Shown here piece by piece: positions 1-64,000 of a DNA stretch of 64,000 nt; the first letter of the stretch is position 1, and each line of letters starts with the position of its first letter. Both the position numbers and the translations under genes were made by a program. Source of the DNA: Alteriqipengyuania lutimaris. Its GTDB lineage: Bacteria > Pseudomonadota > Alphaproteobacteria > Sphingomonadales > Sphingomonadaceae. The stretch covers positions 2,206,501 through 2,270,500 of the forward strand of contig NZ_QRBB01000001.1 of NCBI RefSeq assembly GCF_003363135.1, written 5' to 3'. The notes beneath the pieces are model-generated. The model saw nothing but the letters and a program-made list of their open reading frames with translations. It made no database searches and was not told the DNA's origin.

Positions 1-771
1 GAAGTCGTAGCCGGGCAGCATGTCTTCGTTGAGCCAGACCGCGCCATTCGCGGTCTTGCCCATCTTGCCGCCGTCGGCGGTGGTCAGCAGCGGGGTGGTG
101 AAGCCGTAGAGCTCGGGCCCGCCGGTGCGCCGGGTCAGCTCGATCCCGTTGACGATATTGCCCCACTGGTCGCTGCCGCCCATCTGCAAGCGGCAGCCGT
201 AACGCTCCGCCAGCTCGCGGAAATCGTAGGCCTGCAGGATCATGTAGTTGAATTCGAGGAAGGTCAGCGGCTGTTCGCGGTCGAGCCGCAGCTTCACCGA
301 ATCGAAGGTCAGCATCCGGTTGATGGTGAAATGCGGGCCGATATCGCGCAGGAAATCGACGTAGTTCAGGCCCGAGAGCCATTCGTCGTTGTTGATCATC
401 ACCGCGTCGGTCGGCCCGTCACCGAAGGTCAGCAGGCGTTCGAACACCGTGCGGATGCTGGCGATATTGGCCGCGATCACCTCGTCGGTCATCAGCTGGC
501 GCGATTCGTCCCGGCCCGAGGGATCGCCCACCTTGCCGGTGCCGCCACCCATCACGACCAGCGGCTTGTGCCCGGTCTGCTGGAGCCGCCGCAGCAGCAT
601 GATCTGCACCAGGCTGCCGACATGGAGCGAAGGAGCGGTCGGATCGAAACCCACATAGCCGGTCACCACATTCTGGGACGCCAGCAAATCAAGGCTTTCC
701 GCATCCGTGATTTGATGCGTATAGTGCCGCGCGTCGAGCACGTTCAGAAGTTCGGATCGATAGGCGGGCAC
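1..771 (-). CDS. tyrS: Tyrosine--tRNA ligase, 3' part cut by window edge
   Basis: Cytoplasmic class I aminoacyl-tRNA synthetase that charges tRNA-Tyr. The 257 visible codons cover the catalytic core: a HIGH-type motif (PSLHVGS) about 45 residues in, the tyrosine-pocket segment [10 protein letters not shown], and the KMSKS counterpart KMGKT near the truncated end. The anticodon-binding C-terminus lies left of base 1. I place the start at GTG 769-771 because a GGAGG ribosome site lies six bases upstream; no better ATG is in frame. It is divergent from the DOMON gene, with only 49 bases between the two starts, so both promoters must lie close together or inside the genes. Confidence 0.95.
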
Positions 772-820
772 TTGTTCCTCCGGGGGGAAAGAACGCGCCC
801 GCTAGCATGGGGGATCGGAA

Positions 821-1384
821 ATGCAAACGTACAGGTTGAAGCCGCATCCAACCACCCCGCCCATGGAAGTCAGCGCGATATCGGTCACGATGATGCGCCT
901 GATGGGTGGCGAACTGCTGCTGCGCTACCGGATCAACAACGCCGCCAGGGTGGTCGTGCCGCGCGGCTACGCCCATCGCAGCGCGGAGGATCTGTGGCGG
1001 CGCACATGCCTCGAATTCTTCCTCTACGACCAGAACGGCCGCTATCGCGAATTCAACTTCGCCCCCGCGGGCGACTGGGCGGCCTTCCGGTTCGCATCCT
1101 ACCGCAAGCTGATCGGCGACTACGTGCCCGAAACCGCGCCGCAGATCGAATACCAGCGCGGCCCGCAGGTCATCACGGTTTCGGTGCGGCTCCCCGCACG
1201 CCTGCTGGACGGGGTCAGGTCGGCCTCGCTATGCGCGGTGATCGAAGAGGAAGGCGGGCATCATTCGCTCTGGTCGATCGCGCATCGCCGGGACGAGCCC
1301 GATTTCCACGATCCGATGAGCTTCGCGATCCGTTTCGGATGCAGCGAAGCGCCCAAACCAAAGCAGGCCCTCCAGCACGCATGA
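821..1384 (+). CDS. DOMON-like domain protein
   Basis: A 187-residue protein resembling the DOMON/CBM9-like beta-sandwich proteins often found in sphingomonads. The central segment LWRRTCLEFFLYD...YREFNFAP is typical of that fold, which can bind sugars or haem. I see no signal peptide, so it may be cytoplasmic, and its ligand cannot be told from sequence. The start ATG has a purine-rich GGGGGAT upstream. Its stop overlaps the start of the next gene (ATGA at 1381-1384), which suggests co-translation with the DUF1343 hydrolase and perhaps a shared role in handling sugar or peptidoglycan fragments (inference). Confidence 0.7.
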   Translation: MQTYRLKPHPTTPPMEVSAISVTMMRLMGGELLLRYRINNAARVVVPRGYAHRSAEDLWRRTCLEFFLYDQNGRYREFNFAPAGDWAAFRFASYRKLIGDYVPETAPQIEYQRGPQVITVSVRLPARLLDGVRSASLCAVIEEEGGHHSLWSIAHRRDEPDFHDPMSFAIRFGCSEAPKPKQALQHA

Positions 1385-2577
1385 AATTCGGTATCGACCG
1401 GCTCCTTTCCGAGCCGGAATTGCTTGAAGCCCTCAAAGGCAGGCGCGTCGCGCTCGTTGCCCACCCGGCGTCGGTCACGCGCGATCTGGAGCACAGCCTC
1501 GACGCACTGGTCGCCGCGGGGGTGAACGTGTCGTCCGCCTTCGGCCCGCAGCACGGGCTGAAGGGCGACAAGCAGGACAATATGGTGGAAACGGCGGACG
1601 AGACCGATCCCACCTACGGCATTCCCGTGTTCAGCCTCTATGGCGAGGTCCGCCGCCCAACGGGCCAGATGATGTCGAGCGCGGACGTGTTCCTGTTCGA
1701 CCTGCAGGACCTGGGCTGCCGCATCTACACCTTCGTCACCACGCTGCTCTACCTGCTCGAAGAGGCGGCGAAGACCGGCAAGAGCGTGTGGGTGCTCGAC
1801 CGGCCCAATCCGGCGGGCCGCCCGGTCGAAGGCACGCTGCTGGTGCCGGGTCAGGAAAGCTTCGTCGGGGCGGGGCCGATGCCGATGCGCCACGGCCTGA
1901 CGATGGGCGAGATGGGCCACTGGTTCATCGATCACTTCGGGCTCGACGTCGATTACCGCGTGATCGCGATGGACGGGTGGCAGCCCGACGGCCCAGGTCA
2001 TGGTTGGCCCGAGGACCGCATCTGGATCAATCCGAGCCCCAATGCCGCCAACGTGAACATGGCGCGCGCATACGCCGGTACGGTGATGCTGGAGGGGGCC
2101 ACGCTGTCCGAAGGAAGGGGGACGACCCGTCCGCTCGAAGTCCTGTTCGGCGCACCCGATATCGATGCGAAGGCGGTGCTGGCCGAGATGCGCCGCATCG
2201 CGCCGAGCTGGCTGCAAGGCTGCGCGATCCGCGAATGCTGGTTCGAGCCGACCTTTCACAAGCACGCAGGCGCGCTGTGCCATGGCCTCATGATCCATGC
2301 CGAGGGGCGCTTCTACGATCACGCCCAGTTCCGCCCGTGGCGGTTGCAGGCGCTTGCCTTCAAGGCGATCCGCCGGCTCTATCCCGACTACGACCTCTGG
2401 CGCGATTTTCCCTACGAGTACGAGCTCGACCGGCTGGCGATCGACGTGATCAACGGCGGGCCCGCGCTGCGCGAATGGGTGGACAACCCGTCCGCCTCGC
2501 CGGTCGACCTCGACCGGATGGCGACCAACGACGAGACCGAGTGGCGCGACGGCATCGCGCCGCACCTGCTCTACTGA
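1381..2577 (+). CDS. DUF1343 family protein, NamZ-type exo-beta-N-acetylmuramidase candidate
   Basis: A 398-residue full-length DUF1343 (YbbC/NamZ) protein. Family members studied elsewhere remove terminal N-acetylmuramic acid from peptidoglycan fragments. Recognisable blocks are GPQHGLKGDKQDN near residue 60, the FDLQDLGCRIYTF segment near residue 110, LDRPNPAGR, and the SEGRGTTRPLE stretch in the second half. No signal peptide is visible, so it would act on imported muropeptides in the cytoplasm (inference). The frame is open upstream to base 331, but the family begins at this ATG, which overlaps the previous stop (ATGA). The next gene, leftward and convergent, is a lipid II flippase family member, giving a wall-metabolism neighbourhood. 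Confidence 0.85.
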   Translation: MKFGIDRLLSEPELLEALKGRRVALVAHPASVTRDLEHSLDALVAAGVNVSSAFGPQHGLKGDKQDNMVETADETDPTYGIPVFSLYGEVRRPTGQMMSSADVFLFDLQDLGCRIYTFVTTLLYLLEEAAKTGKSVWVLDRPNPAGRPVEGTLLVPGQESFVGAGPMPMRHGLTMGEMGHWFIDHFGLDVDYRVIAMDGWQPDGPGHGWPEDRIWINPSPNAANVNMARAYAGTVMLEGATLSEGRGTTRPLEVLFGAPDIDAKAVLAEMRRIAPSWLQGCAIRECWFEPTFHKHAGALCHGLMIHAEGRFYDHAQFRPWRLQALAFKAIRRLYPDYDLWRDFPYEYELDRLAIDVINGGPALREWVDNPSASPVDLDRMATNDETEWRDGIAPHLLY

Positions 2578-2584
2578 GCCGGGA

Positions 2585-3388
2585 TCAGAACGCGCCCGCG
2601 ATCCACGCCACCGCCAGCGCGCCGGGCACGAACACCGCCTGCGCGATCAGCGTGCCCGCGAGGCGGCTGAAGCTGATCCACACGATCGTGCGGCGGAACT
2701 CCGCCTCGCTCGTCTTCCCGTCGACCACGTCGTCGGTCATCACCGAGACCTGCGGATCGATCAGCGCGAAGAGCAGGATGGTGGCGACGCCGTTGATCAC
2801 CGCGGAAAGTTGCGACGCGGTGACCCGGAACTCGGGATTGAGATAGCCCGCGTAGATCGACGCGAGCACGCCCACCACCAGCAGCGCCTGCGCCAGCGCG
2901 TTGGCGACCAGCACGAACCAGCTGACCCCGCGCGGCTTGCCCAGCCCGGTGACGGTCCCGCGCGCGGGCGCGGCGATCGATTCGCGGATCACCCTGAGCC
3001 CGGTGGGCGAGGCGGTGCGCAGCAGCATGCGACCCATCGAGCGGTGGTGCTGGAAATGTCCGATCGCAACCGCGAACAGGCGTTGCGCGGTCGGCACCAG
3101 CACGATCCCGATCAACACTGCTAGGCTGGCCGAGACCAGCACCATCCGGAAATCCGCAACCAGCGCCTCGCCCCCGCCGAACTGCAGGCGGTTCTCCACG
3201 CGTTTGGCGAGGAAGGGGCCGAGGAAGCCGTTGGCGGTGCGCGAGACCAGCACGAGGACGTTGAACAGCGCGAAGCTCATCGCGATGCGGCGCGTGCGCA
3301 CGCCTGCGATGCGGGCGGCATAGGCCAGCGTGCCGATCAGGTGGATGACGAAGGTCAACAGGCAGATGACCAGCAGCTGGGCGTCCAT
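2585..3388 (-). CDS. amj: Lipid II flippase, Amj family (DUF2837)
   Basis: A 267-residue inner-membrane protein of the Amj/YdaH family. In Bacillus subtilis, Amj can replace MurJ in moving lipid-linked peptidoglycan precursor across the membrane. The N-terminal pattern LLVICLLTFVIHLIGTLAY followed by AARIAGVRTRRIA and VLVSRTANG matches the family; about six hydrophobic segments can be counted. It sits 11 bases downstream of the DUF817 gene on the same strand and is likely co-transcribed. Assignment is by family resemblance; transport activity in this organism is inference. Confidence 0.8.
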   Translation of the reverse strand: MDAQLLVICLLTFVIHLIGTLAYAARIAGVRTRRIAMSFALFNVLVLVSRTANGFLGPFLAKRVENRLQFGGGEALVADFRMVLVSASLAVLIGIVLVPTAQRLFAVAIGHFQHHRSMGRMLLRTASPTGLRVIRESIAAPARGTVTGLGKPRGVSWFVLVANALAQALLVVGVLASIYAGYLNPEFRVTASQLSAVINGVATILLFALIDPQVSVMTDDVVDGKTSEAEFRRTIVWISFSRLAGTLIAQAVFVPGALAVAWIAGAF

Positions 3389-3399
3389 TGCGCGCCGCC

Positions 3400-4296
3400 T
3401 TAGGCGCGTGCCGGCGCCTCCGCCATCGGTTTCGCATCGCCTCGCGACGATTTGTCCGGCCGGCGGATCGGCTGCACCAGCGCCACCAGCACGAAGCTGA
3501 TGATCATCAGCAGATACCAGCTACCGTACTTGGCGAGGCTGACCATCTTCCACCCCGTCTCCTGCCCCGGGTAGGACCACGCGCGGGCAAAGGTGCCGAT
3601 GTTCTCCGCAAACCAGATGAACAGCGCGACCAGCCCGAAGCCGAGCAGCAGGGGCATCCAGCGGTGCACGCGGAAATTGCGGAAGTGGACGCTGGTGCGC
3701 CAGAAGATCAGCGCGGTCGCGCCGAACAGCAGCCAGCGCAGGTCCAGCCAGTAGTGGTGGAGGAAGAAGTTCGCGTAGACGCCGACAGCCAGCAGCCACG
3801 TCGCCGAGCGCGGCGGGTAATGCGCGAAGCGGAAATCGAAGATCCGCCACACGCGCGCGATATAGCTGCCCACCGCGGCGTACATGAAGCCGGAAAACAG
3901 CGGCACGCCCGCAATCCTGAGCAGCGAAGGCTCGGGATAGACCCATGACCCGGCATAGGTCTTGAACACCTCCATCACCGTACCGACCACATGGAAGATC
4001 AGGATCACCTTGGCCTCGTCCCACGTCTCCAGCCTGAAAGCGAGCATCGCAATCTGGATGCTGAGCGCGGCGAGCGTCAGGAAATCGTACCGGGCGAGGG
4101 GGGCGTCATCAGGGTAGAGGAAATGTGTCGCCAGCAGCAGCGCGAGCAGCAGGCCGCCGAACAGGCAGGCCCAGCCCTGCTTGAAGCCGAACAGCAGGAA
4201 TTCGTAGATCCACAGCCGCCAGCCCGAACCGGGATCGAAGGCTTCGAGCCGCGCGCGGACTTGCTGGAAGCGGCTCGCGCCGAAGGTTTCAGCCAT
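3400..4296 (-). CDS. DUF817 family integral membrane protein
   Basis: A 298-residue polytopic membrane protein with about seven to eight hydrophobic segments and the DUF817 signature blocks (RLETWDEAKVILIFHVVGT, then FKTYAGSW.YPE). Charged residues in the segment around FHVVGTVMEVFKTYAGSW suggest a functional polar site within the membrane. No biochemical role is known to me for the family. It starts at an ATG 34 bases from the 124-residue secreted protein gene and is followed closely by amj; the three leftward genes may form one transcript. Confidence 0.8.
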   Translation of the reverse strand: MAETFGASRFQQVRARLEAFDPGSGWRLWIYEFLLFGFKQGWACLFGGLLLALLLATHFLYPDDAPLARYDFLTLAALSIQIAMLAFRLETWDEAKVILIFHVVGTVMEVFKTYAGSWVYPEPSLLRIAGVPLFSGFMYAAVGSYIARVWRIFDFRFAHYPPRSATWLLAVGVYANFFLHHYWLDLRWLLFGATALIFWRTSVHFRNFRVHRWMPLLLGFGLVALFIWFAENIGTFARAWSYPGQETGWKMVSLAKYGSWYLLMIISFVLVALVQPIRRPDKSSRGDAKPMAEAPARA

Positions 4297-4330
4297 CGAT
4301 CTCAGCCGCCGTGGTCGGTCTGGTGGAGGC

Positions 4331-4705
4331 CTACTTGCGCTTGATGGGCTGGATCACTGCGGGGCCGCCTTCGGGCACCGGGCGGATATCGTCGGTATCA
4401 TTGGCCATCACCAGCACGTCGCAGCCATCGACATCGTGGTCGACCGCCTTGTAGAGCATCGGCGCGGGCGCTTCGCTGTCGCGTTCGTCTAGCGGCGGCT
4501 GGCCGCTTTCCTGTCGCGTATGTTCAATCGTGTCGCGGCAGGTGGCGCGCTTGACGAAATCGCCCAGATCGCCGGTCGCGAGCGGGGCGGGGCGCGAATA
4601 GCCGGGCATGTCGAAGGGGAGGGGCTGCGGCGTATCGGCAGGCACCTGGTTTGCGGGGCCGAACCCCATCACGAACGGCACGGCAAGCAGGATGGCGAGG
4701 CGCAT
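4331..4705 (-). CDS. Small secreted hypothetical protein
   Basis: A 124-residue protein with an N-terminal hydrophobic signal (MRLAILLAVPFVMGFG) and a hydrophilic, proline-rich and acidic mature part with two cysteines (in ATCRD and DGCDV), which could form a disulfide in the periplasm. I do not recognise the family. It lies between the VWA gene and the DUF817 gene, all leftward. Coding evidence is the signal peptide, the GC-rich third positions and the fit between neighbours. Confidence 0.65.
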   Translation of the reverse strand: MRLAILLAVPFVMGFGPANQVPADTPQPLPFDMPGYSRPAPLATGDLGDFVKRATCRDTIEHTRQESGQPPLDERDSEAPAPMLYKAVDHDVDGCDVLVMANDTDDIRPVPEGGPAVIQPIKRK

Positions 4706-4734
4706 GAACAGTCTCCCTTGCCGCGCAGCATACC

Positions 4735-5916
4735 CTAACCCTGCTTGCGGCTCAATTCGCGCATTGCATCGTCCAACCCGTCGAGCGTGAGCGGATACAT
4801 GCGGTCATTGACCAGCTGTTTCATCATGCTGGTCGACTGCGAGTAGTTCCACTGCCGTTCGGGGATCGGGTTGAGCCACACGGTCGCCGGGTACGTGTTC
4901 GTCATCCGCTGCATCCAGGTGGCGCCCGCTTCCTCGTTCATATGCTCGACCGAGCCGCCGGGATGCGAGATTTCGTAGGGGCTCATCGCGGCATCGCCCA
5001 CGAACACGACCTTGTAGTCGTGGCCGTACTTGTGGAGGATGTCCCAGGTCTTGGTCCGCTCCTGCCAGCGGCGGCGGTTGTCCTTCCACACGCCTTCGTA
5101 GAGGCAGTTGTGGAAGTAGAAGAATTCGAGGTTCTTGAACTCGGATGTGGCCGCGCTGAACAGCTCTTCGGTCACCTTGATGAACGGGTCCATCGACCCG
5201 CCGACGTCGAGGAACAGCAGCAGTTTTACCGCATTGCGGCGTTCGGGCCGCATGTGGATGTCGAGCCAGCCCTGCTTGGCGGTGCCGCGGATGGTCTGGT
5301 CGATATCGAGCTCGTCCGCCGCCCCCTCGCGCGCGAAACGGCGAAGGCGGCGCAGCGCCATCTTGATGTTGCGAGTGCCCAGTTCCTTGGTGTTGTCGAG
5401 GTTCTTGAACTCGCGCTTTTCCCACACCTTCACCGCGCGCTTGTTCTTGCTCTCGCCACCGATGCGCACGCCTTCGGGGTGGTAGCCGGAGTGGCCGAAG
5501 GGCGAGGTGCCGCCCGTGCCGATCCACTTGCTGCCGCCCTCGTGCCGCTCCTTCTGCTCCTCAAGCCGTTTCTTGAGCGTGTCCATGAGCTCGTCCCACG
5601 AGCCCATCTTCTCGATCTGCGCCATTTCCTCTTCGGTGAGGTATTTTTCGGCGACGGCCTTCAGCCAGTCTTCGGGGATATCGACCTGTTCCTGGCCGTA
5701 GTCGGTCATGATCCCCTTGAAGACCTTGGCGAAGACCTGGTCGAACCGGTCGAGCAGCCCTTCGTCCTTCACGAAGGTGGCGCGGGCGAGGTAATAGAAC
5801 GCCTCGGGCGTCTGCTCGATCACATCCTTGTCGAGCGCTTCGAGCAGCGTGAGATGCTCCTTGAGGCTGGCGGAAATGCCCGCGGCGCGCAGCTCGTCGA
5901 CGAAATTCAAAAACAC
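4735..5916 (-). CDS. VWA domain protein, CoxE-like, partner of a MoxR ATPase
   Basis: A 393-residue cytoplasmic protein with a C-terminal von Willebrand A domain of the CoxE/YehP-like kind. The metal-site motif is DVGGSM (residues 237-242), a variant of the usual DxSxS with Gly at the second position. The N-terminal helical half (KEHLTLLEALDKD...EAFYYLARATFVKDEGLLDRFDQVF) is typical of the family. Such proteins work with MoxR AAA+ ATPases to insert cofactors or remodel partner proteins. The frame is open to 5973, but GTG at 5914-5916 has GGAG ten bases upstream and starts exactly where relatives start (MFLNFVDELR). The cognate ATPase at 7160-8005 is separated from it by an opposite-strand L,D-transpeptidase gene. 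Confidence 0.85.
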   Translation of the reverse strand: MFLNFVDELRAAGISASLKEHLTLLEALDKDVIEQTPEAFYYLARATFVKDEGLLDRFDQVFAKVFKGIMTDYGQEQVDIPEDWLKAVAEKYLTEEEMAQIEKMGSWDELMDTLKKRLEEQKERHEGGSKWIGTGGTSPFGHSGYHPEGVRIGGESKNKRAVKVWEKREFKNLDNTKELGTRNIKMALRRLRRFAREGAADELDIDQTIRGTAKQGWLDIHMRPERRNAVKLLLFLDVGGSMDPFIKVTEELFSAATSEFKNLEFFYFHNCLYEGVWKDNRRRWQERTKTWDILHKYGHDYKVVFVGDAAMSPYEISHPGGSVEHMNEEAGATWMQRMTNTYPATVWLNPIPERQWNYSQSTSMMKQLVNDRMYPLTLDGLDDAMRELSRKQG

Positions 5917-6048
5917 GTGGGGATCGCTCCTTTGACGGACCGGATTCCTAGGATGCTCGCGGCAAAGGGGCAACAGTGGGCGCTCGATGGCAGGCCCGGC
6001 CGACGAAATGCATTGAACCGAATCGCCCGCAGGGCCAGCTTGCCGAAC

Positions 6049-7143
6049 ATGGTTAAGACCTTTTTAACCTTTTCGTGCGTGGTCATGGCGCTGGTTGCGG
6101 GGTTCCTGCTTTTCCTCCCGCAGGTGATCGCCTCGCAGAAAAACCCCTCGGCGGCCCCGCGAAACGATATTGTTTTCGTGTCCAATCCGGTGGTGCAGGA
6201 GGTGCCGCCATCCCCCGCACCTGTCCTCACCAGAACGCGTCTCCTCACAAGAACGCGCGTCGCGGGAGCGACGCTGCCGCCGGCGGTCGACGCGGCGCTG
6301 GAATCGGGCGTACTGATCGTGATCAGCAAGGGATCGCAGCACATGTTCGTCTTCAGGGACGGCGCGCTGTGGGATACGTCGCCCGTATCGACCGGAAAGC
6401 CCGGCAAGGACACGCCCTCGGGCGTCTTCCCGATCCTGCAGAAGCGCGTCCACCACCGGTCCAACATCTATTCGAACGCGCCGATGCCGCACATGCAGCG
6501 CCTGACCTGGGGCGGGATCGCGCTCCATGCGGGCCACCTTCCGGGCTACCCGGCGTCGCATGGCTGCATCCGCCTGCCGAGGGATTTCGCGCGCGCGCTC
6601 TATCGGCTGACGGACATGGATTCGACCACCGTGGTCGTTGTCGACCAGGCGCTGGCGGTGCCCGGCGAGGCGATGCGACTGGCGCGCGCCATGCCCGCTC
6701 CCAAACCCGGCGAGCGCGGCCATCTCGTCCAGCGGCCCGAGCCGCGGCTGGCCGACCTGGGCGGCGCGCCGATCAATCTGCTGCCGGAAGAGGGCGAGGA
6801 AGCGACTGGCGCGCCGGCGACTTCGCTGGCGCAGAACGAGGCTCGACCGGTCGCCACGCCCCGAGCCGAAGAGCCCCGGGTGCGAACTGCGCGCATCGAA
6901 CCGGAGCCGGTGATCGGCGGGCAGACGATTCAGCTGGCGGCGAAGGGCAGCGTCGACGAGGCGGAGGCCTATTGGTCGCGCATCAGCACGCGCTTTCCCG
7001 AGCTGGAGGACTATCGCAAGACGATCACCCCGGCGGTCGTCCGCTCGAAGCAGTATTACCGGCTTCAGGTCACGGGACCGGACGCGAGGGCGATGTGCAA
7101 TGCGATGAAGCAATCGGGCGCCGACTGCTTCCCGGTCAGCTGA
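6049..7143 (+). CDS. L,D-transpeptidase (YkuD) with C-terminal SPOR-like domain
   Basis: A 364-residue envelope protein. Residues 1-30 form a signal or anchor, followed by a proline-rich linker. The YkuD domain (about 85-220) carries the catalytic signature SHGCIRLP (Cys173) and the upstream His in ALHAG (His160). Residues about 285-364 resemble a SPOR peptidoglycan-binding domain. It likely makes 3-3 crosslinks or attaches proteins to peptidoglycan in the periplasm. The frame is open leftwards to 4942, but only the ATG at 6049 gives a signal peptide. It is wedged between two genes of a MoxR-VWA system that read the other way. Confidence 0.85.
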   Translation: MVKTFLTFSCVVMALVAGFLLFLPQVIASQKNPSAAPRNDIVFVSNPVVQEVPPSPAPVLTRTRLLTRTRVAGATLPPAVDAALESGVLIVISKGSQHMFVFRDGALWDTSPVSTGKPGKDTPSGVFPILQKRVHHRSNIYSNAPMPHMQRLTWGGIALHAGHLPGYPASHGCIRLPRDFARALYRLTDMDSTTVVVVDQALAVPGEAMRLARAMPAPKPGERGHLVQRPEPRLADLGGAPINLLPEEGEEATGAPATSLAQNEARPVATPRAEEPRVRTARIEPEPVIGGQTIQLAAKGSVDEAEAYWSRISTRFPELEDYRKTITPAVVRSKQYYRLQVTGPDARAMCNAMKQSGADCFPVS

Positions 7144-7159
7144 GGCGGCCTCCAGCCCC

Positions 7160-8005
<846 letters not shown>

Positions 8006-8087
8006 CGGGTCTCACCTTTCAAGTCCTGTTTCGCAACCTGCTAGGGGGAGCAATGCGCCGCCGCAAGGGGGCCCCCGGCCGCCGTTC

Positions 8088-9389
8088 CTATTGCGCGTCC
8101 TGTCGGGCGAGGGCCAGGATGCGCCGGGCGAGGAGCAGCAGGGTCGCGGTATCGACCGCGCCCGCCGGGTCCATCTGGCTGATCGCGAGCATGTGCCAGC
8201 GGCCCGCCTCGTCGCGCAGCAGCCAGCTCATGTTGAGCACGCCGGTTTCCGACCCGCCCTTGTAGCCGACATAGCTCCAGCCCGCCTCGTCGGCATCGTT
8301 GAGCGCGGTGCTGATGCTCATGATCTCGCGCGCCGTATCATCGGGCAGGGCGGCGAGCACGCGCATCAGGGCGCGTTCGTCGCGCATGCTGGCAAACCAT
8401 TCGACCTCCTCGATCAGCACCGGCGTGCCGGAGGCGAAAACCTCCTCCACGCGCCGCTGCGTCAGCCCATCGGTATCGAGCGTCTCAAGCATCGTGCGGC
8501 GCCCGGCTTCGTCGGCCGCGGCATAGGCCATGCCCGCGTCGCCCGCCTTCACCGCGAACATTTCTCGCGTGGTCAGGAAAGGGAAGCTCTTCGAAGGATC
8601 GGAGTGGCCGCTCGCGCGCATCTCGGCCTCGATCGCTTCGCGACCCACCGCCTCGATCACCAGGTCGGTCGCGGTGTTGTCGCTGATCGAGATCATCAGC
8701 GTCGCGGCGGTGTGGAGCGTTACCGGCGCGCCGTCGGGCCAGTCCTGCATGATCCCGCTCGGAAAGCTTTTGGCGTCGAGCGTGACGACATCGGCCCACG
8801 ACAGCCGCCCTTCCGCCACCGCGCGCGAAAGCGCGGCCAGCACGTAGAGCTTGAAGGTCGATCCCAGCGCGTACTGCTTGGCGGGATCGCCGTAGGCAAA
8901 GATCGCTTCGCCATCGAGCGGACCGAACCAGGCCGCCGCGCTGCCGCCGAGCGCCGCCATGTCGGCGGAGATTTTCGTGGGGCCGTCGTCGAGCTGCTGG
9001 ATGTCGTTCAGCAGCAGCCCGGTCACGAGAAAGGGCGCCGCCGGATCGAGCGTCAACGGCCCCGCCGCGGTCGCATCCTCGAACCGCAGGCTGACCGTTG
9101 CGCGGTTGGCATTTACCGGTTCGACCGATTCTACGCCGACGAGCGGGCCGAGCTCCGTTGTCAGCTGATTCCCGATCTGCGCGAGCTGAGTGGCCGGGAC
9201 CTGTGCGAGGAAGGCAGGTGCGAACACCTCCGCGGCGTCCTTTTCCCCGCGCAGGACCGCGACCACATCGGCCGCGCGCGCCTCGAACCTGCTTTCGCCT
9301 TGTTCCACAGCGGAGTCCGGCATCTGGGCCATGGCCGGCGCTGCCATCGGGCTGGCGAGGGCGATTGCCAGCATTGCGTGACGGATCAT
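8088..9389 (-). CDS. Secreted serine hydrolase of the class A beta-lactamase fold
   Basis: A 433-residue exported protein: signal peptide 1-21 (ending PAMA-Q), a roughly 110-residue N-terminal region with a DUF3887-like look, then a penicillin-recognising domain. The active-site motifs are all visible: STFK (177-180, nucleophile Ser177), SDN (236-238) and KGG (377-379) in place of KTG. It is much longer than a classical class A enzyme (about 290 residues), so it may be a carboxypeptidase, esterase or weak beta-lactamase rather than a resistance enzyme. The start ATG has a perfect AGGAGG upstream. The frame is open to 10166, but that part is antisense to the next gene. Confidence 0.8.
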   Translation of the reverse strand: MIRHAMLAIALASPMAAPAMAQMPDSAVEQGESRFEARAADVVAVLRGEKDAAEVFAPAFLAQVPATQLAQIGNQLTTELGPLVGVESVEPVNANRATVSLRFEDATAAGPLTLDPAAPFLVTGLLLNDIQQLDDGPTKISADMAALGGSAAAWFGPLDGEAIFAYGDPAKQYALGSTFKLYVLAALSRAVAEGRLSWADVVTLDAKSFPSGIMQDWPDGAPVTLHTAATLMISISDNTATDLVIEAVGREAIEAEMRASGHSDPSKSFPFLTTREMFAVKAGDAGMAYAAADEAGRRTMLETLDTDGLTQRRVEEVFASGTPVLIEEVEWFASMRDERALMRVLAALPDDTAREIMSISTALNDADEAGWSYVGYKGGSETGVLNMSWLLRDEAGRWHMLAISQMDPAGAVDTATLLLLARRILALARQDAQ

Positions 9390-9507
9390 GGAGTCCTCCT
9401 GTTCGTTCCACGGGATCATTGGTCTAACACGCTTGAAGTCCGCCGCGAGTGCAACGATTGCGCTGCGAGACGCGAACGAGCACCACCACGAGGGGAAAAT
9501 CGCCCAC

Positions 9508-10731
9508 ATGCCGACCGAGCCGATCACGATCAAAACGCCCCGGGGCCACGAACTTGCCGGATCGCTGGAGCTTCCGACCGGGCTGGTGCGCGGTGCGGCG
9601 CTCTTCGCGCACTGCTTCACCTGCACCAAGCAGAGCCGCGCCGCAGTCGAGGTGACGCGCGCACTGGCGCGGCAGGGGATCGCCTGCCTGCGCTTCGACT
9701 TCACCGGGCTGGGCGGCAGCGGCGGCGATTTCGGGCGCGCAGGCTTTGCCAGCGATGTCGAAGACCTCGTCGCCTCCGCCAACCACCTGTGCGACCGGTT
9801 CGAGGGCAAGATCCTCCTCGTCGGGCACAGCCTGGGCGGGGCGGCCGTGCTGGCGGCGGCGGACATGATCGGGCGCGACCGGGTCGCCGCCATCGCGACG
9901 ATCGGCGCGCCGGCGGACGTTCCGCATGTGCTCGGCAACATCAAGGGCGATCTCGCCGCGATCGAGCGCGAGGGGGAAGGCGAGGTCACGATTGCGGGGC
10001 GCGCCTTCCAGCTGAGCCGCGAATTCCTCGACAAGACCCGCGCGATCGAATTGCCCGAGGAAGTCGCACGGCTCAAACTGCCGATCCTGATCGCGCATTC
10101 GCCGACCGACGAGATCGTGGGCATCGAGAATGCGGGAGCGCTGTTCGAGGCGGCCAAGCATCCCAAGAGCTTCGTCAGCCTCGCCGGCGCGGATCACTTG
10201 CTGACCAAGGCCGAAGACGCGCATTTCATCGCCGACATGATCGCCGCTTGGGGCGCGCGCTACATCCCGATGCGCGACGACTGGCCGATGCCCGAAGAGG
10301 GCGTCGTCGTGTGCACGGGCCACGGCAAGTTCGGCACCGAGGTCCACACGCCCTCGCACCGCTTCATCGTCGACGAGCCAACCGGCTACGGCGGCGACGA
10401 TACCGGGCCCACGCCCTACGACCTGCTTACCGCCGCACTGGGCACATGCACCGCGATGACGATGAAAATGTACGCCGACCGCAAGGGGCTGCCATTCGAG
10501 GGTGCGCGCGTGGCGGTGACGCATGAGCGTAATCACGGGGACGAGTGCAATCATGTTGCGGCAATGGAGGAAGGCAAGCAGGTCCAGGCGCTCCACCGCA
10601 CGATCACGCTGTTGGGCGACGACCTGACCGCCGAACAGCGCGCCAAGCTCATCGAGATCGCGGACAAGTGCCCGGTGCACAAGACGCTGGAGGGGCACCT
10701 GCATGTGCATACCCGGGTGGAGGAAAAGTAG
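9508..10731 (+). CDS. Bifunctional alpha/beta hydrolase - OsmC family protein
   Basis: A 407-residue fusion. Residues 1-250 are an alpha/beta hydrolase with nucleophile elbow GHSLGG (Ser108) and a cysteine-bearing AHCFTCTK oxyanion segment. Residues about 275-405 are an OsmC/Ohr-type domain with the two redox cysteines in GTCTAMTMK and DKCPVHK, the pair used by the family to reduce organic peroxides. The fusion is known in proteobacteria; the joint substrate is unclear (possibly peroxidised esters, inference). I use ATG 9508 because GAGGGGA lies about 11 bases upstream and relatives start here; the frame is open to 9388. Cytoplasmic. Confidence 0.85.
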   Translation: MPTEPITIKTPRGHELAGSLELPTGLVRGAALFAHCFTCTKQSRAAVEVTRALARQGIACLRFDFTGLGGSGGDFGRAGFASDVEDLVASANHLCDRFEGKILLVGHSLGGAAVLAAADMIGRDRVAAIATIGAPADVPHVLGNIKGDLAAIEREGEGEVTIAGRAFQLSREFLDKTRAIELPEEVARLKLPILIAHSPTDEIVGIENAGALFEAAKHPKSFVSLAGADHLLTKAEDAHFIADMIAAWGARYIPMRDDWPMPEEGVVVCTGHGKFGTEVHTPSHRFIVDEPTGYGGDDTGPTPYDLLTAALGTCTAMTMKMYADRKGLPFEGARVAVTHERNHGDECNHVAAMEEGKQVQALHRTITLLGDDLTAEQRAKLIEIADKCPVHKTLEGHLHVHTRVEEK

Positions 10732-10850
10732 CGCGCCCCGACCGGGCATAGCGCCGATGCACTAGTATACTGGTATGATTCCAGGCATTTTCACTTCCCC
10801 CTATTGAGGTGCTGGTCTTGTCGACCGCATCATAGACAGGGAGAAAAGCA

Positions 10851-11114
10851 GTGCATTCTTTTGATGAAGCGACGAACGCTCCGACGATCACGATCCTTTC
10901 CGATGACGAAATCGGCTTCGTTGGCGGTGCCGACCGCGGCGACGCCGCTGTGGCTGGAGCAATCGCCGGCGGCGGTGCCGGGTGGGCCGCTCTTCGCGGA
11001 GCAAGTTGGGGCGCTCGCCTTGGAGCGGCGGCCGGACCGGTAGGTGCCGTCGGAGGCGCAGTGCTCGGGGCCGTTGCGGGCGCAGCGATCTACGAAATCT
11101 TCGACGAAGACTAG
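10851..11114 (+). CDS. Bacteriocin-like peptide with double-glycine leader
   Basis: An 87-residue peptide starting at GTG, with GGGAGA eight bases upstream. Residues 1-26 look like a double-glycine leader: the stretch LSDDEIGFVGG ends in Gly25-Gly26 and matches the LSxxExxxVxGG type within one residue. The predicted core (27-87) is cysteine-free and extremely rich in Gly and Ala (GAIAGGGAGWAALRG, GAVGGAVLGAVAGAA), ending in IYEIFDED, much like class II bacteriocins and microcin V-type peptides that insert in membranes. No C39-peptidase transporter is in the window. A strong terminator hairpin follows directly. It could instead be a glycine-zipper membrane peptide. Confidence 0.6.
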   Translation: MHSFDEATNAPTITILSDDEIGFVGGADRGDAAVAGAIAGGGAGWAALRGASWGARLGAAAGPVGAVGGAVLGAVAGAAIYEIFDED

Positions 11115-11121
11115 GATTGGC

Positions 11122-11152
11122 AACGCCGCGCGCCGACAAGGCGCGCGGCGTT
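11122..11152. terminator. 13-bp perfect hairpin after the bacteriocin-like gene
   Basis: Arms AACGCCGCGCGCC (11122-11134) and GGCGCGCGGCGTT (11140-11152) pair perfectly around the loop GACAA. It begins seven bases after the stop of the peptide gene. Only two T follow the stem, so it is a weak intrinsic terminator or a transcript-stabilising structure. It separates the peptide gene from the small membrane protein gene. Confidence 0.65.
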
Positions 11153-11170
11153 CCATTCGGGACAGAGCCG

Positions 11171-11428
11171 ATGATCAAATTTGCAATCGTCGCTTTTTGC
11201 CTGGGCCTGCTGCTCATGCCCTTCGAACCCGTCACGCCCTATGGCGGCTTCGCCACGCTGTGCTTCATGGCATCCGGCATGTTTCTCGGGTTCGAACTTC
11301 GCGCGAACCGGATCGACTATGCCGGCGGCTACGCGGTGCTCGAAACGATGTATGGCGCCGCGCCGGTCATCCTGCCGGTCGCACTCTTCCTCGTTCGCCA
11401 GATATTCGCCGCGCCCCCCATCGGCTGA
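11171..11428 (+). CDS. Small membrane protein, possible partner of the peptide upstream
   Basis: An 85-residue protein with two to three hydrophobic segments (residues about 3-18, 24-42 and 58-78) and one charged loop (FELRANRIDYAGG). I do not recognise the family. The ATG at 11171 has GAGCCG just before it, a weak ribosome site. Its position 19 bases after the terminator of the double-glycine peptide, and its size, would fit an immunity protein, but this is inference from position only. It converges with parE. Confidence 0.5.
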   Translation: MIKFAIVAFCLGLLLMPFEPVTPYGGFATLCFMASGMFLGFELRANRIDYAGGYAVLETMYGAAPVILPVALFLVRQIFAAPPIG

Positions 11429-11459
11429 CAGCTAGCGAGGGACACGCAAGTCCGACCGA

Positions 11460-13448
11460 TCAGGCGTCGATCAGCTCGCGGTCCAGATCTCCCGCCTTGT
11501 TCTGGATGAACTGGTAGCGATGCTCAGGGTTACGGCCCATCAGCTGGCCGACCAGTTCCTTCACCGCCGCGCGGTCCTCGAACTCGGGGGGCAGGGTGAT
11601 CCGCAACAAGCTGCGGCTGTCGGGGTGCATGGTGGTCTCGCGCAGCTGCGCGGGGTTCATTTCGCCGAGCCCCTTGAAGCGCGAAATCTCGATCTTCTTG
11701 CCCTTGAACACGGTCTCTTCCAGCTCGCGCCGGTGTTCCTCGTCGCGCGCATAGCGGCTCTCCTTCCCGCTGGTCAGCCGGTAGAGCGGCGGCTGCGCGA
11801 GGAAGAGGTGCCCCTTGCGAACGAGGTCGGGCATTTCCTGGAAGAAGAACGTCATCAGCAGCGTCGCGATATGCGCGCCGTCGACGTCGGCATCGGTCAT
11901 GATGACCACGCGGTCGTAACGCAGTTGGTCGGCGTCGCAGTCCTTGCGGGTACCGCAGCCGAGCGCGAGGATCAGGTCCGCGATCTCGCTGTTGGCGCGG
12001 ATCTTGTCCGCGCTGGCGCTGGCGACGTTGAGGATCTTGCCGCGAATCGGCAGGATCGCCTGCGTCTTGCGGTCGCGCGCCTGCTTGGCGCTGCCGCCCG
12101 CTGAGTCGCCCTCGACGATGAACAGCTCGGTCTCCGCGCCGGTCTCTCCCGAACAGTCGGTCAGCTTGCCGGGCAGGCGCAGCTTCTTGGCGTTGGTCGC
12201 GGTCTTGCGCTTCACCTCGCGCTCGGCGCGGCGGCGCAGGCGTTCGTCCATGCGGTCCATCACCTCGCCAAGCAGCGCCTTGCCGCGCTCCATATTGTCG
12301 GCGAGGAAATGGTCGAAGTGGTCGCGCACCGCGTTTTCGACCAGCTTGGCGGCCTCGGGCGAGGTCAGCCGGTCCTTGGTCTGGCTCTGGAACTGCGGAT
12401 CGCGGATGAAGACCGATAGCAGCACTTCGGCGCCCGCCATCACATCGTCGGCGGAGATATCCTTGGCCTTCTTCTGGCCGACCAGATCGCCGAATGCGCG
12501 CAATCCCTTGGTCAGCGCAGAGCGGAGCCCCTGCTCGTGCGTGCCGCCATCGGGGGTGGGCACGGTGTTGCAGTACCAGCTGGTCGCGCCTTCGGAGAAT
12601 AGCGGCCAGGCGATAGCCCATTCGACGCGGCCCTGCGAGGTGCCGTCGACCTCGGGGAAATCCTGGCTTCCGGCGAAGGGCTGCGCGGTGACGCACTCGC
12701 GGCCGTTGACCCGCTGCGCGAGGTGATCGGCCAGCCCGCCGGGAAACTTGAAGGCTTCCTCGGCAGGGACGTCGTCCGAAGCGAGGCTTTCCGCGCATTT
12801 CCAGCGGATCTCGACCCCGGCGAACAGGTAGGCCTTCGACCGGGCGAGCTGGAACAGGCGTTTCGCGCTGAACTTGCGCTCGCCGAAAATCTCCGGGTCG
12901 GGCGTGAAGCTGACCGTCGTGCCGCGCCGGTTGGGCGTCGCGCCGATCTCTTCGATCGGGCCGAGCGTCTGACCCTTGGAGAATTCCTGAGCGTACAGCG
13001 TCTTGTCGCGCGCCACCTCGACCCGCGTGTGCTGCGACAGCGCATTGACCACGCTGACGCCGACGCCGTGCAGGCCCCCGGAGGTCGCGTAGGCCTTGCC
13101 CGAGAACTTCCCGCCCGAGTGCAGCTTCGACATGATGACTTCGAGCGTCGACATGCCCGGATATTTGGGATGCTCGTCCACCGGCATGCCGCGTCCGTTG
13201 TCCGCGATGCTCAGCCGGTTTCCTTCTTCCAGTTTGACCTCGATCCGGCTGGCATGGCCCGCCACCGCCTCGTCCATCGCATTGTCGAGGACTTCGGCGG
13301 CGAGGTGATGGAGCGCGCGGTCGTCGGTCCCACCGATATACATGCCGGGGCGGCGACGCACGGGCTCGAGCCCTTCGAGCACCTCGATCGAGGAGGAATC
13401 ATAGTCGCCGCTGGAGGTCGGCGTACCGTCGAACAGATCATCGGACAT
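11460..13448 (-). CDS. parE: DNA topoisomerase IV subunit B
   Basis: A 662-residue type IIA topoisomerase ATPase subunit, which with ParC unlinks replicated chromosomes. The GHKL ATPase domain shows EVLDNAMDEA near residue 55, DNGRGMP, and the GGLHGVGVSVVNAL loop; the TOPRIM domain shows EGDSAGGSAKQARDRKTQAILP in the second half with the DADVDGAHI acidic triplet. The start sequence SSSIEVLEGLEPVRRRPGMYIGG and the length favour ParE over GyrB. No parC is in the window. Confidence 0.95.
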   Translation of the reverse strand: MSDDLFDGTPTSSGDYDSSSIEVLEGLEPVRRRPGMYIGGTDDRALHHLAAEVLDNAMDEAVAGHASRIEVKLEEGNRLSIADNGRGMPVDEHPKYPGMSTLEVIMSKLHSGGKFSGKAYATSGGLHGVGVSVVNALSQHTRVEVARDKTLYAQEFSKGQTLGPIEEIGATPNRRGTTVSFTPDPEIFGERKFSAKRLFQLARSKAYLFAGVEIRWKCAESLASDDVPAEEAFKFPGGLADHLAQRVNGRECVTAQPFAGSQDFPEVDGTSQGRVEWAIAWPLFSEGATSWYCNTVPTPDGGTHEQGLRSALTKGLRAFGDLVGQKKAKDISADDVMAGAEVLLSVFIRDPQFQSQTKDRLTSPEAAKLVENAVRDHFDHFLADNMERGKALLGEVMDRMDERLRRRAEREVKRKTATNAKKLRLPGKLTDCSGETGAETELFIVEGDSAGGSAKQARDRKTQAILPIRGKILNVASASADKIRANSEIADLILALGCGTRKDCDADQLRYDRVVIMTDADVDGAHIATLLMTFFFQEMPDLVRKGHLFLAQPPLYRLTSGKESRYARDEEHRRELEETVFKGKKIEISRFKGLGEMNPAQLRETTMHPDSRSLLRITLPPEFEDRAAVKELVGQLMGRNPEHRYQFIQNKAGDLDRELIDA

Positions 13449-13528
13449 GGAACAGACAGTGGGCGCACGCGGCCCGCTTCACAAGCCGCACGCCGCCACT
13501 GTCCGCAGGATTTGCGCGCCTGGCGGCG

Positions 13529-14782
13529 TCAGAACCCGTCGGGTGCGGGCGAGACGACCACCACCTGCCCGTCGCGCACCTCGCGCACTTCGAGCGCGCG
13601 TTGCGAAGTGCCGTCGGAGCGGAAGCGGAAGGCCCCGTCGAGGCCGAGGAATCCGCCCTGCGCGGTCAGTTCGCCGGTGGGGAAGGGCGTGCCGGGCCGC
13701 CAATCGCCCCCGGCGACGCGCAGCGCCAGCAACACGCTGTCGTAGCCAAGCGTCGCGATCCGGTAGGGCGAATCCCCGAAACGGCTGCGATAGCTTTCCG
13801 AGAAATTGCGATAGCGCCCGTCGGACAGCGCGGAGAACAGCGAACCGTCCATCACGCCCGCGTCGGGAATCGCGCTCTCGCCACTCCACAATTCGGTGCC
13901 GAGCAGGCGCGGGCCGGTGCCGTCCAGGCCGCGCAGCTCGCTGGCCGCGACGATCGCGAGGCGCGGGCTGTCGGCGATCATCACCGTGTCGAACCCGCCG
14001 CGGGCCTGCAGGCGCCGCGCTGCGCTGGCAGCCGAGCCTTCGTTGCGCGAATAGCGCTCGGTCGCGACGAGACTGCCGCCGATGCTGCGCAGCGCCTCGA
14101 TCAGTGCGAGCTCGGCCTGTCGGCCATATTCCCCCTGCGGGACCAGCGCGGCATAATTGCGGGCGCCCTGCCGCTGCGCATATTGCACGCTGCGGTCGAC
14201 CGATTGGGATGGCGAAACGCCCATCAGGTACACGTCGGGCGACGCGACGCTCACATCGTTGGAGAAAGCGATCAGCGGAATGCCGGCGGGCCGCGCCTCT
14301 GCCACCACATCGGCGACATTGCTGCCCAGGAGCGGGCCGAGGATCAGCTGGTTGCCCTCGGCCACCGCGCGACGAGCGGCGCTCCGTGGGTCGCCGGCGG
14401 TGTCGTAGGTCGTGATCCGCAGGTTGTTCGCATTGGTATCGAGCAGCGCCATCGTCGTCGCATTGGCGACCGACTGGCCGACGCGGGCGTTGTCGCCGCT
14501 CATCGGAACGAGGAGCGCGACCCGGTGGCGCGTTTCGTCGCTCGGCAACGGAGCCGGCTGGGCGGGCGTGGGCGTACCGCGCGGAATCGGCGGCGGCGTG
14601 CGCGCATCGCCGGTGACCGGGCCGGGGGTCGACTGCCCCTGCGGCTGCTGGCCCTGCGGCTGCTGGGTCGGCGGGGGCGGGGAGGTCGGCGCGCTCACGT
14701 CCGGGATGATCTGGCAGCCCGCGAGCAGCAGGCCCGTGCCCATCGCGAGGATCAGGCGGCGGCAATGGCGAAAGCCGATCAT
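13529..14782 (-). CDS. LpoA-like penicillin-binding protein activator lipoprotein
   Basis: A 417-residue outer-membrane-type lipoprotein. The signal peptide ends in the lipobox LLAGC (Cys about residue 23), followed by a Pro/Gln-rich linker with repeated QPQGQ units. The rest is a periplasmic-binding-protein fold of the ABC Leu/Ile/Val-receptor type (HRVALLVPMSGDNARVGQSVANATTMALLD...). In gammaproteobacteria LpoA activates PBP1A; in alphaproteobacteria the role is by analogy. Here it is divergent from rsmI, the usual neighbour of this family. I take ATG 14780-14782; the open frame to 15598 is antisense to rsmI. Confidence 0.85.
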   Translation of the reverse strand: MIGFRHCRRLILAMGTGLLLAGCQIIPDVSAPTSPPPPTQQPQGQQPQGQSTPGPVTGDARTPPPIPRGTPTPAQPAPLPSDETRHRVALLVPMSGDNARVGQSVANATTMALLDTNANNLRITTYDTAGDPRSAARRAVAEGNQLILGPLLGSNVADVVAEARPAGIPLIAFSNDVSVASPDVYLMGVSPSQSVDRSVQYAQRQGARNYAALVPQGEYGRQAELALIEALRSIGGSLVATERYSRNEGSAASAARRLQARGGFDTVMIADSPRLAIVAASELRGLDGTGPRLLGTELWSGESAIPDAGVMDGSLFSALSDGRYRNFSESYRSRFGDSPYRIATLGYDSVLLALRVAGGDWRPGTPFPTGELTAQGGFLGLDGAFRFRSDGTSQRALEVREVRDGQVVVVSPAPDGF

Positions 14783-14809
14783 GGTTGCGGAATTCCCCTG
14801 CGTTGGTCC

Positions 14810-15676
14810 ATGGCAGATCTCGTGGATAACGACAGCGACGCTCTCACCAACGCCGCCCTTGCGCCAGGCCTGTATATCGTTGCGACGCCGATTGGCAATC
14901 TGAACGACATTACCTTGCGGGCAGTCGACGTGCTTTCGCGGTGCGATGGTGTCGCGTGCGAGGATACCCGCGTGACGGGCAAGCTGATGAAGCATCTGGG
15001 CCTCTCGAAGCCGCTGTGGCGCTACAACGACCATGCGGAGGAGCGCGACCGTGCGCGGCTGGTGGAGAGCATGGGCACCCGCGCCGTGGCGCTGGTCAGC
15101 GATGCGGGCACGCCGCTGATCTCGGACCCCGGCTACCGCCTCGTCAATGCCGCGCGCGAAGCGGGGGTCGAGGTCCAGACGATCCCCGGCCCCTGCGCCG
15201 CGATTGCCGCGATCACGCTGGCGGGATTGCCGAGCGATCGCTTCCTGTTCGCAGGCTTCCTGCCGGTGAAGGAAAAGGCGCGGGCCGACATGCTGGCCGA
15301 GCTCGGCGGGATCGATGCGACGCTGGTGTTCTACGAGAGCGCGGGGCGGCTGGCGAAATCGCTGGCAGCGATCGACAGCGCGCTCCCCGGCCGCCGGGTC
15401 GGCGTGGCGCGCGAGCTGACCAAGCTGCACGAGGAATGCCGAGTCGATAGCCCGCAGGCGCTGATCGCCCACTACGAAGCCAAGCCGCCCAAGGGCGAGA
15501 TCGTGCTGCTGGTCGAGCCGCCACACGAAACCGAGGCGAGCGCGGAGAATGTCGACGCGCTGCTGCGCGAGGCGCTGAAGACGCAGAAGGCATCGCAAGC
15601 CGCAGCCAAGGTCGCCAAGGCCACAGGCGCGGACCGCAAGGCGCTTTATGCCCGCGCGATGGAACTGCGCGGATGA
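14810..15676 (+). CDS. rsmI: 16S rRNA (cytidine1402-2'-O)-methyltransferase
   Basis: A 288-residue SAM-dependent methyltransferase that 2'-O-methylates C1402 in the ribosomal P site. It shows the tetrapyrrole-methylase fold motifs LYIVATPIGNLNDITLRA, ACEDTRVTGKLM, VSDAGTPLISDPGYRLV and IPGPCAAIAA. The start ATG at 14810 lies 27 bases from the divergent lipoprotein start. Its stop overlaps the yraN start as ATGA, and the pair is likely one transcript. Confidence 0.95.
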   Translation: MADLVDNDSDALTNAALAPGLYIVATPIGNLNDITLRAVDVLSRCDGVACEDTRVTGKLMKHLGLSKPLWRYNDHAEERDRARLVESMGTRAVALVSDAGTPLISDPGYRLVNAAREAGVEVQTIPGPCAAIAAITLAGLPSDRFLFAGFLPVKEKARADMLAELGGIDATLVFYESAGRLAKSLAAIDSALPGRRVGVARELTKLHEECRVDSPQALIAHYEAKPPKGEIVLLVEPPHETEASAENVDALLREALKTQKASQAAAKVAKATGADRKALYARAMELRG

Positions 15677-16029
15677 GTGTGAAACGCGAGCGGGCCGAGA
15701 AGGCCGGGCGCGGCGGGGAGGAAGAGGCTGCCCGCTGGCTCGAGGGCGAGGGGTGGGAAATCCTCGCCCGCCGCCGCAAGACGAAGCTCGGCGAGATCGA
15801 CCTTGTCGCGCGGCGCGAGAACCTGATCGCCTTCGTCGAGGTGAAGTGGCGGCGCAGCGTGCCCGACCTCAACCTTGCAATCGACGAGCGGCGGCTGGCG
15901 CGGGTCGCGGCGGCGGTCGGCGCGGTGGCGCACGAGTATGCTACCAAGGGCGAGGATATCCGGATTGACGTGATCCTGCTTGCACCCGGCGCGCACCCTC
16001 GCCACATCGCCAACGCCTGGATGCCGTGA
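15673..16029 (+). CDS. yraN: YraN family (UPF0102) endonuclease-like protein
   Basis: A 118-residue protein with a restriction-endonuclease-like fold. The catalytic-type residues lie in GEIDLVARR (Asp) followed by FVEVKWRR (E-x-K), the PD-(D/E)xK arrangement. It is classically next to rsmI, as here, with a 4-base overlap. The function of the family is not settled. A dispersed repeat element starts 14 bases after its stop. Confidence 0.9.
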   Translation: MSVKRERAEKAGRGGEEEAARWLEGEGWEILARRRKTKLGEIDLVARRENLIAFVEVKWRRSVPDLNLAIDERRLARVAAAVGAVAHEYATKGEDIRIDVILLAPGAHPRHIANAWMP

Positions 16030-16043
16030 GATCCTTCCCGCAC

Positions 16044-16134
16044 CGCTCATCCTGAGCCTGTCGAAGGATTGCCTTTCTTTTGGTGCGGCATCCGAAGAGA
16101 AGAACGGCCCTTCGACAAGCTCAGGGCGAGCGGG
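16044..16134. repeat. Dispersed inverted-repeat element, copy A
   Basis: A roughly 91-bp bipartite palindrome between yraN and gshB. The left arm (16044-16067) contains CCTGAGCCTGTCGAAGG; the right arm (16109-16134) contains its inverted near-copy CCTTCGACAAGCTCAGGG, with CGCTC/GAGCG extending both. An inner T-rich/A-rich pair (TTTCTTTTGG and CCGAAGAGAAG) can form a second stem. A second copy is at 37888-37980, and a copy with other arms is at 17137-17224. It resembles the REP-like elements scattered in sphingomonad genomes. Confidence 0.8.
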
Positions 16135-16143
16135 AAAATCGAT

Positions 16144-17121
16144 ATGACTTTAAGAACCGCCTTCCAGATGGACCCGATCGAAAGCGTGAAGATCGCGGGC
16201 GATTCCAGCTTCGCGCTCATGCTTTCGGCGCAGGAGCGCGGACACGAGGTGTGGCACTACGACGTGAAGAGCCTCGCATGGGAAAGCGACGGCAGCCCGG
16301 CGGGTAAGATCACCGCCTTCGCGCGGCCGCTGAAGGTGCGCCGCAAGGAAGGCGATCACTTCGAGTGGACAGGCGAGGCCCGCGTGATCGACCTTGCGAA
16401 GGATATCGACGTCGTCTGGCTGCGGCAGGACCCGCCCTTCGACCTCGGCTACATCACCGCGGCCCTCCTGCTCGACCGGCTCAAAGGCACCACGCTGGTG
16501 GTCAACGACCCGCGCGAGGTGGTGAACGCGCCCGAGAAGATGTTCGTGCTCGACTACGCGCGCTTCATGCCGCCGACGCTGATCGCGCGCCGCCTCGCCG
16601 ATATCCAGGCCTTCCAGAAGAAACACGGCGCGGTGGTGGTCAAGCCGCTGCACGGCAATGGCGGCAAGGCGATCTTCAAGATCGACGAGAGCGGCACCAA
16701 CCTTTCCGCACTTTCCGAAGTCTTCGACAAGCAATGGCCCGAGGCGCACATGGTGCAGGCGTTTCTGCCCACGGTGGCCGAGGGCGATAAGCGCATCGTG
16801 CTGGTCGACGGCGAGGTCGCGGGCGCGATCAACCGCAAGCCGGGCGAGGGCGAGTTCCGCTCCAACCTCGCGCAGGGCGGCTCGGCCGAGGCGGCAGAGC
16901 TGACCGCGCGCGAGGAAGAGATCTGCGCCGCGATGGGGCGGGAGCTCAAACGCCGCGGCCTCGTATTCGTTGGGATCGACGTGATCGGCGGCGAGTGGCT
17001 GACCGAGATCAACGTGACCTCGCCCACGGGCATCGTCGCGATCGACCGGTTCAACGGCACCGATACGGCAGGCGCGCTGTGGGATGCGGCCGAGCGGCGG
17101 CACGCGTATATGCAGCGTTAG
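16144..17121 (+). CDS. gshB: Glutathione synthase
   Basis: A 325-residue ATP-grasp ligase that joins gamma-glutamylcysteine and glycine in the cytoplasm. It begins with the family pattern MTLRTAFQMDP, followed by the pre-ATP-grasp part (NDPREVVNAPEKMFVLDY), the ATP-binding VVKPLHGNGGKAIFK, the glycine-rich EFRSNLAQGGSAEA loop and the metal-site EINVTSPTGI near the end. The ATG at 16144 is chosen by family match; the frame continues up into the repeat element, which is not coding. No gshA is in the window. Confidence 0.95.
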   Translation: MTLRTAFQMDPIESVKIAGDSSFALMLSAQERGHEVWHYDVKSLAWESDGSPAGKITAFARPLKVRRKEGDHFEWTGEARVIDLAKDIDVVWLRQDPPFDLGYITAALLLDRLKGTTLVVNDPREVVNAPEKMFVLDYARFMPPTLIARRLADIQAFQKKHGAVVVKPLHGNGGKAIFKIDESGTNLSALSEVFDKQWPEAHMVQAFLPTVAEGDKRIVLVDGEVAGAINRKPGEGEFRSNLAQGGSAEAAELTAREEEICAAMGRELKRRGLVFVGIDVIGGEWLTEINVTSPTGIVAIDRFNGTDTAGALWDAAERRHAYMQR

Positions 17122-17136
17122 CCTCACTCCTTTTCT

Positions 17137-17224
17137 CGTCGCCCCGGACTTGATCCGGGGCAGGGCTTTCTTTTGGGGGCTATCGCAAGAAGAAGCACTA
17201 TCCCGGGTCAAGCCCGGGATGACG
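17137..17224. repeat. Dispersed inverted-repeat element, variant with other arms
   Basis: An 88-bp element with arms CCCCGGACTTGATCCGGGG (17142-17160) and TCCCGGGTCAAGCCCGGGA (17201-17219), each flanked by CGTC/GACG, around a spacer with TTTCTTTTGG and AAGAAGAAG that can pair internally. The layout, length and spacer resemble the 16044 and 37888 elements although the outer arms differ. A decayed half copy lies at 39577-39600. Confidence 0.75.
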
Positions 17225-17283
17225 ATGAGGGGAGAGGTGGGGCGAGTCTTTTGCAGCGCCTCCGTCCTCTTGCTAGCGCCGCT

Positions 17284-17433
17284 TCAGTCCAGCTCATACG
17301 CCACCGTCGTCACCACGCGGACCTTCTGGAACGGCGTATTCGCCCCGCTCGAGTCGCAATAGTCGCAGTCGGCGCCGGTCTCGGAGAAGCTGTCGACCAG
17401 GTCGCGATATCGATCTGCGCAGACGCTCCCGGC
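17284..17433 (-). pseudogene. Possible remnant of a leftward gene (3' end only)
   Basis: Within the 343-base gap between gshB and the DedA gene, the minus strand keeps an open frame whose last 45 codons read like real protein (YRDLVDSFSETGADCDYCD, then TPFQKVRVVTTVAYELD and a stop). Upstream the frame degenerates into low-information arginine-rich codons and runs into the DedA start. No start codon with a ribosome site is visible. The ending recalls periplasmic beta-strand proteins such as the SIMPL family, but the match is weak. It may be a truncated gene or an uncharacterised short one. Confidence 0.3.
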
Positions 17434-17464
17434 CCCTCTTCGCCCCTCCAAGCATTGGTGCCGC

Positions 17465-18070
17465 ATGGACGAGATGATTGTCTCCATCATCGAACGGCTC
17501 GGCTATCTCGGCATCGCGATCCTCATGGCGCTCGAGAACATATTTCCGCCGCTCCCATCCGAAGCGATCATGGGGGCAGGCGCGCTCGCCGTGGCGAGCG
17601 ACCGGATGAGCTTCTGGCCACTACTGGCGTTCGGCACGGCGGGCACGGTGGCGGGCAATTACTGCTGGTTCTGGGTCGGCGACCGGGTGGGCTACGAAAA
17701 GCTCGGCCCCTTCATCGACAGGTGGGGCCGCTGGCTGACCCTCGAATGGGAGGATGTCGAACGCGCGTCGGACTTCTTCCAGAAACACGGCCAGTGGGCT
17801 GTCTTCTTCCTCCGCTTCTTCCCCGTGATGCGCACCATGATCTCGCTGCCCGCAGGCCTCGCGCATATGAACGTGTGGCGCTTCCTCGTTTTCACCACCG
17901 CAGGCGCGGCAATCTGGAACGTCATCCTGATCCTCGGCACGCAATGGCTCGTCGGCGCATTCGCCGACGTGCAGGACCTCGTCGGCTGGGTCCTGATCGG
18001 ATCGCTGGCCCTCGCGGTCGTCGGCTACGGCTGGCGGCTCTACACCTGGAAGCCCCGCGCCGAGCGCTAG
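17465..18070 (+). CDS. DedA family membrane protein
   Basis: A 201-residue polytopic inner-membrane protein of the DedA/SNARE-associated family, which includes lipid scramblase-type transporters (for example of undecaprenyl phosphate). Visible family blocks are ENIFPPLPSEAIM near residue 25, the G(x)2AGN segment GTAGTVAGNYCWFWVG, and the FLRFFPVMRTMISLPAGLAHM stretch, where Arg122 and Pro are conserved. The stop codon overlaps that of the convergent xerC gene by four bases. The start ATG has only a weak ribosome site. Confidence 0.9.
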   Translation: MDEMIVSIIERLGYLGIAILMALENIFPPLPSEAIMGAGALAVASDRMSFWPLLAFGTAGTVAGNYCWFWVGDRVGYEKLGPFIDRWGRWLTLEWEDVERASDFFQKHGQWAVFFLRFFPVMRTMISLPAGLAHMNVWRFLVFTTAGAAIWNVILILGTQWLVGAFADVQDLVGWVLIGSLALAVVGYGWRLYTWKPRAER

Positions 18071-18975
18071 GGCTCGCGCTTCTTTTCCCGGGGATGCGCG
18101 TCGCGATAGGTATCGAGCAGGCGCGCCGCGTCGACCTCGGTATAGATCTGCGTCGAGCCTAGGCTGGCATGGCCGAGCAGCTCCTGCAGGCTCCTGAGGT
18201 CCGCACCCGCGCCGAGCAGGTGCGAAGCGAAGGAGTGGCGCAGCGCGTGCGGCGTCGCATTCGAAGGCAGGCCGATCTCCGCGCGAACCTCGGCCACGGC
18301 GCGCTGGACGAGACCCGGGGCCAGAGCGCCGCCCCGGCTCCCGCGGAACAGCGGCTTGTCGGGTACCAGATCTTGCGGGCAGGCGGAGACATAGTCCGCG
18401 ATCGCCGTGCGGATCGCAGGCAGGATCGGCACGATGCGGGTCTTCCCTCCCTTGCCTGTCACCCGGATCGTTTCGCCCGGCGAAGCATGCTCGCCCGTGA
18501 GCGAGAGCGCCTCGCCCAGACGCATTCCCGCGCCGTAGAGCAGCAGCAGAACCGCGCGGTCGCGCAGGCCGGTCCACTCCTCGCGCCGCCCCTCGCCGAT
18601 CCGTTGCGCCATGTGAACCGCCTCGTCGGGCGTCACCGGGCGGGGCAGGGTGCGCTTGATGCGGGGGCCGCGCAGGCGCGGAGCCTGCGGGTCGTTCGCG
18701 CCCGTTTCGGCACGCGCGAAGGCGAGGAAGGCACGCAGCGCGGAAAGCTCGCGCGCGGCGGACCGGTTCGAAAGGCCATCGGCGCGGCGGCGCGCGAGCT
18801 GGGCGCGCAGGGCAGGGGCCTCCAGCTTCGCGACCGAGTGCCAGTCGTTCAGCCCGGTCGCATCGAGCAGCCGCTCGGCGGCCCGAACATAGGCGCGCAC
18901 GGTGTGCGGCGAGAGGCGCCGCTCTGCGGCAAGGTGGGTTTCCCAGCGTTGCAGCGGACCGGTCACGCCGCGCAC
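18067..18975 (-). CDS. xerC: Tyrosine recombinase XerC
   Basis: A 302-residue site-specific recombinase that with XerD resolves chromosome dimers at dif. It has an N-terminal SAM-like core-binding domain (1-100) and a catalytic domain with Arg152 (GAGMRLGEAL), Lys178 (KGGK), His243-Arg246 (HALRHS), His269 (LLGHAS) and Tyr278 (QIYTE), all present. It overlaps the end of hemW: the alternative start GTG 18964-18966 makes a GTGA overlap with the hemW stop and may be the true one, three codons shorter. As last gene of rph-rdgB-hemW-xerC it looks like core chromosomal XerC, not an element integrase. Confidence 0.9.
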   Translation of the reverse strand: MRGVTGPLQRWETHLAAERRLSPHTVRAYVRAAERLLDATGLNDWHSVAKLEAPALRAQLARRRADGLSNRSAARELSALRAFLAFARAETGANDPQAPRLRGPRIKRTLPRPVTPDEAVHMAQRIGEGRREEWTGLRDRAVLLLLYGAGMRLGEALSLTGEHASPGETIRVTGKGGKTRIVPILPAIRTAIADYVSACPQDLVPDKPLFRGSRGGALAPGLVQRAVAEVRAEIGLPSNATPHALRHSFASHLLGAGADLRSLQELLGHASLGSTQIYTEVDAARLLDTYRDAHPREKKREP

Positions 18976-20126
18976 AGGTCCGCAGGCACCAGCTCGGCCA
19001 GCAACGCGTCGAGCAGCGGCATCCCCTGCTCGGTCACGGTGATCCGGCTTCCGTCGCGCTCGACGAAGCCGAGCCCGGCATAAAACGTCGCGCGCCGTTC
19101 ATCTATCAGCCCGCCGGGCATGGTGCCGAAGCGCGCGGCGAGTGCGGCAAGATCGACGCCCTCGGCAAGGCGCAGCCCCATCAGCAGCGCTTCGCTCAGC
19201 TGCTCTTCGCGGCCAAGCGCGCGCTCCTCCGCCATGCCGTGGCCGTGCTCGGTGACGCGGCGCAGATACGCCTCGGGCTTCTTGTGCCGGATCGTCGCGT
19301 GGCCGCCGCGCCTTCCATGCGCGCCCGGGCCGATGCCGACATAGTCGCGGTAGCGCCAGTAGGTGAGGTTGTGGTGGCTTTGTGCACCTTCATGCGCGTG
19401 GTTGCTGATTTCGTAGGCGGGGAGCCCCGCCGCGCGCGTCTGCTCCTGCGTCTGGACGAACAGGTCGGCGGCCTCGTCCGGGTCCATCGGCGTCAGCCGG
19501 CCGCGTGCCACGGCCCCGGCGAACCCCGTGCCCGGCTCGATCGTGAGCTGATAGAGCGAGAGATGCTCGGTCCCGAAGGCGAGCGCGCGCGCCAGCTCCG
19601 CTTCCCACTCGGCGGCGCTCTGGCCGGGGCGGGCGTAGATCAGGTCGAAACTGACCCGCCCGAACAGCGCCTGCGCGCTTTCGAGGGCGGCGATCGCTTC
19701 GGCAGCGCTGTGTTTGCGGCCGAGGAAGGCGAGCGCCTCGTCGTGGAGCGATTGCACGCCCAGCGACACGCGGTTGACCCCGGCGGCCCGGAATTCGGCG
19801 AACTTGCCCGCTTCGTAGGAGGTCGGGTTCGCCTCCAGCGTAATCTCGGCATCGGGGGCGAGGCCCCACAGGCGCTGCGCCTCTTCGATCAGCGCTCCCG
19901 CCAGCGCGGGCGGCATCAGCGAAGGCGTGCCGCCGCCGAAGAAGATCGATCCGATGCGCGCATCCGCGGTCAGCCGATGCTCGTGCGCCATGTCCGCCAG
20001 CAGTGCCGCCCGCCATGCGTCGGCATCAACGCTCTCGCGAACATGGCTGTTGAAGTCGCAATAGGGGCACTTCTTCAGGCAGAAGGGCCAGTGGATATAG
20101 AGCGCAAGATCGGTGGCGGCGGGCAT
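18963..20126 (-). CDS. hemW: Radical SAM protein HemW
   Basis: A 387-residue radical SAM enzyme of the HemW family, thought to insert haem into respiratory enzymes; often misnamed coproporphyrinogen oxidase. The 4Fe-4S motif is C16xxxC20xxC23 (CLKKCPYC), followed by FFGGGTPSLM. The HNLTYW motif in the second half is the HemW signature, and the extra cysteine found in true HemN is absent. It reads leftward after rdgB and overlaps xerC. Confidence 0.9.
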   Translation of the reverse strand: MPAATDLALYIHWPFCLKKCPYCDFNSHVRESVDADAWRAALLADMAHEHRLTADARIGSIFFGGGTPSLMPPALAGALIEEAQRLWGLAPDAEITLEANPTSYEAGKFAEFRAAGVNRVSLGVQSLHDEALAFLGRKHSAAEAIAALESAQALFGRVSFDLIYARPGQSAAEWEAELARALAFGTEHLSLYQLTIEPGTGFAGAVARGRLTPMDPDEAADLFVQTQEQTRAAGLPAYEISNHAHEGAQSHHNLTYWRYRDYVGIGPGAHGRRGGHATIRHKKPEAYLRRVTEHGHGMAEERALGREEQLSEALLMGLRLAEGVDLAALAARFGTMPGGLIDERRATFYAGLGFVERDGSRITVTEQGMPLLDALLAELVPADLCAA

Positions 20127-20173
20127 GTGGGGGATCTAGGCCGCGCGGCCCCGCATGGCCAGTGCACGGTCGC

Positions 20174-20803
20174 TTACTCGCCGAATTGCTCCGCCACCAG
20201 CTTGGCAAAGGCGTCCGCACGGTGGCTGATGCCGCTTTTGTACTCGGGCTCGAGCTCCGCGAAGGTTTGCTCGTGGTTCTCGGGCACGAAGACGGGATCG
20301 TAGCCGAAGCCCATCTCCCCGCGCGGCGGCCAGGTGAGCGAGCCGGGCGCGACGCCTTCGTATACCGCATGTTCGCCATCGGGCCAGGCAAGCGCGAGCA
20401 CGCAATGGAAGCTCGCGCTGCGATTGACGTCGGGGCCCTGCTGCGCGAGCAGGCCTTCGACCTTGCCCATCGCCATATACCAGTCGCGGCCCGGCTCGCC
20501 TTCGAACCACTGCCGCTCCGCCCAGTCGGCGGTGTAGACGCCGGGGCGCCCATCGAGCGCGGCGACCGACAGGCCACTGTCGTCGGAAAGCGACACGATG
20601 CCCGAGCCTTCCGCCGCCGCACGCGCCTTGAGCAGCGCGTTCTCGACGAAGTTGGTGCCCGTCTCCTCCGGCTCGGGCAGGCCGAGCGATCCTGCGGACA
20701 GGCACTCCACCCCATAAGGCGCGAGCAAGGCCTGAATTTCCTTCAGCTTGCCCGCATTATGCGTCGCGATGACGAGCTTGCCCGAGCCGATGCGGCGGGT
20801 CAT
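20174..20803 (-). CDS. rdgB: RdgB/HAM1 family dITP/XTP pyrophosphatase
   Basis: A 209-residue house-cleaning enzyme that hydrolyses non-canonical purine triphosphates (dITP, XTP). Motifs: [14 protein letters not shown] at the N-terminus, the [25 protein letters not shown] block and GFGYDPVF near residue 160. Its ATG overlaps the rph stop as ATGA (20800-20803), so it is translationally coupled to rph. The frame is open further upstream inside rph. Confidence 0.95.
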
Positions 20804-21513
20804 TTCACCGCAGCGTCCTGCGCCTTGAAGATCTCGCCGCAGCCCATCTGCGCCAGGCGCAGGAGGCGCAGCAGCGCTTCTTCGTCGTAGGCCGCGCCTT
20901 CGGCAGTGGCCTGCACTTCGGCGATCTTGCCGCCTTCGATCAGTACGAAGTTGGCATCGGCATCGGCGTTGCTGTCCTCGTCGTAATCGAGGTCGAGCAC
21001 CGGGGTGCCCTTGTAAACGCCGCAGGAAACCGCGGCGATCTTGCCGGTGATGGGGTCTTCGACGATCGCGCCCGACTTCTTCAGCCCGTCGATGGCGAGC
21101 CTGAGCGCGACCCACGCGCCCGAAATCGCCGCCGTCCGGGTTCCGCCATCGGCCTGGATCACGTCGCAATCGAGCGTGATCTGACGCTCGCCGAGCTTTT
21201 TCATGTCTACGACCGCGCGCAAGGAGCGCCCGATAAGCCGCTGAATTTCCTGCGTTCTGCCCGACTGCTTGCCGCGCGCCGCCTCGCGGCTGCCGCGGGT
21301 ATGCGTGGCGCGCGGGAGCATCGAATATTCGCCCGTGACCCAGCCCGCACCCTTGCCGCGCATCCACGGCGGCACGGAATTCTCGACGCTCGCGGTGCAC
21401 AGCACGCGCGTATCGCCGAAGCTGATGAGGCAGCTGCCCTCGGCATGCTTGGTGTAGCCGGTTTCGATGGAAATGGCGCGCATCTGGTCGGGCGCACGGC
21501 CTGAAGGTCTCAT
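20800..21513 (-). CDS. rph: Ribonuclease PH
   Basis: A 237-residue phosphorolytic 3'-5' exoribonuclease that trims tRNA precursors. It begins [12 protein letters not shown], with [19 protein letters not shown], the phosphate-site [19 protein letters not shown] and the [18 protein letters not shown] metal-binding stretch. It heads the leftward rph-rdgB-hemW-xerC run and is divergent from the DUF6438 lipoprotein gene. Confidence 0.97.
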
Positions 21514-21623
21514 GGAATGTCCTCTGATCTGTCTGTTCGCCAGCGCCGTAGCGGCCTATTCATCGGGTGGCCAGTGGACTTGCCGCAAGCAGGTCCGAAC
21601 CCGACAATGAAAAGGCCCTGCCG

Positions 21624-22133
21624 ATGCTCCGCCATGCACTTCCCGTTCTTGCCGCCCTCCCGCTCGCGGCCTGTGCCACTCCCGCGATCGAAGACACGCC
21701 CGCTTCATCGATCGAATATAGTCTCACGCCATGCTTCGGCTTCTGCCCTTCCTTCTCGCTGGCGGTGAACGAGGACGGGAAAGGCACCTTCGACGGCGAG
21801 CGCTTCGTTGCGCACGAGGGTCCGGCCCAGTTCACCGCCAGCCGCGCGCAGGCGGCAGCCTTCGCCCGCCGTCTCGCCCCATTCCGCCCCGAAAGCTCGG
21901 TGTCCTACGGCTACGAGAATTGCGACGGGCCGGTGGCGACCGACAGCCCATCGGTGAAAATCACCTGGCGCGAGCCGGGCAGCGAGCCGGTGACCCTCAA
22001 GTGGTACATGGGATGTCGCCAGCCCGGCCTGACCGAGAACCGCGACGCGCTCTACAAGGCATGGCGGGAGCTGCCGGTGGACGAGCTTGTCGGCTCGGAC
22101 GAAGAGCGCCAGACCTATGGCAGAGTCGACTGA
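21624..22133 (+). CDS. Lipoprotein with DUF6438-like domain
   Basis: A 169-residue lipoprotein: signal peptide with lipobox LAAC (Cys14 counting from this ATG), then a domain with the pattern TPCFGFCPSFSLAVNEDGKGTFDG typical of DUF6438, plus two further cysteines (ENCDG, MGCRQP). Four mature cysteines suggest disulfides in the periplasm. The frame is open from 21567, but the ATG at 21624 gives a proper signal peptide. It sits between the divergent rph and hrcA. Confidence 0.75.
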   Translation: MLRHALPVLAALPLAACATPAIEDTPASSIEYSLTPCFGFCPSFSLAVNEDGKGTFDGERFVAHEGPAQFTASRAQAAAFARRLAPFRPESSVSYGYENCDGPVATDSPSVKITWREPGSEPVTLKWYMGCRQPGLTENRDALYKAWRELPVDELVGSDEERQTYGRVD

Positions 22134-22159
22134 TCGCCCATCGACACTAGATAGGTGCA

Positions 22160-23200
22160 ATGACCACTCCACCGCTGACCGAACTGACCGACCGCACGCG
22201 CGACATCTTTCGCCTGGTGGTCGAGCAGTACCTCAGCACCGGCCAGCCCGTCGGCTCGAAGACGCTGGCGCAGGGCGGGGCGGTGGACCTCTCGCCCGCG
22301 TCGATCCGCAGCGTTCTGGCCGATCTCGAAAAGCTCGGCCTGCTCGCCGCGCCGCATGTCTCGGCCGGGCGCAAGCCGACCGAGAGCGGATTGCGGCTGT
22401 TCGTCGACGGGATGATGCAGATCAGCCAGCCCAGTGCGGAGGAACGCCGCGCGATCGAAGCGCGACTGGGCGATCCGGGGCCGATGGAGGCGCGGCTCGA
22501 ACAGGCGAGCACCATGCTCTCCGACCTCTCGGGCGCGGCGGGGATGGTGTTCGTGCCTACCGCCGAACGCAGGCTGACACAGATGAGCTTCGTGCCGCTC
22601 GACGCGAAGCGCGCGCTCGCCGTGCTGGTCGATGCCAATGGCCAGATCGAGAACCGGCTGATCGAGCTTGCAGGCGTGGACGTGGGCACGCTCGAAAGCG
22701 CGTCGAACTACCTTTCCGCCCGGCTCGCCAATCGCAGCCTCGGCGAAGCGATCAAGGAGATCGAAGCCGAGATCGAAGGCGGGCGCAGCGCGCTCGACGA
22801 AGCGAGCAAGACGCTGGTCCAGAAAGGCATCGCGATGTGGAGCGAGGATGCCGAACGCAGCCCGGTGTTCATCGTGCGCGGTCAGGCCAAGCTGCTCGAC
22901 GACGAAGCGGTAGGCGATGTCGAACGCGTGCGGCAGCTGCTCGACCAGCTGGAGAACAAGCAGGCCGTGGCGCAGGTGCTGGAGCGGGCGCGCGCGGCGC
23001 AGGCCACGCGAATCTACATCGGCAGCGAAAATCGCCTCTTCGCGCTGAGCGGTTCCTCTGTTATCGCCTCGCCCTTCCGCGACCGGGATGGGAACATCGT
23101 GGGCGTGCTGGGGGTTATCGGCCCCACGCGCTTGAACTACGCACGTATCGTTCCCATGGTCGATTTCACTGCACAATCGCTGGGCCGGTTGACCGGCTAA
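22160..23200 (+). CDS. hrcA: Heat-inducible transcription repressor HrcA
   Basis: A 346-residue repressor that binds CIRCE operators and is controlled by GroE. The winged-helix N-terminus carries the recognition segment SPASIRSVLADLEKLGLL and the wing HVSAGRKPTESGLR; the C-terminal half is the GAF-like and inserted domain ending NYARIVPMVDFTAQSLGRL. It precedes grpE by 23 bases. I see no CIRCE sequence (TTAGCACTC-N9-GAGTGCTAA) upstream of any gene in this window, so its targets (usually groES-groEL) lie elsewhere. Confidence 0.95.
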   Translation: MTTPPLTELTDRTRDIFRLVVEQYLSTGQPVGSKTLAQGGAVDLSPASIRSVLADLEKLGLLAAPHVSAGRKPTESGLRLFVDGMMQISQPSAEERRAIEARLGDPGPMEARLEQASTMLSDLSGAAGMVFVPTAERRLTQMSFVPLDAKRALAVLVDANGQIENRLIELAGVDVGTLESASNYLSARLANRSLGEAIKEIEAEIEGGRSALDEASKTLVQKGIAMWSEDAERSPVFIVRGQAKLLDDEAVGDVERVRQLLDQLENKQAVAQVLERARAAQATRIYIGSENRLFALSGSSVIASPFRDRDGNIVGVLGVIGPTRLNYARIVPMVDFTAQSLGRLTG

Positions 23201-23223
23201 CAGGGCACAATTCACGAAGACTT

Positions 23224-23856
23224 ATGCAAGACAACAACGATCCCAAGGACGAACCCGTTCGCGAGAACGACGCTCTCGACGCAGAGGCGGAGAAGGAACT
23301 GGCCGGCGTGCCCGAACATCTTCGCGACCAGGGCGAGGATGACGATGACGACGCGGGCGAGAGCAATGGCGGCGTCGACCAGATGGCCGAGGCGATCGCC
23401 AGCCTGAAGGAAGACCTCGAAAAGTCGCATCAGGAAGTCCTCTACGCCCGCGCCGAAACGCAGAACGTGCGTCGCCGGCTGGAAAAGGACATCGCCGATA
23501 CCCGCGCCTATGCAGCGACCGGTTTCGCGCGCGACATCCTGTCCGTGTCGGACAATCTGGTGCGCGCGATCGAATCCATTCCCGAAGACCTGCGCGAAGA
23601 CGACAAGTTCAAGGGACTGGTCGCCGGGATCGAGGCGACCCAGCGCGAGCTGGAGCGCGTCTTCAGCCAGCACGGCGTGACGCGGGTGGCGGCCAAGGGC
23701 CTGCCGCTCGACCCCAATGTGCACCAGGCGATGATGGAAATCCCGAGCGACGAGGCAGAGCCGGGCACGGTCATCCAGGAAATGCAGGCAGGCTATCTGA
23801 TCCGCGATCGCCTGCTGCGTCCTGCGCTGGTCGGTGTCGCGAAGAAGCCGGACTGA
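23224..23856 (+). CDS. grpE: Nucleotide exchange factor GrpE
   Basis: A 210-residue co-chaperone that releases ADP from DnaK. It has an acidic disordered N-terminus (EDDDDDAGES), a long coiled coil (about 55-120, ASLKEDLEKSHQEVLYARAETQNVRRRLEKD) and the beta-wing with NVHQAMMEIPSDEAEPGTV. It follows hrcA closely and is likely co-transcribed. DnaK and DnaJ are encoded 2.2 kb downstream, after four intervening genes. Confidence 0.95.
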   Translation: MQDNNDPKDEPVRENDALDAEAEKELAGVPEHLRDQGEDDDDDAGESNGGVDQMAEAIASLKEDLEKSHQEVLYARAETQNVRRRLEKDIADTRAYAATGFARDILSVSDNLVRAIESIPEDLREDDKFKGLVAGIEATQRELERVFSQHGVTRVAAKGLPLDPNVHQAMMEIPSDEAEPGTVIQEMQAGYLIRDRLLRPALVGVAKKPD

Positions 23857-23927
23857 GTTCGACGCTCCGGAACCGGAAGACCTCCCCAAAGCTTTGATGG
23901 TGATCAAGGTTAAGAGGAGAGTCTCCC

Positions 23928-24218
23928 ATGAAATCGCGTTTCGCCCTTATTCCCGTCGCCCTGGTCTCGGCCCTGTCGCTTAGCGCGTGCGCTGAAAACT
24001 ACTCCGCAGAAGGTGGCCTAGGCGGTGCCGCTCTTGGTGCCGCCGCCGCCGCCGTAACCGGGGGCGACATCACCCGCTACGCGCTCGCTGGTGCCGCCGC
24101 GGGTGCGCTGGCCGGCTATTTCGTCGACAAGGACGATAGCTGCGATGGTTACGACCGTGACGGCTATCTCGACGAAGACTGCTTCGGCACGCGCGGCTAT
24201 CCTGCCGATCCGCGCTGA
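23928..24218 (+). CDS. Glycine-zipper lipoprotein
   Basis: A 96-residue lipoprotein with lipobox LSAC (Cys21). The mature part is a YMGG-like glycine zipper (GGLGGAALGAAAAAVTGG...AGAAAGALAGYFVD) followed by a short acidic tail with two cysteines (DSCDG, DCFG). Such proteins insert in or span the outer membrane or help envelope integrity. AGAGGAGAG-type ribosome bases precede the ATG. A strong intrinsic terminator follows at 24243-24272. Confidence 0.8.
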   Translation: MKSRFALIPVALVSALSLSACAENYSAEGGLGGAALGAAAAAVTGGDITRYALAGAAAGALAGYFVDKDDSCDGYDRDGYLDEDCFGTRGYPADPR

Positions 24219-24242
24219 TCGGTTCGATAAGCTGGATGACCG

Positions 24243-24272
24243 AAAGGGCCGCCCTGCAAGGGGCGGCCTTTT
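24243..24272. terminator. Bidirectional intrinsic terminator
   Basis: A 12-bp stem AAAGGGCCGCCC / GGGCGGCCTTTT (24243-24254 and 24261-24272, one G-T pair) around the loop TGCAAG. T-runs on the right and A-runs on the left make it work for both convergent genes, the glycine-zipper lipoprotein and the membrane protein at 24273-24845. Confidence 0.85.
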
Positions 24273-24845
24273 CTATTGCAGGTACAGGACGAGGTAGCGC
24301 ACGCTCAGCGCCACCAGCACGACCGCATGAACGCGGCGGCTGCGCGAGACGATCAGGATCGCCATCATCGCGACGAACAGCACGGTCGGGCCGATGGTCA
24401 AGGGACTGAGCAACTGCTCGCGCACCTGCGGCAGGCTGAGCAGGTAGACCCACTGGACCACCACCAGCGCGATGAGCATGCCCATCACCGTGCGGCAGAC
24501 GCGGAAATAGTGCGTGTCGAGGCTGGTGAAGCGATCCGGATCGCTCGGGAAAACGAGCCGCGCGGCGAGGTAATACGCGCTCGCGAAAACCACGACCGCC
24601 AGCAGCGTCGACGACGTGACCGACACGAAGTTCTGCACGCTCCACGAAAACATCCAGAACGACAGCAGGTCGAGGATCACGAAGATCGCGAGCAGCGGGG
24701 TCAGCCAGCCGATGGTGAACTGGTCACCGCCGGCGTCGCTGGCGAAGCGGAGTTCGAGCGTGCGGCCGAGGCCGGACAGGACTTCCACCAGCGAAAGGCC
24801 GAGCGCGAGCGCGTAGAGCGCGAAGATGAATTCGAATTCGGTCAC
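24273..24845 (-). CDS. Unknown polytopic membrane protein
   Basis: A 190-residue protein with about five hydrophobic segments (EFIFALYALALGLSLVEVLSGL at the start, then four more to the C-terminus). No family is recognised with confidence. The start is GTG 24843-24845, which overlaps the stop of the preceding HExxH protein as GTGA, so the two are translationally coupled. Longer in-frame readings run inside the upstream gene and are not supported. Confidence 0.7.
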   Translation of the reverse strand: MTEFEFIFALYALALGLSLVEVLSGLGRTLELRFASDAGGDQFTIGWLTPLLAIFVILDLLSFWMFSWSVQNFVSVTSSTLLAVVVFASAYYLAARLVFPSDPDRFTSLDTHYFRVCRTVMGMLIALVVVQWVYLLSLPQVREQLLSPLTIGPTVLFVAMMAILIVSRSRRVHAVVLVALSVRYLVLYLQ

Positions 24846-25372
24846 GTGTCCGCGCCGGGGAATCGCACCAGCAGATCGTAGGCGTCCCGGTCGGCGATGC
24901 CCGCCACGCGCACGCCGTTCCTGAGCCAGAAGGCGTGCTTCACGATTTCCGCCTGCTGCTCGATCCCGTACTTCTCGAGGCTCCAGCCCGGCTTGAGGCT
25001 GTAGTCGTAGCGGCACCACGGATGGCGGTGGAGCGGCAGGTACCATTCGCCCTTGCTCTGGGTCTGCCACACATGCGTCATCTCGTGGATGAAATGGCCC
25101 TGCCGGTGATGGTTGCCGGCGGAAAAATCGTCGCAGTAGCCGGCCGCGCCGGGGTGGAAGTGCAGGTGGCCCTGCGGTGCCATGGTGGTGTTCTTCGGCT
25201 GGAAGAACGCCCACTTGCGCCGCCGGATCGTCACCTTGCGATAGTCGATCGCGGTGCCGAACACCGACCTGGCAAGCGCAACCTCGCCCGCCGTCAGCCG
25301 CCGCTCCCCACCCGCGGGGCAGGGAGCGACCGCATTGTCATGGGTAGCGGCGTCGATCGGATGATCGGGCAC
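24842..25372 (-). CDS. HExxH putative zinc peptidase-like protein ('vgr related')
   Basis: A 176-residue cytoplasmic protein with the gluzincin-type motif HEMTH (96-100) in the context FIHEMTHVWQ, found in DUF4157-like peptidase domains. A histidine-rich stretch (HLHFHPG, NHHRQGH) precedes it. Relatives in sphingomonads are annotated 'vgr related protein' without proof of a type VI secretion link; no secretion genes are in the window. It ends in a GTGA overlap with the membrane protein gene, suggesting a functional pair. Confidence 0.7.
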   Translation of the reverse strand: MPDHPIDAATHDNAVAPCPAGGERRLTAGEVALARSVFGTAIDYRKVTIRRRKWAFFQPKNTTMAPQGHLHFHPGAAGYCDDFSAGNHHRQGHFIHEMTHVWQTQSKGEWYLPLHRHPWCRYDYSLKPGWSLEKYGIEQQAEIVKHAFWLRNGVRVAGIADRDAYDLLVRFPGADT

Positions 25373-25409
25373 GTTGGTCGATTCCGCGCTGGCGTCGCTA
25401 TCTCGCGAT

Positions 25410-25874
25410 TCAGCGCTCCGCGTCGGCGGGCATGATCTCGGCCTCGAACTCCATCGTCGATCCGCCCGCCATGGTCAGCGTGACCGTGGTCTCGCCGCCC
25501 GCTTCGAGCGAGGGATCGAGTTCGAACGCCATCACGTGCAGATCGCCCGGCGCGAAGCTGGTGGTTTCGCCCGGCTGGACGGTCACGATGCCGATAGAGC
25601 CCATCTCGGTGTCGTCGTATTCCATGTAATCGTGCAGTTCCGCGCTCGCCGCGCCTTCGACATCGGCACGGCGGATGGAGACGGCGCGGTCGCCGCTGTT
25701 CGCAAGCTCGAAATAGACGACCCCCGGATTGCCTTCCACTGCGGGCAGGAACAGGCGGCCTTCCGAGGCGGTCAGCGGGGCGGCGACTTCCTCGGTCTCC
25801 GCAGGCTCTTCGGAGCAGGCGCCGAGCGCGATCGTGCCCGCAACAAGTGCGACGGACGGCAAAAACGATTTCAT
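25410..25874 (-). CDS. PCu(A)C-type periplasmic copper chaperone
   Basis: A 154-residue lipoprotein-like protein: signal with lipobox LGAC (Cys20), an acidic linker, and a PCu(A)C domain whose copper ligands fit the family layout (His in LHDYMEYDD, Met in TEMGSI, then HVM). It would deliver Cu(I) to the CuA site of cytochrome oxidase. GGGAG lies about 12 bases upstream of the ATG at 25872-25874. It is divergent from dnaK. Confidence 0.85.
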
Positions 25875-25927
25875 CTTCAAGTATCTCCCTGACTTTCGTC
25901 CCGGTGTACGACTACGCGCAAGCGTCT

Positions 25928-25958
25928 CTTGTGCCAAGGACAAGCACACCTATATCCG
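25928..25958 (+). promoter_or_regulatory. RpoH (sigma-32) type promoter of dnaK
   Basis: CTTG at 25928-25931, a 17-base spacer, then CCTATATCCG at 25949-25958. This matches the alphaproteobacterial heat-shock promoter pattern CTTG-N17/18-CYTATNTNNG at every defined position. Transcription would begin near 25965, leaving a leader of about 80 bases before the dnaK ATG. Confidence 0.85.
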
Positions 25959-26047
25959 CGGCTGAACCAGAGCTGCCGAGCGGCGCGCCCTTGGACGGGG
26001 CGTCGCAGAGTGCAGTGTCCAACATAGCCAATAGGATGCGGGGTATC

Positions 26048-28000
<1,953 letters not shown>

Positions 28001-28086
28001 GCCGGACGGTTATGAAAAACGGGCACCGCGCAGGCCATCCGGTCTGCGCGGGCCTGCCCACGCTTGCTGCACCGGTGCTCTGAATA

Positions 28087-29202
28087 ATGGCTTCCGAAAC
28101 TGATCTTTACGAACTGCTCGGCGTGTCGCGCGACGCGGACGCCGCCGCGATCAAGGCCGCCTATCGCAAGATGGCGATGAAGTATCACCCGGACCGAAAC
28201 CCGGGCGATGCCGAGGCGGAGGCGCGCTTCAAGGCCGTCGGCGCGGCCTATGAAGTCCTCAAGGACCCGCAGAAACGCGCGGCCTACGACCAGTACGGCC
28301 ATGCCGCCTTCCAGCAGGGCGGGGGCAGTGGCCACGGCGGCCATCACGCCGACTTCGGCGATATCGGCGATATCTTCGAAACGATCTTCGGCAGCGCGTT
28401 CGGCGGTATGCGGCAGAATGCCCGGCGCGGCGCGGACCTGCGCTACGACCTCGAAATCACGCTGGAAGAGGCCTTCCACGGCAAGTCGACCACGATCGAG
28501 ATCGAGGTGTCGCAGCAATGCGACGTGTGCACCGGGTCGGGTGCGGAGCCGGGCACCGGCACGCGCGCCTGCAACATGTGCAATGGCTACGGCAAGGTGC
28601 GCGCGCAGCAGGGCCTGTTCGTGGTCGAGCGGCCATGCCCCAATTGCCATGGGCGCGGCGAGGTGATCGAAAGCCCCTGCCGCAATTGCCGCGGCGACGG
28701 GCGCGTCGATGCGCCGCAATCGCTTTCGGTCGACATTCCCCCCGGCGTCGATACGGGCACCCGCATCCGCCTGTCGGGCAAGGGCGAGGCGGGACCGCGC
28801 GGGAGCCCGTCGGGCGATCTCTACATCTTCATCCACGTGCGCCAGCACGCGGTCTTCGGACGCGAGGGATCGAACCTGATCGCGCGCGTACCGATCAGCT
28901 TCACCACCGCCTCTCTGGGCGGGAGGGTCGACATTCCCGACCTCGACGGGTCGAGCAACACGATCGACATTCCCACCGGCATCCAGTCGGGCAAGCAACT
29001 GCGCCTGCGCGGTGCGGGCATGCCCGTGCTGCAAGGGCGCGGACGCGGCGACCTGGTGGTGGAAGTCACGGTCGAGACGCCGACCCGGCTGTCGAAGCGG
29101 CAGAAGGAGATCCTCGAGGAATTCCGCGAGACCGAAACGGGCGAGGAATGCCCTGAAAGCCGCGGCTTCTTCGACCGGATCAAGGAAGCCTTCGGGGCCT
29201 GA
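28087..29202 (+). CDS. dnaJ: Chaperone protein DnaJ (Hsp40)
   Basis: A 371-residue type I J protein: J domain with HPD (34-36), a Gly/Phe-rich segment (GGGSGHGGHHADFGDIGD), four zinc-binding repeats (CDVCTGSG, CNMCNGYG, CPNCHGRG, CRNCRGDG) and the C-terminal substrate domains. It stimulates DnaK ATPase and delivers substrates. It likely shares the dnaK transcript. Confidence 0.98.
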   Translation: MASETDLYELLGVSRDADAAAIKAAYRKMAMKYHPDRNPGDAEAEARFKAVGAAYEVLKDPQKRAAYDQYGHAAFQQGGGSGHGGHHADFGDIGDIFETIFGSAFGGMRQNARRGADLRYDLEITLEEAFHGKSTTIEIEVSQQCDVCTGSGAEPGTGTRACNMCNGYGKVRAQQGLFVVERPCPNCHGRGEVIESPCRNCRGDGRVDAPQSLSVDIPPGVDTGTRIRLSGKGEAGPRGSPSGDLYIFIHVRQHAVFGREGSNLIARVPISFTTASLGGRVDIPDLDGSSNTIDIPTGIQSGKQLRLRGAGMPVLQGRGRGDLVVEVTVETPTRLSKRQKEILEEFRETETGEECPESRGFFDRIKEAFGA

Positions 29203-29207
29203 TGGCC

Positions 29208-29705
29208 CTAATGCAGGTATTCTGCGTAAGTCTCCGCCAGCCTCTGCTGACTGATGCCCATTCGCTGCTCGACAGCAAGAGGATGATCGGTTGGTTCCAG
29301 CCAGATCAGTGGACGCAGGGGCGGGGCCTGAAGTTCCACGTTTGTCTTCAGGTTCACGGTGTCGGGATAAACTGCGAGATTGGCGGATAACCAGCCGAAG
29401 AATGGGCCGATATCGCTGCGGTTCGGGTCTTCCCAATGCTCCATCAAGAGCTTGAAGCTTTCGAAACTGACGGACACCCAGACACCCCAGCAAAAATGCT
29501 CTTTCAGCCCGGTGACCGGAATCTCGATGGTGCCGCGCAAAAAGTAGAACCGATCGTCGGTCACACAGGTATCAGTGGTCAGCTCGCAGCGCGCTTCCCG
29601 TTCCTCGGGAGGGATCGAATAGTAATAATCCGGGGCGTCTGAAGCGAGAGCAGGCATCCCCGCGTGCGTTTCCCCGCATACGCGACACTTAAAACTGAAG
29701 CTCAT
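29208..29705 (-). CDS. DUF2199 domain protein
   Basis: A 165-residue cytoplasmic protein of the DUF2199 family: it starts with a CxxC (FKCRVCGETH) and has the typical YYSIPPEEREARCELTTDTC and FYFLRGTIEIPV segments. It is probably a small metal-binding fold, function unknown. Its ATG overlaps the stop of the upstream patatin-like gene (ATGA, 29702-29705), so it is the second gene of a coupled pair. It converges with dnaJ five bases away. Confidence 0.8.
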   Translation of the reverse strand: MSFSFKCRVCGETHAGMPALASDAPDYYYSIPPEEREARCELTTDTCVTDDRFYFLRGTIEIPVTGLKEHFCWGVWVSVSFESFKLLMEHWEDPNRSDIGPFFGWLSANLAVYPDTVNLKTNVELQAPPLRPLIWLEPTDHPLAVEQRMGISQQRLAETYAEYLH

Positions 29706-32032
29706 GCTGTTCCCAATCGCGTCTCGATTTCATCGCGCAGGGCCTTCAGCGATTCTTCGCCGCAGCGCCCGGCTTCCACCTCCTCGTCGATGATGGCGAG
29801 GAGAGCGCGCCGCAGGATCGCGCGTCGCTTCTGCGGCTCGACCGGCCGGTCGCTGGTCGACAGCACGATATCGACCATGCGCTCGCACCCGTGCAGGCGT
29901 CCCCACAGGTAATCGTTCTCGCGATAGGCGCGGCTGAAGAACGCGCCGAAATCGTAGAACTCAATGCCGCGCAGCGTGGCCGAGGTGCCGCCCTCGCGTA
30001 TCGCCTGCGCGTCTTCGGGGCTGATCCGGTCGACCTTCACCGGCTCGAACTCGTTCATCCCCTGCATGCCGAGGATCGGCAGCGTCGCGACATCGTAGAA
30101 GGGGAAGCCGAGATAGGCGTACATCATGCGCCGCCGCAGCTCGCGCGGCATGTCGCCCAGCGCATGCGCGAAGGCTTTCTCCGAATTGGTATCCAGCGTC
30201 AGGAGATCGCGGACACCGGCCACGTGGTCGAGCACGGCGCCCGGGTCGATCATCACGTTGCGCGCCAGATCCTTGAACTGCGGACCCAGCGGATCGAGCC
30301 CGTCGTTCTCGAAATAGGCCGCCAGGATCAGGTAGATCGAAGCGCGCGCACGATCGATCGCCTCGTTGGGAATGTCGGGATCGCGTTCCCAGTCCCGCGC
30401 GGTCCGGCGCGCCAGCAGCCGCAGACGACGCACGCGAAAGGCGAGGTCGAAGCTGCGGAAAAAGGCCACCGCCTCCGGGCTCGCGCCGCCGCCATCGCTC
30501 ACCAGCGTTTCCAGGCCTCGTTCGCGCAAGGCGCCGCGCAGCCGGTGGGTGATCGTCTGGACGTCCGGCTCGAAATCCTTGGGCGCGGCCTTGCGCACCA
30601 GCTCCGCGATCCGTTCAAGGATCCCGACGAACTTGAGCTCGGCATAGCCTGCGAACGTATAGCCTGCCTGCTCCGCCGCCGCCTGCTGCGCCTTGCCGCG
30701 CCAGTTCGCGAGCCTGCGCGGGGTGGGACGGTCGAAGAAGACGGTGCGGTCGAACAGCTTCTCCACCGCGCTTTCCACCTGCGGGCGCATCTGCGCGATC
30801 ATCGCCTGCAGCTTTTCGGCATGGCGCGACTGTTCGGCAATTCCTTCGAGGTTGTCGCGGATCGGCTGCTCGCGCGGCAGCGTGGAGAGCGAGCCGAAAA
30901 TGCTCTCGAAAAAGCCGACCGGCTCGCGCACACGCGCCTCGTCGCGGACATAGCGATCGGGCTGCGGGTCGATATAGGCGAAGCGCCGCTCGACCTCGCG
31001 CACCGCGGGGCGTCCGCGCAGCGCATCGATCGCGCCTTCGAACGGCCGGTTTACCAGCACCGACCCGTCGATCAGCGAAACCCCTTCCGCGGTGCCGTCG
31101 TCCATATGGGCGGGCATGATCCGCCGCAGGAATGCCTCGCGGCCGTGCCAGGCGCGCCCCGTCTCCTCCGCCAGTGCATCGATCTCGTCGATCCGCAGCG
31201 GGGGGAAGGCACCGGGAAAGCTTGCGGTGGCACGTGCGGCAAAGGCGAGCTCAAAGGGATCGGCCAGCCACTGCCCCGCCGCTTCGGGCGTCCTCGAGTT
31301 GAAGGAGATCGGCATGCGATGCTCGCTCTCCTTCACCACGGGCGGACTGTTGAGCCGCAGGTGCGCGAGATAGCCGTGGAAATCGGTCGTCGGCACGTAG
31401 AGATCGATCGGATGCCCGGGCGGCAGCAGCGGGCCGTCCGCAGGCACGCTGTCCATCGCCTCCAGCGCTTCCAGCAGCATGCGCGACATCGTCTCGCCCG
31501 AAAAGGGCGGCTGGAACCAGCGCCCGCGCACCAGCTTGGACACTTTCTCGCGCACCTCGGCGCGGGTTTCGGGCGCAACGCTTTCGGACACGAGGTTGCC
31601 CGGGCGGCGCAACACGAAATTGGCGAGCGGCTGCGCCCACACCTTGGCGAAGCGCCAGCCCATCCGCGCGTCTTCCGCCGTCAGCCGGTCGATATCGGCA
31701 TTGTCGAGCCACATGTCGGTCAGCGGCTCGAGCGAACGGCCCGAATGGATCGCCTGCGCAAGGAACACCGCGTTGATCCCGCCCGCGCTGGCTCCGCTGA
31801 AAATGTCGGGCAGGACCCGCAGCCGCAGCTCGTGCTCGTCGGCCAGCAGGTCGAGCAGTTCGCGATAGGCGGCGGCGACGCCCGAGGGGGAATCCTCTCC
31901 CGAATGCAGCGCACGGCTCGCGCGGGCGAGGTTCCAGACCTCCTTGGTGACACCGTGCATGTAGACCGCAAGGCTGACCCCGCCATAGCAGACGAGCGCG
32001 ATCCTGAGTTCCTTCTGACGCATCGATACCAT
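29702..32032 (-). CDS. Large patatin-like phospholipase family protein
   Basis: A 776-residue protein with an N-terminal patatin domain: catalytic Ser82 in GASAGG, Asp322 in IDGS, and the oxyanion-type YGGVSLAVYMHGV near residue 16. The remaining about 400 residues are a helical C-terminal region like DUF3376, found only in large patatin-related proteins. No signal peptide is seen. It probably hydrolyses lipid acyl esters, with physiological substrate unknown. Two in-frame ATGs (32032 and 32023) are possible; neither has a strong ribosome site. Coupled to the DUF2199 gene. Confidence 0.85.
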   Translation of the reverse strand: MVSMRQKELRIALVCYGGVSLAVYMHGVTKEVWNLARASRALHSGEDSPSGVAAAYRELLDLLADEHELRLRVLPDIFSGASAGGINAVFLAQAIHSGRSLEPLTDMWLDNADIDRLTAEDARMGWRFAKVWAQPLANFVLRRPGNLVSESVAPETRAEVREKVSKLVRGRWFQPPFSGETMSRMLLEALEAMDSVPADGPLLPPGHPIDLYVPTTDFHGYLAHLRLNSPPVVKESEHRMPISFNSRTPEAAGQWLADPFELAFAARATASFPGAFPPLRIDEIDALAEETGRAWHGREAFLRRIMPAHMDDGTAEGVSLIDGSVLVNRPFEGAIDALRGRPAVREVERRFAYIDPQPDRYVRDEARVREPVGFFESIFGSLSTLPREQPIRDNLEGIAEQSRHAEKLQAMIAQMRPQVESAVEKLFDRTVFFDRPTPRRLANWRGKAQQAAAEQAGYTFAGYAELKFVGILERIAELVRKAAPKDFEPDVQTITHRLRGALRERGLETLVSDGGGASPEAVAFFRSFDLAFRVRRLRLLARRTARDWERDPDIPNEAIDRARASIYLILAAYFENDGLDPLGPQFKDLARNVMIDPGAVLDHVAGVRDLLTLDTNSEKAFAHALGDMPRELRRRMMYAYLGFPFYDVATLPILGMQGMNEFEPVKVDRISPEDAQAIREGGTSATLRGIEFYDFGAFFSRAYRENDYLWGRLHGCERMVDIVLSTSDRPVEPQKRRAILRRALLAIIDEEVEAGRCGEESLKALRDEIETRLGTA

Positions 32033-32108
32033 TTAGAAGGGAGAGGCGCCTCAGCGCAACTTGCGTTCCGCAAATGTTCTGCCTAGGTCCCCGTCTTAAG
32101 GAGACCGC

Positions 32109-33470
<1,362 letters not shown>

Positions 33471-33494
33471 GAAAAGCGTGGTAGAGGGGCGTTC

Positions 33495-34064
33495 ATGACG
33501 GGGTTCGACATTATCGTCCTGCTGGTCGTCGCGGTCGCGGCCGCAGGCGGCTTCATGCGGGGTTTCGTGCAGGAAATCCTTTCTCTCGCCGCATGGATTC
33601 TCGCGATCTTCGCGATCCAGAACCTGCACACGCCGCTCCAGCAGTTCATCGAGCCGCGCTTCGGCACGCCGACCACCGCCGCGATCCTCGCCTTCGCGCT
33701 GCTGCTGCTGATCCCCTATGCGGCGATGAAGCTGATCGCCTCGCTGGTCGGCTCGAGAGCGCGCGAATCGCTGCTCGGGCCGCTCGACCGGGTGCTCGGC
33801 TTCGGCTTCGGTGCGGTGAAGGGCGCGATCATCGTGGTGATCGGCTTCTCGCTGCTGGTGCTGGGCTACGACACGGTCTGGGGCGTACAGGGCCGGCCGA
33901 CCTGGATCATCACCGCCCGCACCTATCCTTCGATCAATGCCGGGAGCGAGCAGATGGTCGGCTATATCCGCGAACGGCGCGAGACCATCCGCGCCGAACA
34001 GGACCCCGACGACGAAGCAGGTACCGTGACCGGCGCGTCCGCGCTCGAACAGCCGGGCGAATGA
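33495..34064 (+). CDS. CvpA family membrane protein
   Basis: A 189-residue protein with four hydrophobic segments in the CvpA arrangement (FDIIVLLVVAVAAAGGFMRGFVQEILSLAAW start, RARESLLGPLDRVLGFGFGAVKG loop) and a hydrophilic C-terminal tail. E. coli CvpA is linked to colicin V production and to purF expression; in alphaproteobacteria the family often lies before purF, which is not here. It follows radA by 24 bases. Confidence 0.85.
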   Translation: MTGFDIIVLLVVAVAAAGGFMRGFVQEILSLAAWILAIFAIQNLHTPLQQFIEPRFGTPTTAAILAFALLLLIPYAAMKLIASLVGSRARESLLGPLDRVLGFGFGAVKGAIIVVIGFSLLVLGYDTVWGVQGRPTWIITARTYPSINAGSEQMVGYIRERRETIRAEQDPDDEAGTVTGASALEQPGE

Positions 34065-34074
34065 TGGCGCGCGA

Positions 34075-34500
34075 GTGACCAGGCTCTATACCCCCGATAT
34101 CCTCGCGCTTGCGGTCGAACTGGCGGATCACCCCCGGCTCGCCACGCCCGATGTCAGCGCCCAGGTCCGCTCGCGCACCTGCGGCGGAACGCTGACGCTC
34201 GATCTCGCGCTGGACGATGCGGGCCGGATCGATGCGCTTGGCCTCGCGGTGTCTGCCTGCGCGATCGGGCAGGCGGCCGCGGCGATCTTCGCGCGCGAGG
34301 CACGCGGGCGCGGGGCCGAGGAAATCCTCGCCGCGCATGGCGAGATCGAAACCTGGCTCGCAGGCGACGGACCCGAGCCCCGCTGGCCGGGGATCGCAAT
34401 TCTGGCCCCTGCAACCGAGTATCCCGCGCGGCACGGGGCGATCATGTTGCCATGGAACGCGGGCGTGGACGCGCTTTGCAAGGAGCACCAACAGCGCTAG
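34075..34500 (+). CDS. IscU/SufU-like iron-sulfur scaffold homologue lacking one cysteine
   Basis: A 141-residue NifU-N/IscU-like protein starting at GTG. Two of the three cluster-ligand cysteines are visible: Cys36 in RTCGG and Cys62 in SACAIGQ. Where family members have the third, just before LPW, this one reads RHGAIMLPW (residues 119-127). Cys135 lies too far downstream to be an obvious substitute. Cluster assembly on it is therefore uncertain. It sits 10 bases after cvpA. Confidence 0.75.
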   Translation: MTRLYTPDILALAVELADHPRLATPDVSAQVRSRTCGGTLTLDLALDDAGRIDALGLAVSACAIGQAAAAIFAREARGRGAEEILAAHGEIETWLAGDGPEPRWPGIAILAPATEYPARHGAIMLPWNAGVDALCKEHQQR

Positions 34501-34531
34501 ATCGGCAGAAAAAGAGAGGGGATCTGTCATC

Positions 34532-36163
34532 ATGAGCGCAGCCGACGCCGGCGCCGCCACGCGCGAGCCGACCGAGAAGGAAATCCGCCTCGTCATCGCG
34601 GCGAGTTCCGCCGGGACGATCTTCGAGTGGTACGATTTCTTCATCTACGGCACGCTCGCTGGGCTGATAGGCGCGGCGTTCTTTCCCGCCGATAACGAAA
34701 CGCTGCAGATCCTGCTGGTCTGGGCGGGCTTTGCAGTCGGCTTCGGCTTCCGCCCGCTCGGCGCGATCCTCTTCGGCTTCCTCGGCGACCGGCTGGGCCG
34801 CAAGTACACCTTCCTCGTCACCGTCACGCTGATGGGCATCGCGACGGCTGGCGTCGGCATGATCCCCAGCGCGGCGACCATCGGCATCGCGGCGCCGATC
34901 ATTGTGATCGCCTTCCGCATCCTGCAAGGGCTCGCGCTGGGCGGCGAATATGGCGGGGCGGCGATCTATGTTGCCGAGCACGCACCGGCCGAAAAGCGCG
35001 GGTTCTACACCAGCTTCATCCAGGCGAGCGTCGTGGGCGGGTTCGTGCTCTCGATCGCTGTGGTGATCGCTTGCCGCTGGCTCATCCCCGAAGACGATTT
35101 CGCCGCCTGGGGCTGGCGCATGCCGTTCCTGCTCTCGATCATCCTGCTCGCGATTTCGCTGTGGATGCGGCTCAAGCTGTCGGAAAGCCCGGTCTTCCTC
35201 GCGATGAAGGAGGCCGGAGAGACCGCGGGCAATCCCTTCCTCGAAAGCTTCACCTATCCTGGAAACAAGCGCCGCCTCCTCGTCGCCTTCGCGATCACCG
35301 GCGTGCTGACCACGATCTGGTACACCGCCTTCTTCAGCGGCCTGTCGTTCCTGCGCGGCCCCATGAACATCGAGGAGCGCGTGGTCGAATGGATGCTGCT
35401 GTTCGCGGGGCTGATCGCGATGAGTTTCTACATCGTTGTCGGCCGCTGGTCGGACAGGGTGGGGCGCAAGGCGCCGATCATCCTTGGGGGAGGGCTGGCG
35501 CTGGCGCTGCTCTTCCCGATCTTCTGGGGCATCGGAGCGCTCGCCAATCCCGGATTGAATGACGCGGCGCGCGACGCGCCGGTCGTCGTCACCGGGCAGG
35601 ACTGCACGCCCGATCCCTTTGCCGAGCTGTTCGGGCGCGAACAGAGCGAATGCGGCAAGGTCCTCGACGTGCTGACCTCCAGCGGGGTGCCCTACACTCT
35701 GCAGGAGGGCGGACGTCTGGGCATCACCGTGGGCGGCGAGACGGTGGCTCTCACGCCCGCGATGCTGGCCGAGGATGCACAGCTGCGCAGCGGGATACGC
35801 GATGGCCTGAGCGCGCGCGGCTTCGATCTGTCCGACCAGATACCGCCCGCGATCAATATTGCCGGCATCATGCTCCTGCTGCTGGCGATGGGCGCATTGT
35901 CGGCGCTGACCTACGGTTCCGTCGCCGCCGTGCTGACCGAACTGTTCCCGGCCCCGATCCGCTATTCGTCGATGTCGATCCCCTACCACTTCGCAGCGGG
36001 CTACCTCGGCGGGTTCCTGCCGCTGATCGCCGGGATCATCGTGGCCCGGTCCGGCGATATCTATGCGGGGCTCTGGTATACGTGGATTGTCGTCGCGATC
36101 GGGCTGGTCATTGCATGGTGGGGCTTGCCCGGCGGGCCGCCACGTGATTTCGAGGCCCGGTGA
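34532..36163 (+). CDS. MFS transporter, metabolite:H+ symporter (MHS) type, with large loop insert
   Basis: A 543-residue twelve-helix transporter resembling the ProP/citrate MHS family: GTIFEWYDFFIYGT in helix 1, loop motif GDRLGRKYTF, and RILQGLALGGEYGGAAIYVAEHAP in helix 4. Between the predicted eighth and ninth helices lies an insert of about 100 residues (340-440) with two cysteines (Cys358, Cys374). The substrate is likely a small organic acid, amino acid or osmolyte. GAGGGG precedes the ATG. It overlaps alr by a GTGA, so the racemase is coupled to transport. Confidence 0.85.
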   Translation: MSAADAGAATREPTEKEIRLVIAASSAGTIFEWYDFFIYGTLAGLIGAAFFPADNETLQILLVWAGFAVGFGFRPLGAILFGFLGDRLGRKYTFLVTVTLMGIATAGVGMIPSAATIGIAAPIIVIAFRILQGLALGGEYGGAAIYVAEHAPAEKRGFYTSFIQASVVGGFVLSIAVVIACRWLIPEDDFAAWGWRMPFLLSIILLAISLWMRLKLSESPVFLAMKEAGETAGNPFLESFTYPGNKRRLLVAFAITGVLTTIWYTAFFSGLSFLRGPMNIEERVVEWMLLFAGLIAMSFYIVVGRWSDRVGRKAPIILGGGLALALLFPIFWGIGALANPGLNDAARDAPVVVTGQDCTPDPFAELFGREQSECGKVLDVLTSSGVPYTLQEGGRLGITVGGETVALTPAMLAEDAQLRSGIRDGLSARGFDLSDQIPPAINIAGIMLLLLAMGALSALTYGSVAAVLTELFPAPIRYSSMSIPYHFAAGYLGGFLPLIAGIIVARSGDIYAGLWYTWIVVAIGLVIAWWGLPGGPPRDFEAR

Positions 36164-37224
36164 CCAGCACCCCGAAACCGCCCCCGCCGACTCTCCGCCT
36201 CGCGATCGACACCGGCGCGCTTGCCGCCAACTGGCGCGCGCTCGACGCATTGTCGGGCAGCGCGCGCGCCGGGGCGGCGGTGAAAGCGGACTGCTACGGC
36301 CTCGGCATCGACAATTGCCTGCCCGCGCTGGTCGAAGCGGGCGCGCGGGACTTCTTCGTGGCGCACTGGAGCGAGGTCGCGCCGCTCCTCGCCCATGTCG
36401 CGCCCGAGCAGATATCCGTGCTGCACGGCCCGATGACGGCCGCTGAAGCGCAATACGCCATCGCCACCGGGGTTCGCCCGGTCATCAACTCGCTTCACCA
36501 GGCGCGGCTCTGGCACGAGGCGGGCGGCGGCGCATGCCACCTGATGGTGGACACGGGAATCAACCGGCTCGGCATTACGCCGGGCGAGTTGAGCGATCCA
36601 CTCCTGAAGCATCTCGATGTGCATGTGCTGATGTCGCACCTTTCCTCCGCCGAGGAAACGACGCCTGCCAATGGCCACCAGCTGGCCGCCTTCCGGGCCG
36701 CGCAGGCGCTCATCCCGCATCGCGAGACGAGCATCGCCAACAGCGCAGGGATCGCGCTGGGCCGCGATTATCACTGGGACCTAACCCGCCCGGGCCTCGC
36801 GCTCTATGGCGGCGTCCCGAGCCCCGCGCTGGCCGACCATATCCGCCAGGTCGCCTTCCCGCAGGCGGCGGTGATCCACACCCGCAAGCTCGAGGCGGGC
36901 GATACGGTGGGCTACAACCGCGAATTCACCGCCAGCGCGCCGATGCGCGTCGGCACGGTGTCGCTCGGCTATGCCGACGGCTTCCTGCGCAGCTGGGGCG
37001 GGGAGGGCTTCCTTGTGCACGAGGGACGCAAGCTGCCGCTGCGCGGCAAGGTCTCGATGGACATGGTGGTGGTCGATCTGGCCGATGCGCCGGAGGTCGG
37101 GATCGGCGACTGGCTCGACGTGCCCTACCACCTGCCCGATGCGGCAGCGCGCTGCGGCCTGTCGCAATATGAATTGCTGACCGTGCTCGGCCACCGGTTC
37201 GCGCGTAGCGTGAAGGGCGAATAA
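36160..37224 (+). CDS. alr: Alanine racemase
   Basis: A 354-residue PLP enzyme making D-alanine for peptidoglycan. The PLP lysine is Lys42 in AAVKADCYGLG; the second catalytic base is the Tyr in VGYNREF; the dimer-contributed segments LGYADGFLR and GKVSMDMVVVD are present. It starts at GTG overlapping the transporter stop. D-alanine metabolism fits the D,D-carboxypeptidase and other wall genes elsewhere in the window. Confidence 0.95.
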   Translation: MTSTPKPPPPTLRLAIDTGALAANWRALDALSGSARAGAAVKADCYGLGIDNCLPALVEAGARDFFVAHWSEVAPLLAHVAPEQISVLHGPMTAAEAQYAIATGVRPVINSLHQARLWHEAGGGACHLMVDTGINRLGITPGELSDPLLKHLDVHVLMSHLSSAEETTPANGHQLAAFRAAQALIPHRETSIANSAGIALGRDYHWDLTRPGLALYGGVPSPALADHIRQVAFPQAAVIHTRKLEAGDTVGYNREFTASAPMRVGTVSLGYADGFLRSWGGEGFLVHEGRKLPLRGKVSMDMVVVDLADAPEVGIGDWLDVPYHLPDAAARCGLSQYELLTVLGHRFARSVKGE

Positions 37225-37240
37225 AGGCGCATTGCGCGAG

Positions 37241-37278
37241 CGATGCTGCAAATGCTAAGTGCTGATGCTGCGCAGCAT
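37241..37278 (+). promoter_or_regulatory. TGC-rich palindromic region, candidate PhaR operator
   Basis: The phaR leader contains the perfect 14-base palindrome ATGCTGCGCAGCAT (37265-37278) and, 20 bases before it, a half-site ATGCTGCAAATGC. PhaR repressors bind TGC-rich inverted repeats before phaP and their own gene, so this is a likely autoregulatory site. Inference from sequence only. Confidence 0.5.
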
Positions 37279-37301
37279 TCATCCGGAGCCCGAAGGTCCA
37301 C

Positions 37302-37871
37302 ATGGCTAACAAGCAACGCAAGGATGGCGATCCCATCGTCATCAAGAAATACGCCAACCGGCGGCTCTACAACACGCATTCCTCCAGCTACATCACGCTC
37401 GACGATCTTGCAGGCATGACCCGCGAAGGGGTCGACTTCACGGTGGTCGATGCGAAGAGCGGTGACGACATCACCCATGCCATCCTGACGCAGATCATCG
37501 TCGAGGAGGAAACGCATGGCGAGCAGATGCTGCCCGTCAGCTTCCTGCGCGAGATCATCTCGATGTACGGCAATTCGATGCAGGCGATGATGCCGAGCTA
37601 CCTCGAAGCGAGCATGGCGAATTTCCGCGCCAATCAGGAAAAGATCGCCGAGGCGTGGAAGAGCGGGATGGCGGGCAATCCCTTCGCCAAGATGGCCGAA
37701 ACCAACCTCGCGATGATGCGCGCCGCGACCGACGCCTTCACCGGGCAGGGCGCCGCGACCAAGAGCGCGGGCCGTGCGGAGAGCAAGGCGGACGAAACCG
37801 CGCAGGAGCTTGCCGCGATGCGCGACCAGATGGCCGCGATGCAGAAAAAGCTCGACGAGATGGGCAAGTAG
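37302..37871 (+). CDS. phaR: Polyhydroxyalkanoate synthesis repressor PhaR
   Basis: A 189-residue regulator of PHA granule genes. The N-terminal DNA-binding domain has the signature IKKYANRRLYNTHSSSYITLDDL; then follows the PHB-binding accumulation-regulatory segment with SFLREIISMYGNSMQAMMPSYLE, and a C-terminal coiled coil (QELAAMRDQMAAMQKKLDEM). It implies that the organism makes polyhydroxybutyrate; synthase genes are not in the window. Confidence 0.95.
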   Translation: MANKQRKDGDPIVIKKYANRRLYNTHSSSYITLDDLAGMTREGVDFTVVDAKSGDDITHAILTQIIVEEETHGEQMLPVSFLREIISMYGNSMQAMMPSYLEASMANFRANQEKIAEAWKSGMAGNPFAKMAETNLAMMRAATDAFTGQGAATKSAGRAESKADETAQELAAMRDQMAAMQKKLDEMGK

Positions 37872-37887
37872 CGCAAACCCCCGCGAA

Positions 37888-37980
37888 CCGCTCGCCATGA
37901 GCTTGTCGAAGGGCTGTTCTTCTTTCTAAGAACGATCTCCAAGAAAAATGCGGCGCTTCGACAAGCTCGGCACGAGCGGG
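37888..37980. repeat. Dispersed inverted-repeat element, copy B
   Basis: A 93-bp palindrome between phaR and proS. The left arm (37888-37913) holds ATGAGCTTGTCGAAGGG; the right arm (37953-37980) holds GCTTCGACAAGCTCGGCAC, bounded by CCGCTC and GAGCGGG. The spacer has T-rich and A-rich halves (TTCTTCTTTCT, CCAAGAAAAA). The arms are nearly identical to those of the 16044 copy. No protein is encoded in it. Confidence 0.8.
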
Positions 37981-38021
37981 CTTGGGTAGGGTGGAGCGCC
38001 ATTTCACAAGGCAATTCCCAC

Positions 38022-39566
38022 GTGTCCAACATCCGCCACGCCCTTTCCGTCAAACGCGAAGACGATTTCGCCGCCTGGTATCAGGCCGCCATTGCCGAAG
38101 GGCAGATGGCCGAGGAATCGGGGGTGCGCGGGTGCATGGTCATCAAGCCGTGGGGCTATGGCATCTGGGAACGCATCCAGCGCCTGCTCGACGACAGGAT
38201 CAAGGCGACCGGGCACGACAATGCCTATTTCCCGCTGTTCATCCCGCTCTCCAATTTCGAGCGTGAGGCGGATCACGTCGAAGGCTTTGCCAAGGAAATG
38301 GCGGTCGTCACACACCACCGCCTGATCGCGGACGGGAAGGGCGGGCTGATCCCCGATCCCGAGGCCAAGTTGGAAGAGCCGCTGGTGGTGCGCCCCACGT
38401 CCGAAACGATCATCGGTGATGCGATGGCGCGCTGGGTGCAGAGCTGGCGCGACCTGCCCTTGAAGCTCAACCAGTGGGCCAACGTGGTCCGCTGGGAAAT
38501 GCGCACCCGCATGTTCCTGCGGACCAGCGAATTCCTCTGGCAGGAAGGGCACACCGCGCACGCCACGCCCGAAGAGGCGAAGGATCACACGCTGACCATG
38601 CTCGAGGTTTATCGAGCAATGGCGGAGGAAGACCTCGCGCTGCCGGTGGTTGCGGGCGAGAAGCCCGAGCACGAGCGGTTTCCCGGCGCGGTCGAGACCT
38701 GGTCGATTGAGGCGATGATGCAGGACGGCAAGGCGCTGCAGGCTGGCACCAGCCACTATCTCGGCACCAATTTCGCCAAAGCCTCGGGCATCAAGTACCA
38801 GGCGCAGGAAGGCGGCGAGCAGTTCGCACACACCACCAGCTGGGGCGTTTCGACCCGTCTGATCGGCGGCGTGATCATGACCCATGGCGACGATGACGGC
38901 CTGCGCGTGCCGCCCCGCATCGCCCCGTGGCAGGTGGTGATCCTGCCGATGCTTCGCGGCAACGACGACGATGCGGCGCTGATCGACTATTGCGACGGCC
39001 TTCGCGCCACGCTGACGGGGCAACACGCACTGGGCGAGCCGGTGCGCGTGCTGCTCGACACCAAGCCCGGCAAGCCCGCGCAGAAGCGGTGGGACTGGGT
39101 CCGCAAGGGCGCGCCCATCATCATCGAAGTCGGCGGGCGCGACATGGAGAACGGCGTGGTCACGCTGATCCGCCGCGACGATCTGTGGGACATGGAGACC
39201 GGCAAGCTGAATTCGCAGGCGCCCACGCGCGAAATCGCGGGCCAGACCATTCCGGGCGTGCTCGGCGACATCCAGCAGGCACTGTTTACGCAGGCCGCCG
39301 AACGCCGCGATGCCAATATCGCGACCGGGATCGACAGCTGGGATGGCGTGGTCGAATTCTTCGCCAATAACGACAAGTATCCCGGCTGGGTCGAGGTGCA
39401 GTGGGCGAAGCCGACCGGCGATGCGCTGGAACAGGTGATCGAGAAGCTGAAGGCCGAGAAGCTGACCGTGCGCAACGTGCCGCGGGACGCGGCGCCTGCG
39501 GACGGCACCTGCATCTTCACCGGCGAGCCGGCTGTGGAGCGGGTCTACGTCGCGCGGGCCTATTGA
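38022..39566 (+). CDS. proS: Proline--tRNA ligase, archaeal/eukaryal type
   Basis: A 514-residue class II synthetase charging tRNA-Pro. It lacks the editing insertion of the standard long bacterial enzyme and is longer than the short alphaproteobacterial form. The segments KPWGYGIWERIQ, RPTSETIIGDAMARWVQSWRDLPLKLNQWANVVRWE and the C-terminal domain ending in a terminal Tyr (VYVARAY) are of the archaeal/eukaryal type. It starts at GTG 38022. Located after the repeat element, with no co-directional coupling to phaR. Confidence 0.93.
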   Translation: MSNIRHALSVKREDDFAAWYQAAIAEGQMAEESGVRGCMVIKPWGYGIWERIQRLLDDRIKATGHDNAYFPLFIPLSNFEREADHVEGFAKEMAVVTHHRLIADGKGGLIPDPEAKLEEPLVVRPTSETIIGDAMARWVQSWRDLPLKLNQWANVVRWEMRTRMFLRTSEFLWQEGHTAHATPEEAKDHTLTMLEVYRAMAEEDLALPVVAGEKPEHERFPGAVETWSIEAMMQDGKALQAGTSHYLGTNFAKASGIKYQAQEGGEQFAHTTSWGVSTRLIGGVIMTHGDDDGLRVPPRIAPWQVVILPMLRGNDDDAALIDYCDGLRATLTGQHALGEPVRVLLDTKPGKPAQKRWDWVRKGAPIIIEVGGRDMENGVVTLIRRDDLWDMETGKLNSQAPTREIAGQTIPGVLGDIQQALFTQAAERRDANIATGIDSWDGVVEFFANNDKYPGWVEVQWAKPTGDALEQVIEKLKAEKLTVRNVPRDAAPADGTCIFTGEPAVERVYVARAY

Positions 39567-39576
39567 TCTCAAATCG

Positions 39577-39620
39577 TCCCGCATCAAGTCCGAGGTGACG
39601 TCGTGCTTATCGATCCGGGG
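39577..39620. repeat. Decayed half of the CGGGTCAAG-type repeat
   Basis: TCCCGCATCAAGTCCGAGGTGACG at 39577-39600 agrees at about 19 of 24 bases with the right arm of the 17137-17224 element, and GATCCGGGG at 39612-39620 recalls the end of its left arm. No complete palindrome remains. It lies in the 108-base gap between proS and rnr. Confidence 0.4.
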
Positions 39621-39674
39621 GCATAATTGAGCGGCGGGATAGCGCCGGGGGGTCCGTGCGTTTAAGCCCCCATC

Positions 39675-42032
39675 ATGGCAAAAAAACCAAAAAACATGCC
39701 CAAGGGCCTGCCGACACAGAAGCAGGTTCTCGAATTCATCGAAACGTCCGACGCCACCGTCGGCAAGCGCGAGATCGCCAGGGCCTTCGGGCTGAAGGGG
39801 CAGGAGAAGATCGCGCTCAAGAAGCTGCTGAAGGATATGGCCGAGGAAGGCCTGATCGACGGCAAGAAAACCGCCTTCCACCGGATGGGCGGCCTGCCCA
39901 AGGTGACCGTGCTGCGCGTGGTCGAAATCGACGATGGCGAGCCTGTCGCCGTGCCCGAGAAGTGGGAGCCGGACGATGGTGCGAAGCCGCCACGGCTGAC
40001 CGTGATTGAAAAGAGCCGTGGCCGCGGCTCCAAGGGCATGCCCGCGCTCAAGGTGAACGACAGGATCCTCGCGCGGACCGAGGAAACGCCCAAGGGCTGG
40101 CGCGCGCATCCGATGAAGAAGCTGCCGCAGCAGACCGAAGGGCTGATCGGCGTCGTCGAGAAGGACGGGCGCGGCAAGTTCTGGCTTGCGCCGGTGGACA
40201 AGAAGGTGCGCAATTCCTCGCCCATCTCCGATGTCGGCACGGCCGAGGAAGGCCAGCTGGTCTCCGCCGAACCGACCGGGCGCGGCCCGCGGGCGGGGGT
40301 TCGCGTTACCGAAGTGCTGGGCGATCCGCTCGCCCCCAACAGCTTCTCCATGATTGCCATCGCCAAGCACGGCATTCCGCACGTCTTCCCCGAAGCCGTG
40401 GTGAACGAGGCGCAGGTGGCGGCCAAGCTGCCCGTGACCACGGACAGGCGCGAGGATCTGCGCCACGTGCCGATCGTCGCGATCGACCCGGCGGACGCGC
40501 GCGACCACGACGATGCGATCTGGGCCGAGCCCGACACGGCGCAAGACAACAAGGGCGGCTTCCGCGCCATTGTCGCGATCGCCGATGTCTCGCACTACGT
40601 CCGCCCCGGCAGCGCGCTCGACAAGGAAGCGCGCAAGCGCGGCAACTCGGTCTATTTCCCCGACCGCGTCATCCCGATGCTGCCTGAAGTCCTGTCCGCC
40701 GATGTCTGCTCGCTCAAGTCGGGCGAGGACCGCGCGGCGATGGTCTGCCACATGCGGATCTCGGCGCAAGGCAAGCTGCTCGACTGGCGCTTCACCCGCG
40801 CAGTCGTCCGCATCGCGGAGGTCATGGCCTACGAGGAGGCGCAGCGCCGGATCGACGACAAGGCTGGGGACGAACGGCTGGACAACCTGTGGAAAGCCTG
40901 GGGAGCGCTGTGGAAAGCGCGCGAGGCACGCGATCCGCTCGACCTCGATCTGCCCGAGCGGCAGGTGGTCCTCGACGACGAAGGCGGGATCAAGGAAATC
41001 GCGATCCGCGAACGCCTCGACGCGCACCGCGTGGTCGAGGAATTCATGATCTCCGCCAATGTCGCGGCGGCCAAGGCGCTGGAGAAGAAGAACTCGCCGG
41101 TGGTCTATCGCGTCCACGAACAGCCGAGCCGCGAGAAGCTGCTGGCGCTGAAGGAATATCTCGGCACGCTGGATATGAAGCTGGCCATGGGGCAGGTCAT
41201 CACGCCGACCTTGTTCAACCGCTTCCTGAAGGACGTCAGCGACGAGCAGGAAAAGGCGCTGCTAATGGAAGCGGTGCTGCGCACGCAGACCCAGGCCTAT
41301 TACGGACCCGACAATCAGGGCCATTTCGGTCTCGCGCTGGGCAGTTACGCGCATTTCACCTCGCCGATCCGCCGCTATTCCGACCTGCTGGTGCACCGCG
41401 CGCTGGTCGATGCCTTCAAGCTCGAGCAGCCAAAACCAGCGGGCAAACTGCCCGAATCGAGCGGGCTAAGCGATGTCGACCGCAGCGATCTGGGCAAAAT
41501 CAGCGAGGCGATCAGCCGTACCGAACGCCGCGCAATGGAGGCGGAGCGCGACACGATCGACCGCTATGTCGCCGCATGGCTGGCGGGCCGCGTTGGCGAA
41601 ACCTTCGACACGCGGATTACCGGGGTGCAGAACTTCGGCTTCTTCGCCACCATCGTGGGGCTGGGCGGTGACGGGCTGGTCCCGATCTCCACCATCGGCG
41701 ACGAGTATTTCCATTTCGACGAAGCGGCCAAGGCGCTGGTCGGATCGGATACCGGCACCCGCTACGAAACCGGGCAGAAGCTGCCGATGAAGCTGGTCGA
41801 GGCCAATCCGCTGACCGGCGCGCTGCGCTTCGAGGTGCCCGGCGGCGATGCCTCGAAAGCGCGCGAGGGACGCCCCTTGCGCAGCAGGCCCAAGTGGTCG
41901 CCCGGGAAGGGCGGAGCGAAGCAGGATGGCCCCCGAAAGGACGGCGCCAGGAAGGATCGCGCGGGCAAGCATGAGGTCGGCAAGCGCGGGCGGCCCGGCA
42001 ATATCCGGCACCAAGGCCGCAAGAAGAAGTAA
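39675..42032 (+). CDS. rnr: Ribonuclease R
   Basis: A 785-residue processive 3'-5' exoribonuclease able to degrade structured RNA. An N-terminal winged-helix region (RQIARAFGLKGQEKIALKKLL-like) is followed by cold-shock domains, the RNB catalytic domain with the Asp cluster AIDPADARDHDDAIWAE, an S1 domain (VGETFDTRITGVQNFGFFATI) and a long lysine-rich basic tail. The start ATG is that before AKKPKNMPKGLP. Confidence 0.97.
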   Translation: MAKKPKNMPKGLPTQKQVLEFIETSDATVGKREIARAFGLKGQEKIALKKLLKDMAEEGLIDGKKTAFHRMGGLPKVTVLRVVEIDDGEPVAVPEKWEPDDGAKPPRLTVIEKSRGRGSKGMPALKVNDRILARTEETPKGWRAHPMKKLPQQTEGLIGVVEKDGRGKFWLAPVDKKVRNSSPISDVGTAEEGQLVSAEPTGRGPRAGVRVTEVLGDPLAPNSFSMIAIAKHGIPHVFPEAVVNEAQVAAKLPVTTDRREDLRHVPIVAIDPADARDHDDAIWAEPDTAQDNKGGFRAIVAIADVSHYVRPGSALDKEARKRGNSVYFPDRVIPMLPEVLSADVCSLKSGEDRAAMVCHMRISAQGKLLDWRFTRAVVRIAEVMAYEEAQRRIDDKAGDERLDNLWKAWGALWKAREARDPLDLDLPERQVVLDDEGGIKEIAIRERLDAHRVVEEFMISANVAAAKALEKKNSPVVYRVHEQPSREKLLALKEYLGTLDMKLAMGQVITPTLFNRFLKDVSDEQEKALLMEAVLRTQTQAYYGPDNQGHFGLALGSYAHFTSPIRRYSDLLVHRALVDAFKLEQPKPAGKLPESSGLSDVDRSDLGKISEAISRTERRAMEAERDTIDRYVAAWLAGRVGETFDTRITGVQNFGFFATIVGLGGDGLVPISTIGDEYFHFDEAAKALVGSDTGTRYETGQKLPMKLVEANPLTGALRFEVPGGDASKAREGRPLRSRPKWSPGKGGAKQDGPRKDGARKDRAGKHEVGKRGRPGNIRHQGRKKK

Positions 42033-42112
42033 TCGGGACACAGGTACGGGCCAAAGGAGAAGGGAACGCGGCCCCTCGGCGCGCCGTTCGTTGGGCAAAG
42101 GAGAATCTCCCG

Positions 42113-42634
42113 ATGCCCACGCTCATCCCCGGCCAGACCGTGCCCGATCTCGAACTGCAGCTCACCATCCAGGCGCGTTTCGAACTGTCCAAGCAGAAGC
42201 CCGACACCTTCACGATGCTGGTGTTCTATCGCGGCAAGCACTGCCCGATCTGCAAGAAATATCTCGAAGAACTGGGCGGCAAGGTGGACAGGTTTACCGC
42301 GCTGGGCGTGTCTCCCTTCGCGATCTCGATGGACAGCAAGGACCGCGCGATGGTCGCGCACGAGGACTGGGACACGCACGACCTGCCGCTGGCCTACGGC
42401 CTGCCGGAGGATCAGGCGCGCGATTGGGGCCTCTACATCTCGGAAAAACGCCCCGACAGCGACGAGCCGGAGCGGTTCTCGGAACCCGGCCTGTTCCTGA
42501 TCACGCCCGACGGCACGCTCTTCTTGGCGCAAACGCAGAGCGCACCCTTCACCCGTCCGCCGCTCGACGAGCTGCTCAGCGGGATCGAACTGGTGCGCGA
42601 CAAGGACTATCCCACGCGCGGCACGGCGACCTAG
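42113..42634 (+). CDS. Peroxiredoxin-like protein (AhpC/TSA family)
   Basis: A 173-residue thioredoxin-fold protein with the redox motif C44-P-I-C47 in YRGKHCPICKKYLEEL, in the position of the peroxidatic cysteine of peroxiredoxins. It probably reduces peroxides or disulfides in the cytoplasm, as no signal peptide is present. GGAGA lies just upstream of the ATG. It converges with the universal stress protein gene. Confidence 0.85.
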   Translation: MPTLIPGQTVPDLELQLTIQARFELSKQKPDTFTMLVFYRGKHCPICKKYLEELGGKVDRFTALGVSPFAISMDSKDRAMVAHEDWDTHDLPLAYGLPEDQARDWGLYISEKRPDSDEPERFSEPGLFLITPDGTLFLAQTQSAPFTRPPLDELLSGIELVRDKDYPTRGTAT

Positions 42635-42663
42635 GCTTCCGGCCTCTCACCGGGCCAGAACAA

Positions 42664-43122
42664 CTAGGACCCCGCGATCCTGTCCAGTTCCTCGATCGGG
42701 AGGCGCCCGGGCAGGATGACCAGCGGACAGGGGAGCCCGCCGATATGGGCGGAGAAATGCGAGACCAGCGGCCCCGGCGGACCGTCCGCCGCCGCGCCGA
42801 GCACCAGCGCGACTACGTCGGGATGTTCGGCGAGGTATTCGCGCACGATCCGATCGCCGTCGCCCACCTTCACCGCGATGTTGGGCATCTTGCCGCTTTC
42901 GGAATAGACATTGCCCGCCGCGCTGGTCGCGATCGCTTCCGCCCGGTCGCGCGCTTCCTGCTCGATCGTTGCCTGCACGCCGCCGAAAGCGTTGAAATTC
43001 TGCGGCTGCACGATGGCGAGGATCTGCACGGACCCTCCGCTCGCGACCGCCCAGCGCATCGCGAACCGCAGCGCTTTGCGCGCCTCCTCGGTTTCGTCGA
43101 TAATGACCAGATACTTGCCCAT
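42664..43122 (-). CDS. Universal stress protein family
   Basis: A 152-residue UspA-type protein: the first strand MGKYLVIIDETEEARKALRFAMRWA, and a C-terminal VLGAAADGPPG...CPLVILPGRL in place of the usual ATP loop G-2x-G-9x-G(S/T). The loop is only partly conserved, so ATP binding is uncertain. Single gene, divergent from the PDH E2 gene. Confidence 0.85.
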   Translation of the reverse strand: MGKYLVIIDETEEARKALRFAMRWAVASGGSVQILAIVQPQNFNAFGGVQATIEQEARDRAEAIATSAAGNVYSESGKMPNIAVKVGDGDRIVREYLAEHPDVVALVLGAAADGPPGPLVSHFSAHIGGLPCPLVILPGRLPIEELDRIAGS

Positions 43123-43291
43123 TCACATATCTCCCGCGTCGCTTTCGACACAATTTGCGCATGATAGCAAGGTGCTTGCCCCGCTTGCCCAAATTGGCCA
43201 AAGCGGCGCAAGACAGTGACATGCCGCTACGGCGGGGCCATAGCCCTCGCCGGACACGCGACCGGCCGATGCAAACGCAGGACCCTATTGT

Positions 43292-44668
43292 ATGCCCACA
43301 CCGATCAAGATGCCCGCACTTTCACCGACGATGGAGGAGGGCACGCTTGCCAAGTGGCTGGTCAAAGCGGGCGATACGGTCTCGGCGGGCGACCTGCTGG
43401 CCGAGATCGAGACCGACAAGGCCACGATGGAATTCGAAGCGGTCGACGAAGGCACCATCGCCTCGATCGAAGTGGACGAGGGCACCGAGGGCGTTGCGGT
43501 CGGCACGGTGATCGCGATGCTGGCGGGCGAGGGCGAGAGCGTGGAAGACGCGGCCAAGGCCGCGCCCGACCAGGCTGCCGACAAACAGACCGAGTCCAAG
43601 CCTGCCAACCAGGAAGACCCGGCGAAGGAGCCCGCGAAGGCACAGCCGCGCGAGAGCGCCGAGCCCCAGTCTTCCGGCACCCAGTCTTCCGGCACCAAGT
43701 CGTCCGCCGCAAAATCCTCCGACACCAAATCCGCCGTGCCCGAAGGCGGCAAGGCGGGCCCCGCGCCGACCGATGAAAGCGGAGAGCGCATCTTCGCCTC
43801 CCCGCTTGCGCGCCGGATCGCGGACCAGAAGGGTCTCGACCTCGCCGGCGTGAAGGGCAGCGGCCCGCGCGGCCGGATCGTCAAGGCCGATGTCGAGAAT
43901 GCCGAAGCCGGCCGGCCTGCGAGCGAGGCGAAGCCCGGCGCCGTGGCCGGTCCGGTCGATGCCGGGCTGGATGGCGATGCGCCCTTCGCCGAGGAAAAGC
44001 TCTCCAACGTGCGCAAGGTCGTCGCCAAGCGGCTGACCGAGGCCAAGCAGGAGGTGCCGCACTACTACCTCAGCGTCGACATCCGCCTCGACGCGCTGCT
44101 CGCCGCGCGCGCGGACCTCAACAAGATGCTGGAAGCGGACGGCGTGAAGCTGAGCGTCAACGACATCCTGATCAAGGCGCTGGCCAAGGCGCTGATGCGC
44201 ACCCCGCAGGCGCATGTCAGCTTCCAGGGCGACGTCCTGCACCGCTACAACCGGGCGGATATTTCCGTCGCGGTGGCCTCGCCCAAGGGGCTCATCACGC
44301 CGATCATCCGCGGCGCGGACCGCAAGAGCCTGCCCGAGATCGCGACCGAGATGAAGGAGCTCGCGGGCAAGGCGCGCGAGGGCAAACTGCAGCCGCACGA
44401 ATACCAGGGCGGTACCGCCAGCATTTCCAACCTCGGCATGTTCGGGATCAAGCAGTTCGACGCGGTCATCAACCCGCCGCAGGGCATGATCATGGCGGTC
44501 GGCGCGGGCGAGCAGCGGCCTTACGTGGTCGATGGCGAGATCAAGCCCGCCACCGTGATGACCGCCAGCGGCTCCTTCGACCACCGCGCGATCGACGGTG
44601 CGGAAGGCGCGCAGCTGATGGAAGCCTTCAAGAAGATGTGCGAGCAGCCGATGGGAATGATGCTGTGA
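43292..44668 (+). CDS. pdhC: Pyruvate dehydrogenase E2, dihydrolipoamide acetyltransferase
   Basis: A 458-residue E2 core subunit. It has one lipoyl domain with Lys43 in ETDKATMEF, an Ala/Pro/Ser-rich linker with short QSSGT repeats, a peripheral subunit-binding domain ([32 protein letters not shown]) and the acyltransferase domain with the active-site DHRAIDG near the C-terminus. It transfers acetyl groups to CoA. E1 genes are not in the window; E3 (lpd) is 1 kb downstream. Its stop overlaps the next gene as GTGA. Confidence 0.95.
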
Positions 44669-45138
44669 GAACCGCATTCGCTATCGTGGCCACGCTCGGC
44701 CTCGCGCTCGCCGCGTGCGAACGCGCGCCCGTCGATGGTACGGAAGAAGAACCCGCGCCTGACGCCCGGACCGCCGGAGCCGCCGCCACGCCCTACGACG
44801 GCCCGATCCCGATGCCGATCCGGATTGGCACGGACGGCCCCGATGCCGATTCGTGTGCCAGCTACGGCGAAGTGACTGGCCTCGACGCGGCGGGCGAAAC
44901 CTATCTCTCGGTCCGCGATGCGCCGAGCCTCGATGTGAAGGAACGCGACCGGCTCGACCCGGGGCAGGGCGTCCATATCTGCGGGGAGAGCAACGGCTGG
45001 TACGGCGTCGTCTACGACAATTCGGACGAGGCGCAGGAATGCGGCATCGCAGAGCCGGTGTCGGAGCCGACCAACTATACCGGCCCGTGCGCGCAGGGCT
45101 GGGTCCAGTCGGATTTCGTCACCATCGTGGCCGGATGA
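44665..45138 (+). CDS. Small lipoprotein, SH3-like
   Basis: A 157-residue lipoprotein starting at GTG inside the E2 stop. The signal ends in lipobox LAAC (Cys18). The mature part has an acidic linker and a domain with [37 protein letters not shown] and GWVQSDFV, a bacterial SH3-like pattern often used to bind wall or peptide ligands. It is tightly coupled between pdhC and the thioesterase gene. Confidence 0.75.
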
Positions 45139-45557
45139 TGACCGACCGCCAGCCCCAGATCCGCGTCACCGCGATGCCGACCGACATGAATCCCTACGGG
45201 GGCGTCTTCGGCGGGTGGCTGATGAGCCAGATGGCGCTCGGCGCCGGCTCGCTCGCGAGCCGCGAGGGGCAGGGCCGCGCGAACGTGGTCGCGGCGAGCG
45301 ATTTCGGCTTCCCCGCCGCGATGGCGCTGGGCGACGAGCTGAATGTCTATTGCGAGATCGTGAAGGAGGGGAACACCTCGATCACCATCGCCGCCGAAGG
45401 CATCGCCCGCGCGCGCCACGGGGAGGAGACCAAGCTGGTGTGCAAGGGCACCTTCGTGTTCGTGCTTGCCGACGACGACGGCAATCCGCGGCCCGTGCGC
45501 ATGCAGGCGGCAGCGGCGCAGCCCGTCCCCACCCATATGTCGGACAATGATGGCTGA
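45135..45557 (+). CDS. Acyl-CoA thioesterase, hotdog fold
   Basis: A 140-residue YciA-like thioesterase: PTDMNPYGGVFGGWLMSQMALGAG is the family active-site segment (Asn and following Gly-rich helix), followed by the beta-sheet core. It hydrolyses acyl-CoA. It starts at ATG 45135 overlapping the previous stop (ATGA). It is the third gene of the E2-lipoprotein-thioesterase cluster, and a hairpin with T-run follows. Confidence 0.85.
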   Translation: MMTDRQPQIRVTAMPTDMNPYGGVFGGWLMSQMALGAGSLASREGQGRANVVAASDFGFPAAMALGDELNVYCEIVKEGNTSITIAAEGIARARHGEETKLVCKGTFVFVLADDDGNPRPVRMQAAAAQPVPTHMSDNDG

Positions 45558-45639
45558 AGCGCTGTCCTACATCGTGAAAAAAGCGCAACGTGATGCGATG
45601 CATATTGCTCGCCCAATCCCGCGCTGGACGCCATTTTTC

Positions 45640-45664
45640 GCCGCCCATGGGGTGGCCCGTTTTT
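45640..45664 (+). terminator. Probable intrinsic terminator before lpd
   Basis: A 7-bp stem GCCGCCC / GGGTGGC (one G-T pair) with loop ATG, followed by CCG and five T. It would end the pdhC-lipoprotein-thioesterase transcript about 80 bases after the thioesterase stop, leaving lpd to its own promoter. Confidence 0.5.
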
Positions 45665-45714
45665 AACCCCTGGACACTGTGTCAGGTGTGTCAGAAAACC
45701 AACAAGAGGCTTCG

Positions 45715-47127
45715 ATGGCTGAGAAATACGACCTTATCGTTCTGGGTTCCGGTCCGGGTGGCTACGTCGCCGCGATTCGCGGAGCGCAGCTGGGGCTGAA
45801 GGTCGCCATCGTGGAGCGCGAGCTGCTCGGCGGGATCTGCCTCAACTGGGGCTGCATCCCGACCAAGGCGCTGCTGCGCTCCGCGGAAATCCTGCATTAC
45901 GCCCAGCACGCCAAGGACTATGGCCTGAAGATCGCGGGCGAGATCGAGGCCGATCTGGACGCCGTGGTGAAGCGGTCGCGCGGCGTTGCCAAGCAGCTCA
46001 ACCAGGGCGTCACGCACCTGATGAAGAAGAACAAGATCGCGGTGCATATGGGCGAGGGCAAGCTGACCGGCCCGACCTCGCTGACCGTGAAGGGCGAAAA
46101 GGGCGAGGAGAAGCTGGAGGCGAAGCACATCATCGTCGCCACCGGCGCGCGCGCGCGCGACCTGCCTTTCGCCAAGGCCGACGGCGAGCGCATCTGGACC
46201 TATCGTCACGCCATGACACCGAGCGAGATGCCCAAGAAGCTGCTGGTGATCGGATCGGGTGCCATCGGAATCGAATTCGCCAGCTTCTACAACGACATGG
46301 GCTGCGAAGTTACGGTCGTCGAAATGCTCGACAGGATCGTGCCGGTCGAGGACAAGGACGTTTCCGCCTTCCTGCACAAGTCGCTGACCAAGCAGGGCAT
46401 CTCGATCATGACCGGCGCGGGGGTCGAGGATATCAAGACCGACGCCAAGGGCGTGAAGGCCAAGATCAAGGATGCCAAGGGCCAGGTGAGCGAGAGCGAA
46501 TTCTCGCACTGCATCGTGGCCATCGGGATCGTGCCCAATACCGAGGATATCGGGCTCGAAAAGCTGACCGAGATGGAGAAGGGCTTCATCCAGATCGACC
46601 CCTACGGCCGCACCAAATCGAAGGGCCTGTGGGCCATCGGCGACTGCACGCCGGGACCGTGGCTGGCGCACAAGGCGAGCCACGAGGGCGTCACCGCCGC
46701 CGAAGCCATCGCCAAGGAACTGGGCAACAAGGATGTCCACCCGCACCCGCTCGACCGCAACAACATCCCGGGTTGCACCTATTGCCACCCGCAGGTCGCG
46801 TCGGTCGGCATGACCGAAGCCAAGGCGAAGGAAGCGGGCCGCGAGGTCAAGGCGGGCACCTTCCCCTTCATCGGCAACGGCAAGGCCATCGCGCTGGGCG
46901 AGGCCGAGGGCATGTGCAAGACCGTGTTCGATGCCAAGACCGGCGAACTGCTCGGCGCGCACATGGTCGGGGCTGAAGTGACCGAGATGATCCAGGGCTT
47001 CGTGATCGGCAAGACGCTCGAGACGACGGAGGTCGAGCTGATGCAGACCGTGTTCCCGCACCCGACGATTTCGGAGTCGATGCACGAGAGCGTTCTCGCC
47101 AGTTACGGCCGCGTGATCCACGTCTGA
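45715..47127 (+). CDS. lpd: Dihydrolipoyl dehydrogenase (E3)
   Basis: A 470-residue FAD flavoprotein that reoxidises dihydrolipoamide for PDH and related complexes. FAD-binding VLGSGPGGYVAAIRGAQLG, redox disulfide Cys42-Cys47 in GICLNWGCIPTK, NAD-binding VIGSGAIGIEFASFY, and the catalytic His-Glu pair in HPTISESMHE at the C-terminus. The frame is open to 45679, but the ATG at 45715 with an AGAGG-like site gives the canonical start. Confidence 0.97.
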   Translation: MAEKYDLIVLGSGPGGYVAAIRGAQLGLKVAIVERELLGGICLNWGCIPTKALLRSAEILHYAQHAKDYGLKIAGEIEADLDAVVKRSRGVAKQLNQGVTHLMKKNKIAVHMGEGKLTGPTSLTVKGEKGEEKLEAKHIIVATGARARDLPFAKADGERIWTYRHAMTPSEMPKKLLVIGSGAIGIEFASFYNDMGCEVTVVEMLDRIVPVEDKDVSAFLHKSLTKQGISIMTGAGVEDIKTDAKGVKAKIKDAKGQVSESEFSHCIVAIGIVPNTEDIGLEKLTEMEKGFIQIDPYGRTKSKGLWAIGDCTPGPWLAHKASHEGVTAAEAIAKELGNKDVHPHPLDRNNIPGCTYCHPQVASVGMTEAKAKEAGREVKAGTFPFIGNGKAIALGEAEGMCKTVFDAKTGELLGAHMVGAEVTEMIQGFVIGKTLETTEVELMQTVFPHPTISESMHESVLASYGRVIHV

Positions 47128-47171
47128 GACAAGCGCCTGAAACTAGCGGGGCGCCCGGACGTTACCGGTAC

Positions 47172-47357
47172 ATGAGCAACGACAAGAAAACGCCGCCCCG
47201 CGGCGACAAGCCCGACGACAAGAACGACAGCGAAGTGACGCACGAGCATCGCGCGCTGATGAACCAGGGCTCGACCAAGCCCGAGGATTATCCGGAGGAG
47301 GAGCGCGAGGCGCAGTCGCTGGTGAACAAAGACAAACGGCGCGACCAGCCAGACTGA
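47172..47357 (+). CDS. Small hydrophilic hypothetical protein
   Basis: A 61-residue, highly charged peptide (MSNDKKTPPRGDKPDDKND...) without hydrophobic segments, probably intrinsically disordered. Short proteins of this composition occur in related genomes, but no function is known to me. An inverted repeat at 47335-47367 overlaps its end. Confidence 0.5.
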   Translation: MSNDKKTPPRGDKPDDKNDSEVTHEHRALMNQGSTKPEDYPEEEREAQSLVNKDKRRDQPD

Positions 47358-47367
47358 TCGCGCCGTT
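47335..47367. terminator. Hairpin overlapping the end of the small gene
   Basis: AACGGCGCGA (47335-47344) and TCGCGCCGTT (47358-47367) are a perfect 10-bp inverted repeat around a 13-base loop. It lies between two convergent small genes and could end both transcripts, though no long T-run follows. Confidence 0.5.
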
Positions 47368-47386
47368 CGTTCGCCAGAGAGTGCGG

Positions 47387-47542
47387 TCAGACGTTCCGGC
47401 GAAGGAACGCGATGATCGCCAGGATGATGAAGACGACGAAGAGGATATAGGCGATGTTCGTCGCCCCGCCGGCAATGCCGCCGAAGCCGAGGACGGCGGC
47501 GACCAGCGCGATGATCAGGAAAATGACGGCCCACTTAAGCAT
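47387..47542 (-). CDS. DUF1328 (UPF0391) membrane protein
   Basis: A 51-residue protein, [20 protein letters not shown] followed by [15 protein letters not shown] and ending LRRNV: two membrane helices joined by a glycine-rich turn, the exact DUF1328 pattern (YtjA family). Small stress-associated inner-membrane protein of unknown role. GGGGAGA lies ten bases before the ATG at 47540-47542. Confidence 0.9.
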
Positions 47543-47621
47543 TTAGGTTCTCCCCTTGGATAACCACGTAGCTATCCCCGGCAGCCGAAAGGGGTGCGCA
47601 TCTTATCAAATATCAAGTCGG

Positions 47622-47639
47622 TGGCGAACAGGGTGGGAT
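47622..47639. repeat. Partial copy of the tRNA-Ser 3' end
   Basis: TGGCGAACAGGGTGGGAT here repeats 47753-47770 (TGGCGGACAGGGTGGGAT) with one mismatch in 18. The latter is the CCA plus acceptor and T-stem end of the tRNA-Ser gene, 131 bases away in the same orientation. The region between holds no gene. Confidence 0.6.
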
Positions 47640-47752
47640 GGACCTCCGCTTCGCTCCGGTCCTCTCCGCCGCTGCGCGGCTCCGAGTCCGAACAATGGCT
47701 TCGTCCACCTCACCGCACTCCGCCAACCGCATCCGCCTGCGACGGGCACGAT

Positions 47753-47842
47753 TGGCGGACAGGGTGGGATTCGAACCCACGGTGAGCGTGAACCCACGGC
47801 GGTTTTCAAGACCGCTGCCTTAAACCACTCGGCCACCTGTCC
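47753..47842 (-). tRNA. tRNA-Ser (anticodon TGA)
   Basis: Read on the minus strand the gene begins GGACAGGTGGCCGAGTGG and folds as a class II tRNA: acceptor stem GGACAGG/CCTGTCC, anticodon loop CTTGAAA (anticodon TGA, reads UCA), a long variable arm and T arm GGTTCGAATCC. Discriminator base is G, as expected for serine, and CCA is encoded at 47753-47755. Confidence 0.95.
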
Positions 47843-47953
47843 TACTCGGGAGAAGCGCGCTAACGCTTCGGCCCGCATTTGTCACGCCAGGGCAGACAAT
47901 CGATCGCGGGACCCTCTGGGTCATTGGCGAGTAACCTTTGGTATGACAGAAAA

Positions 47954-48991
47954 ATGCGCATGAAATTTCCCCGCTTGATCCCCCGCTCGATCCTCGCCCT
48001 GGCAGCCGCGTTTTCCGCGCTGTCCGCAGTTCCCGCCTCCGCGCAGGACATGCCGTTCGACGCCTATATGCAGCTCGTCATCGCCAAGGCCCGCGCCGAG
48101 GGGGTGAGCGAGTCGACGATCCAGCGCATGACGTCGAACCTGACCCCGAACATGCGCGTGATCGAGCTGGACCAGGCACAGCCCGGCTCCTCCTCATCGC
48201 CCGGTTATCCGGCACTTCAGCCCTATATCGACCGCCATGTGGACGCGGCGCGGATCAATGGCGGACGCGCGGTCTACAACGAGACCACGCGGCTGCACGG
48301 CCCGATCCGCCAGCAATATGGCGTCCCCGCAGAGATCATTGTCGCCATCTGGGGGCACGAGACCAATTACGGCGGCTATCGCGGCAATTTTGACCTCGCC
48401 CGCTCGCTCGCCACGCTGGCGTGGGAAGGGCGCCGCCGCGCGCTGTTCGAAAGCGAATTCATCGCGCTGATGAAAGTGGCGGACAAGGGCTATTCGCGCG
48501 ATCAACTGGTCGGCAGCTGGGCCGGGGCCTTCGGCAACCCGCAGTTCCTTCCGAGCGTCTATCTGCGCCTCGCCACTGATGGCGATGGTGACGGGATGGC
48601 CAACATCTTCACCAACCAGGCCGACACGATGGCGTCGATCGCGCGCTATTTCCAGGATGCGGGCTGGCGTCCGGGCATTCCCTGGGGGGTGCGCGCCAGT
48701 GTGCCGAGCGGCTTCAACGTCGATGCCTACCGCAGCGAGCTCGTCGCTCCGGTCTGCCCGCGCGTCCACGAACGCCACAGCCAGTGGAAGACCGTGGCCG
48801 AATGGCGCGCGCTGGGCGTGACGCCCTACAACAGCCTGCCGCCCGATACGCTGGTCAGCCTGTTCCAGCCCGATGGGCCCGGATCTCCTGCCTGGTTGTT
48901 AACCTCAAATTATCGCGTCATCCTCGAATATAACTGCTCCAACTACTACGCGATGAGTGTGGGGCTGCTAGCCGATGAGATTGCCCGGTAA
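47954..48991 (+). CDS. Lytic murein transglycosylase, MltB family
   Basis: A 345-residue exported enzyme with signal peptide 1-30 (PASA-Q) and an SLT_2 domain. The catalytic glutamate is Glu136 in IWGHETNYGG; GAFGNPQFLPSVYL is the family's second motif. It cleaves glycan strands of peptidoglycan to anhydro-muropeptides. ATGs at 47954 and 47960 are both possible. It overlaps the next gene by 17 bases. Confidence 0.9.
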   Translation: MRMKFPRLIPRSILALAAAFSALSAVPASAQDMPFDAYMQLVIAKARAEGVSESTIQRMTSNLTPNMRVIELDQAQPGSSSSPGYPALQPYIDRHVDAARINGGRAVYNETTRLHGPIRQQYGVPAEIIVAIWGHETNYGGYRGNFDLARSLATLAWEGRRRALFESEFIALMKVADKGYSRDQLVGSWAGAFGNPQFLPSVYLRLATDGDGDGMANIFTNQADTMASIARYFQDAGWRPGIPWGVRASVPSGFNVDAYRSELVAPVCPRVHERHSQWKTVAEWRALGVTPYNSLPPDTLVSLFQPDGPGSPAWLLTSNYRVILEYNCSNYYAMSVGLLADEIAR

Positions 48992-50126
48992 TGTCCGGAA
49001 ATTGGGAATTGCGATCGGATTGATCGCGGGACTTTCCGCCTGTGCGGGCAGGAGCGGGGGAGACGCGCTCGCGCCCGGCGCAGACTACTACGCCGTCGAT
49101 TCCGCCATGCCGACGCAAAATGCGACGCAGGGACCGATGGCGGATTATCCGCAGGTTCTGGGCGAACCATACGTGGTCGACGGGCAAACCTTCACCCCGG
49201 CCGACGTGCTCAGCTACGACGCGGTCGGCTACGCCACGCTCGACATGATCGACGAGCGCGGGGTTACCGCCTCGCATAAGACACTGCCCCTGCCGAGCTA
49301 TGTCGAGCTGACCTCGCTCGACACAGGCAAGACGATTCTCGCGCGGGTCGAACGGCGCGGCCCGATGACTTCGAGCCGGATCGTGGGCCTGTCGCAAGGT
49401 GCCGCGCGCGAGCTTGACGCGGGGGAGGGCACCCCGATCCGCATCCGCCGCGTGAATGCTCCCGAATTCGAGCGTGCCAGGCTGCGTGCGGGCGAACCTG
49501 CGGGCAACCGGCTCGATACGCCCGACACGCTTCTGGCCGTGCTGCGCAAGCAGCTTCCGGAGACCGGCGCGGCAAGTCTTGCGCGCACCGGCCCGCGCAC
49601 CTCCGCAGCTTTGCCGGAGGACGGATCGGGCGAATTCGACGACGCCTTTGCACAGATCGAGCCGGGACCCTCATCGGTTGCCGACAGCTTCGACGATTAT
49701 TCTGCATCCTCGCCGCCGCAGACCGCGCCTTCCTATGCCCTCCCCCCGATCGGCGAGCTGCCGACCGGTGCGGCTGCGCGTCCGGGCCCAGTCGAAGTGG
49801 CCTGCTTGCCGCAAACGCGCGCGCCGCAAGCGCCTCTTCCCGAGCCGCAACGAACTGCGCCGGTCTCTCGTCCCGCGCCGCCTGCGCCGGTACGGACCGT
49901 CCGGCCCGCGCCCCGGAACGGACGCTACCTCATCCAGGTCGCGTCTTTCTCCAGCAAAGACAACGCGATCGACGCGGCCGACAATCTCGCGGGTTTCGTC
50001 GTGCGTTCGGGCGCGTATTTCCGCGTCCGGATGGGCCCCTATGCCACCCGTGGAGAAGCCGATGGCGCTCTCGCCAAGGCTCGCCGCGCCGGTTATAGGG
50101 ACGCCTTCATAGATACGAGCGACTAG
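48975..50126 (+). CDS. RlpA-like lipoprotein with SPOR domain, degenerate RlpA core
   Basis: A 383-residue lipoprotein (lipobox LSAC, Cys23). Residues about 60-155 align with the double-psi beta-barrel of RlpA (VGYATLDM..., ASHKTLPLPSYVEL, then ERRGPMTSSRIVGLS), and residues about 310-380 form a SPOR domain that binds denuded septal glycan. The usual DRGPF and IDLS motifs are RRGPM and VGLS here, so both acidic residues thought to be catalytic in RlpA are gone. It is probably a binding or regulatory protein. It overlaps the MltB-like gene and precedes the carboxypeptidase gene. Confidence 0.85.
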   Translation: MRLPGNVRKLGIAIGLIAGLSACAGRSGGDALAPGADYYAVDSAMPTQNATQGPMADYPQVLGEPYVVDGQTFTPADVLSYDAVGYATLDMIDERGVTASHKTLPLPSYVELTSLDTGKTILARVERRGPMTSSRIVGLSQGAARELDAGEGTPIRIRRVNAPEFERARLRAGEPAGNRLDTPDTLLAVLRKQLPETGAASLARTGPRTSAALPEDGSGEFDDAFAQIEPGPSSVADSFDDYSASSPPQTAPSYALPPIGELPTGAAARPGPVEVACLPQTRAPQAPLPEPQRTAPVSRPAPPAPVRTVRPAPRNGRYLIQVASFSSKDNAIDAADNLAGFVVRSGAYFRVRMGPYATRGEADGALAKARRAGYRDAFIDTSD

Positions 50127-50177
50127 CGCCTGCCATACCCCCGCCGGCGCCATGACGCCCGAGCGGGAGCAACCGGG

Positions 50178-51344
50178 TTGGCCGGACACCTGACGACCAG
50201 ATACCTGGCGACATTCGCCTTTGCCGCGGCAGCACTCGCGCTGCCGGCCACGCTCAATGCGCAAGCCGCGCCGCCGACGCCGGAAGAAGCGCCGATCGCC
50301 TACATGCTCGACCTGTCGAGTGGGCAGACCCTATATGCGCGCGATATCGACCGGCGCTTCGTCCCGGCCTCGATCACCAAGGTCATGACCACGCTGGTCG
50401 CGTTCGACATGCTGGAGGGCGGAAAACTGCGTGCCGACCAGCGCGTGCCCTATCGCGACGAGACCTTCGAGGAATGGCACCAGAAGGGTTCGACCCTGTT
50501 CCTGCCGGCAGGAGCACGCCCGACGGTGCAGGAATTGCTGATCGGCATCACCACGGTCTCCGCCAACGACGCTTCGGTCGTGCTCGCCGAAGGTGCGGCG
50601 GGGAGCGTAGACCAGTGGCTGGCGCGCATGAATGCCACGGCGCACCGGATCGGGATGCACGACAGCTATTTCTCCACCCCCAATGGATGGCCCGACGAAG
50701 GCGGAACCTTCACCACGGCGCGCGATCTGGCGACGCTGGCCAAGCGGATCGTTCGGCATCACCCCGAGAAATTCGATTTCTACTACGGGCGCAGCGGCCT
50801 CAGGGCCTATGGCATCGCGCAGGACAACCACGATCCGATCACTGGCCGCGTCGATGGCGCCGACGGAATGAAAACCGGCTACACCGACCAGGCGGGCTAC
50901 GGCTTTCTCGGCACGGCGGAGCGCGACGGCAGGCGGCTGGTGATGGTGGTGGCAGGGGCGGACCGCGCGGGCGAGCGCAATCGCGCCGCGCGCGCCTTCA
51001 TCGAATGGGGTTTCGAAGCGTTCGACAGCCGCTTGCTCGCGGCAAAGGGCGACGCCTTCGTCAGGGCCGAGGTCCAGAACGGCGCCGATGACGAGGTGGC
51101 ATTGATCGCGGCGCAGGATGTGCGCGTCGTCTTGCCCCGCGGCGATAATGCGAGGCCCGAACTGACCGTGCGCTACGACGGCCCGCTGCGCGCCCCGATC
51201 GCGCGTGGGGAGCAGGTGGCGACGCTCGAGATCGCGGTCCCGGGAATGGAGCCGTCGACCGTGCCGCTCTATGCCGCGAAGGATGTCGCCAAGGCAGGCA
51301 TCTTCGGTCGGATCGCCAATGGATTCGCGGGGCTTTTCGGTTGA
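50178..51344 (+). CDS. dacC: D-alanyl-D-alanine carboxypeptidase (PBP5/6 type)
   Basis: A 388-residue low-molecular-weight penicillin-binding protein that trims the terminal D-Ala of pentapeptides. Signal peptide 1-29, active-site SITK (65-68), SAN (128-130) and KTG (232-234), a PBP5 C-terminal domain, and an amphipathic membrane-binding tail GIFGRIANGFAGLFG. It starts at TTG 50178 with GGGAG eight bases upstream; no ATG gives a signal peptide. Part of the septal wall gene run. The symbol is by similarity (dacA/dacC type). Confidence 0.9.
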   Translation: MAGHLTTRYLATFAFAAAALALPATLNAQAAPPTPEEAPIAYMLDLSSGQTLYARDIDRRFVPASITKVMTTLVAFDMLEGGKLRADQRVPYRDETFEEWHQKGSTLFLPAGARPTVQELLIGITTVSANDASVVLAEGAAGSVDQWLARMNATAHRIGMHDSYFSTPNGWPDEGGTFTTARDLATLAKRIVRHHPEKFDFYYGRSGLRAYGIAQDNHDPITGRVDGADGMKTGYTDQAGYGFLGTAERDGRRLVMVVAGADRAGERNRAARAFIEWGFEAFDSRLLAAKGDAFVRAEVQNGADDEVALIAAQDVRVVLPRGDNARPELTVRYDGPLRAPIARGEQVATLEIAVPGMEPSTVPLYAAKDVAKAGIFGRIANGFAGLFG

Positions 51345-51346
51345 GC

Positions 51347-52000
51347 ATGGCGGAGTCCAAAAGGCCGATGAAGGCACGCTTCATCGCATTCGAGGGCGGG
51401 GAAGGGGTCGGCAAATCGACCCAGGCCAAGAAGCTGGCGGCTGCCCTGGCGGAGCGCGGTGTCGAGACCATGCTCACGCGCGAGCCGGGCGGCACGACCG
51501 GGGCCGAGATGATCCGCAACCTGCTGCTCGAACCGCCGGGAACCGGCTGGCGCGTCCAGGCCGAAGCCCTGCTGTTCGCCGCCGCGCGGTCCGATCATGT
51601 TGCCAAGGCGATCAAGCCTGCGCTGCTCGCGGGCAAGTGGGTGATCTGCGACCGCTTCGTGCTGTCGAGCCGCGCCTATCAGGGGCTTGCGGGTGGGCTC
51701 GGCGACGATGAGGTTCGCGTGCTCCACCAGATCGGCAGCGACGGGCTGCTCCCCTGCCGCACCTTCCTGCTCGAAGCTCCGTGCGAAGACGTGGCCGAAC
51801 GCCTCAGGAGACGCGACGGCGACGAGGTCGACGCGATCGGCGGACGCGATGCCCGCTACCATGCCGACGTGGCGCGCGGGTTTGCCGGGCTTGCCCAGGG
51901 CGACGACACGATTGTGCAGATCGACGCCTCGGGCAGCGCGGAAGACGTGCATGCCCAGGTGATGCGCGAGCTTGCGCCGCTGCTCGGCGAAGAATCGTGA
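51347..52000 (+). CDS. tmk: Thymidylate kinase
   Basis: A 217-residue kinase of dTMP. P-loop FEGGEGVGKST near residue 20, DR(F/Y) motif CDRFVLSSRAYQG and the lid region RLRRRDGDEVD. Starts: ATG 51347 is preferred; TTG 51341 would overlap the dacC stop, and ATG 51368 is also possible. The stop overlaps holB as GTGA. Confidence 0.95.
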   Translation: MAESKRPMKARFIAFEGGEGVGKSTQAKKLAAALAERGVETMLTREPGGTTGAEMIRNLLLEPPGTGWRVQAEALLFAAARSDHVAKAIKPALLAGKWVICDRFVLSSRAYQGLAGGLGDDEVRVLHQIGSDGLLPCRTFLLEAPCEDVAERLRRRDGDEVDAIGGRDARYHADVARGFAGLAQGDDTIVQIDASGSAEDVHAQVMRELAPLLGEES

Positions 52001-52968
52001 TTCCGCCCGAAGCGGCACATCATGCGCGCCAGTGGCGCGAATGGCGCACGGCCCTGGCGAGCCCACGGATGCATCACGCCTGGATCCTTGCCGGGAGGCG
52101 CGGGCTGGGGAAACACGACTTCGCGATTGCCGCCGCCCGCGAGGTAGTCGCGACCGGTCGCGATGCCCCGGTGGGAGAGAGCGACCCCGACATCCACGTA
52201 CTCACCCACCTGCCCAAGGACGAGAAGGAAGCCAAGAAGGCCGAAAAGGGCGAGGCTTTCGAGACCAAGCGCAATATTGCGATCGATCAGGTCCGCGCGA
52301 TGCAGGCACGGCTGACGACGCGCCCGACGCTTGGCTCGCGCCGCGCGATCATCATCGATCCGGCGGACGATCTGGAGCGTAACGCGGCCAATGCGCTGCT
52401 CAAGAGCCTCGAGGAACCGCCGGAGGGCACGTTCTTCCTGCTGGTGACGCATCGCCCAGGTTCGCTGCTGCCGACGATCCGTTCGCGCGCGCGCATTCTG
52501 CGGTTCAATCCTCTTCCGGCGTCGCAGGTGGAGGAGGTCCTGCGTGCCGCAGATGCTGCTGCCGACCCGGCCGATCTTGCGCTTGCCGCGCGCGCCAGTG
52601 GCGGCGCGCCGGGCGCCGCAGTCGCCTTTCTGGCGCAGGAACTGGCGCCTGCCGAAGCGCTGATGCGGCGCCTGGTGGCCGAAGGTGATCCCGACTTCAC
52701 GCTTCGCGGCAAGCTGGGCGAGGAAATCGGCGCGCGTCCCGACCGCAGGCGACTTGCGACGACTCTGGACCTCGCGCGCACCGTGCTCGCTCAGCGGCTC
52801 GAACAGCCCGAACGCAACGCCATTCCGGCGCTGGTGGAAGCGCATTCGCGGCTCGTCACGCTCTCAGGCCAGGCGCGCAGCTACAATTTCGACCCCGGCT
52901 TCCTCGCAATGGAAATCGGCACCTTGCTCGCATCGGCTGCGCCGAATAGAGCCACGGGCAATGGCTGA
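51997..52968 (+). CDS. holB: DNA polymerase III delta' subunit
   Basis: A 323-residue clamp-loader subunit. RecA-like fold with a degenerate P-loop GRRGLGKHDF and NAANALLKSLEEPPEGTFFLLVTHRPGSLLPTIRSRAR, the delta' signature; the cysteine of the usual SRC motif is Ala here. It starts at GTG 51997 coupled to tmk and overlaps metG by eight bases, the classic tmk-holB-metG order. Confidence 0.93.
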   Translation: MIPPEAAHHARQWREWRTALASPRMHHAWILAGRRGLGKHDFAIAAAREVVATGRDAPVGESDPDIHVLTHLPKDEKEAKKAEKGEAFETKRNIAIDQVRAMQARLTTRPTLGSRRAIIIDPADDLERNAANALLKSLEEPPEGTFFLLVTHRPGSLLPTIRSRARILRFNPLPASQVEEVLRAADAAADPADLALAARASGGAPGAAVAFLAQELAPAEALMRRLVAEGDPDFTLRGKLGEEIGARPDRRRLATTLDLARTVLAQRLEQPERNAIPALVEAHSRLVTLSGQARSYNFDPGFLAMEIGTLLASAAPNRATGNG

Positions 52969-54529
52969 CCCTTTCTATATCACGACCGCGATCCACTATC
53001 CCAACGGCAAGCCGCATATCGGCCATGCCTACGAGACGGTGGCGGCCGACGTCATTGCTCGCTTCCAGCGCCTGAAAGGCCGCGACGTGCGGTTCCAGAC
53101 GGGGACTGACGAGCACGGGCTGAAGATGGCGCGCAAGGCGGAAGAGCAGGGCAAGAGCCCGCGCGAGCTCGCCGACGAGATGAGCGGGCATTTCCAGCGC
53201 CTGTTCGACCATCTGAACATTTCCTACGATCGCTTCATCCGCACGACCGAGCCCGACCACCACACCGCCAGCCAGGCGCTGTGGCGCAAGATGGAAGAAC
53301 GCGGCGATCTCTATCTCGATCGCTACGAGGGCTGGTATTCGGTCCGCGACGAAGCCTTCTACGACGAGAAGGAGCTTGTCGAAGGGGAGGGGGGCGAGAA
53401 GCTCTCCCCGCAAGGTACCCCGGTTGAATGGACGGTTGAGGAAAGCTGGTTCTTCCGCCTCTCCGCCTATCAGGACAAGCTGCTCGACCTGTATAATTCG
53501 CAGCCCGGGTTCATCCAGCCCGACAGTCGCCGGAACGAAGTGATGCGCTTCGTCGAAGGCGGACTGCGCGATCTTTCGGTCAGCCGCACCAGCTTCGACT
53601 GGGGCGTCCAGGTGCCGGGCGCGGAAGACCACGTGATGTACGTGTGGGTCGACGCGCTCACCAACTACATCAGCGGCCTCGGCTATCCGGAAGAGGGCGC
53701 GGACTGGAAATACTGGCCGGCCGACCTGCACCTGATCGGCAAGGACATCGTGCGCTTCCACACGGTCTACTGGCCCGCCTTCCTGATGAGCGCGGGGGTG
53801 GAGCTGCCCAAGCAGGTGTTCGGCCACGGCTTCCTGCTCAATCGCGGACAGAAGGAAAGCAAGTCGCTCGGCAACGTGACCGATCCGACCGTGCTGGCCG
53901 AGCAATTCGGAGTCGATGCCCTGCGCTATTTCCTGATGCGCGAGATCGCTTTCGGGCAGGATGGCAGCTATTCGCCCGAAGCGATCGTGACGCGCGCGAA
54001 TGCGGAGCTGGCCAACAGCTTCGGCAACCTGGCGCAGCGTACGCTGTCTATGATCGCAAAGAACCTCGACGGCGATCTGGGGGCGTACGAGCCTAATGGC
54101 GACGACAAGGCTCTGCTGAGCACGGTGCAAACATCGGTTCGCGAGTCCTTGCCGCAAGAATTTGAAAAGCTGGCATTTTCCGTCGGTATCGACGCTTGGA
54201 TGAAGGCGGTTTACGCCTGCAACCAGTATGTCGACGAGCAGGCGCCCTGGGCGCTCAAGAAGACCGATCCCGATCGCATGCGGACCGTGCTGCAAACGCT
54301 GTTCATCGCGCTGCGCGACCTGGCCATCGCGATCCAGCCTGTCATCCCTGAAAAAGCGGGCCATCTGCTCGACATGTTGGGAATTGCCCAAGACGCACGC
54401 AGCTTCGAGGATTTGGCAGACGAAGGCTGGTATGGCGCGCTGATCCGCACCGGGTACCGCGTCGCCGCGCCCAAGCCGCTGTTCCCCCGGCTCGAACTGC
54501 CCGAGGCCGATAGCGCGGAGGCCGGATAA
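52961..54529 (+). CDS. metG: Methionine--tRNA ligase
   Basis: A 522-residue class I synthetase. HIGH-type motif PHIGHAYE, KMSKS-type motif KESKSLGN, and the Rossmann fold with a connective peptide of the compact type lacking obvious zinc cysteines; no C-terminal tRNA-binding domain (MetG2 form). The start ATG is inside the end of holB. It is followed with a one-base overlap by tatD. Confidence 0.97.
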   Translation: MADPFYITTAIHYPNGKPHIGHAYETVAADVIARFQRLKGRDVRFQTGTDEHGLKMARKAEEQGKSPRELADEMSGHFQRLFDHLNISYDRFIRTTEPDHHTASQALWRKMEERGDLYLDRYEGWYSVRDEAFYDEKELVEGEGGEKLSPQGTPVEWTVEESWFFRLSAYQDKLLDLYNSQPGFIQPDSRRNEVMRFVEGGLRDLSVSRTSFDWGVQVPGAEDHVMYVWVDALTNYISGLGYPEEGADWKYWPADLHLIGKDIVRFHTVYWPAFLMSAGVELPKQVFGHGFLLNRGQKESKSLGNVTDPTVLAEQFGVDALRYFLMREIAFGQDGSYSPEAIVTRANAELANSFGNLAQRTLSMIAKNLDGDLGAYEPNGDDKALLSTVQTSVRESLPQEFEKLAFSVGIDAWMKAVYACNQYVDEQAPWALKKTDPDRMRTVLQTLFIALRDLAIAIQPVIPEKAGHLLDMLGIAQDARSFEDLADEGWYGALIRTGYRVAAPKPLFPRLELPEADSAEAG

Positions 54530-55311
54530 TGCTGATCGATAGCCACTGCCATCTCGAATACGAAGGCCTGGTGGAGGATCAGGGGAGCGTTCTCACACGC
54601 GCACGCGACGCCGGCGTTCAGGGCTTCCTCAACATCTCGACCAAGCAGAGCGAATGGGACCAGGTCGTCGCAACCGCCGCGCGCGAGGAAGATGTCTGGG
54701 CGAGCGTCGGCATTCATCCGCACAATGCAGATGCGCATGCCGATCTGGCGCGCGAAACGCTGCTGGAAGCGACGAAGCACCCGAAGGTGGTCGGGATCGG
54801 CGAGACAGGGCTCGACTACTATTACGACAAGTCGGACCGCCGCGTGCAGCAAGATCTGTTCCGTATGCATATCGATGTGGCGCGCGAAACCGGACTCCCG
54901 CTGATCATCCATACCCGCGACGCAGAGGAAGATACCGCCGCGATCCTCGAGGACGAGATGGGGAAGGGGGCCTACCCCGCGCTGATCCATTGCTTCACCG
55001 CGTCGGCCGAATTCGGCGAGCGCGTGCTCGCTCTCGGCCTTTCGATATCGCTGTCGGGGATCGTCACTTTCAAGAACGCGAAGGACCTGCAGGAGGTCGC
55101 GAAGGTTATTCCGGCGGACCGCATGCTGGTCGAAACCGACAGCCCGTTTCTCGCTCCCGTCCCCCATCGCGGCAAGACCTGCGAACCGGCCTACGTCGCC
55201 AACACCGCGCAGTTCGTGGCGGATTTGCGGGACACGAGCATGGAAGCGCTGGCCGAGCAGACCACGCGCAACTTTCACGCTTTGTTCGCGAAGACGAAAG
55301 CGCCCGCGTGA
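54529..55311 (+). CDS. tatD: TatD family deoxyribonuclease/hydrolase
   Basis: A 260-residue metal-dependent TIM-barrel hydrolase. Metal ligands are in the opening LIDSHCHLEY, GETGLDYYY, the HTRDAEED segment, IHCFTAS and ETDSPFLAP. Members act as 3'-5' DNases or D-aminoacyl-tRNA hydrolases. Coupled to metG (TAATG) and to the next gene (GTGA). Confidence 0.93.
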   Translation: MLIDSHCHLEYEGLVEDQGSVLTRARDAGVQGFLNISTKQSEWDQVVATAAREEDVWASVGIHPHNADAHADLARETLLEATKHPKVVGIGETGLDYYYDKSDRRVQQDLFRMHIDVARETGLPLIIHTRDAEEDTAAILEDEMGKGAYPALIHCFTASAEFGERVLALGLSISLSGIVTFKNAKDLQEVAKVIPADRMLVETDSPFLAPVPHRGKTCEPAYVANTAQFVADLRDTSMEALAEQTTRNFHALFAKTKAPA

Positions 55312-56075
55312 AGGTCACACTGCTCGGCTCGGGCACATCGACCGGCGTTCCGCGCATCAATGGCGACTGGGGCGCCTGCGACCCGGCCGAACCGCGCAAT
55401 CGTCGCACGCGCGTGGCCGTCATGATCGAGAACGATGACGGGTCGCGCGTGCTCGTCGACACGCCGCCGGACCTGCGCGAGCAATTCCTGCGCACCGGAA
55501 TCGACAGCATCGACGGCGTTTTCTGGACGCACGACCATGCCGATCATTGCCACGGCATCGACGACCTGCGGGCGCTGCGATACGGGCGGAGCGGCCCGCT
55601 GCCCGGATATGGCGTCGACGAAACGGTCCGCCGGCTGAAATCTCGCTTCAGCTACGTTTTCGCAGGAGAGCACGGCTATCCTACGATCGTGAAGCTCGAC
55701 ACGCTCGATCGCCTGCGCCTGTTCGCGGGCTTTACCGTCGACTGGTGCATCATGCCGCACGGACCCGCCCGAAGCACCGCATTCCGCTTTGGAAGCAATG
55801 ACAAGTCCATCGCCTATGCCACTGATTTCAGTGAGATTACCGATGAGATGGTGACGTTGCTCCGCGGCACCGACGTGCTGGTCTGCGATTGCCTTCGCCG
55901 CGAGGAACACCCGACCCATGCGCATCTCGCCATGGCGCTCGACCTCGGCAAGCGCTGCCGTGTGGGCAAGCTGGTGCTGACACACCTTGACAAAAGCATG
56001 GATTACAAGACGTTGTCGGCAGAAGTTCCGAAAGGCGTCATCGTCGGATACGACGGGCTCGAGGTGACGGCATGA
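55308..56075 (+). CDS. MBL-fold hydrolase, PhnP-like
   Basis: A 255-residue metallo-beta-lactamase-fold enzyme: LLGSGTSTGVPRINGDWGACDP at the start and the zinc motif THDHADHCHG (HxHxDH), with later ligands in ATDFSEI and LTHLDKSM. PhnP-like members open cyclic phosphodiesters of ribose; here the substrate is not known. It starts at GTG inside the tatD stop. This tatD-MBL order next to metG is common in alphaproteobacteria. Confidence 0.88.
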   Translation: MKVTLLGSGTSTGVPRINGDWGACDPAEPRNRRTRVAVMIENDDGSRVLVDTPPDLREQFLRTGIDSIDGVFWTHDHADHCHGIDDLRALRYGRSGPLPGYGVDETVRRLKSRFSYVFAGEHGYPTIVKLDTLDRLRLFAGFTVDWCIMPHGPARSTAFRFGSNDKSIAYATDFSEITDEMVTLLRGTDVLVCDCLRREEHPTHAHLAMALDLGKRCRVGKLVLTHLDKSMDYKTLSAEVPKGVIVGYDGLEVTA

Positions 56076-56239
56076 ACGAGTTCGAGGTCGTGCAGATCGT
56101 CGCGCTGGTCGGCTGGCTGGTTCTCGCAGTAAGCGCGTTCGCCGCACACGGTCTCAGCTGGAAGACTTCGCTGCGTCATGCACTGATCTGGGCGGTCGTT
56201 ATCACGGGGCTGATGCTTCTGGTGACGCTGGTGCGGTAG
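56072..56239 (+). CDS. Short two-helix membrane protein
   Basis: A 55-residue protein (MNEFEVVQIVALVGWLVLAV, then a short loop with SWKTSLRHA and a second hydrophobic stretch WAVVITGLMLLVTLVR). It overlaps the MBL gene stop as ATGA. Two transmembrane helices; function unknown. Coupling and composition support a real gene. Confidence 0.75.
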   Translation: MNEFEVVQIVALVGWLVLAVSAFAAHGLSWKTSLRHALIWAVVITGLMLLVTLVR

Positions 56240-56265
56240 GGGCGCTCAACCCCACCTGCCGGTTC

Positions 56266-56300
56266 ATATTTTACATAATATATATTATCCAACTTATCTC
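56266..56300 (+). promoter_or_regulatory. AT-rich tract with 14-bp palindrome before mazG
   Basis: In a GC-rich setting the 35 bases 56266-56300 are almost all A/T and include the perfect palindrome ATAATATATATTAT (56275-56288). It lies 41-75 bases before the mazG ATG, where a promoter would sit, and may hold a -10 region or a repressor site. Inference only. Confidence 0.4.
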
Positions 56301-56340
56301 CGTGCTGACGCGCGCGGCTGTGCGGCCTATGCCCTCTCGC

Positions 56341-57120
56341 ATGGATGACGCCAGAAACACGCAGATCGACCGACTTCTTTCCATCATGGCGCGCCTGCGC
56401 GATCCGGAACGCGGCTGCGAGTGGGATCTCGCGCAGGATTTCGCCTCGATCGCACCTTATACGATCGAGGAAGCCTACGAGGTGGCCGACGCCATCGAGC
56501 GCGACGCGATGGAAGAACTGCGTGAGGAACTCGGCGATCTGCTGCTGCAAGTCGTGTTCCATGCGCAAATGGCCGAGGAACGCGGGCTATTCGCCTTCGC
56601 GGACGTCGCACGGAGCATTTCGGACAAGATGGAAGCGCGCCATCCGCACATCTTCGCCGGCTCTGACGGCACGATGGACGAGACGCGGTGGGAAGCGCTC
56701 AAGGCGAGCGAGCGTGAGGCGAAGGGCCAGCAAAGTGCGATGGATGGCGTCGCTCGCGCCCTGCCCGCCCTCCTCCGTGCCGAGAAACTGCAAAAGCGCG
56801 CGGCTCGTGATGGCTTCGACTGGCCCGATCCCTCGGGCGCAGCCGATAAACTCGCCGAAGAAGCGCGCGAGCTCGCCGAGGCGGACGATGCGACGCGTGA
56901 GGAGGAAGCCGGCGACTTGCTGTTCGCCGCCGTCAACCTCGTACGCGCGCATGGCATTCAGCCCGAGGCCGCACTGCGCGCGGCGAACGACAAGTTCGAA
57001 CGGCGCTATCGCGGCATGGAAGGATTGGCCGAAGGACGCTTCGCCACGCTGGACCTCGATGCTCAGGAAGCACTGTGGCAGGCGGTAAAGCGAGCCGAAC
57101 GAAACGGTTCAACCGGCTAG
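56341..57120 (+). CDS. mazG: Nucleoside triphosphate pyrophosphohydrolase MazG
   Basis: A 259-residue enzyme hydrolysing NTPs to NMPs, with two MazG helical domains. The first has CEWDLAQDFASIAPYTIEEAYEVADAI and the metal-binding EEL.EELGD; the second has EEARELAEADDATREEEAGDLLFAAVNL. Alternative starts are ATG 56329 and GTG 56302. It converges on hflX, and the two genes overlap by 12 bases at their 3' ends. Confidence 0.92.
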   Translation: MDDARNTQIDRLLSIMARLRDPERGCEWDLAQDFASIAPYTIEEAYEVADAIERDAMEELREELGDLLLQVVFHAQMAEERGLFAFADVARSISDKMEARHPHIFAGSDGTMDETRWEALKASEREAKGQQSAMDGVARALPALLRAEKLQKRAARDGFDWPDPSGAADKLAEEARELAEADDATREEEAGDLLFAAVNLVRAHGIQPEAALRAANDKFERRYRGMEGLAEGRFATLDLDAQEALWQAVKRAERNGSTG

Positions 57121-58425
57121 GTCGAAACTTTCGAACTGGCCGAGTTCCTTGGGGCCAAGCCGTACGACGAGGCGGTGCTGCGGCGCTCCGTCCTCGCTCT
57201 CCAGTTCTTCCTCTTCGAGAACGTCGCCGTGGGCATGGAGCCACGCGATCTCGCGCCCGGCGCTCGTCGGCAGCACGAATTCGCGCGTCGTCGCAGAGCG
57301 CGTCAGGACCTGGCCGATCCGCTCTTCGAGCGCATCGATGTTGAAGCCCGTCTCGGCCGAAAGCGGCACGACTTCCACATCGTCCGCCGCGCGTACCTGC
57401 AGATCCTCGCGCGTATCGTCGGTCAGCAGGTCCCACTTGTTCCAGACTTCGAGGATGGGGATGGCGCTGACGGGCTCCTCCCCCTCCTCTCCCCCGGATA
57501 TGACGTCGAGCCCTCGCAGCACCTCAAGCACCTGCGTCTTTTGCGCTGCGCTCGCCGGATTGGCGATGTCGCGCACGTGCAGGATCAGGTCCGCATTGGT
57601 GACCTCTTCGAGCGTGGCACGGAATGCCGCCACCAGCTGCGTCGGCAGATCGGAGATGAAGCCCACCGTGTCCGACAGAATCGCCTTTTCGACCCCGGGC
57701 AGCCCGATCGCGCGCATCGTGGGGTCGAGCGTGGCGAAGAGCAGGTCTTCCGCCATCACGTCCGAACCCGTCAGGCGGTTGAAAAGGGTCGACTTGCCCG
57801 CGTTGGTATAGCCGACCAGCGCGATCACCGGCCACGGGGCGCGGGTGCGCCGTTCGCGGTGCAATGCGCGTGTCTTGCGGACCTGCTCGAGCTCCTTTCG
57901 CAGCCGGCTCATCCGCGTGCGGATCATGCGCCGGTCCGCCTCGATCTGGGTCTCGCCGGGCCCGCCGAGAAAGCCGTAGCCGCCACGCTGCCGCTCGAGG
58001 TGGGTCCAGCTGCGCACGAGACGGCTGGCCTGGTAATCGAGATGGGCAAGCTCGACCTGCAGGCGCCCTTCGGCCGTGGCCGCGCGCTCGCCGAAAATTT
58101 CAAGGATCAACCCGGTGCGGTCGATCACCTTGCGCTTGAGGTTTTCCTCCAGCGTACGCTGCTGGATCGCGGAGAGAGCCCCGTCGACGATGATCAGTTC
58201 GGCTTCGGCCAGTTCGGCCTGCGTGCCGATCTGCTCGACCTGACCGGCACCGAAAAGCGTAGCCGGACGCACATCGCGCACCGGCTGGATGTAGCTTTCG
58301 GCTACAACGATGCCGATCGCGTTGGCGAGGCCGATGGCTTCGGCAAGGCGCTCCTCGGCCGGCAGGTCGTGGTTTACCCCGCGAATGTCCGGGCATATGA
58401 CGAGTGCTCGCGCACCGCGCGTCAC
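57109..58425 (-). CDS. hflX: GTPase HflX
   Basis: A 438-residue ribosome-associated GTPase that splits stalled ribosomes. The N-terminal domain ends in the linker GGYGFLGGPGETQIEADRR; the G domain has P-loop GYTNAGKST (205-213), DTVGFISDLP and NKWD. It follows hfq on the same strand, the hfq-hflX order common in proteobacteria. Confidence 0.95.
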   Translation of the reverse strand: MTRGARALVICPDIRGVNHDLPAEERLAEAIGLANAIGIVVAESYIQPVRDVRPATLFGAGQVEQIGTQAELAEAELIIVDGALSAIQQRTLEENLKRKVIDRTGLILEIFGERAATAEGRLQVELAHLDYQASRLVRSWTHLERQRGGYGFLGGPGETQIEADRRMIRTRMSRLRKELEQVRKTRALHRERRTRAPWPVIALVGYTNAGKSTLFNRLTGSDVMAEDLLFATLDPTMRAIGLPGVEKAILSDTVGFISDLPTQLVAAFRATLEEVTNADLILHVRDIANPASAAQKTQVLEVLRGLDVISGGEEGEEPVSAIPILEVWNKWDLLTDDTREDLQVRAADDVEVVPLSAETGFNIDALEERIGQVLTRSATTREFVLPTSAGREIAWLHAHGDVLEEEELESEDGAPQHRLVVRLGPKELGQFESFDLAG

Positions 58426-58482
58426 CTCACCTTCAAGGTCATCTTCGAAAATCTTGGGTGTCCTCGCTGGCTCGCGGCCGGA

Positions 58483-59109
58483 CTAGTCGTCCGCTTCGTC
58501 GTCGTCCCAATCGCTCAGGTCGACATTTTCCGCAGGCTGGATGGTCGATACGGCGTGCTTGTAGGCCAGCTGCACGAACCCGTCACGTTCCAGCAGCGTG
58601 CAGAACAGATCATACGCGGCGATCCGCCCCTGCAGCATGACGCCATTGACGAGGAACATGGTCACCTGGACCTCCGCCTCGCTCACGCGGCCGAGAAACA
58701 CGTCCTGCAACTGGCGCTGCTTCTTGCCGCCATCGCGGCTCGCAAACTGCTCCGCATCCATCGGCTGCGCGGGCATGATGGTGCTGATCGCGTGCTTGTA
58801 GACCAGCTGCGACTGGCCATCGCGCCGCAGGAGGAGCGAGAAATTGTCGAACCAGGTGATGATGCCCTGGAGCTTCACCCCTTTGACGAGAAACACCGTT
58901 ACCGGGGCCTTTTCGCGGCGCAGGATGTTCAGGAAGGCGTCCTGAAGCGTGGTCTGCTTCCCTTGGGCCGACCTGTCCTCGGCCTTGCGGGCAGTCGGAG
59001 CCTTCTTCTCTTTGCGCTCGGTAGGAGCCGCGTCCGCCTCTTCTGGCTGGATATCCTCGTCCACGGGCGCCTTTTTCGCTCGGATCGAGAGCGTCTTTCC
59101 TTCGGCCAT
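58483..59109 (-). CDS. hfq: Tandem (double) Hfq RNA chaperone
   Basis: A 208-residue protein, about twice a normal Hfq, made of a charged disordered N-terminus (1-50) and two Hfq modules: 52-116 and 131-195. Each has Sm1 and the Sm2 motif YKHA(I/V)ST. Module 1 keeps Gln56, the rim patch R64-R65-E66-K67 and Lys79 (K31 of E. coli). In module 2 the rim patch is S143-E144-A145-E146 and K31 is Met158; its proximal-site Lys184-His185 remain. A trimer would build a six-module ring. An acidic tail ([12 protein letters not shown]) ends it. I place the start at ATG 59107-59109, which has AAGG upstream; the frame is open further. Located between ntrX and hflX. Confidence 0.93.
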
Positions 59110-59283
59110 GAGCCTTTTCCTGTTCTTGGCAGCAGGTGCACCGCACCGACCGCATGCATTCGGCAAGAGGCTTTTCGCACCCACTTGGCGCACCCCCTTG
59201 CCACTTAAATCAAAAATGCTTGCCCGGGCCGAGCGTTCCGCACGCCAAGTACAAGGCGCTACAACCCATCACTTACCATCGAC

Positions 59284-60663
59284 TTACGTTTCTTCCTTGC
59301 GCTCCGTCATACCGAGAATTTTGAGCTTTCGGTGCAGTGCCGAACGCTCCATCCCGATGAAACTCGCGGTTTTCGAGATATTCCCGGAAAACCGGCGGAT
59401 TTGAATGGCGAGATATTCACGCTCGAATTCCTCGCGGGCCTCACGCAAAGGTACGCCCATCAGGCTCGCCATGCCGATCCCGCCCTTGACCCCGCCCTCG
59501 GTAATCTCGGCGGGCAGCATGTCGTTCTCGATCACGTGCATCTTGTCGCGCGGGCTCAGAATGACCGTACGCTCCACCACATTGCGCAGTTCGCGCACGT
59601 TGCCGGGCCAGTCGTAGGCCTGCAAGGTCGCGAGAGCCTCTTCGCTGACCGTCGGCGCCGGCAAGCCCTGTTCGGAGGCGTAACGCGCGAAGAAGTGGGT
59701 CGCAAGCGCGGGGATGTCGTCGCGGCGCTCGGCCAGCGAGGGGATCGATACCGGCACCACGTTGAGGCGGTAGAACAGGTCTTCGCGGAAACGCTTTTCC
59801 TCGATTTCCTTCTGCAGGTCGCGCGAGGTGGAGCTGACCACCCGCATATCGACCCCGATCTGGCGGTTGCCGCCGACCCGCACGAAGCTCTGCTCGGTCA
59901 GAACGCGCAGGATGCGGGCCTGTGTCGACAATGGCATGTCCGCGACCTCGTCGAGATAGAGCGTTCCACCATCGGCCGTTTCGAGCAGGCCCGGCCGGAT
60001 GAGCTTGCCTTCGGACTCTTCGCCGAACAGCTCCTGCTCGAACCGTTCGGCGGTGATCCTTGCCGAGTTGACGATGACGAAGGCACCGGTCGAGCGCGGG
60101 CTCCAGCTATGGAGCAGACGCGCCGCAACCTCCTTGCCACTGCCCGCCGGACCGCTGATCAGCACCCGGCTGCCGGTACTCGCCACGCGCTTCAGCGTCG
60201 CGCGCACCTGGTTTACGGCGGCCGAATTGCCGTTGAATTCTTCGCCCGCGCCGCCGCTATCCTGCTTCAGCCGGGTATTTTCGCGCCGCAGCCGCTCGGT
60301 CTCGGTCGCACGTTCGACCAGCAGCAGCAGCCGCTCCGTCTCGAAGGGCTTCTCGATGAAATCCATTGCCCCGCGGCTGACGGCGGATACGGCGGTGTCG
60401 ATGTTGCCGTGGCCGGAAAAGATGATCACCGGCAGCTCGGGCTCGCGTGCCTTGATCGCATCGAGCACTTCCAGCCCGTCCATCGGGCTGCCGTGAAGCC
60501 ACACGTCGAGCAGAACGAGGCTTGGCCGCCGCTCATCGACGAGGCGCAGCGCGGTGCCGCTGTCGCCCGCCACGCGGCATTCGTAGCCTTCGTCGCTCAG
60601 CACGCCGGAGACCAGATCGCGAATGTCGCGTTCGTCGTCGACGACCAGGATATCGAGCGCCAT
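59284..60663 (-). CDS. ntrX: NtrX-family response regulator without GAFTGA loop
   Basis: A 459-residue NtrC-like regulator. The receiver domain has the phosphoacceptor Asp53, the AAA+ domain has Walker A GPAGSGKE (171-178) and Walker B LYLDEV (235-240), and a Fis-type helix-turn-helix ends it (ISKTASFIGMERSALHRKLK). In the segment ELFGEESEGKLIRPGLLE (211-228) the GAFTGA sigma-54 contact loop is absent. It probably regulates by binding DNA rather than activating sigma-54. Encoded 28 bases after ntrY. Confidence 0.93.
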   Translation of the reverse strand: MALDILVVDDERDIRDLVSGVLSDEGYECRVAGDSGTALRLVDERRPSLVLLDVWLHGSPMDGLEVLDAIKAREPELPVIIFSGHGNIDTAVSAVSRGAMDFIEKPFETERLLLLVERATETERLRRENTRLKQDSGGAGEEFNGNSAAVNQVRATLKRVASTGSRVLISGPAGSGKEVAARLLHSWSPRSTGAFVIVNSARITAERFEQELFGEESEGKLIRPGLLETADGGTLYLDEVADMPLSTQARILRVLTEQSFVRVGGNRQIGVDMRVVSSTSRDLQKEIEEKRFREDLFYRLNVVPVSIPSLAERRDDIPALATHFFARYASEQGLPAPTVSEEALATLQAYDWPGNVRELRNVVERTVILSPRDKMHVIENDMLPAEITEGGVKGGIGMASLMGVPLREAREEFEREYLAIQIRRFSGNISKTASFIGMERSALHRKLKILGMTERKEET

Positions 60664-60691
60664 CAGCGTCTCCTTTCAGGGGAATTGGCGA

Positions 60692-62920
60692 TCATGCGGG
60701 CACGTCCGTGGCCGCAGGCTCGGGTGTCCGTGCGAACCGCAGGATGACTTGCGTGCCACCCTCGGCCACCGGCGCAAAACTCATATCGCCGCCGTGTTCC
60801 TCGACGATCTTGCTGACGATCGCGAGGCCGAGCCCCGTGCCCTTCTCGCGCGTCGTCACATAGGGTTCGGCCAGGCGATCGCGGTCGGCCGGCAGCCCCA
60901 CGCCATTATCGGAAACGAGGATGTCGACCGCGTCATCACGCGGCTCGATCGACACCGCAATCCTGCCGGAATAGCCCTCCGCCCCATTCGAGTCGGCGTC
61001 GGCCGCGCGGGCTTGCACCGCCTCGACCGCATTCTTTAGCACGTTGGTCATCGCCTGTCCGAACTGGTGGCGATCGCAGGTGAGCGGGACGCTACCCTCG
61101 GGGGTCTGTAGCGCGAAAGAAATGTCTTGGTGCGCGACTTCCTGCAGGAAGACCGCGTGCCGCACGAGATCGACCGCATCCTCGTCCCGGAACACGGGCT
61201 TGGGCAGGCGCGCGAAGGACGAAAACTCGTCGACCATCGTACGGAGCGCGCCGACCTGGCGGACGATGGTGCTGGTCAGTTCGCCGAACAGCGTGTCGTC
61301 GTCGCCCACCTGTTTTCCGTAGCGGCGCTTCAGGCGCTCGGTCGCGAGCTGGATCGGGGTCAGCGGATTCTTGATCTCGTGCGCAATGCGGCGCGCGACG
61401 TCGGACCAGGCGGCGCGTCGCTGGTCGAGCAGCTGGCGGGTAATGTCCTCGAAAGTGATGACGTGACCACCCGTCGCTGGCGCGATCCGGACCGCGAGCG
61501 TCAGCAGATCCGGTCCGCGATTGAAGCTGACGATCCCGCTCTCCGCATCCTGATCGAGCAGGGCGGCAATCTGGGGGGAGACCTGGGTCAATGCCTTCCC
61601 CTGCCCGTCTTCCTGCGCATCGTCGAACAGGAGCAGCCGGGCCGAGGTGTTCATCAGCTGGATCGTGCCCGTTTCGTCCAGCGACACGATCCCCGCGCTG
61701 GTCGATTCGAGCACGGCCTCGATGAAGGCGCGCCGCTCGTCCAGCTCGTGATTGGCGCGGACCAGATCGTCGGTCTGCATCTCGAGCTGCGCGGTCATCC
61801 GGTTGAAGGCGCGGTTGAGGAGACCGATCTCGTCGGCGCCGGTACGTCCTTCGATCCGCAGCGCGAAGTTGCCCGCCCCCACCTTGCGCGCCGCCGCGAC
61901 CAGATCGGTCAGCGGTTCGACCTGCCGGTCTGCAAAGCGCAGCGCGAACCACACCGCAAAACCGACGAGCGCGAGCGAGACGAAGAACAGCGCGAGGTTG
62001 AAACGGAGCTGCAGGGCGCGGGCGCGCTCGGTCAGGTCCTTATACTGGCTCACGACGTCCCCCGCCCGCCCCCACTGGCTGAAGGACAGTGCCTCGGTAT
62101 TGCGCGCATTGTAGAGGTAGATGCCCGCCTGCGGATCAATGGCGGTAACGGCCTCGATCCGGTCGGGATTGGCGTAGACCACGTCGATCTCTCCGGCGTT
62201 AAGCTCCGGGAGGGCCCGCTCGACCGTCCTCGCAGGCTCGTTCCCTTCGACGATGCCGATCGCCACTGCGGTGGTGACCCTGCCGTCGGGAAAGGCCTGA
62301 AGGATCGCGCTTTCGTTCAGGTCGCGCCCCTGGATCTGGTAGGCATAGATATCCGCGAACTCGCGCGTCGCGAGGTCGGTGAGCTCGCGGCCGCGCAGGA
62401 TCGACAGCATGTCGCCCGCCATCGCCCGCGTATGGTTGGCCACGTCGACCTGATTCTGCTCGTAATAGCCTTCGGCCAGCTGATTGGCGCTTTCCATCAA
62501 GCCGCGCGAGGAACTGGAAAACCAGAAATCGACGCCCGACTGGAACAGGACCGCGGCAAACACCGCGACGAGCAGTGTCGGCACGGCCGCGATAAGCGAG
62601 AAGACGAACACGAGGCGCACGTGGAGCCGCGCCGTACTGCCAGCGGCACGCCGGAGCGCCAGCCTGCGCCCCATCAGGACTAGAAGCGCCATCGCCGGCA
62701 CCAGCGTACCGACTAGCAGGATCGATATCTGCCGCGTCGGCAGCAGCTCGGTCTCCACGCCGGAGCCCGAAAACGCCGTCCATGTCGCAACGATCATGAT
62801 CGCGAGCGCAACCGCAGCGCTCAGTTCCAGCCAGCGAAACAGATTGGCGCGCCGCGAAGCCACGACGACCCGCCGAGCAAGCCGTGAGCCACGTCTGGTT
62901 GAGCCGGAAATCGTCGCCAT
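60692..62920 (-). CDS. ntrY: Membrane sensor histidine kinase NtrY
   Basis: A 742-residue sensor. Hydrophobic N-terminal helices around a large periplasmic region (about 145-320), a HAMP domain, a PAS domain, then HisKA with His514 in HEIKNPLTPIQL and HATPase with N box NVLKNAVEAV, DNGVGLP and GTGLGLAIV. It controls NtrX in response to nitrogen or redox state in relatives. I use ATG 62918-62920; the frame is open to 63010 by a low-quality N-terminal extension. Confidence 0.93.
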   Translation of the reverse strand: MATISGSTRRGSRLARRVVVASRRANLFRWLELSAAVALAIMIVATWTAFSGSGVETELLPTRQISILLVGTLVPAMALLVLMGRRLALRRAAGSTARLHVRLVFVFSLIAAVPTLLVAVFAAVLFQSGVDFWFSSSSRGLMESANQLAEGYYEQNQVDVANHTRAMAGDMLSILRGRELTDLATREFADIYAYQIQGRDLNESAILQAFPDGRVTTAVAIGIVEGNEPARTVERALPELNAGEIDVVYANPDRIEAVTAIDPQAGIYLYNARNTEALSFSQWGRAGDVVSQYKDLTERARALQLRFNLALFFVSLALVGFAVWFALRFADRQVEPLTDLVAAARKVGAGNFALRIEGRTGADEIGLLNRAFNRMTAQLEMQTDDLVRANHELDERRAFIEAVLESTSAGIVSLDETGTIQLMNTSARLLLFDDAQEDGQGKALTQVSPQIAALLDQDAESGIVSFNRGPDLLTLAVRIAPATGGHVITFEDITRQLLDQRRAAWSDVARRIAHEIKNPLTPIQLATERLKRRYGKQVGDDDTLFGELTSTIVRQVGALRTMVDEFSSFARLPKPVFRDEDAVDLVRHAVFLQEVAHQDISFALQTPEGSVPLTCDRHQFGQAMTNVLKNAVEAVQARAADADSNGAEGYSGRIAVSIEPRDDAVDILVSDNGVGLPADRDRLAEPYVTTREKGTGLGLAIVSKIVEEHGGDMSFAPVAEGGTQVILRFARTPEPAATDVPA

Positions 62921-63040
62921 CGTTGCCGAGTTACAACATTGCTGTTGCTTGGATACAAGCCGGAAAGCGTGGCTTGTCCCACCTCGCGTCGCATTTCGGC
63001 AACGCTCCACGGAATTTTCGCTGATTGGCGAAGGCGAAGC

Positions 63041-64000
63041 TCAGGCCGCGTTGCGGACCAGGAAGGGCTCGTAGAATCGCTCGAGTTCGCCCAGCACCTG
63101 CGCAGGATCGTCGATGAAATTGACCGCCTTGCGGAACTCCGCCGAGCCATAAAGCCCCTTGGTGTACCAGCCCATATGCTTGCGCGCGATCTTCACCCCG
63201 ACCTCGGGCGTGTAGTGGTCGAGCATCCGGCGGAAATGTTCCACCACCACCGCGTACTGCTCGTTCAGCGGCGGATCGGCGCGTTTCTCGCCCATCTGCC
63301 ACCAGTGCATCACCTGGCCGAGCAACCATGGGCGGCCATAGGCGCCGCGCCCGATCATCAGCCCGTCGGCGCCCGACTGCTCGAGCGCCTTGGCGGCATC
63401 GTCGATCGAGCAGATGTCGCCATTGACGATCACGGGAATATTCACCGCTTCCTTGACCTTGGCGATGAAGGACCAGTCGGCGCTGCCCTTGTACATCTGG
63501 TTGCGGGTACGCCCGTGGACGGTGATCATCTTCACGCCCAGATCCTCGGCAATCCGCGCAAGTTCGGGCGCATTAAGGCTCGCGTGATCCCAGCCCATGC
63601 GCATCTTGACCGTCACCGGCACATCGACGGCCTTGACCGTCGCTTCCATCAGCTTGGTCGCGAGCGGCACTTCGCGCATCAGCGCGCTGCCGGCCAGCTG
63701 GCCGACGACCTTGCGAACCGGGCAGCCGAAATTGATGTCGATGATCGCCGCGCCATTGCCTTCCTGCAATTTCGCGGCCTCGGCCATGCTTGCCGGGTCG
63801 CACCCGACCAGCTGCATGCTGACCGGTTCCTCGATCCGGTCCCACGCGGCCTTCTGGACGCTCTGGCGGGTTTCACGGATCGCCGCCTCGCTCGCGATCA
63901 TCTCGGTCACGTTGAGGCCCGAGCCATAGCGGCGCACCAGCGTGCGGAACGGCATGTCGGTCACGCCCGTCATCGGCGCGAGGATCACCGGCGTTTCGAC
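63041..64000 (-). CDS. dusB: tRNA-dihydrouridine synthase DusB, 5' end beyond the window
   Basis: A flavoprotein reducing uridine to dihydrouridine in tRNA D-loops. The frame is open to base 64000 and reads [19 protein letters not shown] at that edge, so about 10-20 N-terminal residues are missing. Motifs: [31 protein letters not shown] (catalytic Cys), [36 protein letters not shown]. It precedes ntrY, the usual place of dusB in front of alphaproteobacterial ntr genes. Confidence 0.95.

Follow-up and report, generated by a model that had tools for sequence, protein, structure and literature searches.

The hfq gene in the window (the whole stretch of 64,000 nucleotides of Alteriqipengyuania lutimaris DNA analysed here) encodes two Hfq modules in one chain. 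In every tandem Hfq that we examined, the two modules differ at the distal-face positions 28 and 31, and in most of them also at position 41. Taken together, the evidence below makes it likely that this gene is the sole hfq of its genome, that the tandem form arose once, and that three chains make up what is most likely one alternating ring with unequal sites.

Results

A single gene encodes two Hfq modules

A first-pass annotation of this DNA had read two complete Hfq modules in one chain, preceded by a charged N-terminal extension of about 50 residues. Both features are confirmed: Pfam Hfq (PF17209) matches the protein along two stretches (180.6 bits, cut-off 27; overall E 3.8e-54), and residues 1–50 form a charged arm (Table 1). 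Matches along two stretches were also obtained with TIGR02383 (169.3 bits, cut-off 61.7) and NF001602 (197.6 bits, cut-off 95). The equivalog NF010691 (PRK14091.1) covers residues 41–207 with profile positions 9–176 of 176 and scores 289 bits, above its cut-off of 270. We take NF010691 as a model of the tandem form, because it is 176 positions long and because, in a phylum sample of 299 genomes, its cut-off is passed by genomes of the same family alone (15/16, against 0/283 of the others).

The predicted model contains the Sm fold twice, with a helix and five strands per module. AlphaFold2 returned a pTM of 0.71 for the full window chain and of 0.86 for the 147-aa core of a tandem Hfq from the other clade. 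In structure searches, Hfq chains rank first on module 1 and on module 2; the best 50 rows of each search contain only Hfq chains and no two-Sm chain, which proves nothing. No tandem Hfq chain was present among the PDB sequence matches, which comprise 35 distinct chains of 63–114 aa. With module bounds of 68 aa, the linker measures 11 residues in the window protein, and linkers range from 10 to 15 residues among 66 tandem genera. Acidic C-terminal tails are also found on single Hfqs of the family.

Table 1 Features of the tandem hfq gene and its neighbours in the window, in order of position (residue positions 16–19, 28, 31 and 41 in E. coli Hfq numbering).
Feature	Coordinates	Strand	Remarks
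hflX	57109..58425	-	downstream neighbour; TIGR03156 436 bits (cut-off 216.75)
hfq, tandem two-module	58483..59109	-	208 aa + stop
C-terminal tail	58486..58518	-	short, acidic, 11 residues
module 2, residues 130–197	58519..58722	-	Sm fold
module 2 Leu168	58606..58608	-	position 41 (module 1: Asn)
module 2 NGVM, residues 155–158	58636..58647	-	Asn28 + Met31
module 2 rim SEAE	58672..58683	-	positions 16–19, without basic residue
linker, residues 119–129	58723..58755	-	
module 1, residues 51–118	58756..58959	-	Sm fold
module 1 KGVK, residues 76–79	58873..58884	-	Lys28 + Lys31
module 1 rim patch RREK	58909..58920	-	positions 16–19
N-terminal arm, residues 1–50	58960..59109	-	charged; pLDDT 55–68 by blocks of ten
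arm motif KTLSIR, residues 5–10	59080..59097	-	clade-B motif [TK]L[ST]x[RK], usually TLSAR
AGGAAAAGG	59113..59121	-	likely hfq ribosome-binding site (read directly)
ntrX	59284..60663	-	upstream neighbour; NF051870 736 bits (cut-off 600)

The minus-strand reading frame is open throughout 58483..59193, and we counted the protein from the ATG at 59109. This start has AGGAAAAGG just 5′ of it and is backed by the close relatives L093, L191, L192 and L194, in which MPEGKTLS stands at the same place. The host genome (3.29 Mb, 99.99% complete) yields Hfq matches to these two modules only (106.4 and 78.9 bits, cut-off 27), and a whole-genome search at E 0.001 found no second, single Hfq elsewhere. The tandem gene is the normal and sole hfq of an Erythrobacteraceae-type sphingomonad genome.

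The local gene order is dusB-ntrY-ntrX-hfq-hflX, in which ntrY is named by its position and by histidine-kinase matches, none of them above an equivalog cut-off. HflX is present in 180/180 loci examined. Between 59284 and 63988 of the window, ntrY-ntrX directly follow dusB, with no ntrB-ntrC in between; in other alphaproteobacteria the order is dusB-ntrBC-ntrYX. In a search of the genome for ntrC, all 28 matches fall below the cut-off, but absence of NtrC is not to be concluded from this, because only 1/14 control genomes pass it.

The modules differ by fixed residues on the distal face

We compared 149 tandem loci with 26 single Hfqs, using E. coli Hfq numbering throughout. The tandem loci remain after 5 of 154 were dropped as copies (one of these, L174, in fact represents another species from an included genus); they represent 140 distinct cores, and some are one genome met twice. 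The singles comprise two outgroups and 24 loci of the family, spread over 15 genera. At position 28, Asn is found in 26/26 singles and 149/149 modules 2, and Lys in 149/149 modules 1. Position 31 is Lys in 26/26 singles and 149/149 modules 1, and Met in 149/149 modules 2; position 63 is Met in 26/26 singles and Gln in 149/149 modules 2. Asn41 is found in all 26 singles and all 149 modules 1, with Leu in 146/149 modules 2 (63/66 when one locus per genus is counted).

A further 28 loci, from more diverged genera (12 of them new) and kept off the tree, gave the same picture at most of these positions. Lys28 in module 1 and Asn28, Met31 and Gln63 in module 2 each occur in 28/28, and position 31 of module 1 is Lys in 27/28 and Arg in one. 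Position 41 varies more, with Ala or Thr in 3/28 modules 1, and Leu in 22/28 and Pro, Gln or Gly in 6/28 modules 2. By group code, the tandem sets cover 79 genera (66, g41 and the 12 new ones). The loci L206, L207 and L208 of g77 are strongly diverged tandem Hfqs of one genus that still keep Lys28 in module 1 and Asn28 and Met31 in module 2; position 41 of module 1 is Ala or Thr in this genus, and L208, a frame of 145 aa, has K31R in module 1 and Y55F in module 2.

The proximal pocket, by comparison, is largely retained in both modules. Each module of the window protein has Q8, F42, Y55, K56 and H57; across the 66 genera, Q8, Y55, K56 and H57 stand in both modules of 66/66, and F42 in 66 modules 1 and 65 modules 2. 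The extra loci add one F42Y in a module 1 and one Y55F in a module 2.

For the window protein, the first-pass annotation had assigned RREK and Lys31 to module 1 and SEAE and Met31 to module 2, with Asn and Leu at the two positions 41. All of these residues are as described, but reading Asn41 as a change does not hold, as it is ordinary in 26/26 single Hfqs. Overlooked there was N28K, which is module 1's own change. With K28 and K31 in module 1 and N28 and M31 in module 2, two lysines per module pair are therefore kept, shifted onto module 1, and lysines 28 and 31 may work jointly across neighbouring modules. In the accessible part of PMC8121710, molecular dynamics put the N28 backbone in the pocket that receives the N of each ARN repeat, and in that of PMC6422490 the Lys31 backbone amide contacts the phosphate of A; since these published contacts run through the backbone, K31M and N28K might matter little.

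Mean identity between genera is 71.6% for module 2 and 83.5% for module 1. Pooled pN/pS values over 31 independent pairs are 0.20 (0.16–0.24) for module 1 and 0.26 (0.19–0.32) for module 2; they come from the 133/149 loci with 68-aa modules and from pairs up to a pS of 0.5, some of them distant, so that synonymous change is partly saturated and the ratios are rough. By these measures, both modules are under constraint, with module 2 the more variable.

Tandem Hfq appears to have arisen once

In a GTDB family sample, 194/199 genomes have Hfq, with two matches in 168 and one in 26. The 168 include G007, in which the two matches are single copies lying far apart. The fusion was read in frame in 67 genomes and 28 more, or 95 family genomes. 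In a class sample of 387 genomes, a tandem alignment matched over its full length in 6/6 genomes of the same family, the window's own included. Outside the family, 327/381 genomes match (best 1e-39), and no row spans both modules among the matches listed, which reach to ~5e-36, a depth at which a very diverged tandem could escape.

On a tree of HflX, there is one change between single and tandem: single forms are basal and tandem forms make up one clade (support 89), although the rooting is less certain than this support implies, because two long outgroup branches meet there. Nowhere on this tree has a tandem Hfq been lost or reverted to a single one, and all singles branch below the tandem clade. 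The tree comes from a short tree search over 105 rows and uses 13/80 named loci, with L002 (a copy) and L030 (a 147-aa fragment) excluded. In a tree of the modules (35/66 genera and the 26 singles), the modules 2 included all group together in a single clade (support 100), and a branch with support 91 sets the modules 1 to one side; this tree has 68 columns, resolves little else and splits the outgroup across sides. Judging from these trees and samples, tandem Hfq arose once, inside one GTDB family.

Clade counts use one locus per genus, and the 66 genera divide into 30 of clade A, 4 basal to clade B and 32 of clade B proper; L085, whose long branch lies apart from the two large groups, is counted with clade A. 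The window sits in clade B, and a search with L067 of clade A retrieves proteins labelled Sphingomonas and Rhizorhabdus.

Rim loss is graded, and one clade carries a new arm

The basic rim patch is there in module 1 of the window protein and absent from module 2. Basic residues occupy all three of positions 16, 17 and 19 in 26/26 singles, 66/66 modules 1 and 28/28 extra modules 1. Module 2 differs between the clades. Among the 30 genera of clade A, 10 have all three basic residues there, another 10 have two, 8 have a single one and 2 lack them; of the 4 basal rows of clade B, 3 have one and 1 has none; and of the 32 genera of clade B proper, the window included, 25 have one and 7 lack any. Among the extra modules 2 (n=28), 2 carry two basic residues, 14 carry one and 12 carry none.

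Rim loss is thus lineage-specific, true of the window's clade and no rule for tandem Hfqs. The first-pass annotation had presented loss of the module 2 patch as the salient asymmetry: this stands for the window's clade, where 0/36 genera have more than one basic residue, and falls for clade A, where 20/30 keep two or three. Its further inference that only three of six rim patches are active may apply to the window's clade. When tandem Hfqs are aligned for fixed losses in module 2, as it had proposed, Lys31→Met is fixed and the rim loss is not general; its interpretation is, overall, partly supported. A general loss of the rim among tandem Hfqs is ruled out, as many clade A modules 2 keep a basic patch. 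The changes at 28 and 31, by contrast, go back to the origin of the tandem form or close to it.

An arm in front of module 1 is found in 32/32 clade B genera, with 24–54 residues up to the LQD of module 1 and a median net charge of +3. Within it, the motif [TK]L[ST]x[RK], mostly as TLSAR, occurs in 32/32 clade B genera and in 0/30 of clade A, 0/4 of basal B and 0/26 singles, while shuffled N-terminal regions contain it in 0.1/32 on average and in 2 at most. The motif is present in 78/80 named loci, and L130, one of the two misses, shows TLSARP by eye; it is also present in 18/28 extra loci and missing from 10 (codes g42, g44, g51, g68 and g77). The clade with this arm is also the one in which module 2 no longer has its basic rim, which suggests that the arm may replace the rim or dock a partner.

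Position 54 of module 2 is Ala in 32/32 genera of clade B, 3/4 of basal B and 0/30 of clade A. It is Ala in 18/28 extra loci, the same number as have the arm motif, though not necessarily the same loci. Val54 is given as a subunit-interface residue in the accessible part of PMC11770335, and Ala54 in clade B is a possible interface specialisation.

Relation to known Hfq proteins

Doubled Hfq in sphingomonads, which the first-pass annotation believed to be on record, is indeed known from Yang et al. 2010 (PMC2877685) and from NF010691. In its accessible text, that paper describes two Sm-like domains in the Zymomonas mobilis Hfq (ZMO0347) and in six other Sphingomonadales, treats the Z. mobilis protein as a stress regulator and raises three chains per ring as a question; both the doubling and the three-chain idea have therefore been published before. 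Like ZMO0347 and the other Sphingomonadales proteins, the window protein has two Sm/Hfq modules per chain, but it differs from the Zymomonas account in its N-terminal arm with the clade B motif and in the SEAE rim of module 2.

Residue-level asymmetry between the modules is absent from the accessible account of Yang et al. 2010, and we did not find it described in the accessible portions of the open-licence literature searched. In what is accessible of each source, PMC5379935 does not treat residues 28, 31 and 41, PMC10725011 has Hfq in its references only, PMC7546472 and PMC13414033 contain nothing relevant to tandem Hfq asymmetry, and PMC9797736 and PMC5770649 make no statement on two-domain Hfq. 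What the present analysis adds is the fixed asymmetry at 28 and 31, a tree on which the tandem form has one origin, a rim loss that differs in degree among clades, and an arm specific to one clade.

Among single-module proteins, a close comparison is Caulobacter crescentus Hfq (PDB 6gwk), with chains 74–76% identical in Foldseek rows and 6gwk_R aligned by VIA-align to module 1, residues 52–124, at 68%. This protein and other alphaproteobacterial single Hfqs have one module per chain, against two here, and N28 and K31 are found in 26/26 aligned singles, an alignment that 6gwk stands outside. Burkholderia, with hfq and hfq2, and Bacillus anthracis resemble the present case in having two Hfq units per cell; theirs are separate genes, with no fusion. 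Novosphingobium aromaticivorans is named in the accessible part of PMC3474761 among species with two hfq-like copies, which may well be the fused pair.

Discussion

The usual view of Hfq is one of six equivalent sites. Where a large clade stably keeps a fused Hfq with unequal halves, the modules can be altered one at a time; the number of sites that an sRNA chaperone requires on its proximal face, distal face and rim therefore becomes accessible to experiment, a question to which homomers give no direct answer. It is also relevant to the origin of heteromeric Sm/Lsm rings from homomers. If the alternating arrangement is true, these proteins would show, as an experiment set up by nature, which of six equivalent Hfq sites are required, and a bacterial counterpart of heteromeric Lsm rings. 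The unequal split of RNA-contacting residues between the modules is worth testing.

In the arrangement that we favour, three chains would assemble into a ring of alternating modules 1 and 2, (M1-M2)x3. The product would be a pseudo-hexamer whose symmetry is three-fold where that of ordinary Hfq is six-fold. Such a ring is plausible, and the predicted models are compatible with it; as far as pTM can indicate, the modules may pack like neighbours. On the proximal face, 3′-U tails would still be bound at six sites, with position 41 alternating between Asn and Leu. On the distal face, each module 1 would present two lysines and module 2 none, so that ARN-type sites would alternate between charged and uncharged. 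Rim annealing in the window's clade would run through the three module 1 patches only, and the TLSARP-like arm beside each module 1 would be a likely segment for contacting a partner or RNA. The stronger proposition is that an obligate (M1-M2)x3 ring has replaced the six-fold ring clade-wide, with K28 and K31 set against N28 and M31, position 41 mostly alternating, and one large sub-clade that has lost half its rim patches and gained the TLSARP arm; for this, we regard the case as evenly balanced.

The main rival is subfunctional drift into sites that became spare after fusion, which would leave an ordinary Hfq with fewer sites and is itself compatible with an alternating ring. We lean against it while giving it real weight. 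The lower identity of module 2 fits drift, as do the variable position 41 in some genera and the graded rim loss across clades, the latter being expected of relaxed constraint. According to the accessible part of PMC6563040, the Hfq of Sphingopyxis granuli TFA, in which the tandem form is not established, is an ordinary partner of the sRNA SuhB, and repression of thnR by SuhB needs Hfq; a sphingomonad Hfq therefore does work with an sRNA, again in keeping with drift. Against this, K28 in module 1 and N28, M31 and Q63 in module 2 look selected, because they are invariant in 66/66 genera and 28/28 extra loci and because the pN/pS of module 2 is far below 1, and the rim-less clade shares a new arm motif. 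The same pattern as from an adaptive split would result, however, if the 28/31 states had been fixed once by chance at the origin and had then come under constraint.

Alternatively, six chains could build a stack of two homomeric rings, with all modules 1 in one ring, all modules 2 in the other and the linkers as tethers between them. Linkers of 10–15 residues do not by themselves forbid this, and module 2 retains an Sm fold of its own; however, module placement within the predicted chain appears defined (pTM 0.86 for the 147-aa core), and paired N28K in module 1 and K31M in module 2 would be easier as neighbours in one ring, so we consider stacking unlikely. A frameshift, sequencing error or mis-assembly joining two hfq genes is ruled out for practical purposes, given the in-frame fusion in 67 + 28 genomes and the curated NCBI model NF010691, and we assign it a vanishingly small probability. 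The alternating three-chain ring remains our preferred reading.

Five database proteins (P0040, P0036, P0039, P0035 and P0042; 241–248 aa) have three Hfq modules per chain, some with exact repeats or with modules that are hybrids of modules 1 and 2. They are likely to be assembly chimeras or products of recent unequal crossing-over, because their contigs measure 0.8–1.6 kb; if real, two such chains would make one ring.
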